Shown here piece after piece: positions 1-64,000 of a stretch of 64,000 bases of DNA. A program made the position numbers and the translations under genes. The notes beneath the pieces are model-generated. The model saw nothing but the letters and a program-made list of their open reading frames with translations, was not told where the DNA came from and searched no databases. The stretch lies in IMG/VR virus record IMGVR_UViG_3300002144_000477, positions 106,894-170,893 of that record; one strand, 5' to 3'. Numbering within the stretch: position 1 is the first letter of the stretch; each line of letters starts with the position of its first letter. The stretch is from a virus.

Positions 1-2
1 TG

Positions 3-194
3 AACTTACTTGAAAGTTTTGGTACAACTGAACCAGAAGCAGTATGGGATATTCTCGGCAAGCATTTAAATATTGTTCGAATTGAAACACAGCAAACATC
101 ATGTGACTTTAAGTACTCGTGGGCAGATGCAGACTACAAACAACAACAAATCGACATGCTGAAACCCGGATATGATTACAGTAGCAGGCGGTGA
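3..194 (+). CDS. C-terminal part of an unknown protein (cut by window edge)
   Basis: An open frame runs in from the left edge and stops at TGA 192-194, leaving 63 residues with no start. The tail is hydrophilic and aromatic (EAVWDILGKH, then KYSWADADYKQQ) and shows no motif I can assign. Its last 23 bases overlap the start of the following SGNH gene, the same stop/start packing used throughout the plus-strand run to 4369, so it is probably the upstream member of that operon. Confidence 0.6.
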   Translation, partial: NLLESFGTTEPEAVWDILGKHLNIVRIETQQTSCDFKYSWADADYKQQQIDMLKPGYDYSSRR

Positions 195-960
195 TAGTTT
201 TGTCTACGGTAGCGAATTAGCAGACTGTAACAACACACCAAGCAACAACACATTTACAGCATTGCTAGCGCAAGAGCATACCTATCACTGTGCCGCGTAT
301 CCAGGAAACAGTAACGAAGCCATTGCTAGGCAAACCGTTAATGCTTGTCACCGATACAATCCAGATCGTGTTATAGTCAGTTGGACATTTCCTGGCAGGT
401 ATGAATTTAGATTTGGTTACAATACTGGACAACGTTTAAGTCCATGGTATAGTATTAACAGTTGGACCGTTGAACAAAATGTTTCTGCAATTGAACAAGA
501 GTTCATTACCAAAGACGAGCATATTCTCAAAGCACAAATCGACACAATAGAACGTGCAAAGAAAACAGGTGTTGCAGATTTTGCAAGAACTTTTTACCAA
601 CACGTGGGGTCCACTGAATACTGGGAAGTGTATAGTAGCCTTAAAGAAATTGTATACCTCCAAAACTATTTAAAATCGAGAAACATTGCTTATTTGTTCA
701 CGCTAGCAGATTATTCTATATTTGACAATTACACAATACAACATTGCGATGCTACTATTGCAAGTTTAGTCGACTCAATTGATATGTCACGATTTTACTT
801 TTTCCCGCCCGGAACACAAAACGGTGAAACAACCACACACAGAGGTTTCTACCAGTGGGCATTGGAAAATAAATACAAAGTGGGCACAACGCATCCACTA
901 GAGGAAGCGCACTACGCCGCTTACTTATTATTACAGGACTACTTCAATGCAATGGATTAA
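172..960 (+). CDS. SGNH/GDSL-type hydrolase-like protein
   Basis: A 262-residue protein opening with a beta strand that runs into GDSF (residues 7-10), the block I nucleophile motif of SGNH esterases. A late THPLEEAHY segment (about 240-247) could supply the catalytic His, though the usual Asp three residues before it is not obvious. No signal peptide, so it acts in the cytoplasm. SGNH proteins in glycan clusters often add or remove O-acetyl groups, which fits the carbamoyltransferase and sugar genes alongside. The substrate is unknown. A second, only distantly similar SGNH protein follows at 1045. Confidence 0.65.
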   Translation: MITVAGGDSFVYGSELADCNNTPSNNTFTALLAQEHTYHCAAYPGNSNEAIARQTVNACHRYNPDRVIVSWTFPGRYEFRFGYNTGQRLSPWYSINSWTVEQNVSAIEQEFITKDEHILKAQIDTIERAKKTGVADFARTFYQHVGSTEYWEVYSSLKEIVYLQNYLKSRNIAYLFTLADYSIFDNYTIQHCDATIASLVDSIDMSRFYFFPPGTQNGETTTHRGFYQWALENKYKVGTTHPLEEAHYAAYLLLQDYFNAMD

Positions 961-1048
961 AAACATAATCAATCGAATCAAACTCGAAATTCAATATCGT
1001 AAGAAACTAAAAGAGTTAAGAAAACGTGATCCTTTTATTTACAAATGA
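947..1048 (+). CDS. Small basic protein, 33 residues
   Basis: A 33-codon frame bridges two SGNH genes exactly: its ATG lies inside the end of the upstream gene and its TGA shares an ATGA with the next start. The peptide is strongly basic and amphipathic (MQWIKNIINRIKLE, then KKLKELRKRDPFIYK). No domain is recognised. The coupled overlaps at both ends, with nothing else to fill the 84-base gap, argue that it is translated. It could be a membrane- or nucleic-acid-associated peptide. Confidence 0.6.
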   Translation: MQWIKNIINRIKLEIQYRKKLKELRKRDPFIYK

Positions 1049-1746
1049 CACGTAGACGAATTCTTACAGTAGGTGATAGTTTTACATTCGGGGAAGAACT
1101 CCCTGACAGAGAACAGCATGCATTCCCTTATCTATTACGAGATTACCTCGGAGTCAACGAAGTAATAAATTTAGGGTTAAGCGGTGCAAGTTCTGACTAT
1201 GTGTTCCGCACCACAATCGAAACATTAATCTCGGATCCTGATCCATTTGATTTAGTGCTAGTCTGCTGGCCAGAACAGAGTCGGTTTGAAGCAATACACA
1301 ACCATCCATCGTTTGTTCCAACTGAAAGTGCGCCTCATATTAAACCAATGGCGTGTTTGATACGCAAGCCAGGTAAAGCAACCCCCGGTTACGAACCAAA
1401 ATGGGTGCAAGAGTATTACAAATACAGTTACGATACAGCATGGGGCTACCGTAAACAATTTAATCAAATGATTGCATTGCAAGCATTTTTAAAACAGCGT
1501 AAACAACCGTATGCTATGTATAATGTAGCAGGACTACAGGGCGAGTACGGTAGATACAAAGTTTTTTTACAACATCAGTTTGCCGGGATAGATAGCAACA
1601 ACTTTATAGGATGGCCACTGGATGGATTATTAGAATGGCAAGGGGACTGCGTTAAAGCGCCAGGCGGACACCCTTTAGAATTAGGGCATCAACGAATAGC
1701 AAAGGTTATCTATGAACATATTAGGAATAGCGGCTGGTTTTCATGA
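1045..1746 (+). CDS. SGNH/GDSL-type hydrolase-like protein
   Basis: A 233-residue protein with VGDSFTFG near the start (GDSF at 10-13), a block II-like NLGLSGASSDY around residue 50, and GGHPLELGH (about 207-215), a plausible block V carrying the catalytic His. Together these give a better SGNH signature than the copy at 172. No signal peptide or membrane segment. Its end overlaps the carbamoyltransferase by 35 bases, implying co-translation, so both may edit the same glycan or nucleotide-sugar. Confidence 0.7.
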   Translation: MTRRRILTVGDSFTFGEELPDREQHAFPYLLRDYLGVNEVINLGLSGASSDYVFRTTIETLISDPDPFDLVLVCWPEQSRFEAIHNHPSFVPTESAPHIKPMACLIRKPGKATPGYEPKWVQEYYKYSYDTAWGYRKQFNQMIALQAFLKQRKQPYAMYNVAGLQGEYGRYKVFLQHQFAGIDSNNFIGWPLDGLLEWQGDCVKAPGGHPLELGHQRIAKVIYEHIRNSGWFS

Positions 1747-3211
1747 CGCCGCAGTCACGTTAATTAACGATCAGGGCGATATCCTGTTTGCAAGCTCAAG
1801 CGAAAGATACAGCGGAATAAAAAACGATCCTAAGTTAGCAAGAGATATGCTAGCTGAAATTGATCTCTCGGAAGTACACAACGTTGCGTATTACGAAAAC
1901 CCGCTGCAAAAGCAATTACGACAATTGTACGCAGGTCAATGTGTAGAGTTAAACAAACTAACTACTCGGCAGGTCCTTCGCTCAGTTGGATATCCTGCTA
2001 AAACCGGTTTGTTTGGCACTAGGTGTAACGTAAAGTCGTATCCTCATCATATGAGCCATGCTGCTGCCGGGTTTCAAACTAGCCCGTACGATGACGCTAC
2101 GGTGTTAGTAGTGGATGCAATCGGTGAATGGAATACCGCAACTATATGGGATGCCCGGTACGATAGCGAGGGCAAAGCAGTATACAAAAAGTTATGGAGC
2201 CAATCGTATCCGCATAGTATCGGATTATTCTACAGTGCATTTACTAAGCACATCAATCTTAAACCTCTAGACGAAGAATACATTTTCATGGGCATGGCAG
2301 CGTGGGGAGAAAATCGCTGGTTTGATCGTATCTATACTGACTTCATTGAGAATTCGAGCGAATTAACATTTAAGAAAAATTTACATATTGGTATAGATCC
2401 AAATTACTTACCCGACGCTCTTAATGTTGATATTGCCGCTAGTGTGCAAAGCATCACGGAACATCTATTAGATCGATTAGTAAATAAAGCAAAGCACATG
2501 AATACAAGTAAGAATCTTGTATTCATGGGGGGAGTCGCATTAAATTGTGTTGCCAATGCAAACATCGGAGCGCATTACGAGAATATTTGGATTATGCCAA
2601 ATCCGGGCGATGCCGGTAGTAGCTTAGGTGCCGCCGCACTGATGTACGGAAAAAAACTGAACTGGGATGGGCCATTTCTTGGTTATAATATTCCGGGCGA
2701 GTACCCAGTTAACCAAATGGTTGATCAGCTATTAGCAAATCAAATCGTTGGAGTTGCTACTGGTCGCGCAGAGTTTGGGCCTAGAGCGTTAGGACACCGC
2801 AGTCTGCTTGCTGATCCACGCGGCTCAGAAATTAAAGATAGAGTAAACGAAATTAAACGTCGACAAAAGTTTAGACCATTTGCTCCAATGATTTTAGAAG
2901 AAATGGCAGACCAATATTTTAACATGCCGAAAAATTGGAAAGCCAGCCCATATATGCAAACTGTTGCAGTAGTTAAAGACCCATCACAGTTTCCAGCTAT
3001 ATGCCATATCGACAATACTGCACGAGTACAAACAGTAGGCCGTGAACCTCAGTTTGCTGGAGTAAGAGAACTACTCGAAAAATGGTTCGTGTTAACTGGA
3101 TGCCCGATGCTGCTAAATACTTCGCTTAATATCAGGGGAGAGCCCATGGTTAATACTCGCTCGGATGCTGATAGATTCGAGGATCAATACGGTATAACAG
3201 TAATATCATGA
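1712..3211 (+). CDS. NodU/TobZ-family carbamoyltransferase
   Basis: A 499-residue protein of the O-carbamoyltransferase family, which moves a carbamoyl group from carbamoyl phosphate to a hydroxyl through a carbamoyl-adenylate. Seen here: the N-terminal MNILGIAAGFHDAA ASKHA-fold start, the histidine cluster HHMSH at 112-116, the VVDAIGE phosphate loop, a second MGGVALNCVANANI block, and the C-terminal EFGPRALGHRSLLADPR signature of the YrdC-like domain. Slightly shorter than NodU/TobZ. Family members modify sugars, antibiotics and, in some phages, modified DNA bases. The SGNH and sugar genes nearby favour a sugar, but the acceptor cannot be read from sequence. Confidence 0.9.
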   Translation: MNILGIAAGFHDAAVTLINDQGDILFASSSERYSGIKNDPKLARDMLAEIDLSEVHNVAYYENPLQKQLRQLYAGQCVELNKLTTRQVLRSVGYPAKTGLFGTRCNVKSYPHHMSHAAAGFQTSPYDDATVLVVDAIGEWNTATIWDARYDSEGKAVYKKLWSQSYPHSIGLFYSAFTKHINLKPLDEEYIFMGMAAWGENRWFDRIYTDFIENSSELTFKKNLHIGIDPNYLPDALNVDIAASVQSITEHLLDRLVNKAKHMNTSKNLVFMGGVALNCVANANIGAHYENIWIMPNPGDAGSSLGAAALMYGKKLNWDGPFLGYNIPGEYPVNQMVDQLLANQIVGVATGRAEFGPRALGHRSLLADPRGSEIKDRVNEIKRRQKFRPFAPMILEEMADQYFNMPKNWKASPYMQTVAVVKDPSQFPAICHIDNTARVQTVGREPQFAGVRELLEKWFVLTGCPMLLNTSLNIRGEPMVNTRSDADRFEDQYGITVIS

Positions 3212-3636
3212 AAATTTTAATATTTGGATTGCCAGGAAGCGGCAAGAGTACACTAGCAGAACCGTTTGCTAAATTAGTAGGCGGCATATGGCTTAATGCA
3301 GATGCAGTGCGTAAAGAATATGACGACTGGGACTTTACCCCCGAAGGTCGCATGAGGCAAGCACAGCGTATGAAATTTTTAGCAGATGGTGTAGTTAAAG
3401 CAGGCAAAGTTGCAATCGCAGACTTTGTTTGTCCCACTGTACAAGCTCGGGAGGAGTTTGGCGCAGACTTTGTTGTCTGGATGGATACTATCAAAGAGGG
3501 TAGATTCGAAGACACTAACAAGATGTTTCAAACACCTGCACATTATGACTATCACGTAAGTGCATGGTTTGATGATACGCATGAACAACTGGCAAAAGTA
3601 GTTTCGAAATATATGAAAGCTCAAAATGGAAAATGA
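3208..3636 (+). CDS. APS-kinase-like P-loop kinase
   Basis: A 142-residue P-loop protein with Walker A GLPGSGKS at 7-14, a LNADAVR segment equivalent to the LDGDxxR of adenylylsulfate kinases, and a later GKVAIADFVCPTVQAR stretch matching the family's FISP-like loop. These suggest an adenylylsulfate kinase or a close small-molecule kinase. It is shorter than the usual ~200 residues. If it makes PAPS, the sulfotransferase at 42584 would be a natural user; that link is inference. The start shares ATGA with the carbamoyltransferase stop. Confidence 0.75.
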   Translation: MKILIFGLPGSGKSTLAEPFAKLVGGIWLNADAVRKEYDDWDFTPEGRMRQAQRMKFLADGVVKAGKVAIADFVCPTVQAREEFGADFVVWMDTIKEGRFEDTNKMFQTPAHYDYHVSAWFDDTHEQLAKVVSKYMKAQNGK

Positions 3637-3850
3637 AAAAGTATCACCAAAACGCCACTTAGCCAAAGCGGTTACCTGGAGAATTGCTGCCAGCACAATA
3701 ACAGCACTAATCGCTTTTGGTTTCGGTTTGCCAGCATCTGCAATAGGCGGCGTGTTCTTTGTTGACTTGGTACTGAAGTTTGTGTTATACTATTACCATG
3801 AACGCTTATGGTATAAGCACATAACTTACGGAGTTAAAAAAGATGTTTGA
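3626..3850 (+). CDS. DUF2061-type small membrane protein
   Basis: A 74-residue protein with two hydrophobic segments and the features of the DUF2061 family: an N-terminal KAVTWRIAAS stretch, a central glycine-rich turn, and the EHLWY-like ending YYHERLWYKHITYG. DUF2061 proteins are small inner-membrane proteins of unknown role that often sit beside sulfate-assimilation genes in bacteria. That would be consistent with the APS-kinase-like gene overlapping its start. Function otherwise unknown. Confidence 0.75.
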   Translation: MENEKVSPKRHLAKAVTWRIAASTITALIAFGFGLPASAIGGVFFVDLVLKFVLYYYHERLWYKHITYGVKKDV

Positions 3851-4253
3851 TAATCAACACCCCACAACACAGATGCTGGGAAGGTGGCAACCCTGGCATC
3901 CTGGACATACCGCATTGTTTAAAAAAGCACTGATGGAAACTGGACAAGTTTGTATTCAGATTAGAGATGTTGGAGGCATTGTTGGCGCAGATGCAGGCGC
4001 AGGAAGAACTGCTACACAAGCTGACAATCCTTTTAACTTTACCGAAGTTAAGAACAATATCATACAGGCATTGTTTGAAGAAGGTTTTACCTACAATGAG
4101 GAATACATTATTATGCAAGTTCCTAATATTGTAGACATCAGCTATGGTCGTGGTGTAGGATATACATTTACACAGCACGACCTAGGTGAAGAAATACATG
4201 CTATCAGTGCAACTGAAATCAGAGCTAAGTTGCGAGCAGATGGAAAACTATGA
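3843..4253 (+). CDS. HxGH nucleotidyltransferase-like protein
   Basis: A 136-residue protein with MLGRWQPWHPGH at 11-22, in which HPGH is the nucleotide-binding HxGH motif of the cytidylyl/adenylyl-transferase superfamily, and a C-terminal ISATEIRAKL resembling the ISSTxIR motif. Small and single-domain. It would join a nucleotide to a phosphorylated small molecule. Candidates include sugar- or alcohol-phosphate activation, in keeping with the surrounding glycan genes. The protein at 55586 has a related N-terminal domain. Confidence 0.75.
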   Translation: MFDNQHPTTQMLGRWQPWHPGHTALFKKALMETGQVCIQIRDVGGIVGADAGAGRTATQADNPFNFTEVKNNIIQALFEEGFTYNEEYIIMQVPNIVDISYGRGVGYTFTQHDLGEEIHAISATEIRAKLRADGKL

Positions 4254-4369
4254 TTTTAGATTTAGCAGTAGGTATCGCACATTCACTATTTTGGTTCGCA
4301 GTAGTAATGCTAGAGCTGTTTGTTATTATACAAACATTGAAGTGGTTAACAGGCGATAAGTTAAACTAG
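4250..4369 (+). CDS. Small single-span membrane protein, 39 residues
   Basis: A 39-codon frame starting on the ATGA overlap with the nucleotidyltransferase stop and ending at TAG 4367-4369. A central hydrophobic stretch (LFWFAVVMLELFVIIQTL) would span a membrane once and is followed by a short polar tail. It is the last gene of the plus-strand run and overlaps the 3' end of the convergent glycosyltransferase by 9 bases. No family recognised. Confidence 0.6.
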   Translation: MILDLAVGIAHSLFWFAVVMLELFVIIQTLKWLTGDKLN

Positions 4370-5455
4370 TAAATTATCTGTAAGCTCTTGCCATGCGCTG
4401 TCTAGGAACGAAGATTGCTCAAACCATTTACGGTTATGAGTCAGCACTGGTTCCATTTGTTTAAGTAGTACTTCTAACTCGCTATTGCTACGAACACATA
4501 ATTTAGCAATAGCATCATTTAATACTAGTATACGCTGTATTGGATCTTCAATGTCATCGTAGCTTTCGTCAATCCAGTCACTGAATGTTAAAAATCCATA
4601 CGACCGTAGATACTTTAGGCTGTGTGCAGGACCTAATAACACAAATGGCATTTCACTAATTATAGGCTTAAACACTTTTTCAGTTAAGTGCTCTTTGCTA
4701 CTCCAGAATTCAGTTTCAGTGACAACAAACAGAAACGATTCCATGCATTGATCCACTGCACTTAATACCATACTGCCGTTTGGTATATGGTCCGACGAAC
4801 TAGTATCAACTCGCAGTTCGGGTAACCCAGCAAGCTCATCGATTGCCCATTGTAGGTCTAGACCCTTTGTGCGTTCTGCCCATTGTAGTTGTTCAATATT
4901 GTTACCGTGCTCTGGACAGTCAACACTATAGCTAACGTGTCCTTGTTCTAATAGATTTCGACGCTTTAAGTCAGCTACTGCAATACTACGATAGCACCTT
5001 GCATTTCCAGTAATTCGGTTAAAGCTAATAAACTTTTTGTTGACTTTACGGTCGGATGGCTGTATAATATGAGGACTGTACCGGTAGCCACGGAACCAGT
5101 CGTGTGCGGCAAATATATGGTAGAAATAGTAACAATCGTCGAACTGGAATTTGTCTAAAAAATATTTTTTAGACTCACTCTGGCGTTCGGTGTTAAGTAG
5201 TATTATGCGCCTGTTGTCTGTACCAAAAGTGTTTTTAACATGGTTAAACAGTGCATCGTTGTACCCAGGTATAAGCGGTTCTTGATCATAACAAAACAAT
5301 ACTGGTCCTTCATCGTCGCCACCGGAGTTTAACATTTCTAGACTGTCGATACTGCTTGCACCAAAAGGAAAAGGATAAATGACCATAACCCCATTGGGCC
5401 ACTTGTTGCAGGCCATGCGGAAAATGTTTTCATAATGCGAATGGATATTATACAT
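4361..5455 (-). CDS. Putative glycosyltransferase (same family as 20603-21619)
   Basis: A 364-residue protein sharing a C-terminal block with the 338-residue protein at 20603: an FVVTETEFWSS / LVAETNY segment, then TEKVFKPI, a PFVLLGPAHSLKYLRSYGF region and FSDWIDESYDDIEDP. The acidic TE-K-KPI...GPxHSL layout resembles the nucleotide-sugar site of fucosyltransferase/exostosin-like GT-B enzymes, but the donor is unknown. Its start codon overlaps that of the divergent gene at 5454 within one CATG. An alternative start is Met14. Confidence 0.6.
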   Translation of the reverse strand: MYNIHSHYENIFRMACNKWPNGVMVIYPFPFGASSIDSLEMLNSGGDDEGPVLFCYDQEPLIPGYNDALFNHVKNTFGTDNRRIILLNTERQSESKKYFLDKFQFDDCYYFYHIFAAHDWFRGYRYSPHIIQPSDRKVNKKFISFNRITGNARCYRSIAVADLKRRNLLEQGHVSYSVDCPEHGNNIEQLQWAERTKGLDLQWAIDELAGLPELRVDTSSSDHIPNGSMVLSAVDQCMESFLFVVTETEFWSSKEHLTEKVFKPIISEMPFVLLGPAHSLKYLRSYGFLTFSDWIDESYDDIEDPIQRILVLNDAIAKLCVRSNSELEVLLKQMEPVLTHNRKWFEQSSFLDSAWQELTDNLLV

Positions 5456-8072
5456 GTTTGATGTTTTCTACTTTGGGCCTAAGCCAAATTTATTTGCGTT
5501 TGAACGCCCTGCAAGTTCTCTTCAGGAAGCATTGCACAAGTCAAGGACTCGTTACTGTTGGTATTTATACGGCGGCAACGACTATACTGACTTTAATTTT
5601 AATATTGTGCCCGAACCATGGATGTCGCAGTTTGTACATACATGGCCTAGTCAGTGGCAAGCCGACGGTGGGGTGTACTTAGCAAGCAAGCATATTGTAG
5701 GTACACAGTATCATTTTCGTGCTGACCAAACAGTAGTTCGGATGAGTGATCCGACTAAGTGGGAAAACACTAGCAATGTCACTGACTTTGATTATAGTTG
5801 GCATCCAAGCGTACACGAACCAGATTACGAATATCATTTCCCTACACAGCACCAAAGCGCAGGCGGCCCAATCTATCCGGGTACAGCAGGCATTAAGTTG
5901 TGCAGTGACCAACGAGCAACAGTAGGTAGCACCACCAAAAATTGGCACATACCAACTGGCATGACAGTTGATACTAGTTGGCACCCTAATCCGTTGGATC
6001 CAAGTTACACTTATCACTTTCCCACTAAGTGGCAGAGTGCCGGCGGAGTAATGTACATTTCGACGCACTCTAGTACAACTGCTATTAAGTTTGCAGATTT
6101 TGTAACTAGCGAAGAGCCTAGCAACGAGAATTGGACGGTACCAGACGACATTGACGAGTCCACCATTGACTTTACCTGGCGCCCAAATGTATTAGACCCT
6201 TCTTACATTTACCATTTCCCCATTGGTGATATACAAAGTTCTGGATTAGTCTATACAGCACCTGGCGCAACAGAAGTTAAACTGATGGATTACTTCCCTG
6301 GGCATGATATAGGCACGTTTAAAGAAGTTGATGTGTTTTACGTAGACAAAAGCAACACTTTATCACAAGCAAGGTACAAAAAACTACTAAAAACTTACCC
6401 TAAAATGCAACGAATTCGGTATGCTAACAGTATGCTGGAAACTATACGTCGATGCGTTAATAGGTCTAGTACTACGCGATTCTGGGTTATCAGCAGTGAA
6501 AATGTCTACGATGACTTTCAGTTTGATTGGCGCCCCGAGAGCTGGCAAAGTTATATGACTCATGTGTTTGGGTCGCAATGGAATAAGTGGTCCGATACTT
6601 TCTTAATTAATAAATGGGAATTTGAACGTTCAAGTAAGTGGGCAACCGGTTTAGAACATTTTCCTAATCTAAACTTTGTAACGGATCAGCAGGTGCTAGT
6701 GCCCGACGACCTACATGCAATAGTTTATGTAGATTGGGGGTATGATGACAACAATCAGTTTGCTAGCTTACAAACTGCTCACCCTAATATACAAAAGACA
6801 AGATTTGTTGACAACTATCTAGATACATTCAAGCGGATTATTAATAACCATCAAGGTCACGACTACATCTGGGTTATTAGCAGCCTCTGTGACTACAGTA
6901 AATTTGACTTTAGTTGGCAACCCGAGCCGTGGCAGGCCGAGATGATACATGTGTTTCCTAGTAGCACACAGCGCCGAGGTGACACCTTTTACATCCACGT
7001 GCCAAGTTTTGCAAAACAAATGCACGATCTAGAAATACTAGATTGGTTTAATGTTATTAACTATTGTAACGAACAACAGGTGTCCCGTTGGCCTGTTAAC
7101 ATTGTAACATACAATGGAGACAGTGCAGTTGATGTTGTTAACACTTTAGAGTTTAGTACCGGGCCATACGAATTAGTAATGCACCATACTACTCCGGAGC
7201 GGAATGCTATCAACTGGGCAACAACTCCTTGCTTATGGAGATCGAAAGATCGCATGGCAATAAGTTTGTCTACCAACAATGCAACAGTGCTAGTTCCACG
7301 AGATATAAAGTTACAGCAACCTATTAAACAGATTTATGATTACCCATTTGTTAGTAAAACGGAATCGAGAACAGTAGTAGCACCCCCATTGGATATTGTA
7401 TATATTAGTAACGGCGAACCCGATGCTGAACGCTGGTATGAACATCTAAAGTATCAAGTGCCTAACTACAGTAACAAATTACATCGTGTAAAAAACATCA
7501 ATGGCAGAATGGAAGCATACAAAGCGGCTGCAGAAGCAAGTACAACTGAATGGTTCTTTGCTGTATTTGCAAAACTTCAAGTAAGCGACACATTCGACTT
7601 TACATGGCAGCCTGACTACTTCCAGGAAGCAAAGCATTACATATTTCATGCACGTAACCCAGTTAACGGATTAGAGTATGGGCATCAAGCAATGATTGCA
7701 TATAACAAAAGATTAGTACTTGAAACAATGAACAGCGGGCTGGACTTTACACTAACTAAAGCGCACGAAGTAGTTCCTATACTAAGTGGTACAGCACACT
7801 TTAATCAAGACGAATGGACTACTTGGCGTACTGCATTCCGTGAAGTGCTTAAGCTAAAACAGTTCCACGACACTAAGCCCAGCATAGAGAACGAAAGTCG
7901 TCTTAATGTATGGCTTACAAAAGGAGCAGATGTAGAAAATGGAAAGTGGAGCATCCTTGGTGCAAAGGATGCTCTTGACTATTATGCTAGCGTTAACGGA
8001 AATCCAGAAATGCTACAGTTGAGCTTTGAATGGGAATGGTTAAGAAATAAGTTCAATGAACTGGCTAGCTAA
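5454..8072 (+). CDS. 872-residue repeat protein with W-P/FP modules
   Basis: A large protein built from repeats. Seven modules follow a pattern of F-D-F/Y-x-W-x-P, then a YHFP- or VFP-like step about 12 residues on, then a Q/S-x-G-G-x-x-Y strand. Four longer units, starting DVFYFG, DVFYVD, AIVYVD and DIVYIS, each precede an FDFxWxP module and end in a phrase such as RFWVISSENVYDDF, suggesting a duplicated alpha/beta domain with an acidic strand end, perhaps glycosyltransferase-like. No signal peptide. It may be a multidomain glycan enzyme or a virion/adhesin component; the sequence does not decide. It starts on the same CATG as the divergent glycosyltransferase. Confidence 0.7.
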   Translation: MFDVFYFGPKPNLFAFERPASSLQEALHKSRTRYCWYLYGGNDYTDFNFNIVPEPWMSQFVHTWPSQWQADGGVYLASKHIVGTQYHFRADQTVVRMSDPTKWENTSNVTDFDYSWHPSVHEPDYEYHFPTQHQSAGGPIYPGTAGIKLCSDQRATVGSTTKNWHIPTGMTVDTSWHPNPLDPSYTYHFPTKWQSAGGVMYISTHSSTTAIKFADFVTSEEPSNENWTVPDDIDESTIDFTWRPNVLDPSYIYHFPIGDIQSSGLVYTAPGATEVKLMDYFPGHDIGTFKEVDVFYVDKSNTLSQARYKKLLKTYPKMQRIRYANSMLETIRRCVNRSSTTRFWVISSENVYDDFQFDWRPESWQSYMTHVFGSQWNKWSDTFLINKWEFERSSKWATGLEHFPNLNFVTDQQVLVPDDLHAIVYVDWGYDDNNQFASLQTAHPNIQKTRFVDNYLDTFKRIINNHQGHDYIWVISSLCDYSKFDFSWQPEPWQAEMIHVFPSSTQRRGDTFYIHVPSFAKQMHDLEILDWFNVINYCNEQQVSRWPVNIVTYNGDSAVDVVNTLEFSTGPYELVMHHTTPERNAINWATTPCLWRSKDRMAISLSTNNATVLVPRDIKLQQPIKQIYDYPFVSKTESRTVVAPPLDIVYISNGEPDAERWYEHLKYQVPNYSNKLHRVKNINGRMEAYKAAAEASTTEWFFAVFAKLQVSDTFDFTWQPDYFQEAKHYIFHARNPVNGLEYGHQAMIAYNKRLVLETMNSGLDFTLTKAHEVVPILSGTAHFNQDEWTTWRTAFREVLKLKQFHDTKPSIENESRLNVWLTKGADVENGKWSILGAKDALDYYASVNGNPEMLQLSFEWEWLRNKFNELAS

Positions 8073-8078
8073 GTGTTA

Positions 8079-9221
8079 TCATTTAAAAAACTCTATTACA
8101 CTATTTACAATATACTCAACTTCGGGATCTGTTAGCTCGGGATATATAGGCAAACTCAATGTTTGTTGGCATAAGTTGCGCCCTGCTTCGCTAGCAAATC
8201 CATCGTAGTCTGCGTACTCCGGATTAAAGATGTTAGATGCCGCTGACGAATACAATGGGTAATCGGCCAGCGGAGTAGTGTAATGAACTTTAGTCTCGAT
8301 GCCCTGCTCTTTCAAGTGGTCAGCTAAACTATCTCTGTGAAACAAAAATATCGGAAACTTGTGCCATGCACATGTAACATTATCTTCAATTTCAAGTACA
8401 CGCACGTACGGTCTTAGTCTTTCTTGAAAGTATTTAGCAATTTCAGTTCTACGGGCTTGCCACGCATCGAAGTGATGTAGTTTAACTAACAACGATGCCG
8501 CATCAAGTTCGCTTAGTTTACTATTAGTTCCGCTTAGAACATGCCTTGATGTTTTACCGTTATCGCGTAACGACATAGCATTTAAGAACACTTCTTCGTT
8601 GTCGGTTAATAGCATTCCGCCTGACCCGTAGTTGTTTAAGTTCTTCATTGGATCAAAACTTAAACAACTAACATCGCCGAAGCTACCGCTTGGCATATCG
8701 TTGTAGGATGCACCTAAACTTTGTGCGGCATCTTCGATAATCGGCAAAGAATCAATGTTACCAAAAAATTTAGTTAGCAGGTTTATCTTATCGTAGTCTA
8801 CCATGTTACCGTACAGGTTAACGGGCATTAGTGCATTAGTTTGGTATACGCCCAATTGGTCGGGCAAACTAGCTAAATCCATTAGCCCATGCAAGTCGGT
8901 GTCTACAATATACGGTTTATGCCCTGTTTCGTATACGCAGTTAAGTGTAGCAACGAAGCTAACCGCAGGCACCATTATCCTGCTTTTATAAGGTAGTTTA
9001 AGGGCTCTTATTGCAAAAATAAGAGCCTGTGTGCCACTGTTTACAGCTACGGCATACTTACGCTTACAACGGAATGCTAATGCTTCTTCAAGCATTAAAG
9101 TGTAGGCACCATCTAAGTGCCTACCCGAACTCCAAACTTGATCTGCTGTTTCTAGCAGTTCACTTCGTAAGTTTTTGTATTGCCTTTTGGTTCCAGTAAA
9201 CGCTATTAGAGAGCCATTCAT
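8079..9221 (-). CDS. DegT/DnrJ/EryC1 sugar aminotransferase
   Basis: A PLP-dependent nucleotide-sugar aminotransferase of about 380 residues. Motifs: SSGRHLDG near the start, AVNSGTQAL substrate loop, EDAAQSLGA stacking and phosphate-site segment, and SFDPMKNLNNYGSGG with the Schiff-base lysine (about K193). The ATG at 9221 is chosen over an upstream TTG. Even so, the gene overlaps the epimerase by about 60 bases. It probably aminates the keto-sugar made by an epimerase or dehydratase, giving an amino sugar for a glycan. Confidence 0.9.
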   Translation of the reverse strand: MNGSLIAFTGTKRQYKNLRSELLETADQVWSSGRHLDGAYTLMLEEALAFRCKRKYAVAVNSGTQALIFAIRALKLPYKSRIMVPAVSFVATLNCVYETGHKPYIVDTDLHGLMDLASLPDQLGVYQTNALMPVNLYGNMVDYDKINLLTKFFGNIDSLPIIEDAAQSLGASYNDMPSGSFGDVSCLSFDPMKNLNNYGSGGMLLTDNEEVFLNAMSLRDNGKTSRHVLSGTNSKLSELDAASLLVKLHHFDAWQARRTEIAKYFQERLRPYVRVLEIEDNVTCAWHKFPIFLFHRDSLADHLKEQGIETKVHYTTPLADYPLYSSAASNIFNPEYADYDGFASEAGRNLCQQTLSLPIYPELTDPEVEYIVNSVIEFFK

Positions 9222-10170
9222 ATTGTTTTGCGAATCCTTCTTCAATGTCTACTTTAGGGTCAAATCCAAAATCTTCTTTTGCACGAGTAATATCTAATGC
9301 ACCGCGACTTGGGAAATCTGCATGTTTTTCTTTTACAGTAACAGCACCCTTGCCAACTAGTGTAATTGCTAAGTTTGCGGCTTCGAGCAATGTTTTACTA
9401 TGACTCTTAGTAATGTTGTAGGTCTTGTTGACAGCATTTGGGCTTAGTCCTGCAAGGACCATACCTTCAGCGGCATCTTCAACAAAGGTGAAATCTAGTG
9501 TTTCATTTTCTCCGTTGACAGTAAGTTCGCTATTGCCCATTGCAGTAAGCAGAAACTTGCTAATAACACGGTCACTGACATCAAGCGGTCCGTATACGGC
9601 ACTCGGGCGAATGATAGTATACTCTAGGCCATATTTGCGACAGTAGTCTTTAACTAGCATCTCGCCCGTTAGTTTAAGGATGCCGTACTCGCCTTGCGGG
9701 TTTAGATCTGCATCTTCGTTGACATGGTCGTCAAAGTCACCGTAGACCATGCTACTACTGATATAGACAAAACGTTTAACCTCATACTTAACAGACATTT
9801 CTAACAAGTTAAGTAGTCCACCAATCATAGTGTTACTTGAACCACCGGGGTCTGCACCTACTACTTTTTGCCTAGGAGGACTAGCCAGGTGAAATACAAT
9901 GTCTGGGCGCATGAATGCCATAGAGCTATCAACAAACTTTTTGTCAACAATGTCTTTATGTAGGTAGTTGGTGCTAACTAGATTAGGCGGCAATGACATG
10001 ATAACTTTCATACGTTCGCCCAACAGGTACCCAACTTCTTTCATGCTGACAGCACCGTTGTAGTTAGTAAGGTTATCGTAAATACTAACGGGAATTTGAT
10101 GGTCGTTAACTAATTTCTGTACCACGTGGTGACCAATTAATCCTAGTCCACCAGTAACAAGTGCTTTCAT
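9160..10170 (-). CDS. NAD-dependent epimerase/dehydratase (extended SDR)
   Basis: A 336-residue extended short-chain dehydrogenase with the Rossmann loop GGLGLIG near the N-terminus, a FHLAS segment, the catalytic serine in YISSSMVYGD and the YxxxK motif YGILK. Acts on a nucleotide-sugar. Start at ATG 10170 sits on an ATGA overlap with the gene upstream and has a purine-rich site (GGGGA) before it. The aminotransferase follows at once, so the pair probably builds one modified sugar. Confidence 0.9.
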   Translation of the reverse strand: MKALVTGGLGLIGHHVVQKLVNDHQIPVSIYDNLTNYNGAVSMKEVGYLLGERMKVIMSLPPNLVSTNYLHKDIVDKKFVDSSMAFMRPDIVFHLASPPRQKVVGADPGGSSNTMIGGLLNLLEMSVKYEVKRFVYISSSMVYGDFDDHVNEDADLNPQGEYGILKLTGEMLVKDYCRKYGLEYTIIRPSAVYGPLDVSDRVISKFLLTAMGNSELTVNGENETLDFTFVEDAAEGMVLAGLSPNAVNKTYNITKSHSKTLLEAANLAITLVGKGAVTVKEKHADFPSRGALDITRAKEDFGFDPKVDIEEGFAKQYEWLSNSVYWNQKAIQKLTK

Positions 10171-10490
10171 TTTCTGTTTCCCCATTTTAGTTCGTGAAAT
10201 GTGTAATTGACGTCTTCAAGCTCGCCGACAATGGCTATAGTATAGCTATAATTATACGAGTCAACGTCGGTGTAAAAAGTTATCTCTCCAATGGCATTTT
10301 CCATGCACCATTTACCGTGCTCGGACTGTTGCCATTCGTAAATTGGGCCGGCAGCATACAATACCGGATCTTCGCAATCGCCAATTGAAAATTTATGCAT
10401 TATGAGCTTTCGTGTTAACCCATTGGCAAGTTTTGGCATTTGGCGATGACTCCAAATCTTAGACGGCCATTGGTGCTTTAATTGTGCCAT
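10167..10490 (-). CDS. Hypothetical protein, 107 residues
   Basis: No family recognised. The N-terminus is basic and the rest is a beta-rich, aromatic, acidic domain (YAAGPIYEWQQSEHGKWC, then FYTDVDSYNYSYTIAIVGEL). No signal peptide or membrane span. It overlaps ThyA by 32 bases and shares an ATGA with the epimerase, so it lies in the same transcript as the nucleotide and sugar genes. Confidence 0.7.
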   Translation of the reverse strand: MAQLKHQWPSKIWSHRQMPKLANGLTRKLIMHKFSIGDCEDPVLYAAGPIYEWQQSEHGKWCMENAIGEITFYTDVDSYNYSYTIAIVGELEDVNYTFHELKWGNRK

Positions 10491-11370
10491 GGCTTTGGTA
10501 TCCTACTAGCTTAATATCGTCCATTGTGAACTTATTAATGTCTGTGATGTCTGGGTTTAACCAAAGAGTTGGTTCAGGTAATGGTTCACGTGTTAATTGT
10601 TCTTTTACCTGTTCAATATGATTTAAGTAGATGTGTGCATCGCCGAGAACGTGAACGAACTCACCGACCTTAAGGCCGCACACTTGAGCTATCATCGCCG
10701 TTAAGAGGGAGTAGCTAGCGATATTAAATGGGACTCCTAAAAACATATCACAACTTCTTTGATACATTTGGCAAGACAGTTTATTATCTTGACTAACGTA
10801 AAACTGTGCAAACATATGACAAGGCGGTAAAGCCATTTGGTCTAGTTCACCAGGGTTCCAAGCACTTAATATATGTCGACGTCCATATGGATCTATTTTA
10901 ATTCCGTTAATTAAGTCTGCTAGCTGATCAGTTTCTTTGATGTGTATAGAGCCACCGCGATTGTAGTAGTTGCCGAAATCGTCTCTAAAAATTTCTTTAC
11001 TGTGAATAATAGGAGTCTGCCACTTGCGCCATTGCACACCATACACACGACCTAGGTCGCCTTCAGACTTAGCGTTAGGTTTCCAGTATGGTGCTAGTGC
11101 ATTAGGAGTCCAGATAGTTACTGTGCCTTCGCTAGTACCGTGGGTAATCTCAGCAAGACGTCGTTCGTTACCACTGCCTTCGATGAACCACAATAGCTCA
11201 CCAGTGAGCGCCTTCCATGCTAGTTTTTTAGTTGTTACCGCAGGAAATGATTCTTCTAAATTATATCGTTGTTGCATACCGAACAGACTGATAGTACCAG
11301 TTCCTGTGCGGTCGCCGCGAACGGAACCTTTATCAAGTACTTCTTTTAATGCGTTTAAATAAGTTTTCAT
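10459..11370 (-). CDS. thyA: Thymidylate synthase ThyA
   Basis: A 303-residue thymidylate synthase that methylates dUMP to dTMP with methylenetetrahydrofolate. Motifs: RGDRTGTGT near the start, the catalytic cysteine in LPPCHMFAQFYV, YQRSCDMFLGVPFNIASY, and the C-terminal GTIKAPMAV closing segment. The Asn in GVPFNIASY is the dUMP-selecting residue; dCMP hydroxymethylases carry Asp there, so this is a normal dUMP enzyme. It overlaps DHFR by 38 bases, and the two form the usual phage dTMP cycle. Confidence 0.95.
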   Translation of the reverse strand: MKTYLNALKEVLDKGSVRGDRTGTGTISLFGMQQRYNLEESFPAVTTKKLAWKALTGELLWFIEGSGNERRLAEITHGTSEGTVTIWTPNALAPYWKPNAKSEGDLGRVYGVQWRKWQTPIIHSKEIFRDDFGNYYNRGGSIHIKETDQLADLINGIKIDPYGRRHILSAWNPGELDQMALPPCHMFAQFYVSQDNKLSCQMYQRSCDMFLGVPFNIASYSLLTAMIAQVCGLKVGEFVHVLGDAHIYLNHIEQVKEQLTREPLPEPTLWLNPDITDINKFTMDDIKLVGYQSHGTIKAPMAV

Positions 11371-11848
11371 ATTTTACAAATGTTGCCTTGGAGTCTGGAC
11401 TAGCACTGCATGTAACTGGATGCATTCCTAGTAGTAGTTCTTTTATATCAATTCTAACATCTATTTTATACGAACCCTTGACATGTGTCAAGTAACATCT
11501 GTCCAATACATCTTTAGCGGCAAGAACAATTTTAGGCCCACCGATAACAAATATCTGCTTAGTAGGATTAGCCTGTTCTAAAGTTAACAGTTCATCACCT
11601 AGGTTATCGCCGTAAAGTGGTCTAGCATATACTCCTAACGTAGAAACTCTGTTAGTAACTACGTAACAAGTGCGCCCGCTCAATGGCTTAGGAAACTTAT
11701 TGTCGTCCCATGTATTTCTACCCATAACAACAATGTTGTTCATGGTTAGTTTTTTAAAAAATTGTAGATCTTCGGGAAGGTGCCAAGGGAGGGAACCTTG
11801 GTATCCCATCCCTCCCCGGCTGTCTACTGCTAATAATGCAGAAATCAT
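11333..11848 (-). CDS. folA: Dihydrofolate reductase
   Basis: A 171-residue DHFR that regenerates tetrahydrofolate used up by ThyA. It has the N-terminal strand ISALLAVDSRGGMGYQGSLPW with the Met20-like loop, the acidic HLPEDLQFFKKLT helix (substrate carboxylate), VVMGRNTW and the FVIGGPKI cofactor motif. The length is normal for the family. The ATG abuts the end of the 126-residue gene upstream and the end overlaps thyA, implying coupled translation. Confidence 0.95.
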   Translation of the reverse strand: MISALLAVDSRGGMGYQGSLPWHLPEDLQFFKKLTMNNIVVMGRNTWDDNKFPKPLSGRTCYVVTNRVSTLGVYARPLYGDNLGDELLTLEQANPTKQIFVIGGPKIVLAAKDVLDRCYLTHVKGSYKIDVRIDIKELLLGMHPVTCSASPDSKATFVKYENLFKRIKRST

Positions 11849-12225
11849 TTTAAATTTCTAAGTATTTCGTCGGTAAGTGGTTGAACTGTATCAGCTACAT
11901 AATCGAGGTTAATGTAAAAATCTACATCATCGATTATGTGATCAAGCGCTTCAAGTCTACTATTAATCATTAGCTCAACATCGTCTGGGTGAAGTCCTTG
12001 ATCTACTAACAATTCAATCACGTCAATACGTACAATGGTGCCATCCTTAAGATTAACATCTAACCCTTCCAGGCAATGTACCGGCACTTGCGACTTATCG
12101 ACGTCTCCTAAAATCTTCTCCCAGACTTCCTTCTTTGTTATCTTAAGCCGTTTGCCCCGCCTTGGTCCGGCCGGTTTTTTCGGTTCTTGTTTTTTTGCTG
12201 GCATTTGATAAACCTTTGGCTTCAT
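11845..12225 (-). CDS. Hypothetical protein with basic N-terminus, 126 residues
   Basis: A Lys/Pro-rich start (KKQEPKKPAGPRRGKR) leads into an acidic helical domain with several D/E-rich stretches (DDVELMINSR, IIDDVDFYINLDYV). No family recognised. The first 83 bases lie inside the end of the next gene upstream, and an internal Met8 is an alternative start. Ends on an ATGA overlap with DHFR, so it is in the nucleotide-metabolism transcript. Confidence 0.65.
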   Translation of the reverse strand: MKPKVYQMPAKKQEPKKPAGPRRGKRLKITKKEVWEKILGDVDKSQVPVHCLEGLDVNLKDGTIVRIDVIELLVDQGLHPDDVELMINSRLEALDHIIDDVDFYINLDYVADTVQPLTDEILRNLK

Positions 12226-12808
12226 CTTTTAGTCGTTTTGCCTCAGCCAGTAGGCCCTTTGCTTGGGCTTCCATGTCAGTGGCTTGTTTAGTTAATCCTT
12301 GTGCGATATCTGAATCAGATAACACGCTGTCCTGTGGCGCCACTATAGCCTCAGTAACAACAGGTGGTTCTCCAACATCGCGCCCTCTAGTAAACGGGGT
12401 AGCTGACATGCCAGCGTTAGCATCCATATCGGCAGCACGTTTAGCGGCAGCATTACCAGCTGCCATGTCTTTAAGAATTTTATTAACTTCGTCTAGACGT
12501 TGCCTAGTTTTGCTATTAGGAGTTAGCAACACTTGATTGTTAGGCACTTTCTTAATTCGATGTTCGCTATGCAAGACATCTAAGATTCGACGACCATCGC
12601 TCATTGTAGTACGGTGCAATACATCGGCTAAGTCGATTGTATTTTGTGCCAGCACACCTTCAACAGTTCGCATTAACTCGTCATGCACCAATTGCGGGAG
12701 CTCGTCGCTGTATGTGATCAATGCCATCCAGTCCTCGTCTGGCACTTCTCGGAATAGTACAATACATCTACGTTGGTTATGTATTGCAACATGTTTTGTG
12801 AAACTCAT
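12143..12808 (-). CDS. Hypothetical protein with Ala/Lys-rich helical tail, 221 residues
   Basis: The N-terminal ~80 residues form a compact domain (HNQRRCIVLFREVPDEDWMALITYSDELP). The centre and C-terminus are helical and low-complexity, ending in repeated KxLxxEAKxLxxEA heptad-like units that should form a coiled coil. No family recognised. A good ribosome site (AAAGGAG) precedes ATG 12808. Its end overlaps the next gene by 83 bases, which is unusually long and may mean that one of the two starts is wrong. Confidence 0.7.
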   Translation of the reverse strand: MSFTKHVAIHNQRRCIVLFREVPDEDWMALITYSDELPQLVHDELMRTVEGVLAQNTIDLADVLHRTTMSDGRRILDVLHSEHRIKKVPNNQVLLTPNSKTRQRLDEVNKILKDMAAGNAAAKRAADMDANAGMSATPFTRGRDVGEPPVVTEAIVAPQDSVLSDSDIAQGLTKQATDMEAQAKGLLAEAKRLKDEAKGLSNASKKTRTEKTGRTKAGQTA

Positions 12809-12819
12809 TTTGCTCTCCT

Positions 12820-13080
12820 TTATGCTTCTAGCGAAGCAGTTTCTTCTGGTGTTTCGGCATTTGCTGTTTCGGCATTTGCTGTTTCGCGAGTGATAGCACC
12901 GCTTGCTTCCAGGAATGCTAATAGTCGATCGTGCAAGCCGCCAATGTTAACCATCTCGTCTGCACGGAACGCACCACGCTTTGCACATACTTGCACAGTT
13001 TGCAACATTAGCAACAAATCGGTAATACCCAATCCGACGGGTGCGGCTGCCGCTTCAGTTGTTTGTTCTACTTCACTCAT
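12820..13080 (-). CDS. Hypothetical protein, 86 residues
   Basis: A short helical protein (ITDLLLMLQTVQVCAKRGAFRADEMV) with a repeated C-terminal TANAETANAET tract encoded by a short direct DNA repeat near 12860-12890. AAGGAG lies just upstream of ATG 13080. No family recognised. It is the first gene of a run reading leftward into DHFR and ThyA, so it may be controlled by the AT-rich leader at 13085-13160. Confidence 0.7.
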   Translation of the reverse strand: MSEVEQTTEAAAAPVGLGITDLLLMLQTVQVCAKRGAFRADEMVNIGGLHDRLLAFLEASGAITRETANAETANAETPEETASLEA

Positions 13081-13160
13081 TAATAAAAACTCCTTATTGG
13101 TGTTGTAATATATAGTTATATTTAAACTATAATACTCTGATTAAAAAATTATTTTTTGGA

Positions 13161-13460
13161 CTAAAACCATTCGTTAGATGGTTGATTTATTTGATTTAGC
13201 ATAAGCGAGAAGTAAGTAGCTTCGCTATGCTCTTCAAATGCAACAGTAGAAAGTATGTCAAGTTTACGCTCAACACCGGATCGTACTTGAGTATCTCCAA
13301 TCCAATAACGACCTTCTAAATTCTCATATACCCAATTACTGATGTCGAGTTCGGACGCATTTTTACTAAATGAAACAGGCATAAAGTGAGGAGGGCAATG
13401 CGTAACTACCCTCCTTGTACCCGATATGTTAAACCAATTTGGCTCAAGCAGTTTAAGCAT
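13161..13460 (-). CDS. Hypothetical protein, 99 residues
   Basis: No recognised domain. The protein is small and mixed alpha/beta, with an aromatic-rich start (LLEPNWFNISGTRRVV) and a tail ending in NEWF. No signal peptide. It overlaps the end of the upstream 101-residue gene by 8 bases. The hydrolase gene, that gene and this one form a short leftward operon probably driven from the promoter at 14667. Confidence 0.65.
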   Translation of the reverse strand: MLKLLEPNWFNISGTRRVVTHCPPHFMPVSFSKNASELDISNWVYENLEGRYWIGDTQVRSGVERKLDILSTVAFEEHSEATYFSLMLNQINQPSNEWF

Positions 13461-13758
13461 TTACCGAATCTTGTTTGTTTGTTACCAGCACAATTTTAAT
13501 TGGATCCTTGTCAACTTGCACAGGCATAATCTTAGTCTTTAGCACTTGCTCGGCACTGTCTTTAAAACTGTTAATTAGGTTCAACTGATTCATAGCAACT
13601 GCAATTTCAATACTGCGAGCCAAATCTTCTAGTACATGCTCGAGTGCTTTAATACGATCCACTGCTTCTTCTAGCGTTGCAGGCAAGTTAAGCCACGCAT
13701 TATTATCTGAATCAATCTCTACATTCTCACTAGTAGCATTAACTACGATATCAGTCAT
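13453..13758 (-). CDS. Hypothetical helical protein, 101 residues
   Basis: A predicted coiled-coil/helical protein: LPATLEEAVDRIKALEHVLEDLARSIEIA in the middle, with an acidic N-terminus and a basic end. No family recognised. Its start lies in the stop of the hydrolase gene, suggesting coupled translation. It could be an oligomerisation or scaffold-type accessory, but nothing in the sequence fixes a role. Confidence 0.65.
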   Translation of the reverse strand: MTDIVVNATSENVEIDSDNNAWLNLPATLEEAVDRIKALEHVLEDLARSIEIAVAMNQLNLINSFKDSAEQVLKTKIMPVQVDKDPIKIVLVTNKQDSVNA

Positions 13759-14627
13759 TTAGTAACTCCTTGTTCTATAATTTTACGCATAAACTTTAGT
13801 GCGTCGTTGTAACTAGTTGCAGTAATTTCTTCGTCATAAATGTATGTTTCGCGCCCGTAGTATGTAGACTTCGAAAACCCGTTCAACCCACGACAGTCCC
13901 AGCAGTGTGATGCACCTTCGTAATCAATAAACTCGCTCAATGGCTGTTTAGATTTAATTTTGTTGTACAGCCGTGATACGCATCCAGTTCCGCGCTCAAC
14001 ATCGTTAGTGCCGCTCATCCAAATAATAGGGCGAGCAATGTCCGTTGACAACCAGGTATTATCAGTATATGAACACCCACCATAAAATGCAACTGCGGCA
14101 ACTGGAATGACATAGCCTTTTTCTTTAGCTTCTTCAATGATAAAATCTTGCAAGCCCATTGCAGATACCATTGCGCCAAGGCTTGTACCCGAAGTGAAAA
14201 TCATATTGGGATTAACACCTGGGACTTTGGCCAACTCAGTTGCGGCTACATACATATCCTTAACAAGGCGTTCTTCGCCTAGTGGCTTGTCCTTGCCGCA
14301 ATTTCTGCGAGGGCGACCTTGACCTGAAAAATCGGAAATAGCAACAGTATATCCTTCTTTTAGCATAGCCTTCACTAATCGCATAACATCAGTATCATTA
14401 CGCTGATGGATGCCTGCGCACGATGGCAAAAAGACTACCCCGGCACCATTCTGTTTTTCGGGCAAGTAAATCGGTGCACCATATGGCTCGCCGATTTCGG
14501 TAGTAGGTTGTTTAAACTTTAGATCTTCGTAGCCGTTGTCTTTAATGTAAGAGCGGCTCCATGCCATAGCAGAGCTAGCTACTAGAGACAAACTTACAAT
14601 AACGGTTGCAGTTCTTAAAAATTTCAT
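13755..14627 (-). CDS. Secreted alpha/beta hydrolase (dienelactone hydrolase-like)
   Basis: A 290-residue protein with a clear signal peptide (MKFLRTATVIVSLSLVASSAMA), so it is exported. The alpha/beta hydrolase triad is visible: nucleophile Ser in TSGTSLGAM, Asp in MSGTNDVE, His in GASHCWD. Several cysteines could pair in the periplasm. ATG 14627 is preceded by AGGAG; an apparent N-terminal extension upstream is promoter sequence. An exported hydrolase in a phage may act on a host-envelope ester or polymer; the substrate is unknown. Confidence 0.8.
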   Translation of the reverse strand: MKFLRTATVIVSLSLVASSAMAWSRSYIKDNGYEDLKFKQPTTEIGEPYGAPIYLPEKQNGAGVVFLPSCAGIHQRNDTDVMRLVKAMLKEGYTVAISDFSGQGRPRRNCGKDKPLGEERLVKDMYVAATELAKVPGVNPNMIFTSGTSLGAMVSAMGLQDFIIEEAKEKGYVIPVAAVAFYGGCSYTDNTWLSTDIARPIIWMSGTNDVERGTGCVSRLYNKIKSKQPLSEFIDYEGASHCWDCRGLNGFSKSTYYGRETYIYDEEITATSYNDALKFMRKIIEQGVTK

Positions 14628-14666
14628 GATAACTCCTGTGTGTATGTGTTGCTGTCTATGTATACT

Positions 14667-14695
14667 ATTATACAGATCACCAACCAAAAGGTCAA
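14667..14695 (-). promoter_or_regulatory. Sigma70-like promoter for the hydrolase operon
   Basis: TTGACC at 14690-14695 and TATAAT at 14667-14672 (minus strand) with a 17-base spacer. The promoter plus leader is almost identical to the one at 18241-18269. Confidence 0.85.
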
Positions 14696-14765
14696 CCGAA
14701 ATATAACACTTTTTCCAGAATTCTACAAAAAGATCACCGGAAAAAGTGTGGTTTTATTGCAACAA

Positions 14766-16028
14766 TTAGCGTTTAGCTACTTCTTCTTCGTAATGTGCCC
14801 AAATACCAAACGGTGGCTCAGCAGTTGGATTACCTTTAATAACAAACACTGTATCGCAGTAATTTGCGTCACCCCAGCTATTCCATGGATAACCATCTGT
14901 GAACATGATAAACTTCTTGGGTTCAATCCCATGCTCTTTCATGTATGTCCAGTTAGCGTCGAAGTCGGTGCCACCGCCGCCCTCAGGGTGATATTCAGTG
15001 ATGTCTTGCATATTGTCCGAAGTAAACTCTTGTTCGTTGTATACCTCGGTATCAAAGCTCCATACACGAATTTTATATTCGTCGTATTGTTGCATAATGC
15101 CCTGGATCTCGCCAAGGAAGTCTTTGATATCCTGTTCGCCAATTGACCCAGATGTGTCAACTGCAACGCAAACATCAATTTGAGTTCCCGGAATACTGCC
15201 CGGCATAATAGCATCGGTGTGCCATCCTTTACGACTTGGACGAGTCCAAGTAAAATCGTTTTTAACAGTACTTTGAATTTGTTGGTCAATCAAATCACGC
15301 CAGTTAATAACCGGGCGAGTCAGATCTTTAATAAGACGTCGGACTCCAGCTGGCAACTGCCCAGCTTCGGCACTCTTTGCGGCATTTAGCATAGCCTCTT
15401 TAATTTCGTCCCTCACTGCACGCCGCTCTTCTTCGGACATGGTAGGGCGTTTGCCTTTTCCGTCTTTGCTATCACCATCACCATCACCGTCACCATCACC
15501 ATCAAGGTGTTCGTCTAACAGTTGGTCAAGAAGCTCTGCAATTTCTTGCTGGTCGGCATTCTCTAATAAGTCGTCGTATACTTCTTCAGCGGACCAGCCG
15601 CGGTATTTTGGACTATACAGGATAGGTACTGAAACAATTCGATCGCCGATATTTTGATCTAGCAAGTCAGAGTTAACGCAGTAGTCTGCCGCAATGTTAA
15701 AAATCTTCGGGTCACGTTCAGCACGGCGCCCAACATGATCGTATACACAATGCAATACTTCGTGCCCAAACAAAAACTCAAGTTGTCGCAACGGCAACGA
15801 TGTTACAAATTTACTATTGTAATAGAATTTGCGTCCGTCTGTAGCGGCAGTTGGGCACCAATCGTCTGCATTAACTAATTGCAATCGTGTAGCCAAATTG
15901 CCAAAAAACGGCGCACGTAGTAGCAAGCCGACTCGAGCAGTAACAAGAGCTTCGACAGCCTTAGCGTCAACTACAGGATCTGTATTTGATGTATTTTTTG
16001 ATTTCTCAGCAAGAGTAGTATCAGTCAC
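14766..16028 (-). CDS. VWA-domain protein with metallopeptidase-like N-terminus (DUF2201 type)
   Basis: A 420-residue partner of the MoxR ATPase upstream. The N-terminal half has FGHEVLHCVYDH, with an HExxH zinc motif at about 89-93, as in the DUF2201 metallopeptidase-like domain. An Asp/Gly-rich linker encoded by short GATGGT-type repeats (15470-15510) follows. The C-terminal VWA domain carries the MIDAS motif DTSGS (about 290) and a later FTDG. MoxR/VWA pairs act as chaperone-like machines, loading metals or remodelling complexes. It has its own promoter at 16058. The target in a phage is unknown. Confidence 0.85.
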   Translation of the reverse strand: MTDTTLAEKSKNTSNTDPVVDAKAVEALVTARVGLLLRAPFFGNLATRLQLVNADDWCPTAATDGRKFYYNSKFVTSLPLRQLEFLFGHEVLHCVYDHVGRRAERDPKIFNIAADYCVNSDLLDQNIGDRIVSVPILYSPKYRGWSAEEVYDDLLENADQQEIAELLDQLLDEHLDGDGDGDGDGDSKDGKGKRPTMSEEERRAVRDEIKEAMLNAAKSAEAGQLPAGVRRLIKDLTRPVINWRDLIDQQIQSTVKNDFTWTRPSRKGWHTDAIMPGSIPGTQIDVCVAVDTSGSIGEQDIKDFLGEIQGIMQQYDEYKIRVWSFDTEVYNEQEFTSDNMQDITEYHPEGGGGTDFDANWTYMKEHGIEPKKFIMFTDGYPWNSWGDANYCDTVFVIKGNPTAEPPFGIWAHYEEEVAKR

Positions 16029-16057
16029 GGGCTTCTCCTTTTGTACAGTATTTAACT

Positions 16058-16086
16058 ATTATACAGTTAACATCTCAATTAGTCAA
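16058..16086 (-). promoter_or_regulatory. Sigma70-like promoter for the VWA gene
   Basis: TTGACT at 16081-16086 and TATAAT at 16058-16063 on the minus strand, 17-base spacer. AAGGAG follows just before ATG 16028. Confidence 0.85.
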
Positions 16087-16107
16087 CCTAAATTTAGCTA
16101 AAGTATG

Positions 16108-16167
16108 CACGGGCAGTCTAATAAAGTTGGGGGACTTACGGAATAAATCCCGCCCCCATCGCCCGTG
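16108..16167 (-). ncRNA. Nested stem-loop RNA element between the MoxR and VWA genes
   Basis: Three nested complementary pairs: CACGGGC (16108-16114) with GCCCGTG (16161-16167), GGGGG (16129-16133) with CCCCC (16153-16157), and CGG (16139-16141) with CCG (16150-16152). There is no T-run on either side, so this is not a plain terminator. It lies just after the MoxR stop and before the VWA promoter. It may be an mRNA 3' stabiliser, a processing site or a small RNA; the type given here is tentative. Confidence 0.45.
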
Positions 16168-16178
16168 ACAGCGAACTA

Positions 16179-17282
16179 TTATCGAGCGTTAGCGGCAGTA
16201 ATGTACTTGCCGAATCGTTGATGAAACTCGTTGAAGTTTTTCAACTTACCTGGAATCAGTGGCAAGTTGTAAGTAGTTAAAGCAACCTTTGCGCCAACGA
16301 CTACTAGTTCGGTAGTGAAATTATCCATCATAAAGCGGATAAATCTATCGGCTTGCGTATGCCACTCACCGATATTAGCAGGACCGAGCTTTTTAAATTG
16401 CTCTTGAAGTTCGTAGCACATGCCTGTAACCAAAGAGTACATAGCACTAATTTCTTTAGTTTTAAGTTCAGTGACTTTGCCATTGAGCACGTCTTCGGGG
16501 TTAGGCATTTCGCCAGACACACGTCGGTGTGCCATAAACTTAACTGCAAGGCCCTCGCCTACAGTACCTGCGATCAAATCGGTTAGTTCGTCGTGACTAA
16601 TATCGCCTTCTTGCAAAAACTCGCTAACAAACGCCCATGTACGCGGAGTAGCAAAACTACGACTTGGGCTACGTGGGTCAAAGTCGAACAAATCAGCTTT
16701 GGCAAATGTCAAGTAACCGACTACATCTTTATGCAAACGATTATTAACAGCCCACGTCTGCCATGACTCGAAGTCGGGGCGGACTTCCAGGTGAACAAAT
16801 CGATTGGCTAGAGGAGTAGGCATACGGTAAGTAACACCTTTATCGCTTTCTCGATTACCAGCGGCAACTAGCACCACGTTATCAGGCAACACATACTTGC
16901 CAACCCGACGATTCAGGATGAGTTGGTATGCGGCAGCCTGTACAGCTGGCGCCGCAGAGTTTAGCTCGTCGAGGAACAAGATAATAACAGGGTACTGACT
17001 TGCCATTTCTTCATCGGGCAAGTCAATCGGTGGAGCCCAGTCCATCTTACCGCTATCGCGATTAAAAAACGGAATGCCTCGAATGTCAGTGGGCTCCATT
17101 TGGCCTAGGCGCAAGTCAATCATATGGCCACCAAGGTCTGTAGCCAAGCCAGCGACGAGGTCGGACTTGCCAATGCCTGGAGGACCCCACAAAAACACAG
17201 GGCGCTTAATGTTGAAACAGCGAAGTACACGCCCCCGGGCTTCGGAAGGGGTTACGGTACGGGTAGTAGTAATATCACTCAT
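16179..17282 (-). CDS. MoxR-type AAA+ ATPase
   Basis: A 367-residue AAA+ ATPase with Walker A GPPGIGKS at 33-40, Walker B in IILFLDELNSA, a sensor-type VLVAAGNRE segment and an arginine-finger region (TPLANRFVHL). Length and the DELN/AAGN features fit the MoxR group, which usually works with a VWA protein, here the next gene downstream. The C-terminal ~100 residues are helical and may contact the partner. Expressed from a promoter at 17315. Confidence 0.9.
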   Translation of the reverse strand: MSDITTTRTVTPSEARGRVLRCFNIKRPVFLWGPPGIGKSDLVAGLATDLGGHMIDLRLGQMEPTDIRGIPFFNRDSGKMDWAPPIDLPDEEMASQYPVIILFLDELNSAAPAVQAAAYQLILNRRVGKYVLPDNVVLVAAGNRESDKGVTYRMPTPLANRFVHLEVRPDFESWQTWAVNNRLHKDVVGYLTFAKADLFDFDPRSPSRSFATPRTWAFVSEFLQEGDISHDELTDLIAGTVGEGLAVKFMAHRRVSGEMPNPEDVLNGKVTELKTKEISAMYSLVTGMCYELQEQFKKLGPANIGEWHTQADRFIRFMMDNFTTELVVVGAKVALTTYNLPLIPGKLKNFNEFHQRFGKYITAANAR

Positions 17283-17314
17283 GTCACGGGTTCCTTAAAA
17301 GTTACTATGCTGTA

Positions 17315-17343
17315 AGTATATGACACTTTTTGGTTTGTGTCAA
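17315..17343 (-). promoter_or_regulatory. Sigma70-like promoter for the MoxR gene
   Basis: TTGACA at 17338-17343 and TATACT at 17315-17320 (minus strand), 17-base spacer. AAGGAA lies just before ATG 17282. Confidence 0.85.
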
Positions 17344-17354
17344 GCGATTTGTTA

Positions 17355-17699
17355 TTAATCTAAGCGTGAGCCAACATAAATGTCGATATCGTTAAACGAG
17401 TTTTTCATCACTGTGACAAATGCCTTTGCTCCTACTTCTTTGGCGTCAACGCTTTGGGTAAACGTCTTGTCCGGACTCCAAAACTTCAGTGACTTACTGT
17501 ACGAATCCTTGCGGAACCCATTTGCAATCAGCGCCTTGCCCAGTTTGCTGTTGGCACGAACACCGTAGATGTCAACCCAGGTAAAGCCACATCCGCCACG
17601 TTCGCCGTGCTGGGCAATATAGTTTTGCGTCTGACGAGTAGCTTCTACCACCGCTTGATTAACTGCGGCTTCTGCGAGAACATTGATGTCTGTAGTCAT
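17355..17699 (-). CDS. Hypothetical protein, 114 residues
   Basis: No family assigned. An N-terminal helix (LAEAAVNQAVVEATRQTQNYI) is followed by a compact domain with GGCGFTWVDIYGV, LGKALIANGFRKDSY and a LKFWSP strand. No signal peptide. It reads in the same direction as the two small FFNG-motif proteins, and the promoter at 17951 probably serves it and the gene at 17712. Confidence 0.65.
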   Translation of the reverse strand: MTTDINVLAEAAVNQAVVEATRQTQNYIAQHGERGGCGFTWVDIYGVRANSKLGKALIANGFRKDSYSKSLKFWSPDKTFTQSVDAKEVGAKAFVTVMKNSFNDIDIYVGSRLD

Positions 17700-17711
17700 T
17701 TTTCAGGTTCC

Positions 17712-17918
17712 TTAAACAAAATCGTAAAATGTTGCTTCCATACCGGACTTGCCAAAGCAGATGCCAACTGTCTGATTGTTGACACTGAGCATACGGTAAA
17801 CTTCAGTAGCAATCGCTGAGTCCTGTGTCTCCAGGAACATGGTGCCGTTGAAGAAAGAAGCATCAACATCAGTAACTGACTCGGTGATTGCCAAACAACG
17901 TTCTTCGAAATTCATCAT
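17712..17918 (-). CDS. Small FFNG-motif protein, copy A (68 residues)
   Basis: A 68-residue protein, paralogous to the one at 18004. Both share an FFNG(T/S)-hydrophobic-F-x-E core, a DSA-A/E-x-V stretch, ML, and a C-terminal YDFV. ATG 17918 follows AGGAG by six bases; a TTG two codons upstream is less likely. No known family. Each copy has its own strong promoter, suggesting high early expression, as for phage host-takeover peptides. Confidence 0.7.
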   Translation of the reverse strand: MMNFEERCLAITESVTDVDASFFNGTMFLETQDSAIATEVYRMLSVNNQTVGICFGKSGMEATFYDFV

Positions 17919-17950
17919 CTTCAACTCCTGTTTTGCTTTGCTATGTATAT

Positions 17951-17979
17951 ATTATAACAAATTTGGTAATTATTGTCTA
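17951..17979 (-). promoter_or_regulatory. Sigma70-like promoter for small FFNG protein A
   Basis: TAGACA at 17974-17979 and TATAAT at 17951-17956 on the minus strand, 17-base spacer, followed by a leader ending in AGGAG. Confidence 0.8.
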
Positions 17980-18003
17980 CCAAAAACTTAGTTCTTGTTG
18001 TTT

Positions 18004-18207
18004 TTAAGCAACAAAATCGTAAACATATTCACCGCCTGCTTTGCTCTGTTGAACCTTACAGTTAGTGGATTCCTGCAACATTGTCAGCACCTGTTCAGCG
18101 GCATCAGAATCGCATTCAACGAACAGTGAACCGTTAAAGAAACATGCCTTACGCTCTTCCTGGATAACTTCTGCTACTTGATGTAAAACTACTGTTTCGA
18201 ATCCCAT
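18004..18207 (-). CDS. Small FFNG-motif protein, copy B (67 residues)
   Basis: Paralogue of the 17712 protein. It starts at ATG 18207 after AGGAGTTGAT; in-frame codons further upstream are promoter and leader sequence. The protein has an N-terminal helix (VLHQVAEVIQEERKA), the FFNGSLFVE core, a second helix and a GGEYVYDFV ending. Function unknown. Tandem paralogues with separate promoters are typical of early phage accessory genes. Confidence 0.7.
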   Translation of the reverse strand: MGFETVVLHQVAEVIQEERKACFFNGSLFVECDSDAAEQVLTMLQESTNCKVQQSKAGGEYVYDFVA

Positions 18208-18240
18208 ATCAACTCCTGTTTGTTGCTGTCTATGTATACT

Positions 18241-18269
18241 ATTATACAGATCACCAACCATAATGTCAA
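18241..18269 (-). promoter_or_regulatory. Sigma70-like promoter for small FFNG protein B
   Basis: TTGACA at 18264-18269 and TATAAT at 18241-18246 (minus strand), 17-base spacer; a consensus match. The promoter and leader are nearly identical to 14667-14695. Confidence 0.9.
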
Positions 18270-18306
18270 CCAAAATCTACAAAAATATTGTAAAAAATTG
18301 TTGTGT

Positions 18307-18726
18307 TTACACCACAGATTCAGGCAATGCGTCGATTAAATACTGCTCCGAAATGCCATGGGTATCGTATCCTTGCAATACCATATCGTAGTAACCGTTT
18401 GATGGGTCAGTTAATTGCGCACCTTCGGTCATGTAATACATAAGTGCTTCGATAGTATCTCCATTCTCGGTAGTTACTGTAACAAATTTGCGTAGATAAT
18501 AATCAGGAAACCCCTCGAATGCATCTAATGATTGCAAGCATTCATTACTAATTTGCCATAATACTCCGGGCGCTATATGTCCATTATATTGAATCATATC
18601 AGCATGATATTTAAATACCATTTTGTAATCTTTAATATATCCAACACCAATGGCACGAGCATTGGGGCACCTTTGAGACATTGAATCAAGATTGGTATTC
18701 ATTCCGTAGGCAAAATAGTATGTCAT
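18307..18726 (-). CDS. Gamma-glutamylcyclotransferase-like protein
   Basis: A 139-residue protein of the GGCT/AIG2 fold: FAYGMNTNLDSM with the YG(S/M)N substrate loop near residue 7, RCPNA, a central GVLWQIS strand and the catalytic glutamate in LDAFEGFPDYYLR (about E71). The family releases 5-oxoproline from gamma-glutamyl amines or peptides. Cytoplasmic. It may act on gamma-glutamyl adducts of host or phage metabolites; the substrate is not predictable. AAGGAAACC lies upstream of its ATG. Confidence 0.85.
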   Translation of the reverse strand: MTYYFAYGMNTNLDSMSQRCPNARAIGVGYIKDYKMVFKYHADMIQYNGHIAPGVLWQISNECLQSLDAFEGFPDYYLRKFVTVTTENGDTIEALMYYMTEGAQLTDPSNGYYDMVLQGYDTHGISEQYLIDALPESVV

Positions 18727-18744
18727 TAATTGGTTTCCTTGCGG

Positions 18745-18912
18745 TTATTTAAATTTTACGTTGCGTAAATACTCAATTCGTTGTTTAATTTCAGCTACTC
18801 GTTCTGGAATTGTAACAGCAGATCTTACTGGCATATTAACTCTTTTAGGCTGTATTGGAGACTTAGGCCTAATAGGAAATATTGGTTTTACATCTTTTGC
18901 ATTACGAAACAT
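18745..18912 (-). CDS. Small basic protein, 55 residues
   Basis: A Pro/Lys/Arg-rich N-terminal half (PIFPIRPKSPIQPKRVN) is followed by a helix (ERVAEIKQRIEYLRN). ATG 18912 overlaps the end of the next gene by 11 bases; an upstream in-frame start at 18933 would lie deeper in that gene. No family recognised, and the ribosome site is weak, so the start is uncertain. Confidence 0.5.
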   Translation of the reverse strand: MFRNAKDVKPIFPIRPKSPIQPKRVNMPVRSAVTIPERVAEIKQRIEYLRNVKFK

Positions 18913-19054
18913 AACTATCAGAAACATCGGCAAGTTGGGTTACAATCTGATTTGTGATTACCACACCACCGTGTATTTGTTGGTATAACTCAGCAACCGA
19001 TTTTACGTAGAAAGTATAGACTTTTCCAGTGCTAGTAATCAATGAAAATGGCAT
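18902..19054 (-). CDS. Small protein, 50 residues
   Basis: A short protein beginning MPFSLITSTGKVYTF, preceded by AAGGAA and the promoter at 19088. A hydrophobic/beta-rich half leads to a polar end (QLADVSDSYVS). No family recognised. Together with the 55-residue gene it forms a mini-operon divergent from the TRAP-like gene. Confidence 0.6.
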   Translation of the reverse strand: MPFSLITSTGKVYTFYVKSVAELYQQIHGGVVITNQIVTQLADVSDSYVS

Positions 19055-19087
19055 GGTATTTCCTTGTTTGTTGCTGTCTATATATTT

Positions 19088-19116
19088 ATTATAGTGCCTG
19101 TGCCTTAAAAAGTCAA
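19088..19116 (-). promoter_or_regulatory. Sigma70-like promoter for the 50-residue gene
   Basis: TTGACT at 19111-19116 and TATAAT at 19088-19093 on the minus strand, 17-base spacer. The leader shares an ATAGACAGCAACA element with the 14667 and 18241 promoters. Confidence 0.85.
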
Positions 19117-19158
19117 CCAAAATCTGTGGGATTTACGCAACTCTTGTATCAGTACATT

Positions 19159-19166
19159 GATAAATA
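19159..19166 (+). promoter_or_regulatory. T4-like late promoter box (GATAAATA)
   Basis: GATAAATA, one base off the T4 late consensus TATAAATA, lies 80 bases before the TRAP-like gene with no TTGACA at the right distance. It belongs to a set of six similar boxes in the window. Confidence 0.6.
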
Positions 19167-19177
19167 ACTACAGTACA

Positions 19178-19209
19178 CAGTAGTAACAAGGGCCCACTAT
19201 CTACTACTG
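19178..19209 (+). promoter_or_regulatory. 5' leader hairpin of the TRAP-like gene
   Basis: CAGTAGTA (19178-19185) pairs perfectly with TACTACTG (19202-19209) around a 16-base loop, in the leader between the late box and the ribosome site. It probably stabilises the mRNA. Confidence 0.55.
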
Positions 19210-19245
19210 TTCGTGCAGATTTATAAATCATCAGGAGATAAACAA

Positions 19246-20214
19246 ATGGAAAAACGTACTTTACGTTGGGTTTTAGCCCATGAGCCAATCGAAATTTTTA
19301 TTCGTGCGGCAACCCGCTTTGCTAAAATTGTTACCGAAGCCACAGATGGCCAAGTTGATATCGAAATTCTTTCTACAGAAGAATACGCACAAAAATATCA
19401 CGGTGTAGCCCGTGCCGATACACAATATCGCTACGAACTAATTAAGCACCTCGAAGCAGGCGAGTTAGAAATGAGCCAAATGTATACAACTACATTAGGC
19501 ACTATGTTTGACAAAGACCTACTAGCACTAGATATGCCATTCTTGTTTAAGGATCACGATCACGTAGCTCGTGTACTAGATGGCGAAATTGGTACAGGTC
19601 TACGTGACGGCTTCGCAGCTAAGACAAATGCACAACCATTGGCATTTACATACAGCGGCGGATTCCGCGTACTACCATCTAGCAAAGAAGTTGCAACACT
19701 TGCAGATTTAGCTGGTGAAAAAGTTCGCACAGGTAGCGAAGTTTCTAAGGAAACATTCAAAGCCATCGGTTGTGAAGTAGTTGACGGTATTTTAATTGAA
19801 GAAGTTGGTGCCGCACTTGGCGACGGTCGCATCGTTGCTGGCGAAAGCACATACCCACGCTTATACGGCGGCGAGCAGTTTGTTAGCCCAAGTAAAACAG
19901 CTAAGGTTGTTGTAAACTCAGAGCACAGCTTGTTCCTAACAACTATCCTTATCAACAAGGATGTATGGGCTAGCTTTAGCGCAGAGCTACAGGAGATCAT
20001 GCTCCACGCCGCTAAAGAAGCAGCCATTGAAGAGCGCAAAGAAGCACTATTGGATATTGAGAAAAACCGTATCCGTTTAGCGCAAGACGGCGTTGAAGTG
20101 GTATATTTGTCCGATGCTGACATGGCTGAGTTCCGTGCCCGTACTGCACCAGTATACGAAACACTTGATTCAATGTTTAGCGAAGGCCTAGTAGGCAAGA
20201 TCAAGTCTGCTTAA
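19246..20214 (+). CDS. TRAP-type (DctP-like) solute-binding protein without signal peptide
   Basis: A 322-residue DctP/TAXI-type periplasmic-binding fold: an N-terminal strand-helix start, YSGGFRVLPSSKEVATL followed by DLAGEKVRTGSEVSKETFKAIG (the conserved ligand-carboxylate arginine region), and late helical segments. Normally exported with a QM membrane complex; here the mature part starts directly at MEKRTLRWVLAHEP, with AGGAG before ATG 19246, no leader peptide and no transporter genes nearby. It has its own late box, leader hairpin and terminator, suggesting high late expression. A cytoplasmic binder or virion component is plausible. Confidence 0.85.
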   Translation: MEKRTLRWVLAHEPIEIFIRAATRFAKIVTEATDGQVDIEILSTEEYAQKYHGVARADTQYRYELIKHLEAGELEMSQMYTTTLGTMFDKDLLALDMPFLFKDHDHVARVLDGEIGTGLRDGFAAKTNAQPLAFTYSGGFRVLPSSKEVATLADLAGEKVRTGSEVSKETFKAIGCEVVDGILIEEVGAALGDGRIVAGESTYPRLYGGEQFVSPSKTAKVVVNSEHSLFLTTILINKDVWASFSAELQEIMLHAAKEAAIEERKEALLDIEKNRIRLAQDGVEVVYLSDADMAEFRARTAPVYETLDSMFSEGLVGKIKSA

Positions 20215-20239
20215 TTTTTAATTAGCACACAAGAGTTAG

Positions 20240-20265
20240 AAAAAGGTACCAAACGGTACCTTTTT
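20240..20265 (+). terminator. Intrinsic terminator after the TRAP-like gene
   Basis: AAAAAGGTACC (20240-20250), loop AAAC, then GGTACCTTTTT (20255-20265): an 11-bp stem ending in a T-run, 25 bases after the stop codon. Confidence 0.9.
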
Positions 20266-20317
20266 CTTTGTCTACGATATGTTATGTGTAAATAATACTA
20301 AGGAGATTATTTAAATC

Positions 20318-20602
20318 ATGTTTAACTTTTTTGTAAAATTTATCGAGCGCTTTTTCGGATCACTGCCTAAGGTTGATTCCGTTGGAGAGTTAGCCCCGTA
20401 TAAAATTGAACCCCCAGCATCAGTTGAGGAACCGCCTGCAAAGGCAACTGCTACGCCGGCAATAAAAGTAGTCAAGCCAAAGAAGGCCAACGCACCAGCT
20501 ACGCCTAAAGCCAAAGCACCAGCTACGCCTAAAGCCAACGCACCTAAAGCATCTTCTACGCCTAAAGCCAAAGCACCTAAAGCACCTGCATCTAAAAAGT
20601 AA
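20318..20602 (+). CDS. Lys/Ala/Pro-rich repeat protein, histone H1-like tail
   Basis: A 94-residue protein. An amphipathic N-terminal helix (MFNFFVKFIERFFGSL) leads to a very basic tail of repeated KA(K/N)AP(A/K)(T/A)PKA units, encoded by direct DNA repeats at about 20505-20600. The composition is like histone H1 and bacterial AlgP-type tails, which bind DNA or polyanions. AAGGAG lies upstream of the start. A role in packing DNA or anchoring to the membrane is inference. Confidence 0.7.
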   Translation: MFNFFVKFIERFFGSLPKVDSVGELAPYKIEPPASVEEPPAKATATPAIKVVKPKKANAPATPKAKAPATPKANAPKASSTPKAKAPKAPASKK

Positions 20603-21619
20603 ATGATATACTGCTTTGACGAAGATGTTAGTTTTTTTAACTACATTCTAGAAAAAGATAGTATACCATACACTAGGTCTCAAAGTCCAACGAATTCGGT
20701 GGTATTACTACATACACCGTATCCTTGGACTTTGTCTTGGGCAAATAAAGTTGAAACAGTGTTGCAGTCTAACCCTAGACGAGTTATAGTATTTGTAACC
20801 GAACTACACGAACCAGTGTCGAACTGGATAATTCAGCATCCTAATTTAGAGTACTACAGTGCCGGAATTGTATATAGACGCTCAACTATCAAACAGCACT
20901 ACTACATGGATTGGTTTGCTATTACCAGGGACTTTTATCAAAATCGCGAGCACATATTATCAGACGTATGGTCTAGCAAGGTCTGCGATACAGTTACAGT
21001 AAATGCATTACTGGGTCGCAAAAAGCCGCACCGCGATATTGTTTATGCTGGACTAAAAGACAATCCTAATGTTGTTATGACCTACATGCATACGCAACAT
21101 AGCATTACTAGCAATGTGCAAGACCCTAATCAGTTTGTATGGGAGGGGAAGCCGCAGTCAGTTAACTGGACCATTGATAAAATTGATTACGACGGCGAAC
21201 AAGTAAGTTTGAGTCAGGTAATTCCGACATCTATATATAAAAATACCAGCTGGTGTCTCGTAGCAGAAACAAACTATCACAGCGGCTATATTTTCTTTAC
21301 TGAGAAAATAGCTAAACCTATATTAGCAAAAAAGCCGTTTATCATTGCTGGCAACCCGCATAGTTTACCGGTACTACACGCACTCGGGTTTAAAACATTT
21401 TCTAATCTAATAGACGAGTCGTATGATTCAATTGAGGACATGGATGTTAGGATGAGTACAGTGGTATCTGTAACTAACTACCTAACATCCATGCCGCCTG
21501 CTAAAGTTCGTGCCATGCACGACCATATTCAACACATAGTTGAGCACAACTATCGTGTGATGATGGATACTGATTGGCAACGAACTAACCTAGATAAACT
21601 TAGCAAAATGATCCTCTAA
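20603..21619 (+). CDS. Putative glycosyltransferase (same family as 4361-5455)
   Basis: A 338-residue protein sharing with the protein at 4361 the block ETNYHSGYIFFTEKIAKPIL, the KPFIIAGNPHSLPVLHALGF segment and FSNLIDESYDSIED. Two copies in one window suggest a glycosyltransferase family used for different linkages. No membrane span or signal peptide. It starts directly after the stop of the repeat protein and its end overlaps the convergent gene at 21590 by 30 bases. Donor and acceptor unknown. Confidence 0.6.
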   Translation: MIYCFDEDVSFFNYILEKDSIPYTRSQSPTNSVVLLHTPYPWTLSWANKVETVLQSNPRRVIVFVTELHEPVSNWIIQHPNLEYYSAGIVYRRSTIKQHYYMDWFAITRDFYQNREHILSDVWSSKVCDTVTVNALLGRKKPHRDIVYAGLKDNPNVVMTYMHTQHSITSNVQDPNQFVWEGKPQSVNWTIDKIDYDGEQVSLSQVIPTSIYKNTSWCLVAETNYHSGYIFFTEKIAKPILAKKPFIIAGNPHSLPVLHALGFKTFSNLIDESYDSIEDMDVRMSTVVSVTNYLTSMPPAKVRAMHDHIQHIVEHNYRVMMDTDWQRTNLDKLSKMIL

Positions 21620-22138
21620 GGTCATGTTGGTATCAACAGGGATACCATCCCAGGTTTCGAACGCCCCAATTATATTAAAGCAATACTCGTAACGTTTCCA
21701 AAAATTGTAAATGTCTGGAGTATTGTTGTTCCACCCTTTTGCTTTAAGTTCATTATCAAGGGTTACACTCAGCTTACAAGTAGGCATATTGCATGCTTGC
21801 TCAGCAGTGATAACTTCTTGCAGTAGCAAATCACGAATAGTACTATTAGGCACCATATGTTCGAAGATGCCTTTGCCCTCAACTCCTACTTCAACATAGT
21901 GTGAACCAAAGTTTTCTTTAATACAATAGCCGTGATATCTGCGAAGGGCATTATCAATATCGTCTCTAATTAAACGACTAGTCTGTTCGTCGTTTAATGT
22001 AGTTTTATATAGATTAACCAGTCGCGCTAAGTTATTAAACACATACTTGCTAGTCGCTTTATACGACTCGGTATTGCGCTTAGTACGTACATACACTGGC
22101 TGCCGGAACGCAGTAATTGCTTCTTGCAACGTTGTCAT
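21590..22138 (-). CDS. Hypothetical protein, 182 residues
   Basis: No family recognised. Helical N-terminus with basic residues (TKRNTESYKATSKYVFNNLARLVNLYKTT), then a domain containing ENFGSHYVEVGVEGKGIFEHMVP and a Cys pair (ACNMPTCKL). Its ATG abuts the stop of the ParB/DUF262-like gene, so the two are probably co-expressed and may act together, as partner proteins often do for DUF262-type genes. Confidence 0.65.
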   Translation of the reverse strand: MTTLQEAITAFRQPVYVRTKRNTESYKATSKYVFNNLARLVNLYKTTLNDEQTSRLIRDDIDNALRRYHGYCIKENFGSHYVEVGVEGKGIFEHMVPNSTIRDLLLQEVITAEQACNMPTCKLSVTLDNELKAKGWNNNTPDIYNFWKRYEYCFNIIGAFETWDGIPVDTNMTLEDHFAKFI

Positions 22139-23211
22139 TATGCTGCCTTACGCTTTGCTAACACCCCACGAGGCATCAGTCCACGAACGGGATTAGTAGC
22201 TACCTGCATCTTTGCACCTTCACCGTGGTATGGTAATACAATCTTGCCGTCAGCAATCATATAAACTTCTCGCAGAAAGTTGCTCATTGCACTCGGGGCA
22301 CTCCATGTTGCACCAGGGTTAATATGTGCCCATTGCAATTTTGCCTTTGCATGCACTAGATCACTGCTAGAGTAAATTGTACTAACTGCTTTTAACACTT
22401 TACGCATCCACCGTGCTGGCAGTTTCTGAGTTGAGCCAATACGAGCAAGTTCGTATAAGCCAATGAAAACACCTTGATCAATTTCTTCCTGGTCAGGGAA
22501 GGCATACAAGATAGCATCAAGTATTTCAAATAAAATGCGTCCAGAATTATCAAGGTCAATTCCTTTGTACGCATACTTGAAGTGACTAAAGAAGTGCTCG
22601 TTAATCCCACATTGAGTGGGACTCTTACGTGCATTTTTATCTTGCAAGTCAATGCCTAATGCATCAAATTGATCTTGCAAGGTCCTTGCCCGCGCATTTC
22701 TGATATCGTGACTACCTAGTTTCCAGCGAGTGAGTGCATTGCGGTGCAGATCGCCGGGAGTTAGTTTTTTAACACCAGTCTCGTTTAGCATTTCAAATGC
22801 GTAACTAGGAAATGCTGGGTCGTTCGTTACAACTACAGTACAGGGTCCTGCGGGATAGCCCAAAATTGCCATAGCAATGCTTCGTTGCTGTCCATCATAT
22901 ATTGTTGTGATATTGGGATCTACTATGGTAGGGTAGCCGTCAACCTGACACGAACTAGCAGGCCCACATAGCCGCGGGTCAAAGTTTCTCATAATGTTGA
23001 GAATGTGTTTCGGAATGGCAGCTCGTTGTACTTCGTAGTCTAGCCATTGAGTGTCAAAATCAACGAAGTGTGTGCCTGTGGGGAATTGATGGCCGTTACC
23101 GTCCACTCGTTTTCTGAGTACAGATATAGCCTTAGAATCTACTCCGAAATCACTTTGGAGAATTAAACGAACTTCGTTTACGACGTCTGAGAATTTACGA
23201 GTTAATCGCAT
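22138..23211 (-). CDS. ParB/DUF262-like protein
   Basis: A protein of about 357 residues with ITTIYDGQQRSIAMAILGY, the D-G-Q-x-R motif of the ParB/Srx-fold DUF262 family, whose members include nucleotide-driven nucleases of restriction and defence systems. An N-terminal segment resembles the regulatory half (RRAAIPKHILNIMRNFDP-type), while the C-terminal region is helical without a visible HNH motif. ATG 23211 has AAGGAAA upstream; in-frame codons further up are promoter sequence. It may be a DNA-binding regulator rather than a nuclease. Confidence 0.65.
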   Translation of the reverse strand: MRLTRKFSDVVNEVRLILQSDFGVDSKAISVLRKRVDGNGHQFPTGTHFVDFDTQWLDYEVQRAAIPKHILNIMRNFDPRLCGPASSCQVDGYPTIVDPNITTIYDGQQRSIAMAILGYPAGPCTVVVTNDPAFPSYAFEMLNETGVKKLTPGDLHRNALTRWKLGSHDIRNARARTLQDQFDALGIDLQDKNARKSPTQCGINEHFFSHFKYAYKGIDLDNSGRILFEILDAILYAFPDQEEIDQGVFIGLYELARIGSTQKLPARWMRKVLKAVSTIYSSSDLVHAKAKLQWAHINPGATWSAPSAMSNFLREVYMIADGKIVLPYHGEGAKMQVATNPVRGLMPRGVLAKRKAA

Positions 23212-23268
23212 GATATGTTTCCTTTTAAAATAAAAATAGCCTTCGGGACAATCCCTCAGCATGTATCT

Positions 23269-23298
23269 ATTATACAATAAAAAAAGCCGGCATGTCAA
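23269..23298 (-). promoter_or_regulatory. Sigma70-like promoter overlapping a terminator
   Basis: TTGACA at 23293-23298 and TATAAT at 23269-23274 on the minus strand, 18-base spacer. The -35 box lies in the loop of the terminator hairpin at 23281-23308. Confidence 0.8.
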
Positions 23299-23308
23299 CC
23301 GGCTTTTT
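23281..23308 (-). terminator. Intrinsic terminator after the SleB-type gene
   Basis: AAAAAGCCGG (23281-23290) pairs with CCGGCTTTTT (23299-23308) around an 8-base loop. Read leftward it ends in a T-run, 32 bases after the hydrolase stop. Confidence 0.85.
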
Positions 23309-23339
23309 AATCTTTTTAATGTAAGTAGTAAGTATTACT

Positions 23340-23999
23340 TTACCTTGACGCTACTTCATAGTAAAACAAATGACTATCAATTCTGCCTATGTAATGTATA
23401 CGTTTACTCCATGATGGGTTTACGTAATTAGCATGATAGTGTGTAGCGCCACTTACTAGGCCATCCCACCGGTTATGTAACACAATGTCGCTCGCAATTG
23501 ATTTTGCTTGACTATACGCATTAGTATCTCTAATTTCGTCTGGCAATCCATCGCAGTACCAACTAAATTGACATTTGTTTTTTACAGGAACCATTCTAGC
23601 ATCTATTGTGTCAGGTGTGCCTCGGGTTTTCCAACTTTCTGTATAAACAGCATCTTTAACTACTCCGCAGATTGTGTTAGGCCATCTATTATCTCTGAGA
23701 CGATTTATAACAACACGACCGACTGCAATCATACCGTCGGTGCTTTGGTTGCGTGCCTCAAAATAGATATTGTCAGCTAGACATTCTATAGCGGCAGTTG
23801 GGTCTTTACTAATTGGCGTAGCAGATAGGTACTGCTCTAGTAACAGATTTAATGTTGCAGCTTCGCTGTCGGATACAACTAAAATTGGGTGAGAATAGCT
23901 GTGTCTAATTGGGCTGGCATCGGTTGCACTAGATGTCACCATAGTTCCTCCGAACGAAAGTGCAGTCACGATAGCAACAATAGCAAATATTTTGCTCAT
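23340..23999 (-). CDS. SleB-type cell-wall hydrolase
   Basis: A 219-residue exported protein. It has a signal peptide (MSKIFAIVAIVTALSFGGTMV), then the hydrolase_2 (SleB) domain: ECLADNIYFEARNQS with the catalytic glutamate, AVGRVVINRLRD, ICGVVKDAVYTESW, KNKCQFSWYCDG and the ATHYHANYVNPSW end. The enzyme cuts peptidoglycan, probably between MurNAc and GlcNAc in lytic fashion. It is separate from the GH19 endolysin at the right edge, so it may remodel wall locally or assist release. Confidence 0.9.
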   Translation of the reverse strand: MSKIFAIVAIVTALSFGGTMVTSSATDASPIRHSYSHPILVVSDSEAATLNLLLEQYLSATPISKDPTAAIECLADNIYFEARNQSTDGMIAVGRVVINRLRDNRWPNTICGVVKDAVYTESWKTRGTPDTIDARMVPVKNKCQFSWYCDGLPDEIRDTNAYSQAKSIASDIVLHNRWDGLVSGATHYHANYVNPSWSKRIHYIGRIDSHLFYYEVASR

Positions 24000-24074
24000 A
24001 GTTTCTTCCTTTTTTCAAGTGGGTTTACTATTTACTAACTGTATAACACCTAGTAAACAATATACTTTACAAGT

Positions 24075-24458
24075 TTAAGAATATTTCTCTAGATTGTCAA
24101 GATATTCGGCAATATTGCCAGCATGCAACTCTAGCATAAGATGGTCTTGTTCGTCGAGTATTGCCAGCCTGTGGCTTTGCTTGTATACGTAATACGGTCC
24201 GTTTAGATACCGCTCGAGCTGTAACAGTGTTTTGCCGTTTAAAGGTTTACTAAACTCGTACTTATAAACCTGCATCTTTAATTTAGCAACCAGTGCCCAA
24301 CCAGCCGTGGACAGGTGTAAGCTATTGGGGTTTGTTGGATTTTTCCATGCAAGTAGATGCAGTTCTCGTATGGTTATGTCAGTGGAGTCAGCAACAGAAA
24401 ACAGTATCTTTGTTAATTGTTGCTGACTATACTGCTTATGGGAAGATCTGATCACCAT
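24075..24458 (-). CDS. Hypothetical protein, 127 residues
   Basis: No family recognised. Contains ILFSVADSTDITIRELHLLAW, and a KYEFSKPLNGKTLLQLERYLNGPYYV segment with a YFxNGPYYV-like beta hairpin. The run from 25001 to here consists of small unknown genes downstream of the flap nuclease. It overlaps the next gene upstream by 23 bases. Confidence 0.6.
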   Translation of the reverse strand: MVIRSSHKQYSQQQLTKILFSVADSTDITIRELHLLAWKNPTNPNSLHLSTAGWALVAKLKMQVYKYEFSKPLNGKTLLQLERYLNGPYYVYKQSHRLAILDEQDHLMLELHAGNIAEYLDNLEKYS

Positions 24459-24723
24459 GCTTTAGTAATACAACCGAAAACTTGTTGGTCTTAAACAACA
24501 AATTGAGTTTTTTTGCTAAATTGATAGCATGCCCTGGGTTACTAAAGCTGACCTTTTTATATTTTGGCCCGGGGTAATGCACTAATATGTTATGCGTCTT
24601 AAGATTAATCGGCATGTTATCGTGATACACCGCCCATATACCGTCGCTAATTAGCACTTGGTCACTCTTAAATGTTTTTTTATCGATATGCTCAATAACA
24701 ATAGTTGGTTTAGGTCTTGACAT
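24436..24723 (-). CDS. Hypothetical protein, 95 residues
   Basis: A small basic protein (MSRPKPTIVIEHIDKKTF) with a central strand region (ISDGIWAVYHDNMPINLKT) and a Lys-rich helix (NLAKKLNLLFKTNK). It shows the mixed short alpha/beta look of small phage early proteins. No family or signal peptide. Its start is preceded by an AAGAGATC site. Confidence 0.6.
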   Translation of the reverse strand: MSRPKPTIVIEHIDKKTFKSDQVLISDGIWAVYHDNMPINLKTHNILVHYPGPKYKKVSFSNPGHAINLAKKLNLLFKTNKFSVVLLKHGDQIFP

Positions 24724-24776
24724 GTGATCTCTTATTGAAAAATAATATACTATTATTTACCTTAAGTTATAACGGG

Positions 24777-25001
24777 TTAAAACTTTCCGCCATCTAAATC
24801 GACTTGGACGACTAACTGCTCTAAGTACAATTGATGCAACTCTACATTTAGCGACAGTAGTTTAACAATGTCACTTAGCATTGCTGTTGCTAGGTCAATG
24901 TCAATCACAAGGTCTTTGCGACGCCCTTGTTGAGCGATTTTAACTCTTTCGCTAAATGTTTGTAGGTGTTGAGTTAGTTTGATTGGCGTGTTAGATTCCA
25001 T
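24777..25001 (-). CDS. Hypothetical helical protein, 74 residues
   Basis: A short, almost entirely helical protein (LTQHLQTFSERVKIAQQ and DLATAMLSDIVKLLSLNVE) that should form a coiled coil or helical hairpin. It overlaps the end of the next gene by 28 bases. No family recognised; possibly an adaptor or oligomerisation subunit. Confidence 0.6.
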   Translation of the reverse strand: MESNTPIKLTQHLQTFSERVKIAQQGRRKDLVIDIDLATAMLSDIVKLLSLNVELHQLYLEQLVVQVDLDGGKF

Positions 25002-25444
25002 GCATGTACCATTTCTTTTTCAGTTTTAAACGGTCCCATGTACGGGTATCGTTTAACAGTAATTAGTTTTGGGCAGTAATGACTAATCCAGTTGCCCGGA
25101 TCCAGTTCAATGCAGTAGTATCCTGCACAAAACATACTCTTGCTACCAGCACTTTTACTATAGATAGGTATGCCAGTTTGCACGTTGTACGTAATATTGT
25201 ATGCACGTGAATCTACCGGATATCCGTACAGCTCATTACTATTGCTAGACTTTGTCTGCTTACCCTTAACTACAAGATTGTAGTATTTTGTAATATCAGT
25301 GATGCTAGGAAATTTTGCACGTGATCCGTCATCGACATAGGTAAACCCGCCACCCTCAATTGCTTGAATAGTGCCCACTTTATTACCTTCTTCTTCTACG
25401 ATCCAGAATTTGTTCTTAACTACTGGAGTTGCTACTTTGGTCAT
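24974..25444 (-). CDS. Hypothetical beta-rich protein, 156 residues
   Basis: No family assigned. The N-terminus looks like a small beta domain (KFWIVEEEGNKVGTIQAIEGGG), followed by YNLVVKGK and a C-terminal region with cysteines and aromatic residues (FCAGYYCIELDPGNWISHYCP). It shares an ATGA with the flap-nuclease stop, so it probably belongs to the replication-associated transcript. Confidence 0.65.
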   Translation of the reverse strand: MTKVATPVVKNKFWIVEEEGNKVGTIQAIEGGGFTYVDDGSRAKFPSITDITKYYNLVVKGKQTKSSNSNELYGYPVDSRAYNITYNVQTGIPIYSKSAGSKSMFCAGYYCIELDPGNWISHYCPKLITVKRYPYMGPFKTEKEMVHAWNLTRQSN

Positions 25445-26433
25445 GTTGGTTTATACTCCGATGATAAAATATCTGCAAATTGCTTTGCATTCTCGCTAAT
25501 GCGTGTGAGCTCGTATTTGCCGCAGAATTTTAAGAATTTACTTCCTATTTGCGATACTTGCTTTGGTACGCTATTATCAGCGATTGTTTGAGCAATCATT
25601 TCTTTGATATGGTCTGGTTGTGCAGTTAAGTCAACTAGTATTCGATTGCGTTCATAGTCGTCGAGTACACGATGCTCAACGTCATTGTGATCCACCCAGC
25701 GTTGTAACATCATGTTATTCCAGTTAAAGCCTTTAGTCAGGCGATCAGCAAATGCTTGCTCAAGCCCAATTTTATTCTTAGTACCTTTAGTTCTTACTCC
25801 CGGGTATGCACTAAACACATTGTCACTAGTGTCGCCGCGCATGCATTTCTCAAAAAGTAACCATGCAGGCTCCGGAATCTTTTTAGGTTCTTTTGTTTTC
25901 TTATCAAGCACTGGCTTACCTTTTTTATCAAATATGCCATTGATAGTATGCAGTTCTTCTGAAATTCCGTTATACTGCTGTACATTGTCTGATAGGAGTT
26001 GATAAAAATCGCTATCGCTACTAACAATAGTATGCTCGTCGGTTGGATGAGCTTGGATCCACCCTGCAATGAGATCGTCTGCTTCTAAGTTAGGATGTTG
26101 CAATACTGTGCAATTACTCTTGTTTGTAACAAAGTCCTTAAACTCATCAAAGGTTTCCCAAAAGAGTTTATCTTCTTCTTGCTCGGATACGGTTAATGCG
26201 GCACGAGCAACAGCACGATTCTTTTTGTAAGGCTCGTAAAAGTCTTTGCGCCAGCTTCGTCCTTCTAAGCAGAATACAACATGGTCTGCTTTTTGTTCGC
26301 GCCATACTTTAGCAATGCCGTTAAGCGTTACATGCATAGCAAAGCCTAGTTTAGTCCATGTATCTGCCGCACGGAATGCCGCGTGTCTTGCTCTAAAGAA
26401 TGTGTTTGCTGTATCGATTACCAAGTATTTCAT
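25441..26433 (-). CDS. rnh: T4 RNase H-like 5'-3' flap nuclease
   Basis: A 330-residue FEN-family nuclease, close in length to T4 RNase H (305). N-terminal MKYLVIDTANTFFRARHA carries the first metal-binding aspartate (about D7); EADDLIAGW and SSDSDFYQLL are the second and third acidic clusters, followed by a helix-hairpin-helix-like region. It removes RNA primers and flaps on the lagging strand, with the polymerase and clamp found to the right. ATG 26433 is used; a TTG four codons upstream is an alternative. Confidence 0.9.
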   Translation of the reverse strand: MKYLVIDTANTFFRARHAAFRAADTWTKLGFAMHVTLNGIAKVWREQKADHVVFCLEGRSWRKDFYEPYKKNRAVARAALTVSEQEEDKLFWETFDEFKDFVTNKSNCTVLQHPNLEADDLIAGWIQAHPTDEHTIVSSDSDFYQLLSDNVQQYNGISEELHTINGIFDKKGKPVLDKKTKEPKKIPEPAWLLFEKCMRGDTSDNVFSAYPGVRTKGTKNKIGLEQAFADRLTKGFNWNNMMLQRWVDHNDVEHRVLDDYERNRILVDLTAQPDHIKEMIAQTIADNSVPKQVSQIGSKFLKFCGKYELTRISENAKQFADILSSEYKPT

Positions 26434-26466
26434 TAAAATGTCCAAACTTATTACTAATGTGTAACT

Positions 26467-26495
26467 ATTATAACAGAAACAACTGCGTCTGTCAA
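26467..26495 (-). promoter_or_regulatory. Sigma70-like promoter for the flap nuclease
   Basis: TTGACA at 26490-26495 and TATAAT at 26467-26472 (minus strand), 17-base spacer. The -35 box overlaps the end of the SGNH gene. Confidence 0.9.
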
Positions 26496-27208
26496 CTGGT
26501 ATCTAGATTGTTTTTTAGTAATTCAGCCCATGCAACGTGACCATCTGCACCGAAATGATAACTATTTGGGTTTACCGTATTATAACCATTAGCTTTAAGC
26601 CATGTAAAATAGGTAGCAGATTCGTTGTATGGATTTATATAGGAGTTACCCCAATTGAATTTAGGAATGCTGTGCGCAACCACATTATTGAAATACAAAT
26701 AGGTATTAAAAAATAGATGCGGTATCTTACGTTGTTCTAACGAGAGATGCCACTCCCAAATTCTGTTATGCCAATAGAACTCAATGTCTCTATGACGTTC
26801 GGGCGACGATTGTTCTATTACCCAATGTTTATATTTATCTTTTAAATCTGCAGGTACACTGTCAACACCGCTTGCATTTACTTGGTAGTAGTTTTTATCT
26901 TGGCCGATCCATTCTTCACGCTCCCACGTACTCCACCCTATTAGTACTAAGTTAGGTGTAGGGTTAGTTGCTAACCAATCTTCGGTTGTTCGGATAATAC
27001 GATCGTTACTACTAGCACTTTCGCTATTGTTAACCACTTGCCATCCAAGGTGTTGAGCAAGTAAGTTGCCAAAACTTGCTATTACATTATCAGGATGAGG
27101 TCGTCGGTCCGGCGGCGGATAAGTCCATGGATCATCTTCTGCAAATGCAAACGGAACTACAGCTTCGGCTCCAGCAGAGTGACTATCGCCGTTAACGTAT
27201 AATACCAT
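26492..27208 (-). CDS. SGNH/GDSL-type hydrolase-like protein
   Basis: A 238-residue protein with VNGDSHSAGAEAV at the start (GDSH block I, the serine inside), a NNSESASSND block, and the C-terminal HFGADGHVAWAELL, giving the Asp-x-x-His-like DGH of the active site. No signal peptide. Third SGNH protein of the window. Its stop touches the promoter of the flap nuclease, and its start overlaps the next gene by one base. Confidence 0.7.
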   Translation of the reverse strand: MVLYVNGDSHSAGAEAVVPFAFAEDDPWTYPPPDRRPHPDNVIASFGNLLAQHLGWQVVNNSESASSNDRIIRTTEDWLATNPTPNLVLIGWSTWEREEWIGQDKNYYQVNASGVDSVPADLKDKYKHWVIEQSSPERHRDIEFYWHNRIWEWHLSLEQRKIPHLFFNTYLYFNNVVAHSIPKFNWGNSYINPYNESATYFTWLKANGYNTVNPNSYHFGADGHVAWAELLKNNLDTS

Positions 27209-27549
27209 TAGCTATCCTTATTATACTTGTTAGTGGCTTCCCATTGTTCGTGGTTTTCTTGCAGTATATTTCTGCAGATATCGTGAAACCAGCGATCAAC
27301 AATTACAGACTCATCTTCGTTTGGTTTTTGTTGATAGCCAGCTCGAACTAAGTTTGTTACAAACTTCTCATTCCAGTCTAGTTCAAACGCACCGTTGCTT
27401 GGGCTAGCTTCATCCAGTTCCACTGATAGTACAGCGATGTATGGCTCTCCATTTGCTGTTGCAATGTCCTTTGCAGACTTCTTTGGTTTAGGAGCCTCTT
27501 TTTTATCTTCGGGTTTGGGCTTTTTCTTGCCCCAATCAAATAGTCCCAT
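27208..27549 (-). CDS. Conserved phage-type protein with KKKPKPE tail region, 113 residues
   Basis: Starts MGLFDWGKKKPKPEDKK, a Lys/Pro-rich linker, then a compact domain with IAVLSVELDEASPSNGAFELDWNEKFV and a C-terminal DRWFHDICRNIL. This layout looks like conserved small proteins of T4-like marine phages, whose role is unknown; that recollection is unverified. ATG 27549 is selected because GAGGAC lies ahead of it. Confidence 0.65.
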   Translation of the reverse strand: MGLFDWGKKKPKPEDKKEAPKPKKSAKDIATANGEPYIAVLSVELDEASPSNGAFELDWNEKFVTNLVRAGYQQKPNEDESVIVDRWFHDICRNILQENHEQWEATNKYNKDS

Positions 27550-28226
27550 TAAATGTCCTCCATATCGCAAATGCATTTGGCAATTATTTTGCCATCCGAC
27601 TCAATAAAAATATCACCATCTTCGATAATACAAATGCTATCGTATGGTTTTATATTTCCAAGAAAATCTATGTTTTTAATCCGTACCTTTTTATGTACAT
27701 CGTCAGCATACTGGTAAACAAATTTTAAATAATTTGCACAATATAAAATGCCTGCCGCATTGAAGTCTATGCTTGGGTACGTTGGGTATCTGTATTTTGT
27801 GACGCCATCTTTGTAACGTGCGCCGCGTGACTGTTTGTGACTATCCCAAAATTCTCTGTTTCGAATTCCCGACGAGTTAGCTCGAAATATTTTCCCGTGG
27901 TCGACATGAATTCCGATACTGAAAAGTTCGGCGGAGTTTCCGCCCCAAACATGTTTGGTTTTAAAGATGTAGTCATCGATGTAATTTCCTGTTGTTGTAA
28001 TGTTCAATTCGTTATCTTCCCTATTAGGTTCATTTAATGAATAGTTGGTTCTGAGAAAACTTTGATACACTCTCATGCCGTTTACTTTTACTTTGCTAGG
28101 CTCTTCGCTCATATAATGCCAGTGCAAATCTCCTAGAATTTTGCTGACTTGATTTAGATTCAATGATCCATCAGCCAAAAGGTGCGGCATCCCCAATACG
28201 ATTTTTGTTTCAACGCTTTCTGTCAT
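27549..28226 (-). CDS. LnmK-like double hot-dog fold protein
   Basis: A protein of about 225 residues, ATG at 28226 (an upstream GTG at 28241 is possible). Two segments resemble the LnmK acyltransferase/decarboxylase family: an N-terminal GMPHLLADGSLNL...ILGDLHW, and a later SIDFNAAGILYCANYLKF, matching the family's DFNGxGLLYFAxYP theme. Hot-dog folds act on acyl thioesters. If right, it may transfer or process an acyl group for a glycan or small molecule. Assigned by eye and only moderately sure. Confidence 0.5.
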   Translation of the reverse strand: MTESVETKIVLGMPHLLADGSLNLNQVSKILGDLHWHYMSEEPSKVKVNGMRVYQSFLRTNYSLNEPNREDNELNITTTGNYIDDYIFKTKHVWGGNSAELFSIGIHVDHGKIFRANSSGIRNREFWDSHKQSRGARYKDGVTKYRYPTYPSIDFNAAGILYCANYLKFVYQYADDVHKKVRIKNIDFLGNIKPYDSICIIEDGDIFIESDGKIIAKCICDMEDI

Positions 28227-28230
28227 TCTG

Positions 28231-28335
28231 TCATATTCCACTGCTTCTAATCTTGTTCATTGTTTCTTCGTCCCAAACTTTAGCCTTCATCGCACGTTCA
28301 TGTTGGGCATTCTTATACTCAGGTTCCCCAGGCAT
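28231..28335 (-). CDS. Small protein, 34 residues, between QueE-like and LnmK-like genes
   Basis: A 34-codon frame starts inside the QueE stop region and ends at TGA 28231-28233, five bases before the LnmK-like ATG, filling the gap exactly. The peptide is charged and helical (PEYKNAQHERAMKAKVWDEE, then TMNKIRSSGI). An internal ATG could start a 19-residue form. Support is positional only. Confidence 0.45.
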   Translation of the reverse strand: MPGEPEYKNAQHERAMKAKVWDEETMNKIRSSGI

Positions 28336-29191
28336 TGCCGAATATGTCCACATGTAGTCGGGGTGTGTACCTCCAACCTCGCTCCATTGCCAAAGCGGCA
28401 ACTCGTTGTGCGTTTTGTTTATATTCGTCGTACCTGCCTCCGAGTGGCATAGTATAGACTGGGCAGTAGACTCCTGCCTTGGTGTACTCTGTAACTGCCT
28501 TTGCAACCTCGTCCACGTCATCCACATGAGCAACCACAAATTTAAGATACAAGTCAGCACCAGGAATGTCGTAATAACTACGAACAATTTCAGGCTTAAT
28601 AGCATCATCCCAAGACTCTCCCGAAACAGAGAGCTTTGGACTGCAACTGAATGTAACGGTAATTTGGTCTTGATTTGCGAGATAATCAGCAAGCTCCGGT
28701 CTAATAACTTGGGTAGCATTTGTTTCAATAGTGACATTTTTTAAATCCTTCATGCGTGGATGGTTGAATAGTTCAACGTAATTACGTTGCCATCCCAGCA
28801 TCGGTTCACCACCAGTGATAATAAAATGAATGTCCTGCCCACTTGGTAATGTCCAGCTACCAGTTGGTGTCAGTGCAAGCAATTGCTCTACTATTTCGTC
28901 AGTTGTGACATCCTGCATAAAGTGCTTAAACTCAGGGTAGATACTTGCATAGGTATCGCACCCGGTATGCACAATTGGCAAATCATTGAACTCTTTATAG
29001 TTATCAATGTTTTGGATAATAATTGCAACTTCTGGATTTGGAGTCTTGCTGTCATATGCCTCAGACTTGTCTCTACCAAATTTTTTGCATCTAAAGTTGC
29101 ATCCGTACATGCGAAGGAATACGCTTGGCACACCTACGTATTTTCCCTCGCCTTGAATGCTATAGAATGCTTCTGAAAAACGCCATTTCAT
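28319..29191 (-). CDS. queE: QueE-type radical SAM enzyme (7-carboxy-7-deazaguanine synthase) with split cysteine motif
   Basis: A 290-residue radical SAM protein. FYSIQGEGKYVGVPSVFLR at 9-27 is the QueE N-terminus, and IITGGEPML the SAM-binding GGE motif. The product is the 7-deazaguanine ring made from CPH4. The cluster motif is unusual: C31 and C35 stand in CNFRC but the next position is KKF. The third cysteine seems to be C78 in GCDTYAS, which matches the CDTKY of ordinary QueE, so about 40 residues are inserted inside the motif. AAGGA precedes ATG 29191. QueD lies directly upstream. Confidence 0.85.
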   Translation of the reverse strand: MKWRFSEAFYSIQGEGKYVGVPSVFLRMYGCNFRCKKFGRDKSEAYDSKTPNPEVAIIIQNIDNYKEFNDLPIVHTGCDTYASIYPEFKHFMQDVTTDEIVEQLLALTPTGSWTLPSGQDIHFIITGGEPMLGWQRNYVELFNHPRMKDLKNVTIETNATQVIRPELADYLANQDQITVTFSCSPKLSVSGESWDDAIKPEIVRSYYDIPGADLYLKFVVAHVDDVDEVAKAVTEYTKAGVYCPVYTMPLGGRYDEYKQNAQRVAALAMERGWRYTPRLHVDIFGNAWGT

Positions 29192-29195
29192 ATTT

Positions 29196-29762
29196 TTATC
29201 CTTCGTATGTTGCAGAGTTGGCGTCGTGCTCAAACACTTCAACACTGGTTAATTTAACATTAGCACCAACACGATACCTCTGTTCAAACACTCTACCGTC
29301 AGGATGCGTCCACCCACGGCCTTCTTGGTATGCTGTTAAGATTTCCAACATTGTTCTATATGCAAGTTCTGCAAATTTTTCACAGCCAACACCTTCTACA
29401 ATACGCAAATCAATTACGCCACCACGTTCATGTGGGCGAAGTTTACTAATCTCGCCAGTCCCGCTAGGCATCATTGTGCCTAGATTTGCTAGACGTTTAA
29501 ACTCATCTAAAAACGGATCGTCTTGTGCAACAATCGTAGTATGATCAAATTGCCAGTCAAGCCACTCTTTAAATGCTTTTAGTCCACCAAAGTCCATAAC
29601 CCAGTGGCGATCGTCAAGTGTGGGACTTTCAAACACCAGCTTAACACCGATTGAATAACCGTGTAGCGTCGAGCAGTGACTATGACTAGAACGCCATTGC
29701 CTGAATGTACAACTCAGACCTCTGTCGTTGCCATACTTTTTAGTACTATAATATTTTGTCAT
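29196..29762 (-). CDS. queD: QueD-type 6-carboxytetrahydropterin synthase
   Basis: A 188-residue T-fold enzyme that turns dihydroneopterin triphosphate into 6-carboxytetrahydropterin, step two of 7-deazaguanine synthesis. Zinc ligands appear in SSHSHCSTLHGYSIGVKL, with VMDFGGLK and FDHTT as the conserved downstream motifs and an EVFEHDANSATYE ending in the family's glutamate region. It carries an insertion of about 40 residues relative to E. coli QueD. Start at ATG 29762; codons above it are leader. It precedes QueE in the same transcript. Confidence 0.9.
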   Translation of the reverse strand: MTKYYSTKKYGNDRGLSCTFRQWRSSHSHCSTLHGYSIGVKLVFESPTLDDRHWVMDFGGLKAFKEWLDWQFDHTTIVAQDDPFLDEFKRLANLGTMMPSGTGEISKLRPHERGGVIDLRIVEGVGCEKFAELAYRTMLEILTAYQEGRGWTHPDGRVFEQRYRVGANVKLTSVEVFEHDANSATYEG

Positions 29763-29834
29763 TGTTTCGTTTTCCCTATGTATGTTATAGGTGGCGGAAT
29801 GTTTTAAGAGGGACGACACTAAGGCCTCTAATAT

Positions 29835-30416
29835 CTATTCTATAGTATACTGGTATTTAGGCAAGTTGTCAAATACTTTTTTAACTTTTTCGATATCCTC
29901 GTGCATGTGTATACTAAACCAAATCCTTGGATCGGTAATTTTTACTTCATGCTCTTTAGTAATATTAATAATTATCGGAGTATCAGCCTGTGTCTCATAA
30001 GTGTACACTTGGTTACTGTCTGGTTCGTAGACTACGCCTGTCCCGCTGTTATCGTGCATTGGGTAGACAAAACTACATTGCCCGTTTTTAATACTGTCAC
30101 GATGTCGTGGCACGTTACTACTACTCCAGCATATGGTTGCTGGTGTGAACGTTAACTCGGGAAACGTATGATTAAAAAATTTATCAAGCAGTTCAGTTTC
30201 GGGGATGCCACCTAGTACAAAAAAATCAACGCTAGGACCGCTTTTACTAATCCACCCACCGCTGGGTATTTCACAAACTACACTAGCACCACTTTCGTAT
30301 ATTAAGTGATTTAAGTATTTTCCGGTGTGTACAAAATCAGTCGCTACTGTTCTAACCATCGTAGTTAGTGCATCCCAATTGTGTGCAATTTTAAATTCTG
30401 GCTGGAACCCTAACAT
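29835..30416 (-). CDS. Possible 2-oxoglutarate/Fe(II) oxygenase-like protein
   Basis: A 193-residue protein with a jelly-roll look: NVPRHRDSIKNG provides an H-x-D pair, VYETQADTPIIINITKEHEV a later histidine, and PRIWFSIHMHEDI an arginine in the position that binds 2-oxoglutarate. This spacing is typical of Fe(II)/2OG hydroxylases of the Asp/Asn-hydroxylase or phytanoyl type. The target is unknown. The promoter for QueD lies inside its 3' end. Confidence 0.5.
   Translation of the reverse strand: MLGFQPEFKIAHNWDALTTMVRTVATDFVHTGKYLNHLIYESGASVVCEIPSGGWISKSGPSVDFFVLGGIPETELLDKFFNHTFPELTFTPATICWSSSNVPRHRDSIKNGQCSFVYPMHDNSGTGVVYEPDSNQVYTYETQADTPIIINITKEHEVKITDPRIWFSIHMHEDIEKVKKVFDNLPKYQYTIE
29844..29872 (-). 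promoter_or_regulatory. Sigma70-like promoter for queD-queE
   Basis: TTGACA at 29867-29872 and TATACT at 29844-29849 (minus strand), 17-base spacer, inside the end of the upstream gene. Confidence 0.85.
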
Positions 30417-30420
30417 TGCA

Positions 30421-30963
30421 TTAATGCTCCCACGGGAACACTACCCAGACATCATTTTCTGCTTTATTAATTTCTTTTACTGAATAGTCGGTATCAAACG
30501 CACTGGCTTGGTTATCAACTATACTTGCAAAGCGAACATTCTTATGCCAAACTGTATTCCACGTTTCTTCATTGGGCAAACAACTGCTTTGCCAATCTTG
30601 TTTAATCCAGTTAAATGTAGCACCGGTATCATTGATATCATCTAGAATAAGGATATTTTTGCGTAACGAAATATCCCATCGAGCCCCAGTGATTCCTGTC
30701 TCTTCACTTCGGTTATAACCAAATGCATCTTCGGCCATCCATAGATTGCTCTCTAAGCCAGTAATAGACCGGTCTCGCAAACTAACATCAAGTGTGTACA
30801 TAGGGATGCCGAGACAGTGACTCATTGTAACTGCTGGTATTAGTCCTCCTCTGGTCAGTCCAACAATGTAGTCAGGCCGCCAACTGTCCTTATACATATC
30901 GAATGCAATCCGGTGAACTGCATCTTTAACAGCGATATCACTGATATATAATTTATTATCCAT
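30421..30963 (-). CDS. Phosphoribosyltransferase (PRTase family)
   Basis: A 180-residue type I PRTase with the PRPP loop ILILDDINDTGATFN (two acidic residues followed by DTGAT) and an N-terminal YIVGLTRGGLIPAV segment like hypoxanthine/xanthine PRTases. It joins a base to PRPP, or works the reverse way. The length is normal. Its position beside the 7-deazaguanine genes may mean base salvage, but the base cannot be told. ATG 30963 is preceded by GGAAATT. Confidence 0.9.
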   Translation of the reverse strand: MDNKLYISDIAVKDAVHRIAFDMYKDSWRPDYIVGLTRGGLIPAVTMSHCLGIPMYTLDVSLRDRSITGLESNLWMAEDAFGYNRSEETGITGARWDISLRKNILILDDINDTGATFNWIKQDWQSSCLPNEETWNTVWHKNVRFASIVDNQASAFDTDYSVKEINKAENDVWVVFPWEH

Positions 30964-30964
30964 G

Positions 30965-31423
30965 TTAATTTCCTAATTTAGTTGATAGGTATTGCTCCCA
31001 TTGCACCCACTTATCTTTAACCATAAACCCCCACTCACGCTGTTGTGGTCCAGGCATAAACAGTGTCCAGCAAGTTACGTCCGGATCAAGTTCGATGCGA
31101 TGAAAGCTGTTAGCACTAGATACCCGAAAGTGTCCGGGCTTACGCCAAACAGCCACTTCGCAAAGTCTTTTACCATTTTTGTCATAATTTGGAATCCATT
31201 CATAGTATCCGCCCTTTAAAATAATTGTTGCATATGGCCAGGGATGATCGTGCAGATCGTCTGGGTCTGATTTTAGAAACTTGTGCAAAAATATATTTAA
31301 CGGGAAACTCTTCCTGTCTTTTAAAAACAAGTAGTAACGTTCTAGGTACGGTTCGTTACTAGCACGGTCTAGTACAATGCGCTTACGACCTACTTTATCT
31401 AAAACTTTTAGAAACCATTTCAT
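30965..31423 (-). CDS. Cupin-like protein
   Basis: A 152-residue beta-rich protein with LHDHPWPYATIILKGGYYEW, a cupin motif-1-like metal site (H-x-H), and PGHFRVSSANSFHRIELD with a second histidine (motif 2). C-terminal FMPGPQQREWGF is conserved-looking. Likely a small metal-binding cupin of unknown substrate. AGAGGAC precedes ATG 31423. It runs directly after the OMP-like fragment at 31436. Confidence 0.65.
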   Translation of the reverse strand: MKWFLKVLDKVGRKRIVLDRASNEPYLERYYLFLKDRKSFPLNIFLHKFLKSDPDDLHDHPWPYATIILKGGYYEWIPNYDKNGKRLCEVAVWRKPGHFRVSSANSFHRIELDPDVTCWTLFMPGPQQREWGFMVKDKWVQWEQYLSTKLGN

Positions 31424-31435
31424 AGTATTGTCCTC

Positions 31436-31486
31436 TTAGAAGTTAAGTTTGTATCCTACTGTTGCACGTACATTAAGTTCATCCAT
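31436..31486 (-). pseudogene. Remnant of an outer-membrane beta-barrel C-terminus
   Basis: A 16-codon frame (MDELNVRATVGYKLNF, then stop) with AGGAAG before its ATG. The alternating pattern and terminal Phe are the beta-signal of outer-membrane barrels, and the ending resembles that of the 33525 protein. It overlaps the end of the radical SAM gene. The rest of a barrel gene is absent upstream, so this looks like a leftover of a replaced gene, though a chance frame is not excluded. Confidence 0.4.
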
Positions 31487-32714
31487 TACATTCTTCCTTT
31501 AATTTTTGCGAGACATCACTCCACAACTCGTTAAATGTTGTTGTCTTTTTTAATTCTTGTTCAATTCGATTATTAAAACTTAAAATTCTCATTGCTCGTT
31601 GTTTATTTGAAACTTTTTCAACATTCACAACATCGTTAGAAATTGGTATGCCAGTATAGCACATTTCTTTATATTTTGCTAAAGTGTCGAGAGATAAATT
31701 TTTATAATTTTCGTATTTTGTTAAAACTTTATCTATTTCTTTTGCAGCCATTAATCGTATACTTTCAGGTGCGAATCTAATGTCTAATTCATAAGGATTA
31801 ATTAAATCACACCAAAATATATCTAAATTTTTGGATAGGCAAAAATCATAAAAATCTAATAGATCAAATGCACTATATAAACAGTACGCCGGATGAGCAA
31901 TAATGTGTTGATTATGTTGTTTTAGAATATCGATGTTGTTAACAAAGGTTTTCCATTCAGCTTTATGTCTGACGTATTCAAATCGTTTTTCTAAACAATC
32001 AAAACTTATCATCCAATGTACATTGATATTTTTATTAGAAATAATAGATTTGAACATCGGGTTATTTGTCAAATCAACACTTAAATTAGTTGTTATATGA
32101 ACATTTACATATTTAGATAAATTGTTAAACAATTTATATATCGATTTCTGTAATAGAGGTTCACCGCCACCTACGGTAATACTAGATAAATGTTCTTGAT
32201 TATCTAATAGATAATTTACGGCGTTCTCTTCATCTACTTTTCCAAGTTCAATGATTTTACCTTTGACTTTTTGCCATTCTGTACTACAATCTGGACCACA
32301 ATAAAGACAAGTCAGATTACACAAATTATTCCAATTAATGCTACAACTGGTTAATACATTTTGATCGTTATTGTCTATTAGGGCACGAACGTCGGCATCT
32401 AAACTATTAACGTGCATCAATCGTTCACTACGTCCACCGTATGTTTCTGAGTCTTTACAATAACTACAATGATCGTGCCATTCTTCGTTTTTAATACTAG
32501 TTTTGATTTCGGATAATAGTTTATTTTGTAAAATTTTATCCACTGGATCTTGCAAATTATTGCCTACATTTTCGCTATAAGAACAGATCCCAGTTCCTCC
32601 ATTTACTCCTAATCTCAGAGAAGTCCACGGACAGGGGCAAAATGTTTTACTTTGACTGGTTTCTATGATGATTTGTATGATGATTTGTATCCTGTTTGCC
32701 ACTGCATAATACAT
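31479..32714 (-). CDS. Radical SAM/Twitch-SPASM-like protein
   Basis: A protein of about 410 residues. The cluster motif CNLTCLYC (C-x3-C-x2-C) sits about 150 residues in, after an N-terminal cysteine-rich part (KTFCPCPW, HCSYCKD) like Twitch/SPASM modules, and the GGEPLL motif follows. Such proteins modify peptides or small molecules using a 5'-deoxyadenosyl radical. The start is uncertain: the ATG at 32714 lies in the -10 box of the promoter, so translation probably begins downstream, perhaps from a non-ATG codon. Its neighbours do not reveal a substrate. Confidence 0.75.
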   Translation of the reverse strand: MYYAVANRIQIIIQIIIETSQSKTFCPCPWTSLRLGVNGGTGICSYSENVGNNLQDPVDKILQNKLLSEIKTSIKNEEWHDHCSYCKDSETYGGRSERLMHVNSLDADVRALIDNNDQNVLTSCSINWNNLCNLTCLYCGPDCSTEWQKVKGKIIELGKVDEENAVNYLLDNQEHLSSITVGGGEPLLQKSIYKLFNNLSKYVNVHITTNLSVDLTNNPMFKSIISNKNINVHWMISFDCLEKRFEYVRHKAEWKTFVNNIDILKQHNQHIIAHPAYCLYSAFDLLDFYDFCLSKNLDIFWCDLINPYELDIRFAPESIRLMAAKEIDKVLTKYENYKNLSLDTLAKYKEMCYTGIPISNDVVNVEKVSNKQRAMRILSFNNRIEQELKKTTTFNELWSDVSQKLKEECNG

Positions 32715-32741
32715 TATACGACAAAAGAGATCAAATGTCAA
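32713..32741 (-). promoter_or_regulatory. Sigma70-like promoter for the radical SAM gene
   Basis: TTGACA at 32736-32741 and TATAAT at 32713-32718 (minus strand), 17-base spacer. A consensus match, overlapping the apparent 5' end of the reading frame. Confidence 0.9.
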
Positions 32742-32805
32742 CCGCAGTGTGTAGGATAATGTGGTATTAATACAACGGTTGTATTAATACAACGCCGTAG
32801 TTTAA

Positions 32806-33345
32806 TTACTTGGCTTCGTGTCTATTCAAGTATTCCAACACAGTTTCAGGACTTGAAACGCCGTATGGGTCCACTGTAGAATTGTCACAGCGGCCTGGCT
32901 CTTCAAAGAACTGTTCAATCACACCATTATACACAATCATAGCATAACGCCAACTACGCATGCCAAAGCCTAGATTGTCTTTGTCCACCAACATACCCAA
33001 TTGACGAGTAAATGTACCAGAACCATCTGGGATGAACTTTAGTTTTTCAACCTGTTGATCCAACATCCATTTACGCATGACAAATGTGTCGTTTACACTC
33101 AACACGTAAATGTCGTCTACTGCTTTAGCACAAATTTCTTCGTGATGCTGTTCAAAGCCAGGCACTTGGTATGTTGAGCAAGTTGGTGTAAATGCTCCCG
33201 GCAAACTGAACACCACAACACGACGGTTCTTAAAGATTTCGTCTGTGGTCAAATCTTGCCACTTGAATGGATTGTCGCCGCCGATGCTGTCATCGCGGAC
33301 TCGTGTTTTGAATGTCACACTTGGGACTGTGATTCCTTGCTTCAT
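32806..33345 (-). CDS. Peroxiredoxin (Prx5/AhpE-like)
   Basis: A 179-residue thiol peroxidase. VVFSLPGAFTPTCSTYQVPGFEQH holds the peroxidatic cysteine (about C56) in the Prx5-type G-A-F-T-P-T-C motif, and FGMRSWRYAMIV the later conserved arginine region. It reduces peroxides, and a phage copy may guard against oxidative damage in the infected cell. ATG 33345 follows AAGGAG; in-frame codons further up are leader. A hairpin with a GAAA loop sits in that leader. Confidence 0.92.
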   Translation of the reverse strand: MKQGITVPSVTFKTRVRDDSIGGDNPFKWQDLTTDEIFKNRRVVVFSLPGAFTPTCSTYQVPGFEQHHEEICAKAVDDIYVLSVNDTFVMRKWMLDQQVEKLKFIPDGSGTFTRQLGMLVDKDNLGFGMRSWRYAMIVYNGVIEQFFEEPGRCDNSTVDPYGVSSPETVLEYLNRHEAK

Positions 33346-33371
33346 TATTTTACTCCTTGAAATGATCAAAC

Positions 33372-33387
33372 TCAGTGTTTCCACTGA
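33372..33387 (-). promoter_or_regulatory. 5' leader hairpin of the peroxiredoxin gene
   Basis: TCAGTG and CACTGA form a perfect 6-bp stem with a GAAA tetraloop on the transcribed strand, 27 bases before the start. Probably an mRNA-stabilising or regulatory element. Confidence 0.5.
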
Positions 33388-33490
33388 TATGTTATTGTAA
33401 CAGTATTTACTATAGAAATCTACTATTATTTCATTGTTTTTTATTGTATTTTCCTATGGCATCAATTGGTATTTCCATTGGCCAAAAGAA

Positions 33491-33506
33491 ACCCGCCGAA
33501 GCGGGT
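33491..33506 (-). terminator. Intrinsic terminator after the beta-barrel gene
   Basis: ACCCGC (33491-33496) pairs with GCGGGT (33501-33506); read leftward the loop is TTCG, and a T-rich run (TTTCTTTT) follows. Confidence 0.85.
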
Positions 33507-33524
33507 ATATCTAATTGGTATAGA

Positions 33525-35195
33525 TTAAAACTTGACGTTAAATCCAGCAGTTATAGTGGTGTTATCACCTAATGCTGATGTTGACTTGCTCAATCTAGCT
33601 TCCCAATTCACTTTCTCGTCTTCTTTAACTAAACCTATACTAGCTTGATTTACGCCATCAGAATGATGTAACATAGTAAAGTCCACTAGACCTAAATCTA
33701 CTTTGGCACCAACCGTGGCGTAATCATACATGGTGTTTGTGTTAGCAACAGCACGAGCAGTAATAATGTCACCAGTTTCAGTGTAAGCATCAGTTTTACG
33801 TTGTCCACTGGTGTAACCAATCACAGAAGTAACTTTATCATTTAATTTTAATTCATATGATATTCTCGCGCTAGTATCTGTACCGCTGGTGGCTCCAGCA
33901 TTTGCCCAAGAACCAATGGTACGAGATAACAAGTAGTCTGATGTGACATGTGTTAGTCCTACTTCGACGGTGCCTTTTTCCAGTTCTTTGCCAATCGAAC
34001 CATTAAATATACGTGTGTCAGCACTGGCACTGTTGCCTTGATTGTTAACATTAGTTGATAATTCTGCAATGCCGCCACCGATGATAATTCCATTTTCGAT
34101 ACGTCTCTTGCCACCTACAGTGATGCCTTTTGTGCGTCCTTCAAGACCATTTTTATAAACATGTGAAATGCCAATGGCTTTAATACCATCAAACTCTATA
34201 CCTCTAGCCACGGAGTTTGTGATGTCTTGTGCTGTAGCAAGTTGATCAATGCGCCCAACTGCTTGTGCAGTTGCTATACTAGTTTGTACCAGATCAACAG
34301 TTGAACTTGAAGTTGTTACTGTGTTAGTAGTTGAAACAGAGCAAGATTGTGTTCCGTTTGCTGTAGTAGTCGAATTATCACTGTATGTAGTAACTGTTGT
34401 AGGAGTTGTACAAGTTGTAGTTGTCACTGGCGTTGTATTAGTTACAATAGTTGTTACTGGAGTTGTGTCTACAGTAGTAACAGTAGTGTCAACTGTTTGT
34501 GTTATGGTATCTTCGCTTACTGCGTGTGCTGTAGTAACTGCTCTTACAGTTGTGCCGTTAGTTACTGTATTTGTTATCACAGTTGCGCCTGTTGAACTAG
34601 AAGAAGTAACAGTCGGGGTTCCTGCTGTTGTGCTTACTACAGTTGGTGTACCACTATATGTTTGACCTGCTGCCAATGGCGTTGTGTTTGTGTATGTATA
34701 GTTGGATAACTTGGTTGCATCAACGCTTCTATCCATGGTGGTAAATGACGCACTATCGTTTTTGGAATAGCCTCCTTCAATAGTAATAACAGTTCCCCAG
34801 CTACCATTACCTAGATAGAATATAGCGCCGTCGCCTAACGCTGTAAATGTACCAGTATGGTTAATAACTTTGTAAAGTGTACCGTCTGACTCGTACAAGG
34901 CTAAACCATATGTGCCGGGGTTAGTAGTACTGTCAAAGAAAGCAAAGTATCTTCCATTGGCAGATGCATCAGCAATTTGCGCATCTGTTAGTCGTGAGGC
35001 ACTGGATGCTTGTGTAGCATAATTAACGCTGGCATACAAGTTTTGAAACCAGCTGGCATTCAGTGTTGTGCCATTCCAGCTGTATTGTACATCCCAAATT
35101 TGTGCGGTACTGAATCGACCGTCTGTAATGGCAGCAAATGCGCTGGCCATTGTTAACATTGCGGCAGCGGCCGCAGTCACGAGTTTTTTTAACAT
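33525..35195 (-). CDS. Exported outer-membrane beta-barrel protein with Thr-rich passenger
   Basis: A 556-residue protein starting with a clear signal peptide (MLKKLVTAAAAAMLTM). About 150 residues of small beta domain follow, then a Thr/Val-rich, low-complexity stalk (about 190-320, containing TTVTT and TTPVTT). The C-terminal ~230 residues look like a beta-barrel ending in NTTITAGFNVKF, with the terminal Phe expected of outer-membrane proteins. The layout resembles an autotransporter-like surface protein. It has a late-type box, AAGGAG and its own terminator, suggesting a late, single-gene transcript. ATG 35195 is used; GTG 35201 is too near the Shine-Dalgarno site. Confidence 0.8.
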   Translation of the reverse strand: MLKKLVTAAAAAMLTMASAFAAITDGRFSTAQIWDVQYSWNGTTLNASWFQNLYASVNYATQASSASRLTDAQIADASANGRYFAFFDSTTNPGTYGLALYESDGTLYKVINHTGTFTALGDGAIFYLGNGSWGTVITIEGGYSKNDSASFTTMDRSVDATKLSNYTYTNTTPLAAGQTYSGTPTVVSTTAGTPTVTSSSSTGATVITNTVTNGTTVRAVTTAHAVSEDTITQTVDTTVTTVDTTPVTTIVTNTTPVTTTTCTTPTTVTTYSDNSTTTANGTQSCSVSTTNTVTTSSSTVDLVQTSIATAQAVGRIDQLATAQDITNSVARGIEFDGIKAIGISHVYKNGLEGRTKGITVGGKRRIENGIIIGGGIAELSTNVNNQGNSASADTRIFNGSIGKELEKGTVEVGLTHVTSDYLLSRTIGSWANAGATSGTDTSARISYELKLNDKVTSVIGYTSGQRKTDAYTETGDIITARAVANTNTMYDYATVGAKVDLGLVDFTMLHHSDGVNQASIGLVKEDEKVNWEARLSKSTSALGDNTTITAGFNVKF

Positions 35196-35237
35196 TTTCA
35201 CAACTCCTTATTATTGTTATTATTGTGTGAATCTGTG

Positions 35238-35245
35238 TATTTATC
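35238..35245 (-). promoter_or_regulatory. T4-like late promoter box (GATAAATA)
   Basis: GATAAATA on the minus strand, 43 bases before the beta-barrel start and directly after a terminator, so it is the likely start of that transcript. Confidence 0.6.
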
Positions 35246-35256
35246 AGTCAAAAGAA

Positions 35257-35274
35257 AACCCGCCTAAGCGGGTT
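35257..35274 (-). terminator. Intrinsic terminator after the 35295 gene
   Basis: AACCCGC (35257-35263) pairs with GCGGGTT (35268-35274) across a 4-base loop; leftward it is followed by TTCTTTTG. Confidence 0.8.
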
Positions 35275-35294
35275 ATCGTGTGCGTATGGTTGAG

Positions 35295-35594
35295 TTAAAA
35301 TTTAAGTGATTCCATGGTGATAATTTTACTAATCTCTTCACCTAAATCAACATCATCGGTAATAATGTAATTGTCACCTGTGGATCTGTCAGTTCTATTA
35401 TCGTAGCGTCTAGTGCTGACAATAAACCCACCATTGGCCTTGGTCAGTGTAAAACGCATGGGCTCGCCAAAGGTTTCAACATCGTCGCAAGATACTAAAC
35501 TGCCCCTCGACAATTTCGATTGGTAGGCATCTGCATCTGGTTTTTCATTGGGATCACGAACCCAATCGCGTAGTTTTCTTTTAAGCCATTTCAT
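35295..35594 (-). CDS. Hypothetical protein, 99 residues
   Basis: A basic start (MKWLKRKLRDWVRDP) is followed by a polar domain with NGGFIVSTRRYDNRTD and DDVDLGEEISKIITME. No family recognised. It shares an ATGA with the gene above and ends 21 bases before a strong terminator, so it closes the FolE operon. Confidence 0.65.
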   Translation of the reverse strand: MKWLKRKLRDWVRDPNEKPDADAYQSKLSRGSLVSCDDVETFGEPMRFTLTKANGGFIVSTRRYDNRTDRSTGDNYIITDDVDLGEEISKIITMESLKF

Positions 35595-35983
35595 GTTTTA
35601 ATCTCCGTGATTAACAACGGGCCATACATAGTTGTTTCGCACTCCTCGAATGACCAGCCTGCTTCCTCGAATGCCGCAAACCCGTCGTTGTCCCACATTT
35701 CATCTACTTCTGCAAGCAATAATTGATCACCGTCTGTATTAAAATCCAGTGAAATGCCATCATCCATTTCTTGGTCTTGGATAGCGTAGTCGTCTAGATC
35801 GAATCCAAACTCATTGGTTGAATTATATTCAACGTCGAACTCTTGATCGTCTTCAACTTCGATGATCGCATGTCCCCGCCGCCAAAGTTGATCTACATAA
35901 AAAATGCGACCGTCAGGGTGTGTCCATGTTTCGACTTGCTTAATACTTTTTTTATCTTTAGGTTCAATTTTGTATAATTTCAT
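35591..35983 (-). CDS. Acidic hypothetical protein, 130 residues
   Basis: A strongly acidic protein (IIEVEDDQEFDVEYN, DLDDYAIQDQEMDDG) with a THPDGRIFYVDQLW segment reminiscent of THPDGRVF in the QueD protein. It shares an ATGA with the FolE stop and may be an accessory or inhibitor-like protein. DNA-mimic proteins have similar charge, but no direct evidence supports that. Confidence 0.6.
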   Translation of the reverse strand: MKLYKIEPKDKKSIKQVETWTHPDGRIFYVDQLWRRGHAIIEVEDDQEFDVEYNSTNEFGFDLDDYAIQDQEMDDGISLDFNTDGDQLLLAEVDEMWDNDGFAAFEEAGWSFEECETTMYGPLLITEIKT

Positions 35984-36666
35984 CGTGGTGCAAACTCTTG
36001 TTGTAGTTTGATGTTGTCAAAGAACTCTTTCTTTGTATTGCCGTCTGTATTAAATGCCCCTTTTAGTACAGTAGTCTGTGTTAACGAACTATGCGCCATA
36101 ATGCCACGATTTTCACAACAACCATGTGTTGCTTGAATGTAGACTGCTACGTTTTCACTGTCGGTTGCCTTCATAATCTCACGAGCAATGTCGTTACAAA
36201 GTTCTTCTTGTAGTGTGCCGCGACGAGCACACCACTGTGCAATACGTGTATACTTCGAAAGGCCGATTAGTTTTTCTGCCGCAATAATGCCAATATAAGC
36301 AACCCCAGTAACGGGTTGGTGATGATGACTACACATACTACGAAGTTCACTGCGAACCACGAGCATGCCTTCGTAACGGTCTGCCGAATCATTTGGAAAT
36401 GCTGTTGCGTCTGGTGCTGGTTCATATCTTCCTGCCATTATTTCGTTAAAGTACATTTTAGCAAGACGTCTTGCAGTGCCTTGACTGTTAGGATCATTGT
36501 AACGATCAATTACTAGTGCATCTAGTACACTGTTAAATGCTAATGTAGCTTCGTCAATAAGTTGTTCTTTATCGCCTTCTTGTAATACTGTACTGATGTT
36601 ATCACCAGCCCAGTGACGAATGCCATATTTTTCTAGTTTTGTTTTAATTTCTTGTGCTTTACTCAT
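35980..36666 (-). CDS. folE: GTP cyclohydrolase I (FolE)
   Basis: A 228-residue enzyme converting GTP to dihydroneopterin triphosphate, the entry to folate and 7-deazaguanine synthesis. Zinc and active-site motifs: SMCSHHHQPVTG, GLSKYTRIAQWCARR and QATHGCCENRG. With QueD and QueE this gives three consecutive steps to 7-carboxy-7-deazaguanine. ATG 36666 is preceded by CGGAG and the promoter at 36708. Confidence 0.95.
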   Translation of the reverse strand: MSKAQEIKTKLEKYGIRHWAGDNISTVLQEGDKEQLIDEATLAFNSVLDALVIDRYNDPNSQGTARRLAKMYFNEIMAGRYEPAPDATAFPNDSADRYEGMLVVRSELRSMCSHHHQPVTGVAYIGIIAAEKLIGLSKYTRIAQWCARRGTLQEELCNDIAREIMKATDSENVAVYIQATHGCCENRGIMAHSSLTQTTVLKGAFNTDGNTKKEFFDNIKLQQEFAPR

Positions 36667-36707
36667 TTATATCTCCGATGTTAAGGCAGTGGATTGCCGT
36701 ATTGTTT

Positions 36708-36736
36708 ATTATACAATCAACTAAGTCGATTGTCAA
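36708..36736 (-). promoter_or_regulatory. Sigma70-like promoter for folE
   Basis: TTGACA at 36731-36736 and TATAAT at 36708-36713 (minus strand), 17-base spacer. Confidence 0.9.
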
Positions 36737-36752
36737 TTCTATTTAGACAGCA

Positions 36753-37337
36753 TCAGCTATCAATCCAAATAAGTTCTTTCCCATTTGGGTATGTTTTATA
36801 TTCAGGAATAGGATTCACATAGGGTAGTTTATCTAGACCCAACTTAGCTAGTTCAGGTGTGGGCCGCATGTGGTACGCAATTTTAGGGATAGGATGATTC
36901 TGCCAGGGATTAACTGATAAATCTCTTCCGTCATACCGTTGCTTAATAACAGTACTATAAAACTGTTCGTCGTCGGTTAGTATAGCGCCACCCCAACCAA
37001 GCTCAAGGGGCTTACCGAATCCAAAACTTAAACATTGTAGGGTCCCGGCACGATACATGTTAGGTGCAAGTAGCCTAGCACTATCCCATATCCTGGTATT
37101 GTTAAATTGATATTCACCGACCCATTCGTCGTCAGTTAACTCGTATACAATGCCTAGACGATGCATTAGTTGGTGTATGCTAAGGTAGGTATACTTAGAA
37201 TAACTAGTCATACTAACTCCGTCGTAGCGCAAACACAACTCTAGTGCATTAGTGCAACAATCAGTCATAATTGCATACGGAGCACCAGTATGCTTTGCGA
37301 GAGTGTCTTCAAACGCTTTAATTAATTCAAATGCCAT
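36753..37337 (-). CDS. Short DegT-like aminotransferase
   Basis: A 194-residue protein matching the large domain of DegT-type enzymes: AIMTDCCTNALEL substrate loop, WDSARLLAP in place of EDAAQSLGA, and LSFGFGKPLELGWGGAILTDD with the PLP lysine (about K109). It ends well before the usual C-terminal domain, so it is half the length of the 8079 protein. It may be a trimmed but active enzyme, or a domain that pairs with another protein. ATG 37337 overlaps GalE by 11 bases. Confidence 0.75.
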   Translation of the reverse strand: MAFELIKAFEDTLAKHTGAPYAIMTDCCTNALELCLRYDGVSMTSYSKYTYLSIHQLMHRLGIVYELTDDEWVGEYQFNNTRIWDSARLLAPNMYRAGTLQCLSFGFGKPLELGWGGAILTDDEQFYSTVIKQRYDGRDLSVNPWQNHPIPKIAYHMRPTPELAKLGLDKLPYVNPIPEYKTYPNGKELIWIDS

Positions 37338-38313
37338 TTTGTACAGATTCTTCTGCAGAGATGTTATACCAATCCCACGCACTTGAAACAATTTGATCAA
37401 CTGAGCTGTGCATTGGCATCCAACCTAACATTTTCATTGCTTTGCTACTGTCTGCAATTAGTAAGTCGGGGTCGCCTTCTCTACGTGGGCCGGCTTTGAT
37501 GTTAACTGGCCCAATGTTGTTAACTACATAATCAATGATTTGTTGATTACTAATACCGGTATTAGTACCTAAGTTAAACGCCTCTGCACCATTTGCACTA
37601 TACTTAGTAGTGGCAAGTAAGTATGCACTAGCAATATCGTTGACGCTAATGTAGTCGCGAATACAAGTCCCGTCCGGCGTATTGTAATCGTTGCCGTTTA
37701 ATGTGAAGACACTGTCTTTTATTTTTGATTCTAGGATTCTAGCAATGATATGGGTAGCACCATGCGCTTGTCCTAAATCCTTACTAGCGCCTGCCGCATT
37801 AAAATACCTAAAGCTAATACTATTCAATCCGTATGCACTATAATAGTCTTGCAAAATGCGTTCAATTATAGCCTTAGTTGATCCATATGGACTCATTGGG
37901 TTAATAGGCGAGTCTTCTGTAATAGGAGTTACTTTAGGATTTCCGTATACACTTGCGCTACTACTAAACATAAATGTCGGCAGTTGCCCTTTACATTGCT
38001 CAACGATAGCACGTAAGAAGTTGATGGTTCCACGTACATTATTAGTATAGTATTCGTCGGGATTCATGACACTCGGACCTACTAAACTAGTACCCGCACA
38101 ATGCACAACAACATCTGGTTTTACCTGTGCTATGTATTTGGACACTAATGTATAATCACCGTAGTCTGCCTTCAATATCTCATCATGGTATTGCCTTGCA
38201 TTGGTGTTAGTAGTTTCGCGGTCGATGCCATACACTTTCCAACTAATGCTATTAAATGCTTTAGCAATATTGCTACCAATGTAGCCGTTGCTTCCGGTGA
38301 TTAGTACGTTCAT
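37327..38313 (-). CDS. galE: UDP-glucose 4-epimerase-like protein (GalE)
   Basis: A 328-residue extended SDR with ITGSNGYIGSNIA (NAD loop), FSSSASVYG with the catalytic Ser, and SPYGSTKAIIERIL with YxxxK. FRYFNAAGASK and CIRDYISVNDIASAY are strong GalE-type signatures. Interconverts UDP-glucose and UDP-galactose or the N-acetyl forms. It lies between the glycosyltransferase and the short DegT gene, indicating a sugar-nucleotide set. Confidence 0.9.
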   Translation of the reverse strand: MNVLITGSNGYIGSNIAKAFNSISWKVYGIDRETTNTNARQYHDEILKADYGDYTLVSKYIAQVKPDVVVHCAGTSLVGPSVMNPDEYYTNNVRGTINFLRAIVEQCKGQLPTFMFSSSASVYGNPKVTPITEDSPINPMSPYGSTKAIIERILQDYYSAYGLNSISFRYFNAAGASKDLGQAHGATHIIARILESKIKDSVFTLNGNDYNTPDGTCIRDYISVNDIASAYLLATTKYSANGAEAFNLGTNTGISNQQIIDYVVNNIGPVNIKAGPRREGDPDLLIADSSKAMKMLGWMPMHSSVDQIVSSAWDWYNISAEESVQNGI

Positions 38314-38315
38314 AA

Positions 38316-39491
38316 TTAGTATTTCTCTTCTGACACAAAGTCTCTATATCGATTACCTGCACGATTCCACTGCTCGCCGTTGCCTTGCATAATATCAACC
38401 ATACGGTTAATAGTACCATCGGTCCAGTTACTAATTTTGCCTATGTTGGCATGAGGCTCGCTCAACAACTTTTCTAGTTTCGTTTCTGCATCTGACAGGC
38501 TCCATGGAATATAAAGTCGTTCTGCGTCATTTGCAAAAGTTTCCGGGAAACTGCGGTACGCAGGATATAACACGTTACAGCCAAGGGTGTCTGCTTCACT
38601 TACCGTATTTGACACCCAGTCTTGTAATGCACAGTTAAACAACACCTTACTATCGTTGACGATATTATAGTAATCATTTTTTTGCAAGTCTTTATATATC
38701 TTTAACTTACCGTCGGCTTCCATCTTTAAAGCACGGTCCAAGTACTTTTGATTATTACTGCGTAACGGGCCACCACTTAGCACTGCAAATTCAACATCTG
38801 GACGAGCTTGCTTGAATCGTTCTATTAGATCCATAAAAAAGTCTGGTTGCTTTTCTTGATCAAACCGTGCGGCAAATACAACCCTATCGCTACGTTGATC
38901 CCACGGCTTAATCTTATTATCAACCCGACCTCGGACTTCTTCTTTACTAAAGCTCAGACCGCTAATGTTGTAAATCGGAGCAGTCCAGTTTGCAATTTTC
39001 ATATGTGCTACCATTTCTTCGTTAGTAGCAAGAATATTAACATTAGGAATTTCGTTGCACATTTGCTCGTACAAACTCATCCACTTGCCCATACCCCATA
39101 CGTGAACAAAGTCGTCGGGATCGACTGCTTGTGCTAGACATCGCAAGTAAATAGTTGGGCGTTGTTCTTCGGGAATCTGGCACATGATGTACGGCAAAGA
39201 TTCGATTCCCGGTTGAAACATATCCTCGAAGAATACCACATCGCCACCGCCGCATTCGCCGCTTCGCATCATCTGCACTAAATTCATTAACTGACTCATA
39301 CCAAAGTAGCTACGTCCGTGTGCATCTAATACTTGACCGACACTAATTGCCTTAGTGTTGTCGATAGTGCTTCCGGGCACTACAACATAGTCGATTCCGC
39401 GTTGCTTAAACACACGCTCGCTCCACTCTTGTAGTTGCAAAGTGTATCGACCTTCGTACGGCTCAAGGCCCATATAAAAAAGTTTTTTCAT
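38316..39491 (-). CDS. GT4-type glycosyltransferase
   Basis: A 391-residue GT-B glycosyltransferase-like protein. The donor-binding half shows VVFAARFDQEKQPDFFMDLIERF, VLSGGPLRSNNQKYL and a late NCALQDWVSNTVSEADTLGCNVLYP segment with the E-A-D/E block of GT4 enzymes. An N-terminal MGLEPYEGRYTLQLQEW opens the acceptor half. Stop and start are adjacent to GalE; donor unknown, probably a UDP- or GDP-hexose. Confidence 0.75.
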   Translation of the reverse strand: MKKLFYMGLEPYEGRYTLQLQEWSERVFKQRGIDYVVVPGSTIDNTKAISVGQVLDAHGRSYFGMSQLMNLVQMMRSGECGGGDVVFFEDMFQPGIESLPYIMCQIPEEQRPTIYLRCLAQAVDPDDFVHVWGMGKWMSLYEQMCNEIPNVNILATNEEMVAHMKIANWTAPIYNISGLSFSKEEVRGRVDNKIKPWDQRSDRVVFAARFDQEKQPDFFMDLIERFKQARPDVEFAVLSGGPLRSNNQKYLDRALKMEADGKLKIYKDLQKNDYYNIVNDSKVLFNCALQDWVSNTVSEADTLGCNVLYPAYRSFPETFANDAERLYIPWSLSDAETKLEKLLSEPHANIGKISNWTDGTINRMVDIMQGNGEQWNRAGNRYRDFVSEEKY

Positions 39492-39751
39492 TATTGTGAT
39501 TTCCTAACGTTGCTATTGTGGTTTTTAGTAGCGTATCTAAAATTAGCAGATTTTTTTCGGGCGGGATCAAACGGTGGACGTTGGAACCAGTGATTGCGAA
39601 TTTGCCGACCTTCTTTCATTGCGGTATAATCTTGGTAGTGGGGGCTACGCATGTTATACAGATCTTTTTCTCTAAACGGACGGCCAAACTCAACACAGAA
39701 CTCTTGATATTCTTCGAGATCTTTAAAAATTTGTGCAACTTGGGGTTTCAT
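39491..39751 (-). CDS. Hypothetical protein, 86 residues
   Basis: A small charged protein (EEYQEFCVEFGRPFREKDLY) ending in a basic tail (RYATKNHNSNVRKSQ). No family recognised. Its stop shares one base with the glycosyltransferase start, and the promoter at 39800 lies just ahead, so it leads this operon. Confidence 0.6.
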   Translation of the reverse strand: MKPQVAQIFKDLEEYQEFCVEFGRPFREKDLYNMRSPHYQDYTAMKEGRQIRNHWFQRPPFDPARKKSANFRYATKNHNSNVRKSQ

Positions 39752-39799
39752 AAATCATTTTCCTGTTACAGAGATTAATATACAAAGTTATTTAGATTT

Positions 39800-39828
39800 A
39801 TTATACTACCGCGTAAACATTTTCGCAA
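39800..39828 (-). promoter_or_regulatory. Sigma70-like promoter for the 39491 operon
   Basis: TTGCGA at 39823-39828 and TATAAT at 39800-39805 (minus strand), 17-base spacer; the -35 is a weaker match and both lie in the end of the T-fold gene. Confidence 0.65.
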
Positions 39829-40247
39829 CCATTTTCGTTGTCTTCGCTTACACTAATTTTTACAACACGGCCCGGATACTTTGTTGCAATTTTACGATAC
39901 AAATCGTCTGCAATCATTTCGCAGGACTTGTGATTCAAATTAAGCACCGAAGTACCACCGTCGAGCTGTTGATATAGTCTTTCCATCCATCGCTTGAACT
40001 GGATGAATTCGATGTCTCTATCGTTGTGGAACACTTCGATACACACCCGGAAATGAAAGATATGGCGGTGAGGAATACCAAGGAACGAAACGTCGTCCCA
40101 GCCGCCTGTTGCCAGTTTTGGATCACTGTCTGCTCCTGGATACATATGTACACCTTCTTTTTGAAAGGTAACCCAGATCATTTTTGATGCTTTGTTGATT
40201 GATTGATCAATAGCAGTTCGTTCGGAATTAGTTATTGGATGCGTCAT
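39801..40247 (-). CDS. Second T-fold (QueD/PTPS-like) protein
   Basis: A 148-residue protein, smaller than the QueD at 29196. HRHIFHFRVCIEVF provides an H-x-H pair of the type that binds zinc in T-fold enzymes, then RDIEFIQFKRWMERLY and SEDNENGCENVYAV, similar to the glutamate region of QueD. The catalytic cysteine loop is not clear, so function may differ. ATG 40247 is used. It could be a partner or a diverged duplicate. Overlaps the gene above by 20 bases. Confidence 0.55.
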   Translation of the reverse strand: MTHPITNSERTAIDQSINKASKMIWVTFQKEGVHMYPGADSDPKLATGGWDDVSFLGIPHRHIFHFRVCIEVFHNDRDIEFIQFKRWMERLYQQLDGGTSVLNLNHKSCEMIADDLYRKIATKYPGRVVKISVSEDNENGCENVYAVV

Positions 40248-40785
40248 TATTTGGTATGCTCGTTGTTCGTGGTTGAAGTTTGGCCATTTTATCTCTGCCG
40301 TAGTCGTGCCAGCTAGTGTACGACTCCTTAGTGCGCAAGTCGTGCAACGTGTGAACCCACACGCCACCATTTACTCCGCCGACACCGACGTCGTCTAGTT
40401 TTAAACAAGCGTTGTAACCTGCTTGTTGAATAGATGGAAGCTCAATACTTAACATCATAATAAAGTTTGGGTGTTTAACTAATGAAGTTTCCATTAGGTC
40501 GTTATATTGACTTAATGGTATGTCTAGTGTACACTGAAATCCTTGATGCAAAAACACCGTAATAGTATTAACCCACTTATTCCATTCCGCGGCACTTAAT
40601 TTCTCCTTAGGGAAACTTTTATTAGCACCAAAATAAAGATGTGTGCAAAACTCCGGTCGAATCTTGCTGATAGTAACAGGATTAATCCATTTTGCAAGAA
40701 ACAGCGTTTGCTTACCTTTTGCAGGAGTGTTTTCGATTTCTCTGCCGATCATGTAGTCGGCATCTTCGCGAGTAATTTTAGTCAA
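40228..40785 (-). CDS. Hypothetical protein, 185 residues
   Basis: No family recognised. Contains GKQTLFLAKWINPVTISKIRPEF, FLHQGFQCTLDIPL and DDVGVGGVNGGVWVHTL, with a Gly/Val-rich strand near the end. No signal peptide. It lies directly upstream of the T-fold gene and shares its promoter at 40822, so a role near 7-deazaguanine or nucleotide chemistry is possible. Confidence 0.65.
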   Translation of the reverse strand: MTKITREDADYMIGREIENTPAKGKQTLFLAKWINPVTISKIRPEFCTHLYFGANKSFPKEKLSAAEWNKWVNTITVFLHQGFQCTLDIPLSQYNDLMETSLVKHPNFIMMLSIELPSIQQAGYNACLKLDDVGVGGVNGGVWVHTLHDLRTKESYTSWHDYGRDKMAKLQPRTTSIPNNDASNN

Positions 40786-40821
40786 TGTAAAGCCTTGATG
40801 TTTAAATGGTTCTATACAGTA

Positions 40822-40850
40822 AGTATACTATATTTTATAAGTGTGGTCAA
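40822..40850 (-). promoter_or_regulatory. Sigma70-like promoter for the 40228 operon
   Basis: TTGACC at 40845-40850 and TATACT at 40822-40827 (minus strand), 17-base spacer. Confidence 0.8.
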
Positions 40851-40858
40851 TGACTTTA

Positions 40859-41053
40859 TTAACCATTATGTCCTAGGTTCGATTCGAGTCGTCGAATTTC
40901 GTTTTTAACTTGTAGTTTTTTCTGCTTTAGCGCACCAGCTCTTGCAATATCTTCTGGGATGTGGGATTTGTTGAGTTGATCTACTTCGTCATTAAGTACT
41001 TTGTGTGCTTGCTTTAAGCTCTCTAAGTGTGCTGTAGTTTTGGTATTATTCAT
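40859..41053 (-). CDS. Small helical protein, 64 residues
   Basis: A coiled-coil-like peptide (LKQAHKVLNDEVDQLNKS, then LKQKKLQVKNEIRRLESNL) ending in LGHNG. No family recognised. It starts just after the stop of the DpdA/TGT-like gene with 2 bases between them, so both are translated from one message. Confidence 0.65.
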   Translation of the reverse strand: MNNTKTTAHLESLKQAHKVLNDEVDQLNKSHIPEDIARAGALKQKKLQVKNEIRRLESNLGHNG

Positions 41054-41055
41054 TG

Positions 41056-42591
41056 TTATGCTTCCTCAAAAAGTGAATTGAACATAGTGTTCGCGTTTTT
41101 AGTTTTCTTACCTTTGAATCCGCGAGTACCAATAATGTCCATCCAGTAATCATCATATTGTTCAATGATTGCTAGACTTTCTTCTTTAGTAGGTGCGGCA
41201 AAGATAGTTTCTACAATATCTTCAAAAAATGCAAAGTCGCCATTACTGTATCGCATCATTGCAGGATGCTCGCCTGCATCGAATCGTCGATTGGCTTCTT
41301 GCACAGCGGTTAAGTGCATCCATACATTATGGCCCATTAGCAATGCGTAACTAAAACTATCCCAGGAAGTTTTGCCCCACTTACCGTTCTTGTTTAAGTC
41401 TGGCATTACGTCGTAGTTTTCTTCAATTAACCTATTTTCAAGAGTATCAGCAACTCCGGCTTTCAGTACACCCGGTTTGTAGATACAGATGTCTTTCATT
41501 GTTAACATATCGCTAATAGGGCTGTCTTCCCAACGTGGGTAAATGCCATCAGCAACAACACCGTCTGCCCACTTGCGTGTATCTAGTGCATACTTCTTGT
41601 CGTCTGCACTTGGAGCCATCCTATATGACCACTTACCATCTTGTGGGAACGCATTTTCAAAATACACTTGTCCGTTTGCAGTGGCAAGGAATGGGCTAGC
41701 ACAATCAAAAGAGATAGTAAACGCAGGATTTACATACTTGCGTATTGCTCTTTGGATCACGGTGAGTAGTACTGCCCATTCCAACTTACTTGTTCCTAGG
41801 AAGTGCATCCAGTCATGAACACCTTCTTGCAACAAATTATCGTAGCGCAATGCAACCAAACGCTTGAGTACCAAGTGTACATCACACATGTTCTGACCGC
41901 CCATTGACCAACCATCGAAGTGCGTGTCTGGGTATACAGCAGGATCACAAAATGATTTCATTTCCTGGTACCATGCTTCGGCACTTGAATGATTGTCGCC
42001 TTGTAACACGTTTAAGTACTTGGCACCGCCATTCTTTTTACCTTTGCGGTTAGCCATAAAGTATTCGTTGTTGTACTTGGTGGCGTCAACTGCTTCTTGC
42101 AATGTTTTGATCCCACACTTGTCACTGGCGTTTTTGTCGTGTATAACCCAAGTTGGAATATCAAGAATCATGCCATAGTCGGCAATGTTATCTAACCATG
42201 TCAATATTTGACTGCGTTTCTTTTGTGCTTTAGGGCACCCTGAATTAGCCTTCCAATCGCCTTCCCACAAGCCTTTGGCAATCTGGAAACCGCCCGAGTC
42301 GCCTAACATAAACGTATCCTCTGCACGATTACGAACCATGTCCTCGGACCAATCTTCTTTATTGAGATCTAGATTAGCATGTCCGCCGGAATATAGACTC
42401 CACCGATATGGAAATAGCCCTTTTTGACTATTAAGCCAATTCATTTGTTCCATATCAACTAACCCTTGCGGAAATCTAGATGGGTCTACGTATTCTTCGT
42501 TACGTTGCTTGCCTACGAATGTAGCATAGAACCCGCTGATGGCTGGCAAAAATACTGCGTAGTCTTTTTGTTTTTCTGTTAAGTTATCCAT
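41056..42591 (-). CDS. dpdA: DpdA/TGT-like 7-deazaguanine transglycosylase
   Basis: A 511-residue protein of the tRNA-guanine transglycosylase superfamily, probably the DNA-acting DpdA type. Seen: MLGDSGGFQIAKG (about 95-108; the first catalytic Asp at about 98), GMILDIPTWVI (second Asp), LNVLQGDNH and DGWSMGGQN, following the TGT barrel order. It exchanges guanine for a 7-deazaguanine such as preQ0. Longer than tRNA TGT and with FolE, QueD and QueE in the same phage, so DNA modification is more likely than tRNA work. Confidence 0.8.
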   Translation of the reverse strand: MDNLTEKQKDYAVFLPAISGFYATFVGKQRNEEYVDPSRFPQGLVDMEQMNWLNSQKGLFPYRWSLYSGGHANLDLNKEDWSEDMVRNRAEDTFMLGDSGGFQIAKGLWEGDWKANSGCPKAQKKRSQILTWLDNIADYGMILDIPTWVIHDKNASDKCGIKTLQEAVDATKYNNEYFMANRKGKKNGGAKYLNVLQGDNHSSAEAWYQEMKSFCDPAVYPDTHFDGWSMGGQNMCDVHLVLKRLVALRYDNLLQEGVHDWMHFLGTSKLEWAVLLTVIQRAIRKYVNPAFTISFDCASPFLATANGQVYFENAFPQDGKWSYRMAPSADDKKYALDTRKWADGVVADGIYPRWEDSPISDMLTMKDICIYKPGVLKAGVADTLENRLIEENYDVMPDLNKNGKWGKTSWDSFSYALLMGHNVWMHLTAVQEANRRFDAGEHPAMMRYSNGDFAFFEDIVETIFAAPTKEESLAIIEQYDDYWMDIIGTRGFKGKKTKNANTMFNSLFEEA

Positions 42592-43411
42592 ATTTGTATA
42601 ATGCTTCTGATGCTACTTGTTGATTTGCGAATTGTATAGACTGCATAAAGGAAATATCTTCCCATAAGTACTCTAATAGCCGTTCTTTTAAAATTATAGA
42701 GTTTTCTAGCATGTGTAGTATAACTGCATGCAGTTGAGCCTTCATTAAATTGCTTCGTGCCCGTCCTTCCCCGTCGCCGTTACTATCACTATTTAGATTA
42801 GCAACATTTTCGTGTTCTAGTGTAACTTCTGGAAAGCCGTACATGTTTAAAAAAGTATTTAGATTAGTTTCCAGGTGCTTATCAATAAAAATAAAATGGC
42901 ATTGATCTACATTGTACCCGTTTAAGAAACTTGTTTGATTATCAGTATGATCGTCAAACACAAAACGATCAAAAATTATAGACAATGCTAATTCCTGACC
43001 ATACAGCCCATTCATACCGTGTGTAAATCTGGTATCACCTATCCTGCTAATAATATCAGTGTGATACATGGTTAAGTATTCGCAGATTCCACTGATCCAC
43101 CTAGTTGCTGGATCTCTTAATAAGACTAAATGGTGTTTTTCAGCTAACGACCCTATATTGTTAATGTTATGTACTTGCCATCCAAGCCTTCCGCCTAATG
43201 CATTTTTTACACTAGTGCTGGCATTTTTGGGGATGTTAACGTAGGTACAAGTACGACCTGGATCCACAAAACATTCATTAATATCGTGCCCTTTCATTAA
43301 CCATTGACGTTCTGGTCTTCTGACTACTCGCCGGGTCTCGTCTATAATGTTGTTACGACAATTGTCTAGTATGTCGCGAGTATTATTAGAATATCTTTTA
43401 AAATCTAGCAT
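42584..43411 (-). CDS. Sulfotransferase family protein
   Basis: A 275-residue protein with TYVNIPKNASTSVKNAL (5'-phosphosulfate-binding motif, P-K-N-A-S) and LVLLRDPATRWISGICEYL (3'-phosphate-binding RDP...S), the pattern of PAPS-dependent carbohydrate sulfotransferases. No signal or membrane span. It would sulfate a glycan or small molecule, using PAPS perhaps supplied by the APS-kinase-like protein at 3208. It overlaps the TGT-like gene by 8 bases. Confidence 0.8.
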   Translation of the reverse strand: MLDFKRYSNNTRDILDNCRNNIIDETRRVVRRPERQWLMKGHDINECFVDPGRTCTYVNIPKNASTSVKNALGGRLGWQVHNINNIGSLAEKHHLVLLRDPATRWISGICEYLTMYHTDIISRIGDTRFTHGMNGLYGQELALSIIFDRFVFDDHTDNQTSFLNGYNVDQCHFIFIDKHLETNLNTFLNMYGFPEVTLEHENVANLNSDSNGDGEGRARSNLMKAQLHAVILHMLENSIILKERLLEYLWEDISFMQSIQFANQQVASEALYKYG

Positions 43412-43413
43412 AA

Positions 43414-44427
43414 TTATAACAACCTCTTTATAAACGACCCAATTGAAATGTGCGACATGGTGCTTACAATTCTCAGTTGGTCTAGTGCAAGTGTATATTC
43501 TGGCCCAGTTGTTGCCATAATATCCTGTTCGCTGAAATTATCAAACGTGCCCCAGTCTTCTACTTTAGTAATTTCTCCCAGAAATCCAAATTTACTACAT
43601 AAGTTAGCAAAGTTTAGTATATCGGTATGATTGCTTTTACTTAGGCAAAACATTAGTCTAACAGTAGAATGAGCAGGACGGTTATCTGCTAGCCACTGTA
43701 GGTTATCTTGCAATATACTAAACTTGCCTGGACGTCTAACTACTTCGTATACTTCTTGAGTTCCGGCATCCACACTAATTTGAAATTCACTTATGTTATG
43801 AAGTATCGGACTGTTGGGCAACAGTTTCTTAATTAGTAAACCATTGGTAAGCAATTTAATTGTTTGATTACTTTTAGGTTCCCAATTAAGCACTAGCGGA
43901 CGCATAATCAAACTAGCCAATGGGTCTCCGTTTCCGCTCATAGTTAAGTGCAACGGCTTGTCAAATTGGTTAATTAAATTAACTAAGTGTAAGACCATGG
44001 CCGATTTCTGATCGAACACCTCACCATTGCTATGAGATATCTGTTCACGCCGGCATGACGGACATGCTAAGTTGCAACTTTCATCTATGTTAATAGACAA
44101 ATAGTAAGAGGACGATTTTAGATCTTGATCTAAAATACCGCAGAGTTCGACCGCGCAATATTTGTATGTGCGATCAGTAATTGTTTTCTGTAGCTCAATT
44201 GCAGTTGAGTTATTCCAAACTTCGTTTAAGTCAGCGAAGTCTAATATATTGCCCACGCTTATTGGTAAATGCGCTTCGCACTTGCATAGAAAACAATTAC
44301 CTGATAAGTCTACAGTCAGAACAGTAAACGGGCTATCGCAATGATTTGTTATAGTGCCAGACCAATCTTGGCCACGAGGATTCGGATGCCAAGCCAGAAT
44401 CTGAGTTATGTTGTCAGGCGATAGCAT
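43414..44427 (-). CDS. Radical SAM/SPASM-like protein
   Basis: A 337-residue radical SAM protein. N-terminal cysteines (GNCFLCKCEAH, YCAVELCG) form a Twitch/SPASM-type auxiliary part, followed by INIDESCNLACPSCRREQ with C-x3-C-x2-C, and TMSGNGDPLAS in the GGE position. This order (auxiliary site first) matches the 31479 protein. The family includes peptide- and carbohydrate-modifying enzymes. ATG 44427 is chosen; a TTG inside the clamp gene is less likely. Confidence 0.75.
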   Translation of the reverse strand: MLSPDNITQILAWHPNPRGQDWSGTITNHCDSPFTVLTVDLSGNCFLCKCEAHLPISVGNILDFADLNEVWNNSTAIELQKTITDRTYKYCAVELCGILDQDLKSSSYYLSINIDESCNLACPSCRREQISHSNGEVFDQKSAMVLHLVNLINQFDKPLHLTMSGNGDPLASLIMRPLVLNWEPKSNQTIKLLTNGLLIKKLLPNSPILHNISEFQISVDAGTQEVYEVVRRPGKFSILQDNLQWLADNRPAHSTVRLMFCLSKSNHTDILNFANLCSKFGFLGEITKVEDWGTFDNFSEQDIMATTGPEYTLALDQLRIVSTMSHISIGSFIKRLL

Positions 44428-44434
44428 TCTAAGA

Positions 44435-45154
44435 TTACTTAGTTTGTGCAGGCAAAATGTAGTTGTACTCAATTAACCCGCTGTCAACGGTAATCATAGT
44501 AGCACCTTCATCGCTGATTTTAAGAGTCTTATCTCCTGTTAGGCTCAGAATGTTAGTGATAGCTGTAACTGGCCAACTCCAGGCTTTAGTTAGTTTACCA
44601 CTTACTCCGCTTTCGAATACAAATTCACCGCTGTGGCTACTTGGGTTGCCGAAGAAGAATTTGAGGTCGGATCCGTCAGTCTTAGCACTAAACGTGGTTT
44701 CATCGTTGTGTGCCTGGCTTTGGAATTTTAAACGTTGAATACCAATTACTGAAGGAACAATATCAATGTTCCAGTTAACTGCTTTAAATTTAAAATTCTT
44801 AAGAATAGCAGTAACTACATCGGCTTTCATGAAACGATAGTCGTTTTTAAAGTCGCCTTCTTTGTTTTCAAAGTGGATGTTAGTTGGTGCTTCTCCGTCT
44901 CGTGAAACATCAATTTTAGCATTTTCTTTATATACTGGAAGATTTAAAATAGTGTTTAGCTTGCTTAAGTTAGGCATACCGAATGTGCCTACAAAATCAG
45001 CAACGGGACCTTTAAACTTGCCTTCAACGATAACACTACGGTCTTCGCTAATACAGTTAATAGTTGTGCCATTTTCGTCTCCGGTAATCTTAATCAAATC
45101 AATGTTACCAAGACCGTACGTGTGTTGAACGATGTCTAATAGATAGTCGCGCAT
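44435..45154 (-). CDS. gp45: DNA polymerase sliding clamp (gp45-like)
   Basis: A 239-residue protein, close to T4 gp45 (228). It is built of repeated beta-alpha-beta units expected for the clamp, with NYRFMKADVVTAILKNFKF and SGEFVFESGVSGKLTKAW segments, and LIEYNYILP in the C-terminal region. It tethers the polymerase and, in T4, activates late transcription with gp33 and gp55, which would fit the NATAAATA boxes here. No clamp-loader genes are in the window. Promoter at 45187. Confidence 0.8.
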   Translation of the reverse strand: MRDYLLDIVQHTYGLGNIDLIKITGDENGTTINCISEDRSVIVEGKFKGPVADFVGTFGMPNLSKLNTILNLPVYKENAKIDVSRDGEAPTNIHFENKEGDFKNDYRFMKADVVTAILKNFKFKAVNWNIDIVPSVIGIQRLKFQSQAHNDETTFSAKTDGSDLKFFFGNPSSHSGEFVFESGVSGKLTKAWSWPVTAITNILSLTGDKTLKISDEGATMITVDSGLIEYNYILPAQTK

Positions 45155-45186
45155 GTGTTATTCCTTTAATTAAAGTTTATATTGAT

Positions 45187-45215
45187 ATTATAGCATCAAT
45201 AGTGCTGTGTGTCAA
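45187..45215 (-). promoter_or_regulatory. Sigma70-like promoter for the clamp gene
   Basis: TTGACA at 45210-45215 and TATAAT at 45187-45192 (minus strand), 17-base spacer; overlaps the end of the methyltransferase gene. Confidence 0.9.
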
Positions 45216-46159
45216 GCTGATCGTTTATCCATATCGAGCACTCTGGCTAATGCCTGGTGTGCTTTAATGCTGTACAGGTCGCCCGGTTTCCGAATCTCTA
45301 ACCAGCTAAATGCAGGATTGAAGTCAAAGTCGGTAATGATATCGTAGCCGAGACTACGAACCAATGGTATAAGTACGCTTTTGGGCATATAGCTCATAAA
45401 GTAACTTTCGGCATACGCAGCCGCCGGTGCCAAATCTGCATTGTTATATGTAAACATCATCACGCCACCGGGACGCAATAATGTAAATATCTCTCGCAAA
45501 TAATCCTTAATGCTTTGCATGCTACGATAGTTAAAGTAGTTAAAGCTAAAAACAAATCCAAATTGATCTTTAGGTAACTCATCAAAGTTGATTGTTTCGT
45601 CGTCGATTAAATATGGCCGAACTCTGTGCTTATAGTCATCGTTAAATTGATTAACGGTAACATCAAGAAACTCGTTAAAGTTGTCTACTACATACAACGG
45701 ATCGCCAGCTACCAAATGCTTAGTCATGTCGCCATCGCGACAACCCATTTCTAGCATTGGATATTTCCAATCAACATATTTCCCGATTCGCGTGATGAAT
45801 GTATCAACGGCTCTCTCCGGGATATACAACTTACGAACTTCTCTAATACTCTGAGCGTCGGAGTACGCTAGTTCTAAATCGTAGTTTCTTACATAGAATT
45901 CACGGCTCATTCCTTCAATTTCTTCATTGGCTAGTCGTGTTTGATTAGCCAATGAAGATTGCAGTTGCTCAAGCTCGTCTCTAACTGCAACTAATCTGTG
46001 CATAATTTGTTGCACATATTCGTTGTGATGCATTTCTACATCACCAGTTATGACATTCCTTAAATCTTCATTTAAGTGATCAATCGCTTGCTGAATACCG
46101 TAAACTGACAGTGTTTCGTTTAGACGATTTTTAAACTGTACTAAATCACTTAATTTCAT
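45212..46159 (-). CDS. SAM-dependent methyltransferase with coiled-coil N-terminus
   Basis: A 315-residue protein. Residues about 1-115 are helical and coiled-coil (VRDELEQLQSSLANQTRLANEEI). A Rossmann methyltransferase follows: PMLEMGCRDGDMTKHLV is motif I with the SAM-binding GCRDG, and FGFVFSFNYFNY and LLRPGGVMMF are later motifs. The target cannot be read; the class includes small-molecule and glycan methylases. Its promoter is unclear: only an AT-rich CTAAATAG stretch lies ahead. Confidence 0.85.
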   Translation of the reverse strand: MKLSDLVQFKNRLNETLSVYGIQQAIDHLNEDLRNVITGDVEMHHNEYVQQIMHRLVAVRDELEQLQSSLANQTRLANEEIEGMSREFYVRNYDLELAYSDAQSIREVRKLYIPERAVDTFITRIGKYVDWKYPMLEMGCRDGDMTKHLVAGDPLYVVDNFNEFLDVTVNQFNDDYKHRVRPYLIDDETINFDELPKDQFGFVFSFNYFNYRSMQSIKDYLREIFTLLRPGGVMMFTYNNADLAPAAAYAESYFMSYMPKSVLIPLVRSLGYDIITDFDFNPAFSWLEIRKPGDLYSIKAHQALARVLDMDKRSA

Positions 46160-46192
46160 ATATGAGCATCCATAATATACGTATATTTCTAT

Positions 46193-48859
46193 TTAGTCGT
46201 CCCAAGTGAACAGACTATCAAAAGTTGTTTTGATATCAGTTGCCTCAGGAATCCCCCATTCTAATACACCTAATAAGTTGTCTACCTTTTGATCAACAAT
46301 AGTCGATTCCATTAAGTTATCGTCAAACGGCAACTCTTTGTACCATGCAGGGATATGACTTTCGTCTGTGGGATATGCAACACTTGTATATCCCAGTGGG
46401 TTATCTTTTAGTTTACAGACGATGACTTTCATACCATCCATAATTTCAGTACTGTACCTATCTCCGTGCATTGCTTTTAACTTATTCCAGTTCATAGCTG
46501 CACGTACATGTCCTGGCATATTAGCTCTACCGAGTCGGGCTTCTTCGGCGGTATACTTAGTTAAGTTGTTAACTCGCTTAGGTGTACCTTTTTCCCATGC
46601 CGGGCGATCAGCAAACGCCAATTTAAAATCACGCACTTTACGAATTACTTCGTCTCTAGGCAACTGTTCTGTCAATGTTGTTAACAGAATTTCGCTTAGA
46701 AAGTCCTGCACTACCCGTGGCGTGTCACTGCGCTTCAAATCTAAGCCCATAGCCTTAACTTTACCCAAGCTACCGTGGGTGTCAAGTCTGGTACCTTCGT
46801 TGTCATAGATCAATACCGCATACCGCTTCTTTTTAATAAAGAGACCCTTGCTTGCTACAAGTTCACGTCCAGCTTGGATAATAGAACCCATCGATCTTGG
46901 GCAGTGACACGCCCGTTCCATAAACGCAGGAAACGATTCGTTTACTTGTTCAGCAATTGTATCATACAACTGTACACAAATATCGTTGTTCCATTCCATG
47001 CGTCCTGCCTCAACTTCATCCTTAATTGCCGGCCAAGCAGTAAAGTACACTGAGTCAGTATCACCGTAAATTATCGATTCACCCACGTGATCGTATTTGC
47101 CCATGATACATTCGTTAACAAACGCATCCATGTGTTTAGCAATAATACGACCTGTAAGCGTTGTACTCTGACCAATACGATGATCAAAGAATCTACAATG
47201 AGGATTAAGAATAGCACCATACAAACTGTTCAAATTAATCTTCTTAACTAACTGTCGTTTGTCCCAGAATGCTTTTTCTTCTGGCGTAGTTGCAGATTTC
47301 TTCTTTGCCTGCAATTCTTTACGTTCAGCATACCAGCGTTCAAGCAGGCCCGGGATAATACCTTTATGAGCAGTAGTAAAGATAGTTCCGTTAGCACTTA
47401 CCGTCCAAGGTTGATTACTGTCGAAAATCAACCGCCATACATTGGCAGCACTAGTAACGTCAGACTCACCATTTTCCCAGTCAATGGTCAGTTCAGTACC
47501 AATGTCCATATTCATCATTGCTTGATACTCAAGTGTACCAAACATATTTTCCCAAGCATCAGCAAAACTACTTCCCTTAGCCATTTTGTCACGGATGTAG
47601 TTATCTGTCATTATTGGTCGGATTTGTCCAACGACGGTTTCTGGACCCATGTTGAGGGCGCGAAGAGCCGAGGGGTACAGCGAGTTAAGGTCGATCGCGC
47701 CAATGTAGTCGTGCATGCCTTTTTTGGGGAAAGCAACATAGGCACCTGCCGCTTGCGTGTTATCGTCGTCATTTTTTCTAATCCTTGAAGGAACAACCAT
47801 TCCGCGCAGATGCGCTTCGTTAATAATAGCCTGCTCAGTAACAGCCACTGCGCCCATTGTGGTAGGCAACAGCACAGTATTATCGTGTGCCAGCTCGTTT
47901 GCTAAATCAATGAATCGTAGTTTTTTATCCATTTTAACTAACAACATAACGTCTTGTCTGTTGTAGTCTAAGAATGTTTCAAAGTTTTTATTGTAAAGTT
48001 GGTCAAGACTTCCTTCATACTGAGTCTTGCGCTCGCCTAGTTCATACTCACCAATTGCATCTAAGCTGTAACTGTGGCGTTCTTCGTAAGTATACTTGCG
48101 GTACAACTGCATGTAGTCTAAGTGTACACGACCAATCAAGTCAAACGTAACGTTCTCTGCGCCAAAGCGCTCGAACATACGTTGTTTAGGGAGTTGATCC
48201 CACAAGCAAAATCTACGAGTATCATTTTTGCTTAGTACACGAATAACACGGTTGACAGTATAGGGAATATCATATCCCTCACTGTTCCAGCCTGATAAAA
48301 TATCAGCGTCGTCAATTAAATCTAAAAATACAACAAGCATTTCTGCTTCAGTGCGAAACATAAATGTGTTGTCAAACTTAGCGGCATGCTCCTCGGCCGT
48401 TTCCCAGCTCATGCTCTTAGGCGGGACCGCCAACGTAATAAGTTTGTCTAGCCAATCAAGGTATACGGTGATACTTGTAATTTTGTTAAACGGATCACCA
48501 GGTGAACTGTAGCCGCGCTCTGGGTCAAAGTCTACCTCAATGTCAAAAAAGCATGTATGCAGTTTGGGCGAATCTACACCAAGGTAGTTGTCTGCAAGAC
48601 ACCGTAGCACTGGATTGATATCACTTTCGTGTACCTGCTTACTTGAGTTAACTCGTAGTTCTTTATGGAACTCTTTACTATTTCGTGTGCTGAATTTACT
48701 AACAGGCGCTCCGTGAATAGTACGATATTTTCCCTTAGGGTCTTCGTAGTAAAACACATAGTTAGCCGGATATGTTTTAAACTCTCTACGCCCATTAACC
48801 CTCTCCACGACGTGGATAGTGTCTTTTTCTTTTTCAAATCTTGCGTCAATATAGCTCAT
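46193..48859 (-). CDS. gp43: Family B DNA polymerase (gp43-like)
   Basis: An 888-residue replicative polymerase, near the 898 of T4 gp43. Proofreading domain: CFFDIEVDFD at 103-111 (Exo I, D106/E108) and a YNRQD Exo III motif at 299-303. Polymerase: DLNSLYPS (motif A, 390-397), KKINLNSLYGA (motif B, 539-549) and YGDTDS (motif C, 598-603). The C-terminal end should bind the clamp. Its stop overlaps nothing, while its start overlaps the small membrane gene above by 4 bases. The best evidence for a T4-like phage in this window. Confidence 0.97.
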   Translation of the reverse strand: MSYIDARFEKEKDTIHVVERVNGRREFKTYPANYVFYYEDPKGKYRTIHGAPVSKFSTRNSKEFHKELRVNSSKQVHESDINPVLRCLADNYLGVDSPKLHTCFFDIEVDFDPERGYSSPGDPFNKITSITVYLDWLDKLITLAVPPKSMSWETAEEHAAKFDNTFMFRTEAEMLVVFLDLIDDADILSGWNSEGYDIPYTVNRVIRVLSKNDTRRFCLWDQLPKQRMFERFGAENVTFDLIGRVHLDYMQLYRKYTYEERHSYSLDAIGEYELGERKTQYEGSLDQLYNKNFETFLDYNRQDVMLLVKMDKKLRFIDLANELAHDNTVLLPTTMGAVAVTEQAIINEAHLRGMVVPSRIRKNDDDNTQAAGAYVAFPKKGMHDYIGAIDLNSLYPSALRALNMGPETVVGQIRPIMTDNYIRDKMAKGSSFADAWENMFGTLEYQAMMNMDIGTELTIDWENGESDVTSAANVWRLIFDSNQPWTVSANGTIFTTAHKGIIPGLLERWYAERKELQAKKKSATTPEEKAFWDKRQLVKKINLNSLYGAILNPHCRFFDHRIGQSTTLTGRIIAKHMDAFVNECIMGKYDHVGESIIYGDTDSVYFTAWPAIKDEVEAGRMEWNNDICVQLYDTIAEQVNESFPAFMERACHCPRSMGSIIQAGRELVASKGLFIKKKRYAVLIYDNEGTRLDTHGSLGKVKAMGLDLKRSDTPRVVQDFLSEILLTTLTEQLPRDEVIRKVRDFKLAFADRPAWEKGTPKRVNNLTKYTAEEARLGRANMPGHVRAAMNWNKLKAMHGDRYSTEIMDGMKVIVCKLKDNPLGYTSVAYPTDESHIPAWYKELPFDDNLMESTIVDQKVDNLLGVLEWGIPEATDIKTTFDSLFTWDD

Positions 48860-49086
48860 GTATTGTAAATTAATCCTAGTATATAGACTATTGTAAGGCT
48901 TGTATTAAGAAAGATCAATGATCGTTCTTTCCATAATACACCGGTTGCCGCCCAAATGGCATTGCTTAGTATAAAAAATGCATGATGTAATAGCAACTGG
49001 GGCACGAAGCTAGCCAAACAAGCGGCAAGCACGACCCCAGTGGTTCCTACCCAGGCAAGCCATTGGTATGGCTTGTTTTCTGACAT
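48856..49086 (-). CDS. Small three-span membrane protein, 76 residues
   Basis: Three hydrophobic stretches (WVGTTGVVLAACLASFV, LLLHHAFFILSNAIWAATG, LIFLNTSLTIVYILGLIY) separated by short polar loops, resembling a PQ-loop/YgjV-like membrane fold. Function unknown. It sits between the DsbA-like gene and the polymerase, joined by ATGA overlaps at both ends. Confidence 0.75.
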   Translation of the reverse strand: MSENKPYQWLAWVGTTGVVLAACLASFVPQLLLHHAFFILSNAIWAATGVLWKERSLIFLNTSLTIVYILGLIYNT

Positions 49087-49340
49087 TACAGGGTGCGACC
49101 AACAGTCTCTAGAATATCGTTTAGCAATTCGTGATCGGCATTGTAGTCTGTTAACTTACTCTTGTGTGCAACATTGATTGCTTTTTTAAGAACAGCTGGT
49201 TTAATTTCTAGTTCTTCTGCTACTGCTTTGATGGTGTCATTTAGTCCAGCATTTAGATCTTCAATCTCTTGCTTTACTTGAATGCCCTCATTCATAATCT
49301 GTGTTAGTTTCGATTTCTGCTCGCCTGTAAACATAGCCAT
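49086..49340 (-). CDS. dsbA: DsbA-like double-stranded DNA-binding protein
   Basis: An 84-residue helical protein: KSKLTQIMNEGIQVKQEIEDLNAGL, then TIKAVAEELEIKPAVLKKAIN and a final DILETVGRTL. Length and the IKPAVLKKAI helix suggest the phage T4 DsbA family, small proteins that bind double-stranded DNA and affect late transcription. AAGGAG lies before the ATG, with a promoter at 49371. Assignment is by recalled family pattern. Confidence 0.6.
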   Translation of the reverse strand: MAMFTGEQKSKLTQIMNEGIQVKQEIEDLNAGLNDTIKAVAEELEIKPAVLKKAINVAHKSKLTDYNADHELLNDILETVGRTL

Positions 49341-49370
49341 AATGCTATTCTCCTTAGTATAATATATAGT

Positions 49371-49399
49371 ATTGTACTATAAGTGTGACGTAATGTCAA
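49371..49399 (-). promoter_or_regulatory. Sigma70-like promoter for the dsbA-polymerase operon
   Basis: TTGACA at 49394-49399 and TACAAT at 49371-49376 (minus strand), 17-base spacer; overlaps the end of PP-loop gene A. Confidence 0.8.
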
Positions 49400-50577
49400 C
49401 CCTTATAATTTTCCAAATAGTAGGTAACAGCTTCAGTTACATTTGGTTCCCACGGAAAGTGTCCAACATTGTTATTGTCAAAGTAAAATGGACTAATTTC
49501 AACGGTACGACGGTCTCGGTCAGTTGCAGTACTTGCTATTTTAACTTTGTGGTTATAATAACGTGCATTGTTATCGAACTTATACAAATACTCACGTGCC
49601 TGCCATTTTGTACCAGTTACACCTTGATCAATCTTAGCATAGAATGTTTGTAAATTGCTATAACTCCAGAACTGGAATCGCTCACTATGGAAGAATACCT
49701 CACTCATGAATCGATCGTAACGATCCTGTGTAATACCTTTCTTGTAGTCTGCAACAGCGTGTTGCAACGGACGTTGCATAGAAAACTGGTACTTTAAATT
49801 AAAGTAATGCCACCACCAGTAATCAGCAATGGAGTATGCATTTTCTAAATTTGCTTCTGCGAAGTTATCAGCTACTTTGTCAACATACCATTTGCTAAAG
49901 TCTGGGTGGCTCCACGGATTAGTTTGCTTATCGTAGAATACTTTAATAAGATCACGATTCTCGTTAGCAGGCAACATATGTCTTCCATCGGGAATTAGGT
50001 GTGCAAATGCTCCGATGCTAGGTCCGTATATGCAATCGCCGGGATCACCGTGTAATAGCATAACTTTATCCAAGAACTCGTTGGTAACATCAATATCATT
50101 GATATGTACAATTTTTAACTTGCCACTAATGTGCCGCTGATAGAAGTCCATATTTTCTAATAGACTATCAGTGTTCAACACTACAGTTAATATCTTTCTA
50201 TCTGCTTCGCTTAAATTCTTAATAAAGCTAACTAGCACGCCGGAACTGTCGATACCACCAGACCACATGATATAAATTTCGCGATTAGTTTCGCTAGCAA
50301 TTTTAAATAACTCTAGCGCACGTTCGTCTAATATATCGTCGAGTGAGTCTGGTATATAACGTAGACTGGGCATACCCCATATAGCATTATCGTTCGGACT
50401 GTCCCACGGGGTAGTAAAAGTTCCAGAACGAGGCCTTACATCTTTAACTCCAATGTTTAATTTACTGTACCTCTGCCAGTGTTGTCCCACTGGGTTCTTA
50501 ATGTCAAGGTATTCGATTAACTGGTTATCGACCATGTTACCGTGTTTTATTTGATTAATGTGTTTTTCAATTGACAT
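49396..50577 (-). CDS. PP-loop ATPase (Asn-synthetase-like), copy A
   Basis: A 393-residue PP-loop protein. IYIMWSGGIDSSGVLVSFIKN carries the SGGxDS ATP-pyrophosphatase motif (106-111), and LHGDPGDCIYGPSI a second conserved block. It resembles the synthetase half of asparagine synthetase B-type enzymes, without the glutaminase half. Such enzymes adenylate a carboxylate and join it to an amine. It pairs with the 227-residue protein directly upstream, and the pair is duplicated (51247 and 52421). Substrate unknown; not a recognisable QueC. Confidence 0.8.
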   Translation of the reverse strand: MSIEKHINQIKHGNMVDNQLIEYLDIKNPVGQHWQRYSKLNIGVKDVRPRSGTFTTPWDSPNDNAIWGMPSLRYIPDSLDDILDERALELFKIASETNREIYIMWSGGIDSSGVLVSFIKNLSEADRKILTVVLNTDSLLENMDFYQRHISGKLKIVHINDIDVTNEFLDKVMLLHGDPGDCIYGPSIGAFAHLIPDGRHMLPANENRDLIKVFYDKQTNPWSHPDFSKWYVDKVADNFAEANLENAYSIADYWWWHYFNLKYQFSMQRPLQHAVADYKKGITQDRYDRFMSEVFFHSERFQFWSYSNLQTFYAKIDQGVTGTKWQAREYLYKFDNNARYYNHKVKIASTATDRDRRTVEISPFYFDNNNVGHFPWEPNVTEAVTYYLENYKG

Positions 50578-51250
50578 TTAGCCACTCCGAAATCTTAGGA
50601 TGTATATACCGTTGCAAATGACATTTAATTGGAATCTTATTAAACTCAACTCCAATTTGCTGTCTAATATCATCAACACTTTGTTCAATGTCAATATTGT
50701 TGTATAGCATTTGAAAAACTTCGCCTTTGTATGAACGCAAATATTTCATTATACTAAACTTATAATCGGTTTCCCATTTAATAAGATCTAGTAATGCCTG
50801 ATCGTCGGGCATTACTAATTTAGAAAACTCAGCTAATTGTTCAAGATGCATTTTTTGATTGCGACTCTTTGTACGCATAGTATCTTGGAAATATCCATAC
50901 TCTTTATTAAACACTTTGATAAACTGATGAAAACAACTAACAACATCAACTAAATGCGTGTGGTATGAATCAATTGGGTCAGTGTTTGGTATAAGGCGAA
51001 TGTACGGTTCGCTTTTTGGGTGAATATCGACCGCTATGTTGATTCGGTTTGAATCAGCTAATCCGATGTTTATTAATCGACCGCGATCAAGAATACCTTC
51101 GCGATAATTTTCAATGTCGCTTACTCGCACACAGTACAACAGTATCTTGTGTGTTAATACGAACTGAATGCTTTTAAGCATTTCGTAACTTCTATCCGCG
51201 ATTACAAATCTGTTTGATCGCGGATTATATAATGCATATAATTCTTTCAA
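50567..51250 (-). CDS. PP-loop partner protein, copy A
   Basis: A 227-residue protein of no known family, always next to a PP-loop gene here. It shares with the 52421 protein an N-terminal pattern: NxRxNxFVxxDxSYxMxKSxQFxLT, a strand-turn-helix layout, followed by helical C-terminal parts. It may supply substrate binding or an accessory role. It shares 11 bases with PP-loop A and an ATGA with PP-loop B, so all four are one transcript. Confidence 0.65.
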   Translation of the reverse strand: MKELYALYNPRSNRFVIADRSYEMLKSIQFVLTHKILLYCVRVSDIENYREGILDRGRLINIGLADSNRINIAVDIHPKSEPYIRLIPNTDPIDSYHTHLVDVVSCFHQFIKVFNKEYGYFQDTMRTKSRNQKMHLEQLAEFSKLVMPDDQALLDLIKWETDYKFSIMKYLRSYKGEVFQMLYNNIDIEQSVDDIRQQIGVEFNKIPIKCHLQRYIHPKISEWLNVN

Positions 51251-52452
51251 TTGAAATCCTCTAATAACTGTACAACACTTTCGCGTACACCTGGGTCAGA
51301 CAAATTGCGTCCTTGCCAACTATCAGTAAAGTATACGGGTTGTACTCGAGACTGTCTGTCTAATACATTAGCCGGAGCACCGGGCGTTTTTACTTTAGTT
51401 TCGAAGTAAAGATCATTGCGATCTAACTCAAATATATAGCTACGTGCATCATGTTTGTGCATCTTTCGTACATCCCACCCTGTGCCTGCTGGCAATAGAG
51501 TTTGCAAATTACTGTAGCTCCACTGTTGCCAATTTGGTGAATTAAAGTAGGTATTAGTTGCATAATCTACTAGTTCTTCTTTAGTGAACGATGTATTAAA
51601 GTCTGACCTACTAAAGAAAAAAGGTCGCTGGCAACTAAACTCCCACTTAAAGTTGTAGTAAGTCCACCACCACCAATCAGCTACAGTAATTACATTTTCA
51701 GGATTAATCTCTTCTAAATTAGCACTTACTGCGTTAACAAACCATTTGCCAAACCCTTCAGAATAATGAGGATGACTTGGGTGCGGCTGGACTGAATCAA
51801 TGATTCCGCTAATATGATTACGCCAAGGATCCTTATGTGTTCCTTGTTGTATAAATTTAGCATACGCCGGTATACTAGGGCCTTGTAAACAATCGCCTGG
51901 GTCGCCGTGTATCACAATATATTTTTTAAGCAACTCAGGTGTAAGATCAAAATTTGAATAATGTAAACAATCAAGTTTGTTACTGATATGGTTAACGTAA
52001 AAATGACTATTTTCTAATATGCTTCTAGAGCTTAATGTTATAGTTAAAATGTCTCTGTCAGCAGGTTCTAGATTTTTAATAAAGCTACTTAAGACCGCAG
52101 TGCTGTCAATTCCGCCGGACCATAAAATAAGTATCCGTCGATTAGTAGCCTTGGCAATACTAAACAGTTCGATTGCACGTTGGTCTGCAACATCGCTAAA
52201 CGATAAATTAGTAAAGGTAAAAGCAGGCGGCAAGTATTCAGACTTGCAACTAGCCCCCCAGGGGTTTTTAAATTCACCCAGTCTACTGCGCCAATCACTT
52301 ACACCGATTAACAATCGATTCATTTGAGTCCAATGGTTTGCATTAGGATTCTTGTAAGCAGTTAAGTTAGTAAAGTAGTCTGCCGCTACAAGTCTGGAAC
52401 TTTGTAACTCAGTTGCAGTTTTATTGTGCAGGTAGTCTTCTAAGCCATTCAT
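51247..52452 (-). CDS. PP-loop ATPase (Asn-synthetase-like), copy B
   Basis: A 401-residue paralogue of the 49396 protein. It has ILILWSGGIDSTAVLSSFIKN (motif at 112-117) and the same HGDPGDCLQGPSIPA block; most aligned segments match in order, including the ADWWWWTYYNFKWEFSCQRP-like stretch (IADYWWWHYFNLKY in copy A). Same cassette layout as copy A. Divergence between copies suggests two substrates. It overlaps the upstream partner gene by 32 bases. Confidence 0.8.
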   Translation of the reverse strand: MNGLEDYLHNKTATELQSSRLVAADYFTNLTAYKNPNANHWTQMNRLLIGVSDWRSRLGEFKNPWGASCKSEYLPPAFTFTNLSFSDVADQRAIELFSIAKATNRRILILWSGGIDSTAVLSSFIKNLEPADRDILTITLSSRSILENSHFYVNHISNKLDCLHYSNFDLTPELLKKYIVIHGDPGDCLQGPSIPAYAKFIQQGTHKDPWRNHISGIIDSVQPHPSHPHYSEGFGKWFVNAVSANLEEINPENVITVADWWWWTYYNFKWEFSCQRPFFFSRSDFNTSFTKEELVDYATNTYFNSPNWQQWSYSNLQTLLPAGTGWDVRKMHKHDARSYIFELDRNDLYFETKVKTPGAPANVLDRQSRVQPVYFTDSWQGRNLSDPGVRESVVQLLEDFN

Positions 52453-53164
52453 TGGTAAGGTTCTCCGATAGCGCCGCTATCATAATTGATTTTAAATATG
52501 CAGTTGCACCTGGACCGCCAAAGAGTGCATGGATTGTGTTAATTTCGTTCTTTAATAATGCTACTAACTTACTACGTCCGATTGATTTAATATCAGTTGT
52601 GCTAAAGAATGTATACAAACTCTTTTTAATTAACGCAGTTGAATCTTGAGTATTATGTAACTCATTACGCTCAGTCCTAACGGCCTCATCAACAAATGCA
52701 TCAGGCCCTGTTAATACTTTAATATAGTTTTCAAATTCTGTAATGCCATTTAACCTCTGTTTTATTGCATTCTTTTTATTTTGTTCTGCAATTGCTAGTA
52801 ATCTATTAAATCGGCTAAAAAAGTCGTACATTGTTTGGATATTTACAATTAGGTCCGGGCTAGCACTAAAGTCAGCTGGGCCCAGACCGTAATCAGGACG
52901 CAGTGAGTATGCATAGTCGTGCTTAATGGTAATTGGGCTAGCATCAAAATCTAAAAATTTATGTAGACGAAAGCTGCCTGCAAAATCTAATTTATTTTCT
53001 GTATTGATTTCAATGTCGGATTTTTTATCAATCAGACTAAAGTCTACACACAAAGTAGTTAACTGAACGGTTAGACAAAATTGCACAGTCTTCATTGCAC
53101 TATAGTCGTCGCCTACTAGCACAAATGTATTGTGGCGTTGCGATAACAAACCAAATTTTGGCAT
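52421..53164 (-). CDS. PP-loop partner protein, copy B
   Basis: A 247-residue protein related to the 50567 protein: RHNTFVLVGDDYSAMKTVQFCLT near the start, matching NRFVIADRSYEMLKSIQFVLT in copy A. The rest is helical. No recognised family. GGAGGT precedes its ATG, and a consensus promoter sits at 53255. First of the four-gene cassette, so it should be transcribed together with both PP-loop genes. Confidence 0.65.
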   Translation of the reverse strand: MPKFGLLSQRHNTFVLVGDDYSAMKTVQFCLTVQLTTLCVDFSLIDKKSDIEINTENKLDFAGSFRLHKFLDFDASPITIKHDYAYSLRPDYGLGPADFSASPDLIVNIQTMYDFFSRFNRLLAIAEQNKKNAIKQRLNGITEFENYIKVLTGPDAFVDEAVRTERNELHNTQDSTALIKKSLYTFFSTTDIKSIGRSKLVALLKNEINTIHALFGGPGATAYLKSIMIAALSENLTNEWLRRLPAQ

Positions 53165-53313
53165 TAAAACCTACCTCCAAATTGAAGCAATGTATATCCC
53201 GGCGGCTTGTCTTGGTCACCTGGTGGAAGAATGCCGGAAAACATTACTCCATATATTATAACAATTATTAATATAATTGTCAAGACTAATTTGCACGTAT
53301 CTTGGGGCTTCAT
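53164..53313 (-). CDS. Possible small membrane protein, 49 residues
   Basis: A 49-codon frame ending on the TAATG overlap with partner B. The hydrophobic segment (LTIILIIVIIYGVMF) would span a membrane once and is followed by a Pro/Gly-rich end (LPPGDQDKPPGY). However, the hydrophobic codons coincide with an exact TTGACA-17-TATAAT promoter, so the frame could be promoter and leader rather than a gene. Confidence 0.45.
   Translation of the reverse strand: MKPQDTCKLVLTIILIIVIIYGVMFSGILPPGDQDKPPGYTLLQFGGRF
53255..53283 (-). promoter_or_regulatory. Sigma70 consensus promoter for the PP-loop cassette
   Basis: TTGACA at 53278-53283 and TATAAT at 53255-53260 (minus strand), 17-base spacer, an exact consensus. 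It lies inside the 49-residue frame. Confidence 0.8.
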
Positions 53314-53371
53314 AACGATATATCCATAATGGTAGTACTACTATTTAATAAATGCTTGACCGTGCGCTCAA

Positions 53372-53399
53372 AAAAATAGACCCGGGTGGGTCTATTTTT
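53372..53399 (-). terminator. Strong hairpin terminator after the 53415 gene
   Basis: AAAAATAGACCC (53372-53383) pairs with GGGTCTATTTTT (53388-53399) across a 4-base loop; a 12-bp stem ending in T or A runs, so it may work in both directions. Confidence 0.9.
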
Positions 53400-53414
53400 A
53401 GCAGTTAATGAATA

Positions 53415-54320
53415 TTACTTTGCTGAGGTAAAGTACCCGGCTGTTTCGTATTCTTTTAATATTGACTCGTCAATGCTTTCTTTCTCGGCCTGGCGCTGTC
53501 TGTAATTGTCAAGTCCGCCTGCCTCTGCTAACGGAACGTGTACTTCAACAGTTTCCTCACCGCGGCGATTTTTACCACCTTTTTTTACGTGTTCTTTGCC
53601 ATACTTCTCAACAGCCTGCTCATAACCCATGCTAGTTTGTTTCCAAACTAGTTCACTATCATCTTGCTTCTTGCCGTTGATCCAACTTGCCTCTGCCACA
53701 CCTTGCTCTGGCTTGGATAGTTTACGCTCATTAATACCAAGTTCACGCATTACTTCTTTAACCATACCGCTAACATCGCTTGTGCCTAGTTCTTGTGCGC
53801 CTACATGAAATTCAGCAACACTGTCAATGGCCTGTGTTAATGCACCGATATCACTGTCTTTTAAAACTTTGTTTAACAAATCCCTGTCATTCATAAAGCG
53901 GTTAGCAATTGCACTAGCAACTTCGTCTTGTGTAGCACCATCTTCTTGCTCTGATTCTTTAAACTCATTATCTTCTTCATCTTGATCAACAAAGCTGCCA
54001 ATGGCGTCTTTATATTGTTGTACGATACCAGCTTGCTCAGCTGCTTTGTATACGTCCATTACTTGTTGCATCTGTTGCTGAGTTGGTTTACCGCGCTCAA
54101 TCGCTTCAATGGCTCGCATAACATCCAATGTCAGTTGATCATCTCTAATACGTGGCAAAAGATCGATTACAACATGCATGATCATTTTGCCATCGCTTGC
54201 ATAACCAGCTGGGTATGTTTCTTTACCAGTTTCTGGTCCAAATGTGATACCCGACTCGGTTACTTCAATGGACTCAACAACTCGAGTCTTCTTTTTAATA
54301 TTAAATTGCGATATAAGCAC
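53415..54320 (-). CDS. Hypothetical phage protein, 301 residues
   Basis: No domain recognised. N-terminal beta part (RVVESIEVTESGITFGPETGKETYP), a Gln-rich helical middle (KPTQQQMQQVMDVYKAAEQ), acidic stretches (VDQDEEDNEFKESEQED) and a Lys-rich end. No signal peptide. Last gene of a leftward run that ends at a strong terminator. A structural or scaffold role is possible, judging by the helical acidic composition and its place next to late genes, but unproven. Confidence 0.65.
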   Translation of the reverse strand: MLISQFNIKKKTRVVESIEVTESGITFGPETGKETYPAGYASDGKMIMHVVIDLLPRIRDDQLTLDVMRAIEAIERGKPTQQQMQQVMDVYKAAEQAGIVQQYKDAIGSFVDQDEEDNEFKESEQEDGATQDEVASAIANRFMNDRDLLNKVLKDSDIGALTQAIDSVAEFHVGAQELGTSDVSGMVKEVMRELGINERKLSKPEQGVAEASWINGKKQDDSELVWKQTSMGYEQAVEKYGKEHVKKGGKNRRGEETVEVHVPLAEAGGLDNYRQRQAEKESIDESILKEYETAGYFTSAK

Positions 54321-54332
54321 AGTCAGTATCCT

Positions 54333-54800
54333 TTATTGTGTTTTAATTTTCTGCAAGACACTTTTAACTTGATTAGCCATTGCAGGATCAGCCATTGCTG
54401 CCTGTACCTTAGACCCAATCGCCGCTGCATTTTGTGGATCATCGGCACCTTTAGTTGGGTCAATGTCGACTCCGGCTGTCTTAAGTTGATTTAAGTTGGA
54501 CTTGATTGTATTCTGTTGTCTAATGTCGTCTGGGGAAGGCTGACCGCCAGTTGGTGCTGGACCATTATCTGCACCAAATTCTTTTAAATATGTATCTTTA
54601 AACTGCGACAATTTTTCTCTTAGTGCATGAACACGGTCTTCTAAATCAGTTGACTCGACTGCTTCTTCGTCGGTTGCAAATTCGTCGAACTCATTTGCTT
54701 CATCATCAGAAGTGTTGTAGCTACCGTCTGAGTTAAAGCCGCCCTCTTCGATAGCTTCAAGGCTGCGTAAATGTTCAATTAGTTTGGAAAAATCATTCAT
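54333..54800 (-). CDS. Acidic hypothetical protein, 155 residues
   Basis: An acidic helical protein (DEANEFDEFATDEEAVES, then DLEDRVHALREKLSQFKDTYL) with a Pro/Gly-rich hinge and an Ala-rich helical end. No family recognised. It lies 1 base from the gene above and 12 before the next, so it belongs to the 54802-53415 run. Could be a scaffold or chaperone-like accessory protein. Confidence 0.65.
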   Translation of the reverse strand: MNDFSKLIEHLRSLEAIEEGGFNSDGSYNTSDDEANEFDEFATDEEAVESTDLEDRVHALREKLSQFKDTYLKEFGADNGPAPTGGQPSPDDIRQQNTIKSNLNQLKTAGVDIDPTKGADDPQNAAAIGSKVQAAMADPAMANQVKSVLQKIKTQ

Positions 54801-54801
54801 T

Positions 54802-55257
54802 TTATTTCGCTACTTTCTTCGTTTTAACACGCTTGATGGTACCTGGTCCGCCATTTGCAAAACCATTTCCGCCATTTATACTAGTAGCAACACCGCCGGT
54901 GCTAGTAGTTTCGTCTAATAGACTATTGTACAGTTCTTCGGCCCGACCTTCGCTGAATGCATCAACGGGAGTGTCCGGTACGGCTACTGTACTATCCTGT
55001 TGTTTTTCAATTGCATTGTATTCTAAGCCCTCGGCAACTGCGCTTAGGTAGTCTGCGGCTTTGGATAGCTTAGATTGCATCCATGCTTCTAATCCTTCCA
55101 TTTCGCTTACGGACTTTAGAAGGCTATGAATGCGAATAGCGTCCTTGGCAGCAAAATAGCATTGCTGGCGTGCCATTTGCACTTCGTGATCTAAGTCCAT
55201 CTCTAACGCTTTTTCAGCGATATCAGAACGTTCTGTTATAAAATCTTGTGGTTTCAT
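54802..55257 (-). CDS. Hypothetical helical protein, 151 residues
   Basis: A mostly helical protein (IAEKALEMDLDHEVQMARQQ, then AAKDAIRIHSLLKSVSEMEG) with a Gly/Thr-rich, basic C-terminus (GNGFANGGPGTIKRVKTKKVAK). No family recognised. Preceded by a CATAAATA late box at 55291, 34 bases before ATG 55257, so it should be a late gene. Confidence 0.65.
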   Translation of the reverse strand: MKPQDFITERSDIAEKALEMDLDHEVQMARQQCYFAAKDAIRIHSLLKSVSEMEGLEAWMQSKLSKAADYLSAVAEGLEYNAIEKQQDSTVAVPDTPVDAFSEGRAEELYNSLLDETTSTGGVATSINGGNGFANGGPGTIKRVKTKKVAK

Positions 55258-55290
55258 GTTGTCTTAGCCCAAAAATTGTTGTATTAATAC

Positions 55291-55298
55291 TATTTATG
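55291..55298 (-). promoter_or_regulatory. T4-like late promoter box (CATAAATA)
   Basis: CATAAATA on the minus strand, 34 bases before the 54802-55257 start; no TTGACA at the expected distance. Confidence 0.6.
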
Positions 55299-55301
55299 CT
55301 A

Positions 55302-55589
55302 TTAAAAAAATACACGAAAGTTAGTTTTTAAGTCTCGCTTGCGCTCATCGCGAACATCAATTTTTTCTACTTTGAATTCGCCAATGCCTTTTACTTTTTC
55401 AATTTTAATATCGTAAGTCTGACGTTCGTCAAACTCTACTGTTAAGTTTTCACGAAGGTACTTTTCTTGGGTATTCCAACGAAACACTCGCTCAGTGAAC
55501 AACGTATTATTAACCCAAACCCGATAAACCGGAGCTGAATCATTGGGCTTAATGCATAGTAAATCAAATTCTACTGTTACTGTACTCAT
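55302..55589 (-). CDS. Hypothetical beta-rich protein, 95 residues
   Basis: A beta-sandwich-like small protein (STVTVEFDLLCIKPND, FDERQTYDIKIEKVKGI, EKIDVRDERKRD). No family recognised. It shares an ATGA with the 464-residue gene upstream, so they are translated together. A virion surface or assembly role is possible given its late-gene neighbours, but not shown. Confidence 0.6.
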   Translation of the reverse strand: MSTVTVEFDLLCIKPNDSAPVYRVWVNNTLFTERVFRWNTQEKYLRENLTVEFDERQTYDIKIEKVKGIGEFKVEKIDVRDERKRDLKTNFRVFF

Positions 55590-56980
55590 AGTGCGATTCC
55601 TCTGCTGCCGACTCCGCCTTTTTTGCGTTTTGCTTTTAGGTCTTGGTAGGCTTGATCTAGTGCTGTTAACATAGCAGGTAATGCAGATTTTGTCAACAAG
55701 TATTTTGCCTGCTGTGCTTGCTCCGGATCCATTGATGCAATACGTTCTGCTAAGTCTTTAAATTTTTCTGTTAAGTTACGATGTAACGATGCAATAGTGT
55801 AGACTCCGACTCCTGGCACATGCACTTCACTTTGTGTCATTGGGTCATTTTTATTGATATTATACAAACTTTCTGCAATGCCTAAGTTGTATGCTTTAAT
55901 TACACCATTGGTCTTTGCTTCAGGTGGGCGACCGTCTTTGGTAACACGGTTACCAAACTTTTTAGCTTGTTTAATAAGTTCAGTTGGTCCTACATCTGCG
56001 GTAGTATTAACTCCGGGTACTATACGGCCAACTCCTTCGCTTACTCGAGGAGGTTGGTTGCCCAATCGTTGTTTAGAAAAATCTAAATGTGGTGCTGTTG
56101 GACTAGATTGCTTACGCTTACCTTGCCAAGTACTGTTTTGACTACTAGAATCTGTGCGTAGTTGGTTATCAATTTCTTGGCCAATCTCTGCTTTAATTCC
56201 GTCTTTGCTAATTCGACTTATACTGTCGGCACTGCGCATTAATGTAATTAATGCACTTAAATCATTTGCTTGCGCGGGCCCAGCGGCAGTACTTAATGCA
56301 AGAGCCGCTGATGCTAGTTTGCCCTTCCACCCCTCAGTTACTGACTCGGTTACGGGCCCAGATGCTAATTTGTTGTCCATGGTTGCTTTAACTTCGTTAT
56401 TGTATCCGCCGAACAGATCTTTAATGATGGCTTTTCGCTTTTCGTCGTCGGCTTGTGCATAATCTGCACGTACTTGGGTAGCACTACGCATTGGAGCACC
56501 CAGTACTGTGAAATCTAGTGTAGGCACAGTAGTGATGTATCCGTGCGTATCCATGGAATCAGCATCGGCAACAGATGCTGGTAGAGGTTGTAAGTAGCCG
56601 GCAGATCCGTCTTTTTTCGGCTTAAAACTAAACCGAGGATCTTCGTCCATATCTTTATTACTAACAGCAAAAATTAACACAGTAGATGCTGGATTAAAGT
56701 GTTGTGTTAGCTCAGGTACTGCATAAGGGTTTTTAGTTTCGATGACACGGTCAGCAGGGATACCAGCGAGTTGCATCATTTGCAGTTTTTCGCTGAAGGT
56801 AAATGGACTTTTTGGTAATTCGACTTTGTTACTAGTAGCAATCCATACGTTGTCTCTGCCGTACTGACTCACTAACGCATTGTACATGCTAGCATGCCCT
56901 TTGTGAAAGGGGTGGAACCTGCCGGGTAAAATTGCTACTACCCGGCGTTGCTCCTCTTCGAATAAATCTGCAACAAACAT
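55586..56980 (-). CDS. NadR/CoaD-like nucleotidyltransferase fused to unknown C-terminal part
   Basis: A 464-residue protein. The N-terminus is a nucleotidyltransferase: VAILPGRFHPFHKGHASM with HxGH at 26-29, and GAPMRSATQVRADY like an ISSTxVR motif. After about residue 200 an Ala/Ser-rich stretch (WKGKLASAALALSTAAGPAQA), a low-complexity linker and a helical domain follow, with no known match. The fusion is unusual. In bacteria the catalytic part makes NAD or CoA precursors. Here it may add a nucleotide to a virion or glycan component. CATAAATA box at 57006. Confidence 0.75.
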   Translation of the reverse strand: MFVADLFEEEQRRVVAILPGRFHPFHKGHASMYNALVSQYGRDNVWIATSNKVELPKSPFTFSEKLQMMQLAGIPADRVIETKNPYAVPELTQHFNPASTVLIFAVSNKDMDEDPRFSFKPKKDGSAGYLQPLPASVADADSMDTHGYITTVPTLDFTVLGAPMRSATQVRADYAQADDEKRKAIIKDLFGGYNNEVKATMDNKLASGPVTESVTEGWKGKLASAALALSTAAGPAQANDLSALITLMRSADSISRISKDGIKAEIGQEIDNQLRTDSSSQNSTWQGKRKQSSPTAPHLDFSKQRLGNQPPRVSEGVGRIVPGVNTTADVGPTELIKQAKKFGNRVTKDGRPPEAKTNGVIKAYNLGIAESLYNINKNDPMTQSEVHVPGVGVYTIASLHRNLTEKFKDLAERIASMDPEQAQQAKYLLTKSALPAMLTALDQAYQDLKAKRKKGGVGSRGIAL

Positions 56981-57005
56981 GTATTAGTCCTTATATCTAT
57001 TGCAG

Positions 57006-57013
57006 TATTTATG
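57006..57013 (-). promoter_or_regulatory. T4-like late promoter box (CATAAATA)
   Basis: CATAAATA on the minus strand, 26 bases before the 55586-56980 start and between that gene and the one at 57020. Confidence 0.6.
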
Positions 57014-57019
57014 ACAGGT

Positions 57020-57544
57020 CTATTTGAACTGATCTAAGATCCAGACATAGATCGGAGTTTTAAAATTGAAGCAATACGCCCCGTTCCACCCCATAACATT
57101 GCATCCTGGGATTGTTTTAACATCGGATTCGCCTTGATAAGTAACAGGCTCCTCAAGCTCATAGTAACCAACATCTTCAGATAAGCTAAAGTCAGACCCA
57201 ACTGGTAATACAATACCATCAATTTCTAATCCAGTAACGGTCAGTAGCATGTCTGCTACTATTTCAAATTTATCAGGGTTATCGTACTGGTCTTTTTTTG
57301 TATCGCTAGGCTCTTTGTTTAGAAAATGGACTCGTAATACACCGGGGATAGCGCCGGAATTAGTGTTCACTGGAAATGCCTTACTAACTTTAACTTCCTT
57401 GATTTGGCCAGATGCAAGGTTGAACTCAGTTGGCGGGTATACTTCATCGCCGTCGATTGTTATTTTATACATAGGGCGTTTATCCCAAAACTCTCCCTTG
57501 ATTCCAACGATAAAATCTACGTTTTCCATATCACTCATTTTCAT
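57020..57544 (-). CDS. Hypothetical beta-rich protein, 174 residues
   Basis: A beta-rich protein that looks like a carbohydrate-binding or jelly-roll module: FIVGIKGEFWDKRPMYKITIDG, then SGQIKEVKVSKAFPVN and MLLTVTGLEIDGIVLPVG. A similar FNLASGQIKEVKVSK style occurs in CBM-like phage proteins, without firm family assignment. It overlaps the glycosyltransferase end by 14 bases, suggesting co-function. Confidence 0.6.
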   Translation of the reverse strand: MKMSDMENVDFIVGIKGEFWDKRPMYKITIDGDEVYPPTEFNLASGQIKEVKVSKAFPVNTNSGAIPGVLRVHFLNKEPSDTKKDQYDNPDKFEIVADMLLTVTGLEIDGIVLPVGSDFSLSEDVGYYELEEPVTYQGESDVKTIPGCNVMGWNGAYCFNFKTPIYVWILDQFK

Positions 57545-58346
57545 TTTCCTTTTTAGGTAACTTCATTTTTAATGTATCTAACAATGCAGGTGGAACGTCT
57601 TGATTTCCTGCATATCCTGACACGTCGCCTTGCGGTTGTGCAAACGCTGGCATCTTAGATAAATCGCCGGTAAATTCGAAGTGCCCGAGATGATTTAACA
57701 ATACTCCGCCGTGTGCCCATATTTCACCGCCTAGCTTTTTCCATCTCTTACAGAATGCCCAGTCTTCACTTAAGTATCTGCCAGTGTGATCAATGTACGT
57801 ATCAAAAATAGCATACATGTGTGGTTCAAATTCTTTACCGTAATTTACATCGTCGATGTATTTTGTTTCAGGATACGACTTAATCATACGCTCGTAAACA
57901 TGACGCTTAAACATTAAGAATCCGTTACCGAGAGTCTCTACAGTAAACAATTGCCCTTGAATTTGGGTTTCTTCTGCTAGGTTTAAGTTGTAGTCAATGG
58001 GCAATCCTTTTTTAGGATAAATTCCGCCAATCACATCTTTGTCAGCTACTAGCATTCCAACGATAGCCATTGGCTCAAACCTAATGTCTGCGTCAATGAA
58101 CATGAAATGCGTAGCATCTGGATTTGCCATCATTTTAGCACATAAGTTATTACGGGCTCTGGTTACTAACGACTCATTGGAAATAGTGTCAAACGACCAC
58201 TCTAGTCCAATTGCCTTAGCTACTAGTATAAATTTAAACATACTAGTCATAGTAGCTTCGCTAACCATGCCGCCATAGCAAGGCATAGATATATGAAGAT
58301 GGAACTTTGTAAAGTCCACTCCTTGTTGTTCAGTTTGTTCTGTCAT
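57531..58346 (-). CDS. GT2-like glycosyltransferase
   Basis: A 271-residue GT-A-type protein. FHLHISMPCYGGMVSE opens the fold, ESLVTRARNNLCAKMM is the nucleotide-binding middle, and FMFIDADIRFEPMAI holds a D-x-D (DAD) for metal and donor. KDVIGGIYPKKGLPIDYN and SEDWAFCKRWKKLGGEIW (catalytic-base-like ED) follow. It would glycosylate a virion, DNA or surface component. It partners with the beta-rich protein after it. Confidence 0.8.
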   Translation of the reverse strand: MTEQTEQQGVDFTKFHLHISMPCYGGMVSEATMTSMFKFILVAKAIGLEWSFDTISNESLVTRARNNLCAKMMANPDATHFMFIDADIRFEPMAIVGMLVADKDVIGGIYPKKGLPIDYNLNLAEETQIQGQLFTVETLGNGFLMFKRHVYERMIKSYPETKYIDDVNYGKEFEPHMYAIFDTYIDHTGRYLSEDWAFCKRWKKLGGEIWAHGGVLLNHLGHFEFTGDLSKMPAFAQPQGDVSGYAGNQDVPPALLDTLKMKLPKKENENE

Positions 58347-58352
58347 TTAACT

Positions 58353-58521
58353 TTATGCTTTTTCTGCTTCGACGATGATACCATCGCCTACTAGTTGAGA
58401 TACAACTTCTTCTAAACTTGATACCACATCGTCCGAGATTAGGTCGGACTCGGTTCCGTCGTTTTTAATTAATTTACTTACTTTAATAACGATAATTTGT
58501 TCTTGGACTTTTGCCATCATG
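58353..58521 (-). pseudogene. Small acidic gene with an apparent one-base frameshift
   Basis: ATGATG at 58516-58521 follows AAGGAG and opens MMAKVQE, but then an extra A in the CAAGAAACAAA tract shifts the frame to an early stop (12 codons). One base less gives a 55-residue frame: MAKVQEQIIVIKVSK, then LISDDVVSSLEEVVSQLV and IIVEAEKA, ending at TAA 58353-58355. A late box at 58546 precedes it. The cause may be an indel error, a real pseudogene or programmed slippage. Confidence 0.6.
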
Positions 58522-58545
58522 GACTCCTTGATTTAATATACAAAT

Positions 58546-58553
58546 ATTTATTT
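58546..58553 (-). promoter_or_regulatory. T4-like late promoter box (AATAAATA)
   Basis: AATAAATA on the minus strand, 25 bases before the frameshifted small gene and overlapping the end of the gene upstream. Confidence 0.5.
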
Positions 58554-59276
58554 GCTAACTTCGACCGTGTTTATTTTCAATACTGCGTTTGGTAAAATTA
58601 AATCTAGAAATGTAAGAAAATCTAAATCGTTTGCGTAAAACCATATATTGTATAACCACCGTGTTCGTGTTAACATTTCTTCAACTGTCTTGCTGAGTAA
58701 TACATTATCGCCTTGATTTACCAGCAGTGTGTAAACACTGTTAACTAGCTCGTCGCTTGCTCGTCTATTTTCACGTAGTACAATTTTATAGCGGTACCCG
58801 TTTGATTGCTTTCTTAAGATAGCACCATTGGTAAGTGCAGTTAGATCGTACGAACTATGCGGCGCCATAACTTCCCGGATCGCTTCAGTAAATCCAAGAT
58901 AAGCCAAATCTCGTTTTAAGTCATCTTCGGACCTGGCATAGACCGTTACAAACGGTTCTTCTATTCTGATCTTAATGTTGTCTTTATTATTGCCACCGAG
59001 ATGAGCTTTAAAATGGTCCAATTGAACCGGGTCCATTGTACCAGTTTTGTGAAACGGCACAAACCAACTACCAGCTACACTGTTGTAGTTGCGAGCACTA
59101 GTAATACGCCAGTCCACGTATTCATTAGCAGTCTTCCATCTAGACCCACTGGCTCTTAAGTAGCCACAGCCCGGAACATGATATTTTGCTGAAGCAACAA
59201 ACTCCCCAAACTTAATGGCAGTTGTTGCTTGTAACTTAATCTTTGGATTTAATGTTGTCCAGTATGATGTATCCAT
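58548..59276 (-). CDS. Hypothetical protein, 242 residues
   Basis: No domain recognised. Mixed alpha/beta with KYHVPGCGYLRASGSRWK, IKIRIEEPFVTVYARSEDDLKRDLAYLGF and a C-terminal WLYNIWFYANDLDFLTFLDLILPNAVLKI that is strongly hydrophobic but interrupted. A virion-assembly role is a guess. Its start overlaps the ClpA-like gene end by 41 bases, indicating close coupling. Confidence 0.65.
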   Translation of the reverse strand: MDTSYWTTLNPKIKLQATTAIKFGEFVASAKYHVPGCGYLRASGSRWKTANEYVDWRITSARNYNSVAGSWFVPFHKTGTMDPVQLDHFKAHLGGNNKDNIKIRIEEPFVTVYARSEDDLKRDLAYLGFTEAIREVMAPHSSYDLTALTNGAILRKQSNGYRYKIVLRENRRASDELVNSVYTLLVNQGDNVLLSKTVEEMLTRTRWLYNIWFYANDLDFLTFLDLILPNAVLKINTVEVSK

Positions 59277-61548
59277 CTTCGTCCACAGTTGGTTGTAATA
59301 GGTCCACTTGATGTTGAGTAATATCGAATGTCATTACTCCGTCATTAACGTCAACAATAATTATACTATTTGCAGGAACTGGATCAAATATCAATTTCTT
59401 GGATAGTGGAATTTTAATAAGTTCGTTAATTTTTCGTCCCAGTGGACGAGCACCCATCTTAACGTCGTATCCTACTTCGGCTAAATGATCAACAGCTTGT
59501 TCCGTTAGACGAAGTTTTAAATTCTTCTCACTGAGCAAGTCATTAAGTTCATTGATAAACTTACCAACAATCTTTTTAATGCTCATTTGATCTAATTTGT
59601 TAAACTTACAAATACCGTCTAATCTATTTCTAAATTCCGGTTTAAAGAAGTTCTTAACTGCTTTATCATCTTCACCTGTTTTCTGGAAATCTCGGCCTAG
59701 TCCAATTGCATTTTGATCGCTTGCTGAGGCGCCTAAGTTACTAGTCAGGATAATAATAGCATTACGTGCATCGGCTTTTTTACCGTTGCTACTAGTAACT
59801 GCACCTTCGTCTAATAGCGATAACAATACATTGCTTACATCTGGGTGTGCTTTTTCAATTTCGTCAAACAGTATAATACAGTTAGGATTCTTTTCGATAT
59901 CACTTACTAGTAAGCCGCCACCGAGATTAGCATCGTCGTAGCCTACATATCCTGGGGGCGCACCGATTAACTTAGCTGCCGCATGCTTTTCTTGATACTC
60001 ACTCATGTCGTAGCGCAACATTTTCATACCAGTATGTTCTGAAATTAGTTTTGCAAGTTCGGTCTTACCAGTACCAGTTGGGCCAAGGAACAGGAAGCTA
60101 CCAATTGGTTTGTTAACTGCTTTTAATCCAGCTTTGCTTACGTAAATACTTTCCATTAGCGTATCTACTACTTGATCTTGTCCAAATAGCTTATCTTTAA
60201 TGTGATGTTCTAGCCCAGTGATATTTTCAGTTGGTCCGTCGGCGCCTAATTGCTCAACTGGAATCTTTGTAGCTTTACTTAACGCTTCAACGATATCTTT
60301 TTTAGTTAGTGTCCAATTAACTCGTTTAAGTTTAACCTTAGCGCATGCTGTATCAACAAGATCTAGTGCCTTGTCTGGTAACCGTTTGTCAGCCATATAC
60401 CGCACACTCAAATTAACTGCTGCTTCTAGTGCTGATGGGTCAATGGTGCCGTTGTGGAATTTTTCATAGTACGGTTTAACGCCGTTTAGAATTTTCTTAG
60501 CAACATCAGGCGTTGGCTCTTCTACTGTCAGACGGTAGAAACGACGCATTAATGCACGATCCTTTTCAAATGACTGCGTGTACTCTTCCCAGGTAGTGCT
60601 TGCAATAATTTTAACTTCGCCTTTGCTAATTGCAGGCTTAATCATATTAGCGAAGTCTACGCTAGAGCTTGACCCGGCGCCTGCACCTTTCATTTGATGT
60701 GCTTCATCAATGAATAAAATGCAATTCTTTTTAGATTTAAGCGCTTTAATAATACCTTGCAAGCGCTCTTCGAACTCTCCGCGATACTTTGCCCCAGCGA
60801 GTAGCGAGCCGATGTCTAAATTCCATACAACAAAGTTTTTAAGGTAGTCCGGTACTAATCCGTCTACAATACTTTTTGCAAGGCCTTCGGCGATTGCAGT
60901 TTTGCCAACGCCGGGGTCACCTACTAACAAAATATTACTTTTTGTACGTTTAGCAAGTACTTGGCTAATCTCCTCGATTTCAAATTCTCTGCCAAATACT
61001 GTATCAATTTGATTATCTTCAGCTAGGGCGTTAAGGTTTGTACAATACTGTGCTAGGATTTCGTCTGCCTGCTTACTAGTTCGTATATCTGCGTTAGTTG
61101 TTGCTGGCCACGATTCGTTGTACGCTTGCACTAAATCTCCTCGGTCAATTCCATACTTAAGCATAAAATATACTGCATGGCTATTGTTTTCCTGCGATAA
61201 ACTTAGATACAAATCAATGATCTGAACATGACTTCTATTGCTGAATAGCACCTGTGTAAATGCTCGATTAAACACTCGCTCTAGGGCATGTGTTTTGCGT
61301 GGCACTGAATCTACACCTTCTACTGTATTTTTAATAATAAGGTGTGTTTGTTTTTTAATGTATCCATCAACATCAGCAATCATACCTTCGCTGTCGATGC
61401 CTAGTGATGAGAGAATCTCGTAAAACGGTTTATACGATATAATAGCCTTAAGTAAGTGCTCAAGCGTGACGTACTCGTGCTTGTTGTCTCTGGCACAGTC
61501 CATTGCGCTTTGCACAATGTTTTCAATGTCCGGGTTAGTATGAATCAT
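59236..61548 (-). CDS. clpA: ClpA-like AAA+ unfoldase
   Basis: A 770-residue two-ring AAA+ protein. Clp-N domain at the start; D1 Walker A GDPGVGKTA at 210-218 with Walker B FIDEAH; D2 Walker A GPTGTGKTE at 489-497 with LFDEIEKAHP. No ClpB-type middle coiled coil is present between the rings, which makes it ClpA/ClpC-like. IGL at 615-617, just before KPEFRNRLD, is in the place of the ClpP-docking loop, so it could work with host ClpP. A DnaJ-like protein precedes it. It may unfold host or phage proteins. Confidence 0.93.
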   Translation of the reverse strand: MIHTNPDIENIVQSAMDCARDNKHEYVTLEHLLKAIISYKPFYEILSSLGIDSEGMIADVDGYIKKQTHLIIKNTVEGVDSVPRKTHALERVFNRAFTQVLFSNRSHVQIIDLYLSLSQENNSHAVYFMLKYGIDRGDLVQAYNESWPATTNADIRTSKQADEILAQYCTNLNALAEDNQIDTVFGREFEIEEISQVLAKRTKSNILLVGDPGVGKTAIAEGLAKSIVDGLVPDYLKNFVVWNLDIGSLLAGAKYRGEFEERLQGIIKALKSKKNCILFIDEAHQMKGAGAGSSSSVDFANMIKPAISKGEVKIIASTTWEEYTQSFEKDRALMRRFYRLTVEEPTPDVAKKILNGVKPYYEKFHNGTIDPSALEAAVNLSVRYMADKRLPDKALDLVDTACAKVKLKRVNWTLTKKDIVEALSKATKIPVEQLGADGPTENITGLEHHIKDKLFGQDQVVDTLMESIYVSKAGLKAVNKPIGSFLFLGPTGTGKTELAKLISEHTGMKMLRYDMSEYQEKHAAAKLIGAPPGYVGYDDANLGGGLLVSDIEKNPNCIILFDEIEKAHPDVSNVLLSLLDEGAVTSSNGKKADARNAIIILTSNLGASASDQNAIGLGRDFQKTGEDDKAVKNFFKPEFRNRLDGICKFNKLDQMSIKKIVGKFINELNDLLSEKNLKLRLTEQAVDHLAEVGYDVKMGARPLGRKINELIKIPLSKKLIFDPVPANSIIIVDVNDGVMTFDITQHQVDLLQPTVDEDGYIILDNIKSKD

Positions 61549-61551
61549 TTG

Positions 61552-62526
61552 TTATCCTTCGTTATCTTTAAGTGCTAACGTATTTAAGTAAGCGTCTAAT
61601 CTTTTTCGATGTTTTATCATCCACTCGTCGTTTACTGTTGCAGTTGGATCGAGTAATTCTTTTAGTTGTTTTACTAACTCTGTCTGTGTATCTGTTAAAT
61701 TTTTAGGTACCTTTACAACAATCGTAACATACAAGTGTCCTCTAACATCAGTACCCTGATGATATAGACCTTGGTTAGCTATTCTCATTTTTATGTTTGG
61801 TTGTGTGCCTGGCGGGATAGTAAGTGAAAATAGTTTATTATCTAATCCCCGAATTTCGGTTTCGCCGCCTAGTATAGCATCAAACGGTGATATCTCTACA
61901 ATTGTGTATAAGTCTGTGTTATTATAACTGAAACGCGGATCATCGTCAACTACTATGTTTACATAAAGGTCGCCTCTGGGCAAACTTTTAAACATATCGT
62001 CGCCGAGTCCGGGATATTTTATTCTGGTACCGGTGCTAGCACCTTTTGGTATAGTTACGTATAATGTTTCGCCTAATCCAGTATCAGTTGTTACATTAAT
62101 AGTCTTGCTTTGAAGTACTAGAGTTTCGTGTAGCGGAATGTGCAAGGTAACTCTGACATCTCGATTCCGCTTTTCTTGTTGAGCATGTTGGTTACCGTTG
62201 TGAGAAAATCCACGAGCAGTAAAACTCCTAAACAAGTCACCAATGTCGTCAGGGAAACTGCCGTCGTCTCCGAAATGAAAGCTAGCAGAATTGCCAAATG
62301 GGCTTCTGCTATTACCGGTATTACCAAACGGAGAGCGTCCCCGTTGATCATACTGTTGTCTGGCAGCAGGGTCTTTTAGTGTGTTATACGCTTCTAGTAT
62401 TGTTTTGAATTTTTCTGCATCGCCACCTTTGTCTGGGTGGTGTTTAGCCGCCAGCCGACGAAAAGCTGATTTAATATCAGCTTCCGTTGCAGTAGTTGAA
62501 ATTCCTAGCGTAGTATAATAAGACAT
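61552..62526 (-). CDS. dnaJ: DnaJ-like co-chaperone (class B)
   Basis: A 324-residue J-domain protein. J domain at 1-67 with HPDK at 30-33 (SYYTTLGISTTATEADIKSAF at the start), a Gly/Phe-rich linker (SPFGNTGNSRSPFGNSASFHF), and C-terminal substrate-binding repeats (DVRVTLHIPLHE, then YVTIPKGASTGT). It lacks the CxxCxGxG zinc repeats, so it is CbpA-like. No DnaK is in the window; it would use the host's. The ClpA-like gene follows 3 bases later. Confidence 0.92.
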   Translation of the reverse strand: MSYYTTLGISTTATEADIKSAFRRLAAKHHPDKGGDAEKFKTILEAYNTLKDPAARQQYDQRGRSPFGNTGNSRSPFGNSASFHFGDDGSFPDDIGDLFRSFTARGFSHNGNQHAQQEKRNRDVRVTLHIPLHETLVLQSKTINVTTDTGLGETLYVTIPKGASTGTRIKYPGLGDDMFKSLPRGDLYVNIVVDDDPRFSYNNTDLYTIVEISPFDAILGGETEIRGLDNKLFSLTIPPGTQPNIKMRIANQGLYHQGTDVRGHLYVTIVVKVPKNLTDTQTELVKQLKELLDPTATVNDEWMIKHRKRLDAYLNTLALKDNEG

Positions 62527-62550
62527 TGTACACGTATTTAAACGTGTTGC

Positions 62551-62913
62551 TTACTTGATATCAAATTTAGTTGATTTAGCTGGTTTCGGTGTACTAGTAA
62601 CTTCAGGCTTAACCGGGTCAGGATTATTCATAGCATTTGCATGCTCGACTCTGACTGCCGGGCTTTCTACGCCTTTGCCGCTACTGCTTACACTATTAAC
62701 ATATAAGCCAAACCATGCCGCACCTGCGCCAACTACAACAGATACTAATCCTGCTTGATTCATGTTAGGCTCAGGTAAAGCCATAAACCACTCTACTACA
62801 CGGTAAAGCAAGTAAATGTACATGCTAATAAATGCCCGCGGAAATAGTCTCCAACGGCTAAAGTACTCTGGTGCATACCACCACCAATCGATTTTATTTT
62901 TATGATTATCCAT
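62551..62913 (-). CDS. Probable holin (small membrane protein)
   Basis: A 120-residue protein with two hydrophobic spans (FPRAFISMYIYLLYRVVEWFMA and GLVSVVVGAGAAWFGLYV) between a charged start and a polar tail (NHKNKIDWWWY, STPKPAKSTKFDIK). It lies in the lysis block directly after the spanin genes, with a late box at 62949, so a holin that permeabilises the inner membrane is the best reading. No sequence family match is claimed. Confidence 0.65.
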   Translation of the reverse strand: MDNHKNKIDWWWYAPEYFSRWRLFPRAFISMYIYLLYRVVEWFMALPEPNMNQAGLVSVVVGAGAAWFGLYVNSVSSSGKGVESPAVRVEHANAMNNPDPVKPEVTSTPKPAKSTKFDIK

Positions 62914-62948
62914 AATGTTGCTCCTAGGCTTGATGCTTGTCCTAGTAG

Positions 62949-62956
62949 TATTTATG
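62949..62956 (-). promoter_or_regulatory. T4-like late promoter box (CATAAATA)
   Basis: CATAAATA on the minus strand, 36 bases before the holin-like start; the context CCATAAATACTA matches the 57006 box closely. Confidence 0.65.
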
Positions 62957-62966
62957 GATTGAATGG

Positions 62967-63320
62967 TTATTTTTTAGGAGTGGCTGGCTCGTAGTAGTCT
63001 TTATAGGCTTTAACTACTGCATTCTGCTGTTGGATGTAACGACGTAGGTCAGCAACGGATAAACTTAATGCTTTATAGCCGTCATCAGTTAATGCAAAAA
63101 ATACTGCATCTTTACCCTCTGCTTCGAGTCTCTTCATTTGCTCCTCGAAGTTCTCGCGAGTTATAATGATAAACTCAACTGGGTATCCAGCGGCGGGTCT
63201 TGGTTGTTCAACATTTAGAGGTGGGCGCTCAATGATTTCAGGTTTAGCGACAATGAGTTCTTTAACGCTGGAACAACCAGTTAATACAACTAGCAGGGTC
63301 ATTAATAGAATTTGTTTCAT
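62967..63320 (-). CDS. o-spanin-like lipoprotein (Rz1)
   Basis: A 117-residue lipoprotein: MKQILLMTLLVVLTGC, with lipobox LTGC at 13-16 giving lipidated Cys16, followed by a Pro-rich segment (ERPPLNVEQPRPAAGYP) as in Rz1-type outer-membrane spanins, and a helical end. It would link to the i-spanin upstream to fuse inner and outer membranes at lysis. It shares ATGA with the i-spanin gene. Confidence 0.75.
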   Translation of the reverse strand: MKQILLMTLLVVLTGCSSVKELIVAKPEIIERPPLNVEQPRPAAGYPVEFIIITRENFEEQMKRLEAEGKDAVFFALTDDGYKALSLSVADLRRYIQQQNAVVKAYKDYYEPATPKK

Positions 63321-63838
63321 TTTATAGTACTCCTGATATCAAGAGTTGCTTTATCGTTTGTCGTACCTGAGGTAACACCAGTAAGTTTTCCACCAGGGAC
63401 TAAGTCCGGACATTGACTGTTTGTTTCATCTGGCTTTGGTTGTGCGCCAGTTACCAGTTCGCCGCAACGAATAGCATCTTTTGTTGCTCGATTGATTACT
63501 TTTTCAACCGCCGTAGGACTAGCAACTGCATCTTTGCCAACGTCCCGGGCTTGACCACTGCTAGTTGTATCAAACTTGTTAGATAACGAAACTACATTCT
63601 TTTCTGCTTGAGCAAGTTTTTTGTTTAAATCGCTAGTGATAGTCTGGATACGTTTGATATCTTTTTGCAATTGGACCATTACTACCTGTTGGCTGGTAAC
63701 TACTTCCATTGCTTTAGTAGTATTAGCCTGTGCAAGTTCAAGGTCCGACTTAAGAGTTTGAACATAGAAGTAGCCGCTAACAACAATGCCTGCGGCTCCT
63801 AGTGCTAATCCAATCTTTATTCCGATTCCTGCTAACAT
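63317..63838 (-). CDS. i-spanin-like protein (Rz)
   Basis: A 173-residue protein with an N-terminal membrane anchor (IGIKIGLALGAAGIVVSGYFYV) followed by a long coiled coil (MEVVTSQQVVMVQLQKDI, then DLNKKLAQAEKNVVSL) and a Cys pair in the C-terminal part (RCGELV, QCPDLV). This is the Rz inner-membrane spanin layout. It pairs with the lipoprotein downstream. The endolysin end lies upstream, so lysis genes follow in one transcript. Confidence 0.75.
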   Translation of the reverse strand: MLAGIGIKIGLALGAAGIVVSGYFYVQTLKSDLELAQANTTKAMEVVTSQQVVMVQLQKDIKRIQTITSDLNKKLAQAEKNVVSLSNKFDTTSSGQARDVGKDAVASPTAVEKVINRATKDAIRCGELVTGAQPKPDETNSQCPDLVPGGKLTGVTSGTTNDKATLDIRSTIK

Positions 63839-63842
63839 AGTA

Positions 63843-64000
63843 TTAGCCTAATAACACACCTAAATTACGCACTAAGCGCTCTTTACGATCATCAATTCCA
63901 TGGGTACCACCATTGATACGTTTAGTCATCTTAGTGTTATCGCGATCGTCAGCCATTTCGTTTAGACCGTTCTTAGTCCAGAACCACGCCGCGCTTTCTA
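63843..64000 (-). CDS. Endolysin C-terminus (GH19 chitinase-like), cut by window edge
   Basis: The last 51 residues of a protein reading in from the right edge: AAWFWTKNGLNEMADD, then TKRINGGTHGIDDRKERL, and stop at 63843-63845. The AAWFW...NGLNExAD...INGGxxGxxDR pattern is the C-terminal part of GH19 glycosidase endolysins, which cut peptidoglycan glycan strands. With i-spanin, o-spanin and holin downstream it completes a Gram-negative lysis cassette. The start lies outside the window. Confidence 0.85.
   Translation of the reverse strand, partial: ESAAWFWTKNGLNEMADDRDNTKMTKRINGGTHGIDDRKERLVRNLGVLLG

Follow-up and report, generated by a model that had tools for sequence, protein, structure and literature searches.

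A tandemly duplicated gene pair of aquatic phages joins a probable AsnB-like synthetase to a dedicated partner protein

In the window (the whole 64,000-nucleotide stretch of viral DNA analysed here, from a virus record of 170,893 bases), two genes that encode PP-loop proteins, PP1 and PP2, are each preceded by a gene that encodes a partner protein, PA1 and PA2. This arrangement raises the questions of whether the pairing is general, what reaction it might serve and why it is kept in duplicate. The four genes follow the order PA2–PP2–PA1–PP1 on the minus strand, with successive overlaps of 32, 4 and 11 nucleotides in the list of open reading frames (Table 1), and the two PP genes are the only close copies in the whole record. 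The first-pass annotation had described the locus as a tandem duplication of an entire gene pair, with all four overlapping genes read from one consensus promoter, and both descriptions hold. PP1 and PP2 are 40% identical across 374 amino acids and share SGGIDS, HGDPGDC and a WWW block. The cassette promoter, which has an extended −10 element, is one of seven perfect (12/12) matches in the window, all of them on the minus strand; a relative, L002, has an 11/12 match upstream of its first partner gene. The candidate hairpin upstream and the separate promoter-like site of the next operon make the cassette look like a discrete four-gene unit. That next operon comprises an 84-aa gene, a 76-aa gene and a DNA polymerase gene; the polymerase, of family B, and a gene order common to related contigs presumably point to a T4-like aquatic phage. 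A T4-type late promoter was considered for the cassette operon and dropped, as the sole TATAAATA in the window is at 5562.

Table 1 Features of the cassette and of its immediate flanks (aa, amino acids)
Feature	Position in the window	Strand	Details
Terminator-like hairpin, AAAAATAGACCC-ACCC-GGGTCTATTTTTT, putative end of the preceding operon	~53398–53370	minus	identified by eye; not reported by a pattern scan
Sigma-70-type promoter, TTGACA-17-TATAAT, TG before −10	53283–53255	minus	12/12 consensus match
PA2, partner protein	52421–53164	minus	247 aa; open reading frame, partner family profile, tree group B
PP2, probable stand-alone AsnB-like PP-loop synthetase	51247–52452	minus	401 aa; paralogue group B
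PA1, partner protein	50567–51250	minus	227 aa, TTG start; paralogue group A
PP1, probable stand-alone AsnB-like PP-loop synthetase	49396–50577	minus	393 aa; paralogue group A
Promoter-like site of the following operon	49399–49371	minus	11/12 consensus match

The two partners have only a faint pairwise likeness (20/57 identical residues, single-pair E 4e-7). With PA1 or PA2 as the only seed, iterative profile searches reached exactly the same 69 open reading frames, so that the partners, which the first-pass annotation had called related, are so at the profile level.

The pairing holds up and extends beyond what a single window could show. Searches of viral contigs found close relatives and, when an alignment was used as the query, 351 confirmed stretches, from which 77 loci were kept, and a scan of genome contigs added 24 loci, part of them phage-like and part apparently bacterial. 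Across phage and bacterial contigs, the partner gene lies directly upstream in 99 of 134 distinct PP homologues and within two genes in 116; 17 have no partner within this distance and 1 more sits at a contig edge. In searches that started from the partner, each recovered contig had PP as the next gene downstream. None of the 99 partner genes in the collected loci lacks a nearby PP, a count biased by a set gathered mostly via PP. The expectation of a dedicated partner was borne out: the pair recurs in numerous aquatic phages and in some bacteria, and PP genes are not commonly partnerless (18/134).

Relatives carry one, two or three PA–PP pairs. In the closest contigs and in a group with one copy each (for example, L016, L017, L019 and L063–L065), the DNA polymerase gene is two or three genes away from the cassette; the remaining related loci are at other sites, with orders such as PA–PP–PP–PA or with PP but no PA. 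More distant loci have, directly upstream of PP, a gene of a second, wide partner family (190–260 aa), and this lineage also includes tandem copies of the pair (L140, L141, L142, L144 and L145). A protein search of INPHARED found no relative of the PP or PA proteins of the window, whose form thus occurs in no isolated phage there; distant PP members match a single isolated phage, Pseudomonas phage Cygsa01. A plasmid search with a distant member returned no match. In Cygsa01 (L130, 7661–9810), two PP relatives that adjoin tail genes are annotated as the tRNA thiouridylase MnmA, a label that looks doubtful for the PP family.

The PP tree contains three groups: A, with PP1 of the window; B, with PP2; and C, a third pair that the window does not have. 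Each spans two phage sub-lineages (support 100/97, 98/95 and 97/80, respectively), and the tree program warned that the join of group C unites long branches. Groups B (94/87) and C (93/89) reappear in the partner tree, in which the partners of group A do not resolve as a group. Because each group holds both sub-lineages, the A and B copies are old paralogous pairs that have been kept since before these phages diverged, and the group C copy is probably also older than the divergence. The earlier proposal of a duplication retained with divergence therefore stands, with the changes that the event is old rather than recent and that several relatives have three pairs. PP1 and its orthologue in L002 are 87% identical, with a pS of 0.77 and a pN of 0.08; synonymous change is near saturation and non-synonymous change is low. 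The partners change faster than the PP proteins.

PP2 has SGGIDST at residues 112–118, HGDPGDCLQG at 182–191, K333, Y349, K353 and K355; PP1 has SGGIDSS at 106–112 and also HGDPGDC. Among the 134 distinct PP proteins, the S, G, G, D and S of SGGxDS are invariant, and the second motif has the consensus (S/T/H)G[DE]x[GAN]D[QC]LFG, with an acid at position 184 in 132 proteins and D187 in 122. Towards the C terminus K333 (132/134), K353 (131/134) and Y349 (126/134) are kept, and further kept positions are E147, G183-[DE]184-x-x-D187, W262-W263, K269, Q309, W311 and K355. By eye, and against the established pattern of the AsnB family, the second motif resembles SGEGADELFG of asparagine synthetase. 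The motif and the C-terminal lysines are conserved among the PP proteins, and the profile alignment with AsnB-type enzymes spans the PP-loop only. The AlphaFold model of PP2 is confident (pLDDT 92.7) and, together with the 134 sequences, places the protein in the PP-loop superfamily through a strand (106–110), the SGGxDS loop and a helix (115–126). Residues 1–100 of the model form helices and coil without strands, which together with the lack of a conserved cysteine speaks against an N-terminal class II glutaminase domain with a catalytic Cys and agrees with the earlier statement that PP has no glutaminase domain.

The best PDB matches to the PP model in Foldseek are human and Escherichia coli asparagine synthetase and the hydroxyamidotransferase TsnB9, and the list also includes beta-lactam and carbapenam synthetases. 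These motifs and folds agree with the likeness to asparagine synthetase seen at first pass, a likeness to its synthetase domain. PP is probably an AsnB-like member of the superfamily; the assignment is probable rather than proven because the sequence likeness is limited to the PP-loop stretch in profile alignments and the TM-scores are low (~0.3). Similar to the C-terminal domain of asparagine synthetase B (PF00733), its best fold match in the PDB, PP has SGGxDS, together with a second motif and C-terminal lysines that look alike by eye; unlike that enzyme, it lacks an N-terminal glutaminase domain, falls below the Pfam cut-off and has the WWW block and a near-obligate partner gene. Pfam has no match for PP1 or PP2 and no model for PP or PA; a single distant PP member matches Asn_synthase (PF00733) at 14.5 bits, below the cut-off of 21. 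NCBIfam and PADLOC likewise have no model for either protein, PHROGs give no convincing match to either and a literature search found no description of the pair.

Structure prediction and Foldseek, proposed at first pass for the partner, yielded a confident model of PA1 (pLDDT 94.5) and no PDB relative (best match, E 0.7). In this model an N-terminal beta-beta-alpha-beta unit leads into a long helical hairpin. Its best viral structural matches, in BFVD, are uncharacterised phage proteins of 197–209 aa, which, to judge from size and topology alone, may be the wide partner family. When the profiles of PA and of that family were compared directly, the match was weak (probability ~10%, N-terminal part only); the two partner groups are likely, rather than proven, to be homologous. 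No invariant set of polar residues that might serve catalysis was found in the PA family, in which L7, K26 and Q29 are the best-kept positions, and PA is likelier to be a docking or regulatory subunit than a supplier of nitrogen.

Recurrence in phages and bacteria, together with absence from the protein-family databases searched, makes PA–PP look like an unrecognised two-part enzyme, and we lean towards each pair being a two-subunit ATP-dependent carboxyl-amine ligase. PP would bind ATP through the SGGxDS loop, with D116 and D187 as two metal-binding acids, and adenylate a carboxylate; K333 and K353, both treated as invariant in this scheme, would help to transfer the acyl group onto an amine. 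The reaction would resemble those of asparagine synthetase and beta-lactam synthetase, with PP itself hydrolysing no glutamine. PA would be a non-catalytic, co-translated partner that probably docks the substrate or completes the active site, and the simplest reason to keep both A and B may be that their substrates differ. We infer the reaction, the roles of individual residues and of PA, and the class of substrate (a metabolite of a phage pathway or a peptide). The modified base, amino acid or peptide put forward as a substrate at first pass is likewise conjecture.

Beta-lactam synthetase, carbapenam synthetase and TsnB9, which share the fold class of PP, form amides without free ammonia and provide a model for it. 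They are larger than PP (~500–576 residues), and the first two carry a degenerate glutaminase-like domain; we know of no PA-type partner for any of the three. Lasso peptide cyclases are AsnB-like enzymes that work with a small separate RRE protein, an arrangement similar to PP–PA; the differences from the lasso system are that none of the Foldseek hits listed for PA is PqqD-like and that no precursor peptide was found. More tentatively, with the balance slightly against it, the pairs may constitute a widespread, unnamed ligase family of aquatic phages and bacteria, in which an AsnB-like synthetase works only with its dedicated non-catalytic partner and repeated tandem copying diversifies substrates within natural-product-like or protein-modifying pathways of phages.

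If PA–PP is such a ligase, a small metabolite of an auxiliary phage pathway (for example, with organic acids or amines being modified) is a possible substrate, short of a probable one. Recurrent neighbours of distant pairs include cupin (24 loci), GNAT, fatty-acid desaturase, DctP- and TctC-like binding proteins, a Rieske-like oxygenase and a sodium:solute symporter, with the Rieske, TctC and tail-fibre labels used here given by eye from the sequence and not by profile. A carbamoyltransferase and an amidase lie beside pairs in Bdellovibrionales, and the genome of the window encodes two DctP-like proteins and a carbamoyltransferase. However, relatives of the cupin, GNAT, desaturase, Rieske and TctC genes were not found in the genome record of the window. 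Variable islands with radical SAM cassettes have been described in pelagimyophages, and a comparison of the freshwater relatives of these phages dealt with genes for substrate transport and for desaturases (PMC7029224). Proximity is weak evidence because such islands of large aquatic phages carry numerous unrelated genes (PMC7029224).

A phage or host protein is the more doubtful substrate for the proposed ligase. PA might, just as doubtfully, deliver a virion protein or peptide, such as a tail-fibre or baseplate component, on which PP forms an amide-type bond. AsnB-like enzymes of peptide natural products offer an analogy, and distant pairs adjoin tail-fibre-like genes and a radical SAM gene (L060, L103, L109 and L128), as PP adjoins a PAAR-like gene in L014 and L018; the PP relatives beside tail genes in Cygsa01, the sole isolated phage that has them, point in the same direction. 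One partner of the wide family resembles phrog_8983 (E 1e-6) and, weakly, a small tail-fibre-assembly-like protein (E 1e-3), but the partner profiles give no match to the latter. In three bacterial contigs (L040, L045 and L056) genes for YcaO and SagB-like nitroreductase lie close to pairs, and the genome of the window has at least six radical SAM paralogues, which is also consistent with peptide modification; the cassette in the window, by contrast, adjoins a DNA polymerase gene rather than tail genes, and no precursor peptide came to light.

Modification of nucleic acid by PP, whether through thiolation of tRNA, through lysidine- or queuosine-type chemistry or through DndC-like phosphorothioation, is very unlikely. 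PP has weak PHROG, NCBIfam and PADLOC matches to QueC-like, TtuA, LarE and DndC models, but all cover the shared PP-loop only and fall below curated cut-offs. No column of the 134 PP sequences exceeds 40% cysteine, which disfavours cysteine-dependent sulfur transfer, leaves no conserved CxxC site and sets PP apart from PP-loop enzymes with catalytic or zinc cysteines, such as thiolation enzymes, QueC and PAPS reductase; the PP-loop is all that PP has in common with QueC, MnmA/TtuA, LarE and DndC. Assignments of PP as a thiolation enzyme or as QueC were dropped, as was that of an anti-phage defence gene; the only PADLOC defence match is the weak DndC one at the PP-loop (E 0.002).

The proposal at first pass of glutamine-dependent, asparagine-synthetase-like amidation with ammonia from PA is barely credible: the near-constant company of the two genes and the missing glutaminase domain of PP would suit it, but no set of Cys, Ser, His or Asp residues is conserved in PA, which also lacks a glutaminase-like fold and a PDB relative, and PA as a glutaminase was dropped.

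The near inseparability of the pair across phages and bacteria, its persistence in T4-like aquatic phages as one to three old copies next to replication genes and the lack of a convincing Pfam, NCBIfam, PHROGs or PADLOC model suggest a function that is important to these phages. If PP–PA is a two-part ligase, it would be a small, assayable enzyme system, and may help to explain the many PP-loop, radical SAM and solute-binding genes in such phages.

Further genes in the same genome record were noted. Two DctP-type solute-binding proteins are encoded, one in the window at 19213–20214 (plus strand; PF03480, E 7e-38; no obvious signal peptide by eye) and one at L132 16517–17470 (minus strand). The six radical SAM-type paralogues, four of which are in tandem, occur at 31479–32741 in the window (minus strand), L137 647–5825 (plus strand) and L134 17430–18722 (minus strand). 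The carbamoyltransferase (PF02543 and PF16861) is at 1712–3211 (plus strand) of the window, and a 464-aa protein with a cytidyltransferase-like N terminus (phrog_395) is at 55586–56980 (minus strand). A PP-loop-like protein of another family (f58) is encoded at the start of the record (L132 1–1272, plus strand). Other recurrent neighbours of distant pairs are radical SAM proteins and further PP-loop proteins, and in some bacterial contigs carbamoyltransferase, amidase, symporter, YcaO and nitroreductase genes lie near the pairs. In the Bdellovibrionales contig L047 (2762–12989), genes for a carbamoyltransferase, a cupin, three PP-loop proteins, a partner, an amidase and a symporter form a cluster that resembles a biosynthetic gene cluster.
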